Assembly (NCBI GenBank): GCA_014378225.1
Contig: JACMOA010000372.1
Location: 1-5,672 of the forward strand
Length of the DNA stretch: 5,672 bases
Origin: Deinococcales bacterium
Lineage (GTDB): Bacteria > Deinococcota > Deinococci > Deinococcales > Deinococcaceae
Direction: 5' to 3'
Shown here: positions 1 to 5,672 of the stretch, piece after piece
Position numbering within the stretch: the first letter of the stretch is position 1
How the letters are laid out: the number at the start of each line of letters is the position of its first letter
Notes under the pieces: generated by a model
Databases searched by the model: none
Told to the model about the DNA's origin: nothing
The model's input: only the letters and a program-made list of their open reading frames with translations
Position numbers and translations under genes: made by a program

Positions 1-293
1 AACGGGGCAGCGTCCGAGTGCTCAAGGCTAGCCGCTAGCCCCTCCAACGGCGCTCGAGTTCCCGTGAGATAAAGTTTCCCAGGATGAGGCGCAGTGGGAA
101 TCTGCAAATCGTCCTCTTCGGGTGCAAACTCGAGCAGGGTGTCTTCGGGATTCATGGTTTGTTTGGGGTCCAGCTCGAGAGTGGGCGTTTCCGGCTGCAT
201 TCCCGCTTTTAGAGCGCTCGAGGCACTTGGACTGGTGGGCAGAGCCTGACCAGAAGGCGATCTGTTCTCAGGTTTATTGTCAGAATCACTCAT
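1..293 (-). CDS. Unrecognised protein, N-terminal 97 residues (runs off left edge)
   Basis: The frame is open without a stop from an ATG at 293 to the left edge. It starts three bases after the stop of the zinc-ribbon/FHA gene and lies in the same frame, so the two are probably co-transcribed and translationally coupled. GGTGGA seven bases before the ATG may act as a weak ribosome site; it lies inside the end of the upstream gene. The visible residues form no domain I recognise. Residues 1-40 are rich in Ser, Pro and Ala. Residues 50-62 are acidic (PEDTLLEFAPEED), with Thr46 and Thr52 just before or within the acidic stretch. Residues 72-90 look more ordered. There is no signal peptide or membrane segment. 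Four CTCGAG copies (53, 129, 174, 217) fall in it, as in the linker of its neighbour. A phospho-signalling role is only a guess from context. The fragment could also be a disordered leader of a larger protein whose domains lie outside the window. Confidence 0.7.
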   Translation of the reverse strand, partial: MSDSDNKPENRSPSGQALPTSPSASSALKAGMQPETPTLELDPKQTMNPEDTLLEFAPEEDDLQIPTAPHPGKLYLTGTRAPLEGLAASLEHSDAAP

Positions 294-296
294 TGC

Positions 297-1367
297 TCAA
301 TCCACCATAAAAACGAGGACCATATTTCCGAAGGCGATTTCGTCGCCCGCACCTAGTGGCATAGGTGTTTGCAGACGGGGCGAAAACCCTGCTTCGGCGG
401 CCTTTTTAACGAACACTCCGTTGGTGGACCCCAGGTCACGCACCTTCCAGACGCCGTCCTCAAAGTAAATTTCGGCGTGGCGGCGCGAAATGTGCTCGGC
501 TCCGGGAAGGCTCGAGACGTCCAGTTCCACGGGTCCGGTGGAGGGGTCAAAGCGGCCTACCACTAGGTTTGTTCCCATCAGTGGCAAAGTTTCTCCGGTG
601 AGTGCGCCAAACTTCTTGACTCCAAGCTTTGCCGGAGTAGGCGTGCTAGAACTTGCAGCGCTCGAGTCAGGTGTGCTAGCGGACATGTCCGCTGGGACCG
701 GGATAATAGGCAATACGGGCGCGGCCTGCTCGAGGGTAGCGCTTGAAACCGGAGCGTCTGGCATCTCGCCCCCCATGCTCGAGGGTTGCGTCTTGGACAG
801 AACGGCACTTTCCGGGCCTGTTCGCGCTGTGGGGTCAACGTCCTGGGCCGGAACGGGTTCGGATTGCACGCTCGAGACGGTTCCAGTAGCGGCGGCCTCG
901 CTCATGGCTTCTTTGACGACCTCCGGCTCCACTACAGCAGGCTCGAGCGGAGGAGTTTCCAAAACAGGGGCCTCGAGCGGGGGCATCTCGAGCGGGGGCA
1001 TCTCGAGCGGGGTGTTCACCGTGGCCTCTGAAGGCGTTGGGTTGATGCTCGAGTCGGTGAGGGGTTCATTCACCACCGCACTTTCTGTAGCCGCCGGAAC
1101 CGCCGCCATGATGGGTTCTTCCACCATCGCCGCCACCTTGCCGCCCACCGACTCCACAGGGGTCTGGGTTGCACTCTCGAGCACATCTGCTGTGGCAGGA
1201 GCGCTCGAGGGTTCACTCGAGGCCGGAGTGGCCGGGTCCGAGGCATAAGGCACAGTAGCCGGAGCAGCAGCCACCGCAGGCGTGCTCTTTTTGAGTTCTA
1301 CACCGCAGTTTTCGCAATATTGAAGTCCATCAGGGTTTACATGTCCACACACGTCGCAGGTCATCAT
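297..1367 (-). CDS. Zinc-ribbon and FHA-domain protein with long Pro/Ala/Ser/Glu linker
   Basis: This is a cytoplasmic protein of 356 residues in three parts. Residues 4-22 are a four-cysteine zinc ribbon: CxxC at Cys4/Cys7 and CxxC at Cys18/Cys21. Residues 26-247 are a low-complexity linker rich in Pro, Ala, Ser, Thr and Glu, with five 5-residue repeats of PLEMP type at about 120-144. Residues 248-356 form an FHA domain, a fold that binds phosphothreonine peptides. It shows the expected GR (271-272), SRRHA (294-298) and GSTNG (313-317); Arg272, Ser294, Arg295 and Asn316 are the likely phosphate and peptide contacts. The FHA fold ends close to the stop, so the gene looks complete. Adjacent ATGs at 1367 and 1364 follow AAGGAGG with 5 or 8 bases of spacing, and either could be used. 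It lies beyond the transporter terminator, so it needs its own promoter. The partner Ser/Thr kinase or phosphatase is not visible. The domain calls are secure, the cellular role is not. Confidence 0.93.
   Translation of the reverse strand: MMTCDVCGHVNPDGLQYCENCGVELKKSTPAVAAAPATVPYASDPATPASSEPSSAPATADVLESATQTPVESVGGKVAAMVEEPIMAAVPAATESAVVNEPLTDSSINPTPSEATVNTPLEMPPLEMPPLEAPVLETPPLEPAVVEPEVVKEAMSEAAATGTVSSVQSEPVPAQDVDPTARTGPESAVLSKTQPSSMGGEMPDAPVSSATLEQAAPVLPIIPVPADMSASTPDSSAASSSTPTPAKLGVKKFGALTGETLPLMGTNLVVGRFDPSTGPVELDVSSLPGAEHISRRHAEIYFEDGVWKVRDLGSTNGVFVKKAAEAGFSPRLQTPMPLGAGDEIAFGNMVLVFMVD
936..1010 (-). repeat. Five-unit 15-bp repeat encoding PLEMP-type pentapeptides in the FHA-protein linker
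   Basis: Five in-frame 15-bp units encode, in order, PLEMP, PLEMP, PLEAP, VLETP and PLEPA. Units 1 and 2 (996-1010, 981-995) are identical at the DNA level. Four of the five carry CTCGAG as the Leu-Glu codons (1002, 987, 972, 942). The fourth unit has TTGGAA instead at 957-962. The near identity of the first units suggests recent tandem duplication. Confidence 0.85.
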
Positions 1368-1372
1368 GTCTG

Positions 1373-1379
1373 CCTCCTT
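1373..1379 (-). promoter_or_regulatory. Ribosome binding site of the FHA gene
   Basis: AAGGAGG on the minus strand is a near-perfect Shine-Dalgarno sequence. It lies 5 bases before the ATG at 1367 and 8 before the second ATG at 1364. It supports a start at this point but cannot choose between the two codons. Confidence 0.8.
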
Positions 1380-1415
1380 GAAATCGTTCCTCGTTCTGTT
1401 CTTCTAGAATACGTC

Positions 1416-1444
1416 AGTTTACCCACAAGGTTGCAGCAAGTCAG
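1416..1444 (-). promoter_or_regulatory. Candidate promoter of the FHA gene
   Basis: The minus strand reads CTGACT (1439-1444), a 17-base spacer, then TAAACT (1416-1421). Each hexamer matches four of six bases of the sigma-70-type consensus. The position, between the transporter terminator and the FHA ribosome site, is where a promoter is required. The match itself is weak and could be chance. Confidence 0.3.
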
Positions 1445-1495
1445 GCTTAATCCAGCCTTTTCCAACTTGCTCGAGCACAAAACCACCCCAAACCC

Positions 1496-1534
1496 AAAAA
1501 GAGGCCCTCGAGCACAAACTCGAGGGCCTCTTTT
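1496..1534 (-). terminator. Rho-independent terminator of the transporter operon
   Basis: A perfect 16-bp inverted repeat (arms 1497-1512 and 1519-1534) encloses a 6-base loop, TTTGTG on the minus strand. The arms hold a GC-rich core, GAGGCCCTCGAG, and the outer bases are an A/T run. On the minus strand the hairpin is followed by a run of five T (1500-1496), the classic terminator layout. It starts 35 bases after the stop of the last ATPase gene. The outer T run on the other strand means it could work in both directions, but no plus-strand gene approaches it. Each arm contains one CTCGAG palindrome (1507 and 1519), an unusual design. Confidence 0.9.
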
Positions 1535-1568
1535 CAACTCAAAACTCAAAACCCATCACTCAAAATCT

Positions 1569-2596
1569 CTACAAAACATCATCCCGAATACACGCCTTAA
1601 AGTGTCCTGGTGCAACCTCTCGCAGCTCGGGAATCACTTTTGCACAGTCCTCGAGCGCGTAACGGCAGCGAGTCCGAAACACACAGCCAGAAGGCGGATT
1701 TATGGGGCTGGGAATATCGCCCTGCAAGATAATGCGGTCTCGCTTGACGGTAGGGTCCGCAATCGGGGCCGCACTCAGCAGCGCCTCGGTATAGGGGTGC
1801 TTGGGGTTGAGGTACAGCTCCTTTGCCGGGGCCACCTCCATGATGCGGCCCAGATACATCACAATCACCCGGTCACACAGGTACTCAACCACGCTCAGGT
1901 CGTGGGCAATGAACAACATGGTCAGGCCCATTTCCTGCTGCAAATCCTGAATCAGGTTGACCACTTGCGCCTGAATGCTCACGTCCAGCGCCGAAACAGG
2001 TTCGTCAGCCACGATAAAGCTGGGGTCCACCGCGAGTGCGCGTGCGATGCCAATACGCTGCCGCTGTCCACCAGAAAACTCGTGCGGATAGCGCCGCATG
2101 GACTCGGGGCGCAGTCCCACCTTCTCGAGCAGTTGCCCGATGCGCTCGGTTTTAGCGTTGCCATGCGCCAGATTGTGAATGGTCAGCGCCTCACCAATGA
2201 TGTCCGAAACGGTCATGCGGGGGTTTAGAGACGCAAAGGGGTCTTGAAAGATAATCTGCATCTGACGGCGATACTTACGCATGTCATTTTTGTTTAACTT
2301 AATGACATCCACGCCCTCGAACTTGACTTCCCCGCTCGAGGGTTCAATCAATCTCAAAAGCGAACGGCCCACAGTGGTTTTTCCGGAGCCAGATTCGCCC
2401 ACCAGCCCCACCACTTCACCTTTGGCCACGGTAAAGGAAACATCGTCCACTGCCTTGACGTTGGCGACCACCCGGCTCAGCAGTCCGCCCCGAATGGGAA
2501 AGAACTTTTGTAGGTGGTTGACCTCGAGCATGACGCTGCCCTTTTCTCGAGCGCGGCTTTTTTCTAATGTGGTCTGTACAGGGTTAGAAGGAGCGG

Positions 2597-2600
<4 letters not shown>
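1569..2600 (-). CDS. oppF: Peptide-type ABC importer ATP-binding protein, OppF/DppF type
   Basis: This is a cytoplasmic ATPase subunit, 343 residues from the chosen start, that pairs with the preceding ATPase to drive uptake through the two permeases. Visible motifs in order: Walker A GESGSGKT (68-75), Q-loop Gln119 in [15 protein letters not shown] signature FSGGQ (175-179), Walker B FIVADE (195-200) and the switch His233 in FIAHD. The C-terminal oligopeptide/dipeptide extension has the KHPYTEALL motif (267-275) and four cysteines (306, 312, 319, 337) spaced as in family members that carry an Fe-S cluster. The ATG at 2600 overlaps the TGA of the upstream ATPase gene (ATGA), which points to translational coupling and decided the start; the frame is open up to 2693. 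A later start at 2534 (MLEVNHL) is possible and would remove a non-conserved leader. It is the last gene before the terminator. The symbol marks subunit type only; Dpp or another substrate is equally possible. Confidence 0.93.
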
Positions 2601-3637
<1,037 letters not shown>

Positions 3638-3641
3638 CCTT

Positions 3642-3648
3642 CTCCTTT
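3642..3648 (-). promoter_or_regulatory. Ribosome binding site deciding the OppD-type start
   Basis: AAAGGAG on the minus strand lies four bases before the ATG at 3637. The alternative upstream ATG at 3667 has no such site and would add a short charged tail, so 3637 is taken as the start. Confidence 0.75.
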
Positions 3649-3655
3649 GCTCAAG

Positions 3656-3689
3656 CCGCTCGAGCACCCCATAAAAGTGGCTCGAGCGG
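3656..3689 (-). repeat. Inverted repeat (hairpin) in the leader of the OppD-type gene
   Basis: The 10-base arms CCGCTCGAGC (3656-3665) and GCTCGAGCGG (3680-3689) are exact reverse complements around a 14-base loop. Each arm contains CTCGAG, so six to eight of the paired bases follow from the palindrome itself. In the minus-strand mRNA the hairpin would end about 8 bases before the ribosome site. No T run follows it on the minus strand, so it is not a terminator in the direction of the operon. A role in translation or mRNA stability is conceivable but unproven. Confidence 0.55.
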
Positions 3690-3704
3690 GCTTTTAGAAC
3701 CTGT

Positions 3705-3713
3705 ATCTTAGCA
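3705..3713 (-). promoter_or_regulatory. Possible extended -10 promoter element for the ATPase genes
   Basis: The minus strand reads TGCTAAGAT, an extended -10 pattern (TGn followed by TAAGAT, four of six consensus bases). I see no acceptable -35 box at the right distance. It lies in the 164-bp spacer, about 70 bases before the OppD-type ATG, and would let the ATPase genes be transcribed apart from the permeases. Weak evidence. Confidence 0.22.
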
Positions 3714-3760
3714 TACCCAAATTCATGCGTGGCTCGAGGTTTGCGGGTTTTTGGAACGGG

Positions 3761-3805
3761 TTTCTCGAGGCATTATTTCTCGAGGACTTGATGCTCGAGG
3801 GTTAT
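3761..3805. repeat. Three-unit 15-bp tandem array around CTCGAG in the permease-ATPase spacer
   Basis: Three consecutive 15-bp units begin at 3761, 3776 and 3791, each with CTCGAG at the same place (3764, 3779, 3794). Units 1 and 2 share TTTCTCGAGG exactly; unit 3 reads ATGCTCGAGG. The last five to six bases of each unit differ. The array starts in the spacer and its third unit reaches the stop codon of the OppC-type gene (3802-3804). A fourth copy at 3733 is 31 bases from the first. Confidence 0.75.
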
Positions 3806-4953
3806 TGTCTACGGCGCGGGTCGAAAGCGTCGCGCAGGCCGTCGCCTACAAACTGCCACGCCAGTACCGTGATGGTAATCATAAATCCCGGAATCAGGGT
3901 CCAGGGCCGCGCCGTGATGGACTCAAAACCTGCCGCGTAAGTCTGACTGAGCATATTTCCCCAGGAAGAGTAGGGTTCGGTGATGCCTACCCCAATAAAG
4001 GACAGCGCACTTTCCTCGAGAATGTAGCCAGGAATCAGCAAACTTCCCACCACGATGATGAAACTGGCGGTGTTGGGCAGCAGGTGTTGCCCAATGATGC
4101 GTGAATCGCTTGCGCCTAGTGCCCTTGCAGCCTGCACATAGTCCTGCTCTTTAGCACTCATCAGTTGGCTCCGCACCACTCGAGCAATTCCACCCCAGCC
4201 AATGGTCGCCAGAATTCCGGTAATAATGAAGAAAATCAGGACGGGATTAATGTCTATGGGGAACAGTGCTCTCAGGGTGAGCAGTAAAAAAAGACCAGGA
4301 ATGCTGGAGAGCACCTCTACAATTCGCATAATCAGAGTATCCAGCCAGCCCCCGAAGTATCCGGCAATCCCGCCCATGACCATCCCCAAAGCGATGGTAA
4401 GCAAAGCTGCGATGACCCCAATAGAGAGACTGATTTGGCTGCCATACATCAGGCGGCTGAAGTTATCCCGTCCAAAGTTGTCGGTTCCCAGCAAATAGAT
4501 TTTGGCGGGTTCACTCACCGTAAAGAGATGCACATCCGTGGGCAGGAGGCCCAAAAAGCGGTAAGGCGTTTCTGAACGGCGGGAAAAGAACTCAAGGTAG
4601 CTTTTCTGAGTTTTATCCTCGGTGTATTCGTCGCGGAAAGTTTCCAGATTCTGCTTGCGCGTCACTGCATACACAAAGGGTCTCGAGAAATTTCCCTGTT
4701 CATCTGCCCAGTGAATCTTACTGGGGGGCGCCCAGCTCACCCGGTTTTCGGTGGAGTATTCGGTGAGGCCATACGGAGCAATGATTTGAGCGAACAGGGC
4801 CATAACAAACAAAATGCCCAGAATCCACACGCCAAACCGGGCCAGGGAATGTTTACGGAACTGAATCCAGACCACCTGCCACTGGGACAGGGAGTCTTTG
4901 GAAACTTTACGCTTATCAATTTTAACTTTGGGGGGGGTTGCAGCTTGGCTCAT
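3802..4953 (-). CDS. oppC: Peptide-type ABC importer permease, OppC/DppC type
   Basis: This is an inner-membrane channel subunit of 383 residues that pairs with the OppB-type permease. A cytoplasmic N-terminus leads to the first membrane helix at about 41-60. The family landmark LGTDNFGRDNFSRLMYG lies at 155-171, followed by five more hydrophobic segments. The EAA motif, which docks to the ATPase, is at about 270-294 (DYVQAARALG, with Gly280). The end GDGLRDAFDPRRR (370-382) is the usual family C-terminus. The region between helix 1 and LGTD (about 62-154) is longer and more charged than in the common near-300-residue members, implying an enlarged outer loop. The ATG at 4953 is chosen because GAGGA lies seven bases before it; the frame is open up to 5025, but that extension has no family character. 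A run of eight C (4930-4937 on the complement) falls at codons 6-8. Confidence 0.93.
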   Translation of the reverse strand: MSQAATPPKVKIDKRKVSKDSLSQWQVVWIQFRKHSLARFGVWILGILFVMALFAQIIAPYGLTEYSTENRVSWAPPSKIHWADEQGNFSRPFVYAVTRKQNLETFRDEYTEDKTQKSYLEFFSRRSETPYRFLGLLPTDVHLFTVSEPAKIYLLGTDNFGRDNFSRLMYGSQISLSIGVIAALLTIALGMVMGGIAGYFGGWLDTLIMRIVEVLSSIPGLFLLLTLRALFPIDINPVLIFFIITGILATIGWGGIARVVRSQLMSAKEQDYVQAARALGASDSRIIGQHLLPNTASFIIVVGSLLIPGYILEESALSFIGVGITEPYSSWGNMLSQTYAAGFESITARPWTLIPGFMITITVLAWQFVGDGLRDAFDPRRRQ

Positions 4954-4960
4954 GATGGTT

Positions 4961-4965
4961 TCCTC
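4961..4965 (-). promoter_or_regulatory. Ribosome binding site deciding the OppC-type start
   Basis: GAGGA on the minus strand lies seven bases before the ATG at 4953. It favours this start over the in-frame ATG at 5025, which would add 24 residues of unlikely sequence. The 82-bp spacer between the two permease genes holds no CTCGAG copy and no clear hairpin or promoter. Confidence 0.6.
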
Positions 4966-5035
4966 GGATGTGCGGGTGTTACGTATTGCACAGCTCATTG
5001 CATAGCTAAGGCACACGTCGCGCACCCAAGAGTTC

Positions 5036-5672
5036 TCAGTTGTAACGAATACGGGGGTCTACGACAGCCAGCAGGATGTCCGAGATGATGTTGCCGACAA
5101 TATAGAGTATCACGGACAATGCAGCCACCGAAACAAAGATATAAAGGTCCTTGGTGGACAGAACCTCGAGCAGTTTAGGAGTCAGTCCAGGCCAGCCGTA
5201 GGTTACTTCTACAAATCCTGCTCCTGAAATTACACCTGGAAGTAAACCTCCGATGCCTGCAACCAAAGGAAGCACCGCGTTGCGAAAAGCGTGCTTGTAA
5301 ACCATCTTAGTTTGATTCAGCCCTTTGGCTTTGGCGGTGCGGATATAGTCTTGACTCAGCACCTCGAGCATCTGACCCCGGATAAAGCGGCTTTCGGAGC
5401 TGATGGAGCGCAGGGCAATCACAATGGCTGGGGGAAGTGCAAAAATGAACACATCAAGGATGTAGCGCCATCCCTCGGTGAAGTTGCCACTGCTTTTTCC
5501 ACTGATTGGCACATCCCAACCATAGTTCTGGCGCAATGTGACCATCAAAAACATCACGAGAAGCATAAAAAAGAAAGAAGGAATACCCAGGCCAAAGTAG
5601 GACAGGATGGAAAACACCCGGTCTGGGAAGCTGTAGGGGCGCAGGGCCGCAAACACGCCCAGCGGAATGCCT
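5036..5672 (-). CDS. oppB: Peptide-type ABC importer permease, OppB/DppB type (5' end missing)
   Basis: The C-terminal 211 residues of an inner-membrane permease are visible and the start lies beyond the right edge. The GTG at 5656 is internal: upstream codons continue as GIPLGV, part of the typical IPLGVxAAL stretch of the family, so no start should be called there. Seen in order: IPLGVFAALRP, hydrophobic helices, a polar outer loop with GWDVPISGK, then the EAA loop DYIRTAKAKGLNQTKMVYKH (5289-5348), which contacts the ATPase. The end is DILLAVVDPRIRYN, typical of OppB/DppB proteins; family members run to about 300-340 residues, so roughly a third is missing. The OppC-type gene follows after 82 bp, the usual B-C-D-F order. 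Two Leu-Glu pairs, both in the context LEVLS, are encoded by CTCGAG (5165, 5363). Confidence 0.93.
   Translation of the reverse strand, partial: GIPLGVFAALRPYSFPDRVFSILSYFGLGIPSFFFMLLVMFLMVTLRQNYGWDVPISGKSSGNFTEGWRYILDVFIFALPPAIVIALRSISSESRFIRGQMLEVLSQDYIRTAKAKGLNQTKMVYKHAFRNAVLPLVAGIGGLLPGVISGAGFVEVTYGWPGLTPKLLEVLSTKDLYIFVSVAALSVILYIVGNIISDILLAVVDPRIRYN

Follow-up and report, generated by a model that had tools for sequence, protein, structure and literature searches.

CTCGAG behaves like the cyanobacterial palindrome HIP1 in genomes of Deinococcales

Introduction

The closest described systems are HIP1 (GCGATCGC) and the alternative highly iterated palindromes (HIPs) of cyanobacteria, which are short palindromes in gross genome-wide excess, present in both genes and spacers (Elhai 2015, PMC4390886). 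Some lineages show an extended flank preference, some relatives have lost the element, and replacement occurs by density, not by position. Alternative HIPs reach about 0.5 to 2.5 copies per kb (rCCGGy is higher) and accompany a methyltransferase of their own specificity (PMC4390886). How HIP1 arose and what it does are long-standing questions. A separate occurrence in a phylum that includes cultivable bacteria, Meiothermus among them, brings these within reach of experiment, namely what recognises the site, whether it must be methylated, and whether the excess stems from biased repair, selection or transformation.

CTCGAG is also the target of the XhoI and PaeR7I restriction-modification systems. 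Pasteurellaceae and Neisseriaceae carry DNA uptake sequences, likewise short words found genome-wide, but those known are asymmetric, longer than CTCGAG and rarer than it is in the genomes described here. No earlier report of CTCGAG as an iterated palindrome was found in titles and abstract openings, in a literature of which coverage was partial.

The DNA studied, hereafter the window, is the whole stretch of 5,672 nt shown above, and its own genome (G000) is represented by an assembly that is 59% complete. A first-pass annotation had read CTCGAG in the window as a HIP-like, genome-wide element, perhaps a methylation target with a part in mismatch repair, replication, nucleoid organisation or strain-specific marking of DNA. 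It had proposed to count the word against other palindromes under a Markov model and to search for a cognate methyltransferase, and had named a genome-wide count near expectation, or a similar excess of unrelated GC-rich 6-mers, as evidence against this reading.

Abundance of CTCGAG in the window and in its genome

The window contained 40 exact copies of CTCGAG between positions 53 and 5368 (7.05 per kb), compared with an expectation of 1.26 (mean of 200 dinucleotide shuffles, with a maximum of 5), in agreement with the one or two copies initially expected. The runner-up palindromes were AGCGCT (4 copies), AAATTT (3) and GCTAGC (3), and 40 of the 44 TCGA tetramers lay inside CTCGAG. As first noted, the copies occupied all three coding frames and the spacers. 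Frame 0, in which the word encodes Leu-Glu, accounted for 17 of them, frame 2 for 10, frame 1 for 4 and the spacers for 9.

CTCGAG sites in the window (no strand assigned to any of them)
53-58, frame 1 of ORF 3-293
129-134, frame 0 (Leu-Glu) of ORF 3-293
174-179, frame 0 (Leu-Glu) of ORF 3-293
217-222, frame 2 of ORF 3-293
511-516, frame 2 of ORF 297-1367
661-666, frame 2 of ORF 297-1367
729-734, frame 0 (Leu-Glu) of ORF 297-1367
778-783, frame 2 of ORF 297-1367
871-876, frame 2 of ORF 297-1367
942-947, frame 0 (Leu-Glu) of ORF 297-1367
972-977, frame 0 (Leu-Glu) of ORF 297-1367
987-992, frame 0 (Leu-Glu) of ORF 297-1367
1002-1007, frame 0 (Leu-Glu) of ORF 297-1367
1048-1053, frame 2 of ORF 297-1367
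1176-1181, frame 0 (Leu-Glu) of ORF 297-1367
1204-1209, frame 2 of ORF 297-1367
1216-1221, frame 2 of ORF 297-1367
1470-1475, spacer
1507-1512, spacer, left arm of hairpin 1497-1534
1519-1524, spacer, right arm of hairpin 1497-1534
1650-1655, frame 0 (Leu-Glu) of ORF 1569-2600
2124-2129, frame 0 (Leu-Glu) of ORF 1569-2600
2335-2340, frame 2 of ORF 1569-2600
2523-2528, frame 0 (Leu-Glu) of ORF 1569-2600
2546-2551, frame 1 of ORF 1569-2600
2666-2671, frame 0 (Leu-Glu) of ORF 2597-3637
2777-2782, frame 0 (Leu-Glu) of ORF 2597-3637
3191-3196, frame 0 (Leu-Glu) of ORF 2597-3637
3379-3384, frame 1 of ORF 2597-3637
3659-3664, spacer
3681-3686, spacer
3733-3738, spacer
3764-3769, spacer
3779-3784, spacer
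3794-3799, spacer
4015-4020, frame 0 (Leu-Glu) of ORF 3802-4953
4179-4184, frame 1 of ORF 3802-4953
4682-4687, frame 2 of ORF 3802-4953
5165-5170, frame 0 (Leu-Glu) of ORF 5036-5671
5363-5368, frame 0 (Leu-Glu) of ORF 5036-5671

The 1,936,785 bases of the genome at hand (1.94 Mb) held 14,690 copies of CTCGAG, whereas the reversed control, GAGCTC, occurred twice. The window is therefore typical of its own genome and not a local oddity, and the genome-wide element first proposed is supported. In a sample of this genome CTCGAG ranked highest among the 6-bp palindromes, with an observed/expected ratio (O/E) of 30 relative to base composition and of about 80 (81) relative to a masked order-2 Markov expectation. 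No other palindrome was in similar excess, the next one having an O/E of 2.6. Neither of the two outcomes named beforehand as evidence against the reading was thus observed.

Action at the level of DNA

Genes and spacers of G000 were alike in CTCGAG density (8.83 versus 8.37 per kb), and the word was enriched in frames 0, 1 and 2. Thus, the cause is not a choice of codons or of proteins. The commonest class was frame 0, as would be expected if Leu-Glu were favoured at the level of codon pairs or of proteins, but this explanation is contradicted by the near-equal density of spacers and by the enrichment in frames 1 and 2; an assembly or library artefact is at odds with the recurrence of the pattern in six assemblies from two families. 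Both are extremely improbable. Leu-Glu was encoded as CTCGAG in 70 to 84% of cases, compared with 2 to 10% expected, and Leu-Glu pairs were 2.1 to 2.5 times over-represented in the sampled proteins, so that the force at work alters amino acids. These data support an element that acts on DNA and not on codons or amino acids, and they make CTCGAG a clear case in which a force on the DNA alters what proteins are made of throughout a genome.

Distribution in the phylum and comparison with HIPs

Strong excess of CTCGAG was found in 6 of 111 genomes of the phylum, belonging to two families. Although their GC content ranged from 45 to 61%, density was about 5.9 to 7.6 copies per kb regardless of GC, with O/E values of 22 to 32. 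Weaker excess was present in some Thermaceae, Marinithermus-type and Trueperaceae genomes, and Meiothermus showed a milder form, while G003, a genome of the same family, had none. CTCGAG is thus in gross excess over composition, resides in genes and spacers, and is common to related genomes with losses; together with its action on DNA, this bears out the HIP-like reading, and the word resembles HIP1 of cyanobacteria in its behaviour, although both the phylum and the sequence are different. It also differs from the cyanobacterial elements in the doubling of Leu-Glu and in that no cognate methyltransferase has been found so far (see below). The density of the CTCGAG 6-mer in the strong genomes exceeds any HIP1 count in PMC4390886, where the 8-mer HIP1 ranges from 0.3 to 2.7 per kb, the two words being of different length.

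Other palindromes were often depleted in the strong genomes (GATC, O/E of 0.05 in G000; GGCC, 0.01 in family f5), and in Thermus TCGA was purged except within CTCGAG, a second testable observation. CTCGAG might then merely have been spared by restriction while other palindromes were purged. However, O/E values of 22 to 32 and doubled Leu-Glu are beyond the reach of sparing, and in Thermus, where sparing is clear, only 18% of Leu-Glu was encoded as CTCGAG, less than the 27.5% predicted from codon use. The explanation is already contradicted by the absolute excess in the strong genomes and is very unlikely.

Flanks, turnover and spacing

The sites had been described as devoid of shared flanks, which holds only in part. 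In the G000 sample, C directly followed CTCGAG in 50% of flanks, compared with 30% after other GAG, alike in genes and spacers; the bias was limited to about two bases, and CTCGAG is not part of a longer repeat. Lineages differed in their preferred flank, but within each of G000, G001 and G002 the preference was constant across spacers and all frames, which fits a factor that reads DNA.

Positions turned over outside conserved Leu-Glu. Positional conservation had been considered as a sign of site-by-site selection (110 of 200 sites, versus 17% for comparable hexamers), but a codon alignment traced it to conserved Leu-Glu, and this evidence was withdrawn. Thermus showed no positional conservation of CTCGAG (420 of 1105, or 38%, versus 47%).

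Copies 6 to 14 bp apart were 2.4 to 4.3 times rarer than copies 30 to 74 bp apart: 16 such pairs were counted in G000, 11 in G001 and 24 in four f5 genomes, versus about 69, 36 and 57 from the 30- to 74-bp level. This deficit exceeded the mild one of generic inverted repeats. No regular spacing was found, gaps being otherwise close to random. Close pairs were also considered as terminators and rejected (4 of 86 by a scripted rule, which missed the window hairpin at 1497-1534).

The missing pairs fit a protein footprint of 15 to 18 bp, and density is held, independently of GC, while positions turn over. Both would be expected if selection kept CTCGAG dense as the site bound by an abundant dyad-symmetric protein, such as a nucleoid, segregation or recombination factor, with methylation uninvolved. 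Nevertheless, this explanation lacks a known candidate protein, about 15,000 to 28,000 sites per genome is a very large number for selection to maintain one by one, the near-random gaps argue against it, and hairpin avoidance could also account for the absence of close pairs. We consider it unlikely.

Methyltransferases and the origin of the excess

Four methyltransferase families (PF01555, PF02384, PF00145 and PF02086) were searched in 18 of 101 genomes, and none was detected in the 59% of G000 available. A total of 79 proteins were clustered. PF01555 contributed 30 of its 33 matches and PF02384 29 of 53 (of the 30 with loci, a second piece of one G002 protein was set aside). PF00145 contributed 20 of 24, the other 4 being second or weak pieces, and PF02086 contributed none. 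Among these proteins, no cluster at 45% identity or above spanned the strong genomes. Two putative types of CTCGAG methyltransferase exist in the phylum, and neither has a close homolog in the strong genomes. The genomes in which the excess is greatest lacked the Thermus orphan enzyme, and within Thermus its carriers did not have higher CTCGAG counts (22 with, 5 without; P = 0.88). For the other type, a weak association with counts was seen among the Meiothermus-type genera (6 genomes with it and 16 without; P = 0.04, uncorrected for phylogeny). The cognate methyltransferase suggested at first is not supported so far.

Our preferred explanation, to which we give a little less than an even chance, is that repair biased towards predicted-methylated CTCGAG would create copies and keep them. 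A dyad-symmetric DNA-recognising factor with a lineage-dependent flank preference would read the site, and it may be, or may have begun as, a CTCGAG DNA methyltransferase. Mismatch or recombinational repair would favour the marked strand, gains of CTCGAG being kept and departures lost, and this drive would continue until density approached one site per 130 to 170 bp, with the effect on proteins as a probable by-product. Consistent with this are the survival of the excess under both base-composition and masked Markov models, the convergence of density across the six genomes, the existence of the two putative enzymes in the phylum, the sparing of CTCGAG amid the TCGA purge of Thermus, as a protecting mark would give, and the precedent of alternative HIPs with their matching methyltransferases. 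Against it stand the lack of a methyltransferase common to the strong genomes, the failure of enzyme presence to predict Thermus counts, its weak link to counts in the Meiothermus-type genera, and the lack of a consistent depletion of one-off sequences, such as a conversion drive might produce. Vsr, a repair enzyme linked to methylation (PF03852), was likewise found in only 4 of 111 genomes (G002, G009, G026 and G048), none of them strong, G000 being incomplete. In a broader and distinctly tentative formulation, a dyad-specific factor other than the known CTCGAG methyltransferases may have driven the palindrome through two uncultured Deinococcales families and, weakly, across the phylum, with enough force to rewrite proteins.

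Each of 49 methyltransferase loci inspected in five strong genomes contained CTCGAG, and the plasmid-size contigs of G099 were poorer in it than the chromosome (1.78 and 1.12 versus 2.33 per kb), so that its build-up seems gradual. Both observations would suit a self-mark for natural transformation, in which marked DNA is preferred in uptake or recombination; uptake sequences, too, build up within genes as well as between them and change proteins. A short palindrome at 6 to 8 per kb is, however, unlike the known uptake sequences, which are asymmetric and longer, and such a transformation drive is unlikely.

The XhoI-family nuclease (PF04555) was present in 4 of 111 genomes, the copy in G008 containing a stop, and in none of the eight genomes of families f1 and f5; its absence from these families led us to reject it as the cause of the excess and sets CTCGAG here apart from XhoI and PaeR7I. 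In three genomes of genus g9 the nuclease was accompanied by a neighbouring methyltransferase. CTCGAG was rarer in the g9 genomes with the nuclease (0.70 to 0.97 per kb in three genomes) than in three others of similar completeness (1.65 to 1.97 per kb), phylogeny being uncontrolled. Finally, among the matches listed in a viral scan for CTCGAG-rich sequences, most were GC-rich contigs.

Iteration of CTCGAG in the window and its genome

CTCGAG occurred 40 times in the window, whereas 200 dinucleotide shuffles predicted 1.26 copies. As the first-pass annotation had stated, the copies fell in all three frames (17 in frame 0, read as Leu-Glu, 4 in frame 1, and 10 in frame 2) and in spacers (9). 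No other 6-bp palindrome showed a comparable excess in the window, and 40 of its 44 TCGA sites lay inside CTCGAG. Two places in the window carried the following:
3638-3801, spacer of 164 bp with six CTCGAG
1497-1534, terminator-like hairpin with one CTCGAG per arm, between an FHA-type gene and the transporter operon

The proposal that the excess is genome-wide was borne out. The window is contig C258 of genome G000 (1,936,785 bases in 396 contigs, 58.93% complete), in which CTCGAG occurred 14,690 times and its reversal, GAGCTC, of equal composition, twice. The window and 20 further contigs served as a sample (103,645 bases, of which 96,246 were letters and the remainder N). There the observed/expected ratio (O/E) from base composition was 29.9, compared with 2.6 for the next palindromes, and it was 81 under an order-2 Markov model whose training excluded the CTCGAG sites by masking. 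The existence of an iterated CTCGAG element is beyond doubt.

Among 111 genomes of the phylum, the CTCGAG:GAGCTC ratio exceeded 100 in six (G000, G001, G007, G011, G015, and G019, here called strong). G001 belongs to the genus of G000, and G001, G007, G011, and G019 correspond at 100% to the Deinococcales bacterium MAG records JANYFS, JAAFIG, JAAFJQ, and JANXTZ, respectively. Their densities, based on rounded genome sizes, were 5.9 to 6.5 per kb (7.6 in G000) and were similar although the GC content of the samples ranged from 0.45 to 0.61. In the family of G000, G002 was intermediate (sample O/E, 12) and G003 showed no excess (0.9). In two 20-kb stretches per genome, CTCGAG was the top palindrome in G025 (probably Meiothermus ruber), G075, G005, and G070 (O/E, 8.6 to 10.2), with values of 4.2 in G047 and 1.2 to 1.8 in G041, G052, and G055; G070 and G062 are Trueperaceae (records match at 100%), and G055 has 87% identity to a named Thermus. 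The avoided 4-bp palindromes varied by genome in the samples (O/E of 0.05 for GATC in G000, 0.06 for CCGG in G001, and 0.00 to 0.01 for GGCC in G007, G011, and G019).

DNA-level maintenance and site turnover

The force behind CTCGAG acts at the DNA level, not at the codon level. The gene, spacer, and Leu-Glu figures are estimates, since the ORFs (≥120 aa) were chosen mechanically.

Table. CTCGAG per kb in genes and spacers, and Leu-Glu pairs spelled CTCGAG versus codon-use expectation
Genome; genes; spacers; Leu-Glu as CTCGAG; expected
G000; 8.83; 8.37; 436/528; 6.7%
G001; 7.17; 8.85; 280/333; 3.3%
G007; 6.06; 6.74; 243/347; 1.7%
G011; 6.13; 5.79; 129/179; 1.9%
G015; 6.82; 9.89; 151/217; 10.4%
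G019; 6.49; 8.12; 65/89; 5.3%

In contrast, G003 used CTCGAG for 11 of 133 Leu-Glu pairs (15.3% expected). Leu-Glu pairs were 2.07- to 2.53-fold over-represented in the six strong genomes, Glu-Leu pairs only 0.85- to 1.17-fold; in G003, Leu-Glu was at 1.14 of expectation.

In DNA aligned among the strong genomes and G002, 110 of 200 CTCGAG sites were common, versus 17.4% for other 4-GC hexamers. A codon alignment of three transporter genes, counted over ordered genome pairs that are not independent, indicated that this high sharing is due to conserved Leu-Glu: the site was common in 80 of 94 comparisons with Leu-Glu conserved, in 8 of 34 in other frames with identical residues, and in 2 of 121 with different residues. 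The genome thus maintains the density of CTCGAG and the spelling of Leu-Glu, not individual sites. Selection of this density for a DNA-binding protein is a serious rival to the methylation-based explanation discussed below.

Sequences one base off CTCGAG showed no consistent depletion in G000 or family f5. In G000 most were at 0.76 to 1.56 of expectation, with TTCGAG at 2.9 and CTTGAG at 2.1, as expected if CTCGAG decays by transitions. The f5 values were 0.66 for CTGGAG and 3.1 for CCCGAG.

Gaps between sites were near random placement, apart from pairs 6 to 14 bp apart, which numbered 16 in G000, 11 in G001, and 24 in four f5 genomes, versus ∼69, ∼36, and ∼57, respectively, expected from the 30- to 74-bp level. 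The deficit of close pairs was merely mild for generic inverted repeats, and few close CTCGAG pairs were terminator-like. The claimed absence of shared flanks was not wholly right: C followed the site at 0.50 in G000 (0.30 after other GAG), and in G002 the 3' base was G at 0.65 (0.32 after other GAG), with little preference in f5. The preference is lineage dependent, and it was nearly equal across spacers and all frames in G000, G001, and G002.

Methyltransferase genes are frequently mobile. At 49 methyltransferase loci of five strong genomes, CTCGAG averaged 4.2 to 5.6 per kb (minimum, 2.2), and the smaller, plasmid-sized contigs C2 and C3 of G099 (L433 to L436) had 1.78 and 1.12 per kb versus 2.33 in the chromosome sample. 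These values suggest that CTCGAG builds up gradually on resident DNA. A role as an uptake mark is also a serious rival.

Candidate methyltransferases and repair enzymes

CTCGAG behaves like a highly iterated palindrome, sharing the features tested other than a cognate methyltransferase. None of four methyltransferase Pfams (PF01555, PF02384, PF00145, and PF02086) was found in G000, 58.93% complete; among 18 genomes they occurred in 12, 16, 8, and 12, respectively. The best explanation we can offer, and a tentative one, is repair biased by a predicted methylation mark: methylation at CTCGAG would bias repair, and copies would accumulate. Clustering of 79 extracted proteins (≥45% identity) yielded no methyltransferase common to the strong genomes; the nearest was a PF00145 cluster with members from G001, G007, and G011.

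XhoI-family nucleases (PF04555) occurred in 4 of 111 genomes, none of them strong. In G017, G042, and G048 a PF01555 methyltransferase adjoins such a nuclease (L379, L380, and L381); the CTCGAG density of these genus g9 genomes was about half that of three congeners. A profile of four PF01555 proteins of this type, one from Thermus G055 without the nuclease, matched relatives in 32 of the 111 genomes, but f1 and f5, the families with strong genomes, had none. A second type, weakly PglX-like, adjoins an XhoI-like gene with a stop in G008; homologs with at least 42% identity occurred in G037, G025, G103, G077, G101, and G014 (partial in G094), and f1 and f5 gave weak matches (27% or short) or none. 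From the neighboring nuclease, we infer that either type targets CTCGAG. Halorubrum BOL3-1 has been reported to carry a CTCGAG m5C motif (PMC8112702); another methyltransferase family could therefore carry the activity.

The set of 18 genomes included five of Meiothermus type, and each of these carried a PF01555 methyltransferase with 69 to 79% identity (L095, L099, L100, L101, and L106). Of the 111 genomes, 4 had Vsr; one was the intermediate G002, in which a C5 methyltransferase gene and a Vsr gene adjoin (C11, 83962-85231; L160 and L412).

Thermus

Across 216 kb from 11 loci of named Thermus (L219 to L225, L232 to L234, and L237), TCGA outside CTCGAG was purged (O/E, 0.13), CTCGAG stood at 2.27, and G made up 90% of the flanking bases (CTCGAGG). 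Thermus spares CTCGAG and does not accumulate it, since only 111 of 628 Leu-Glu pairs (18%) were spelled CTCGAG, below the 27.5% given by codon use. In genus g6, taken as Thermus on the basis of G055, no XhoI nuclease was found in 27 genomes, and 22 of these had a relative of the XhoI-linked methyltransferase, there an orphan, one copy of which contains a stop.
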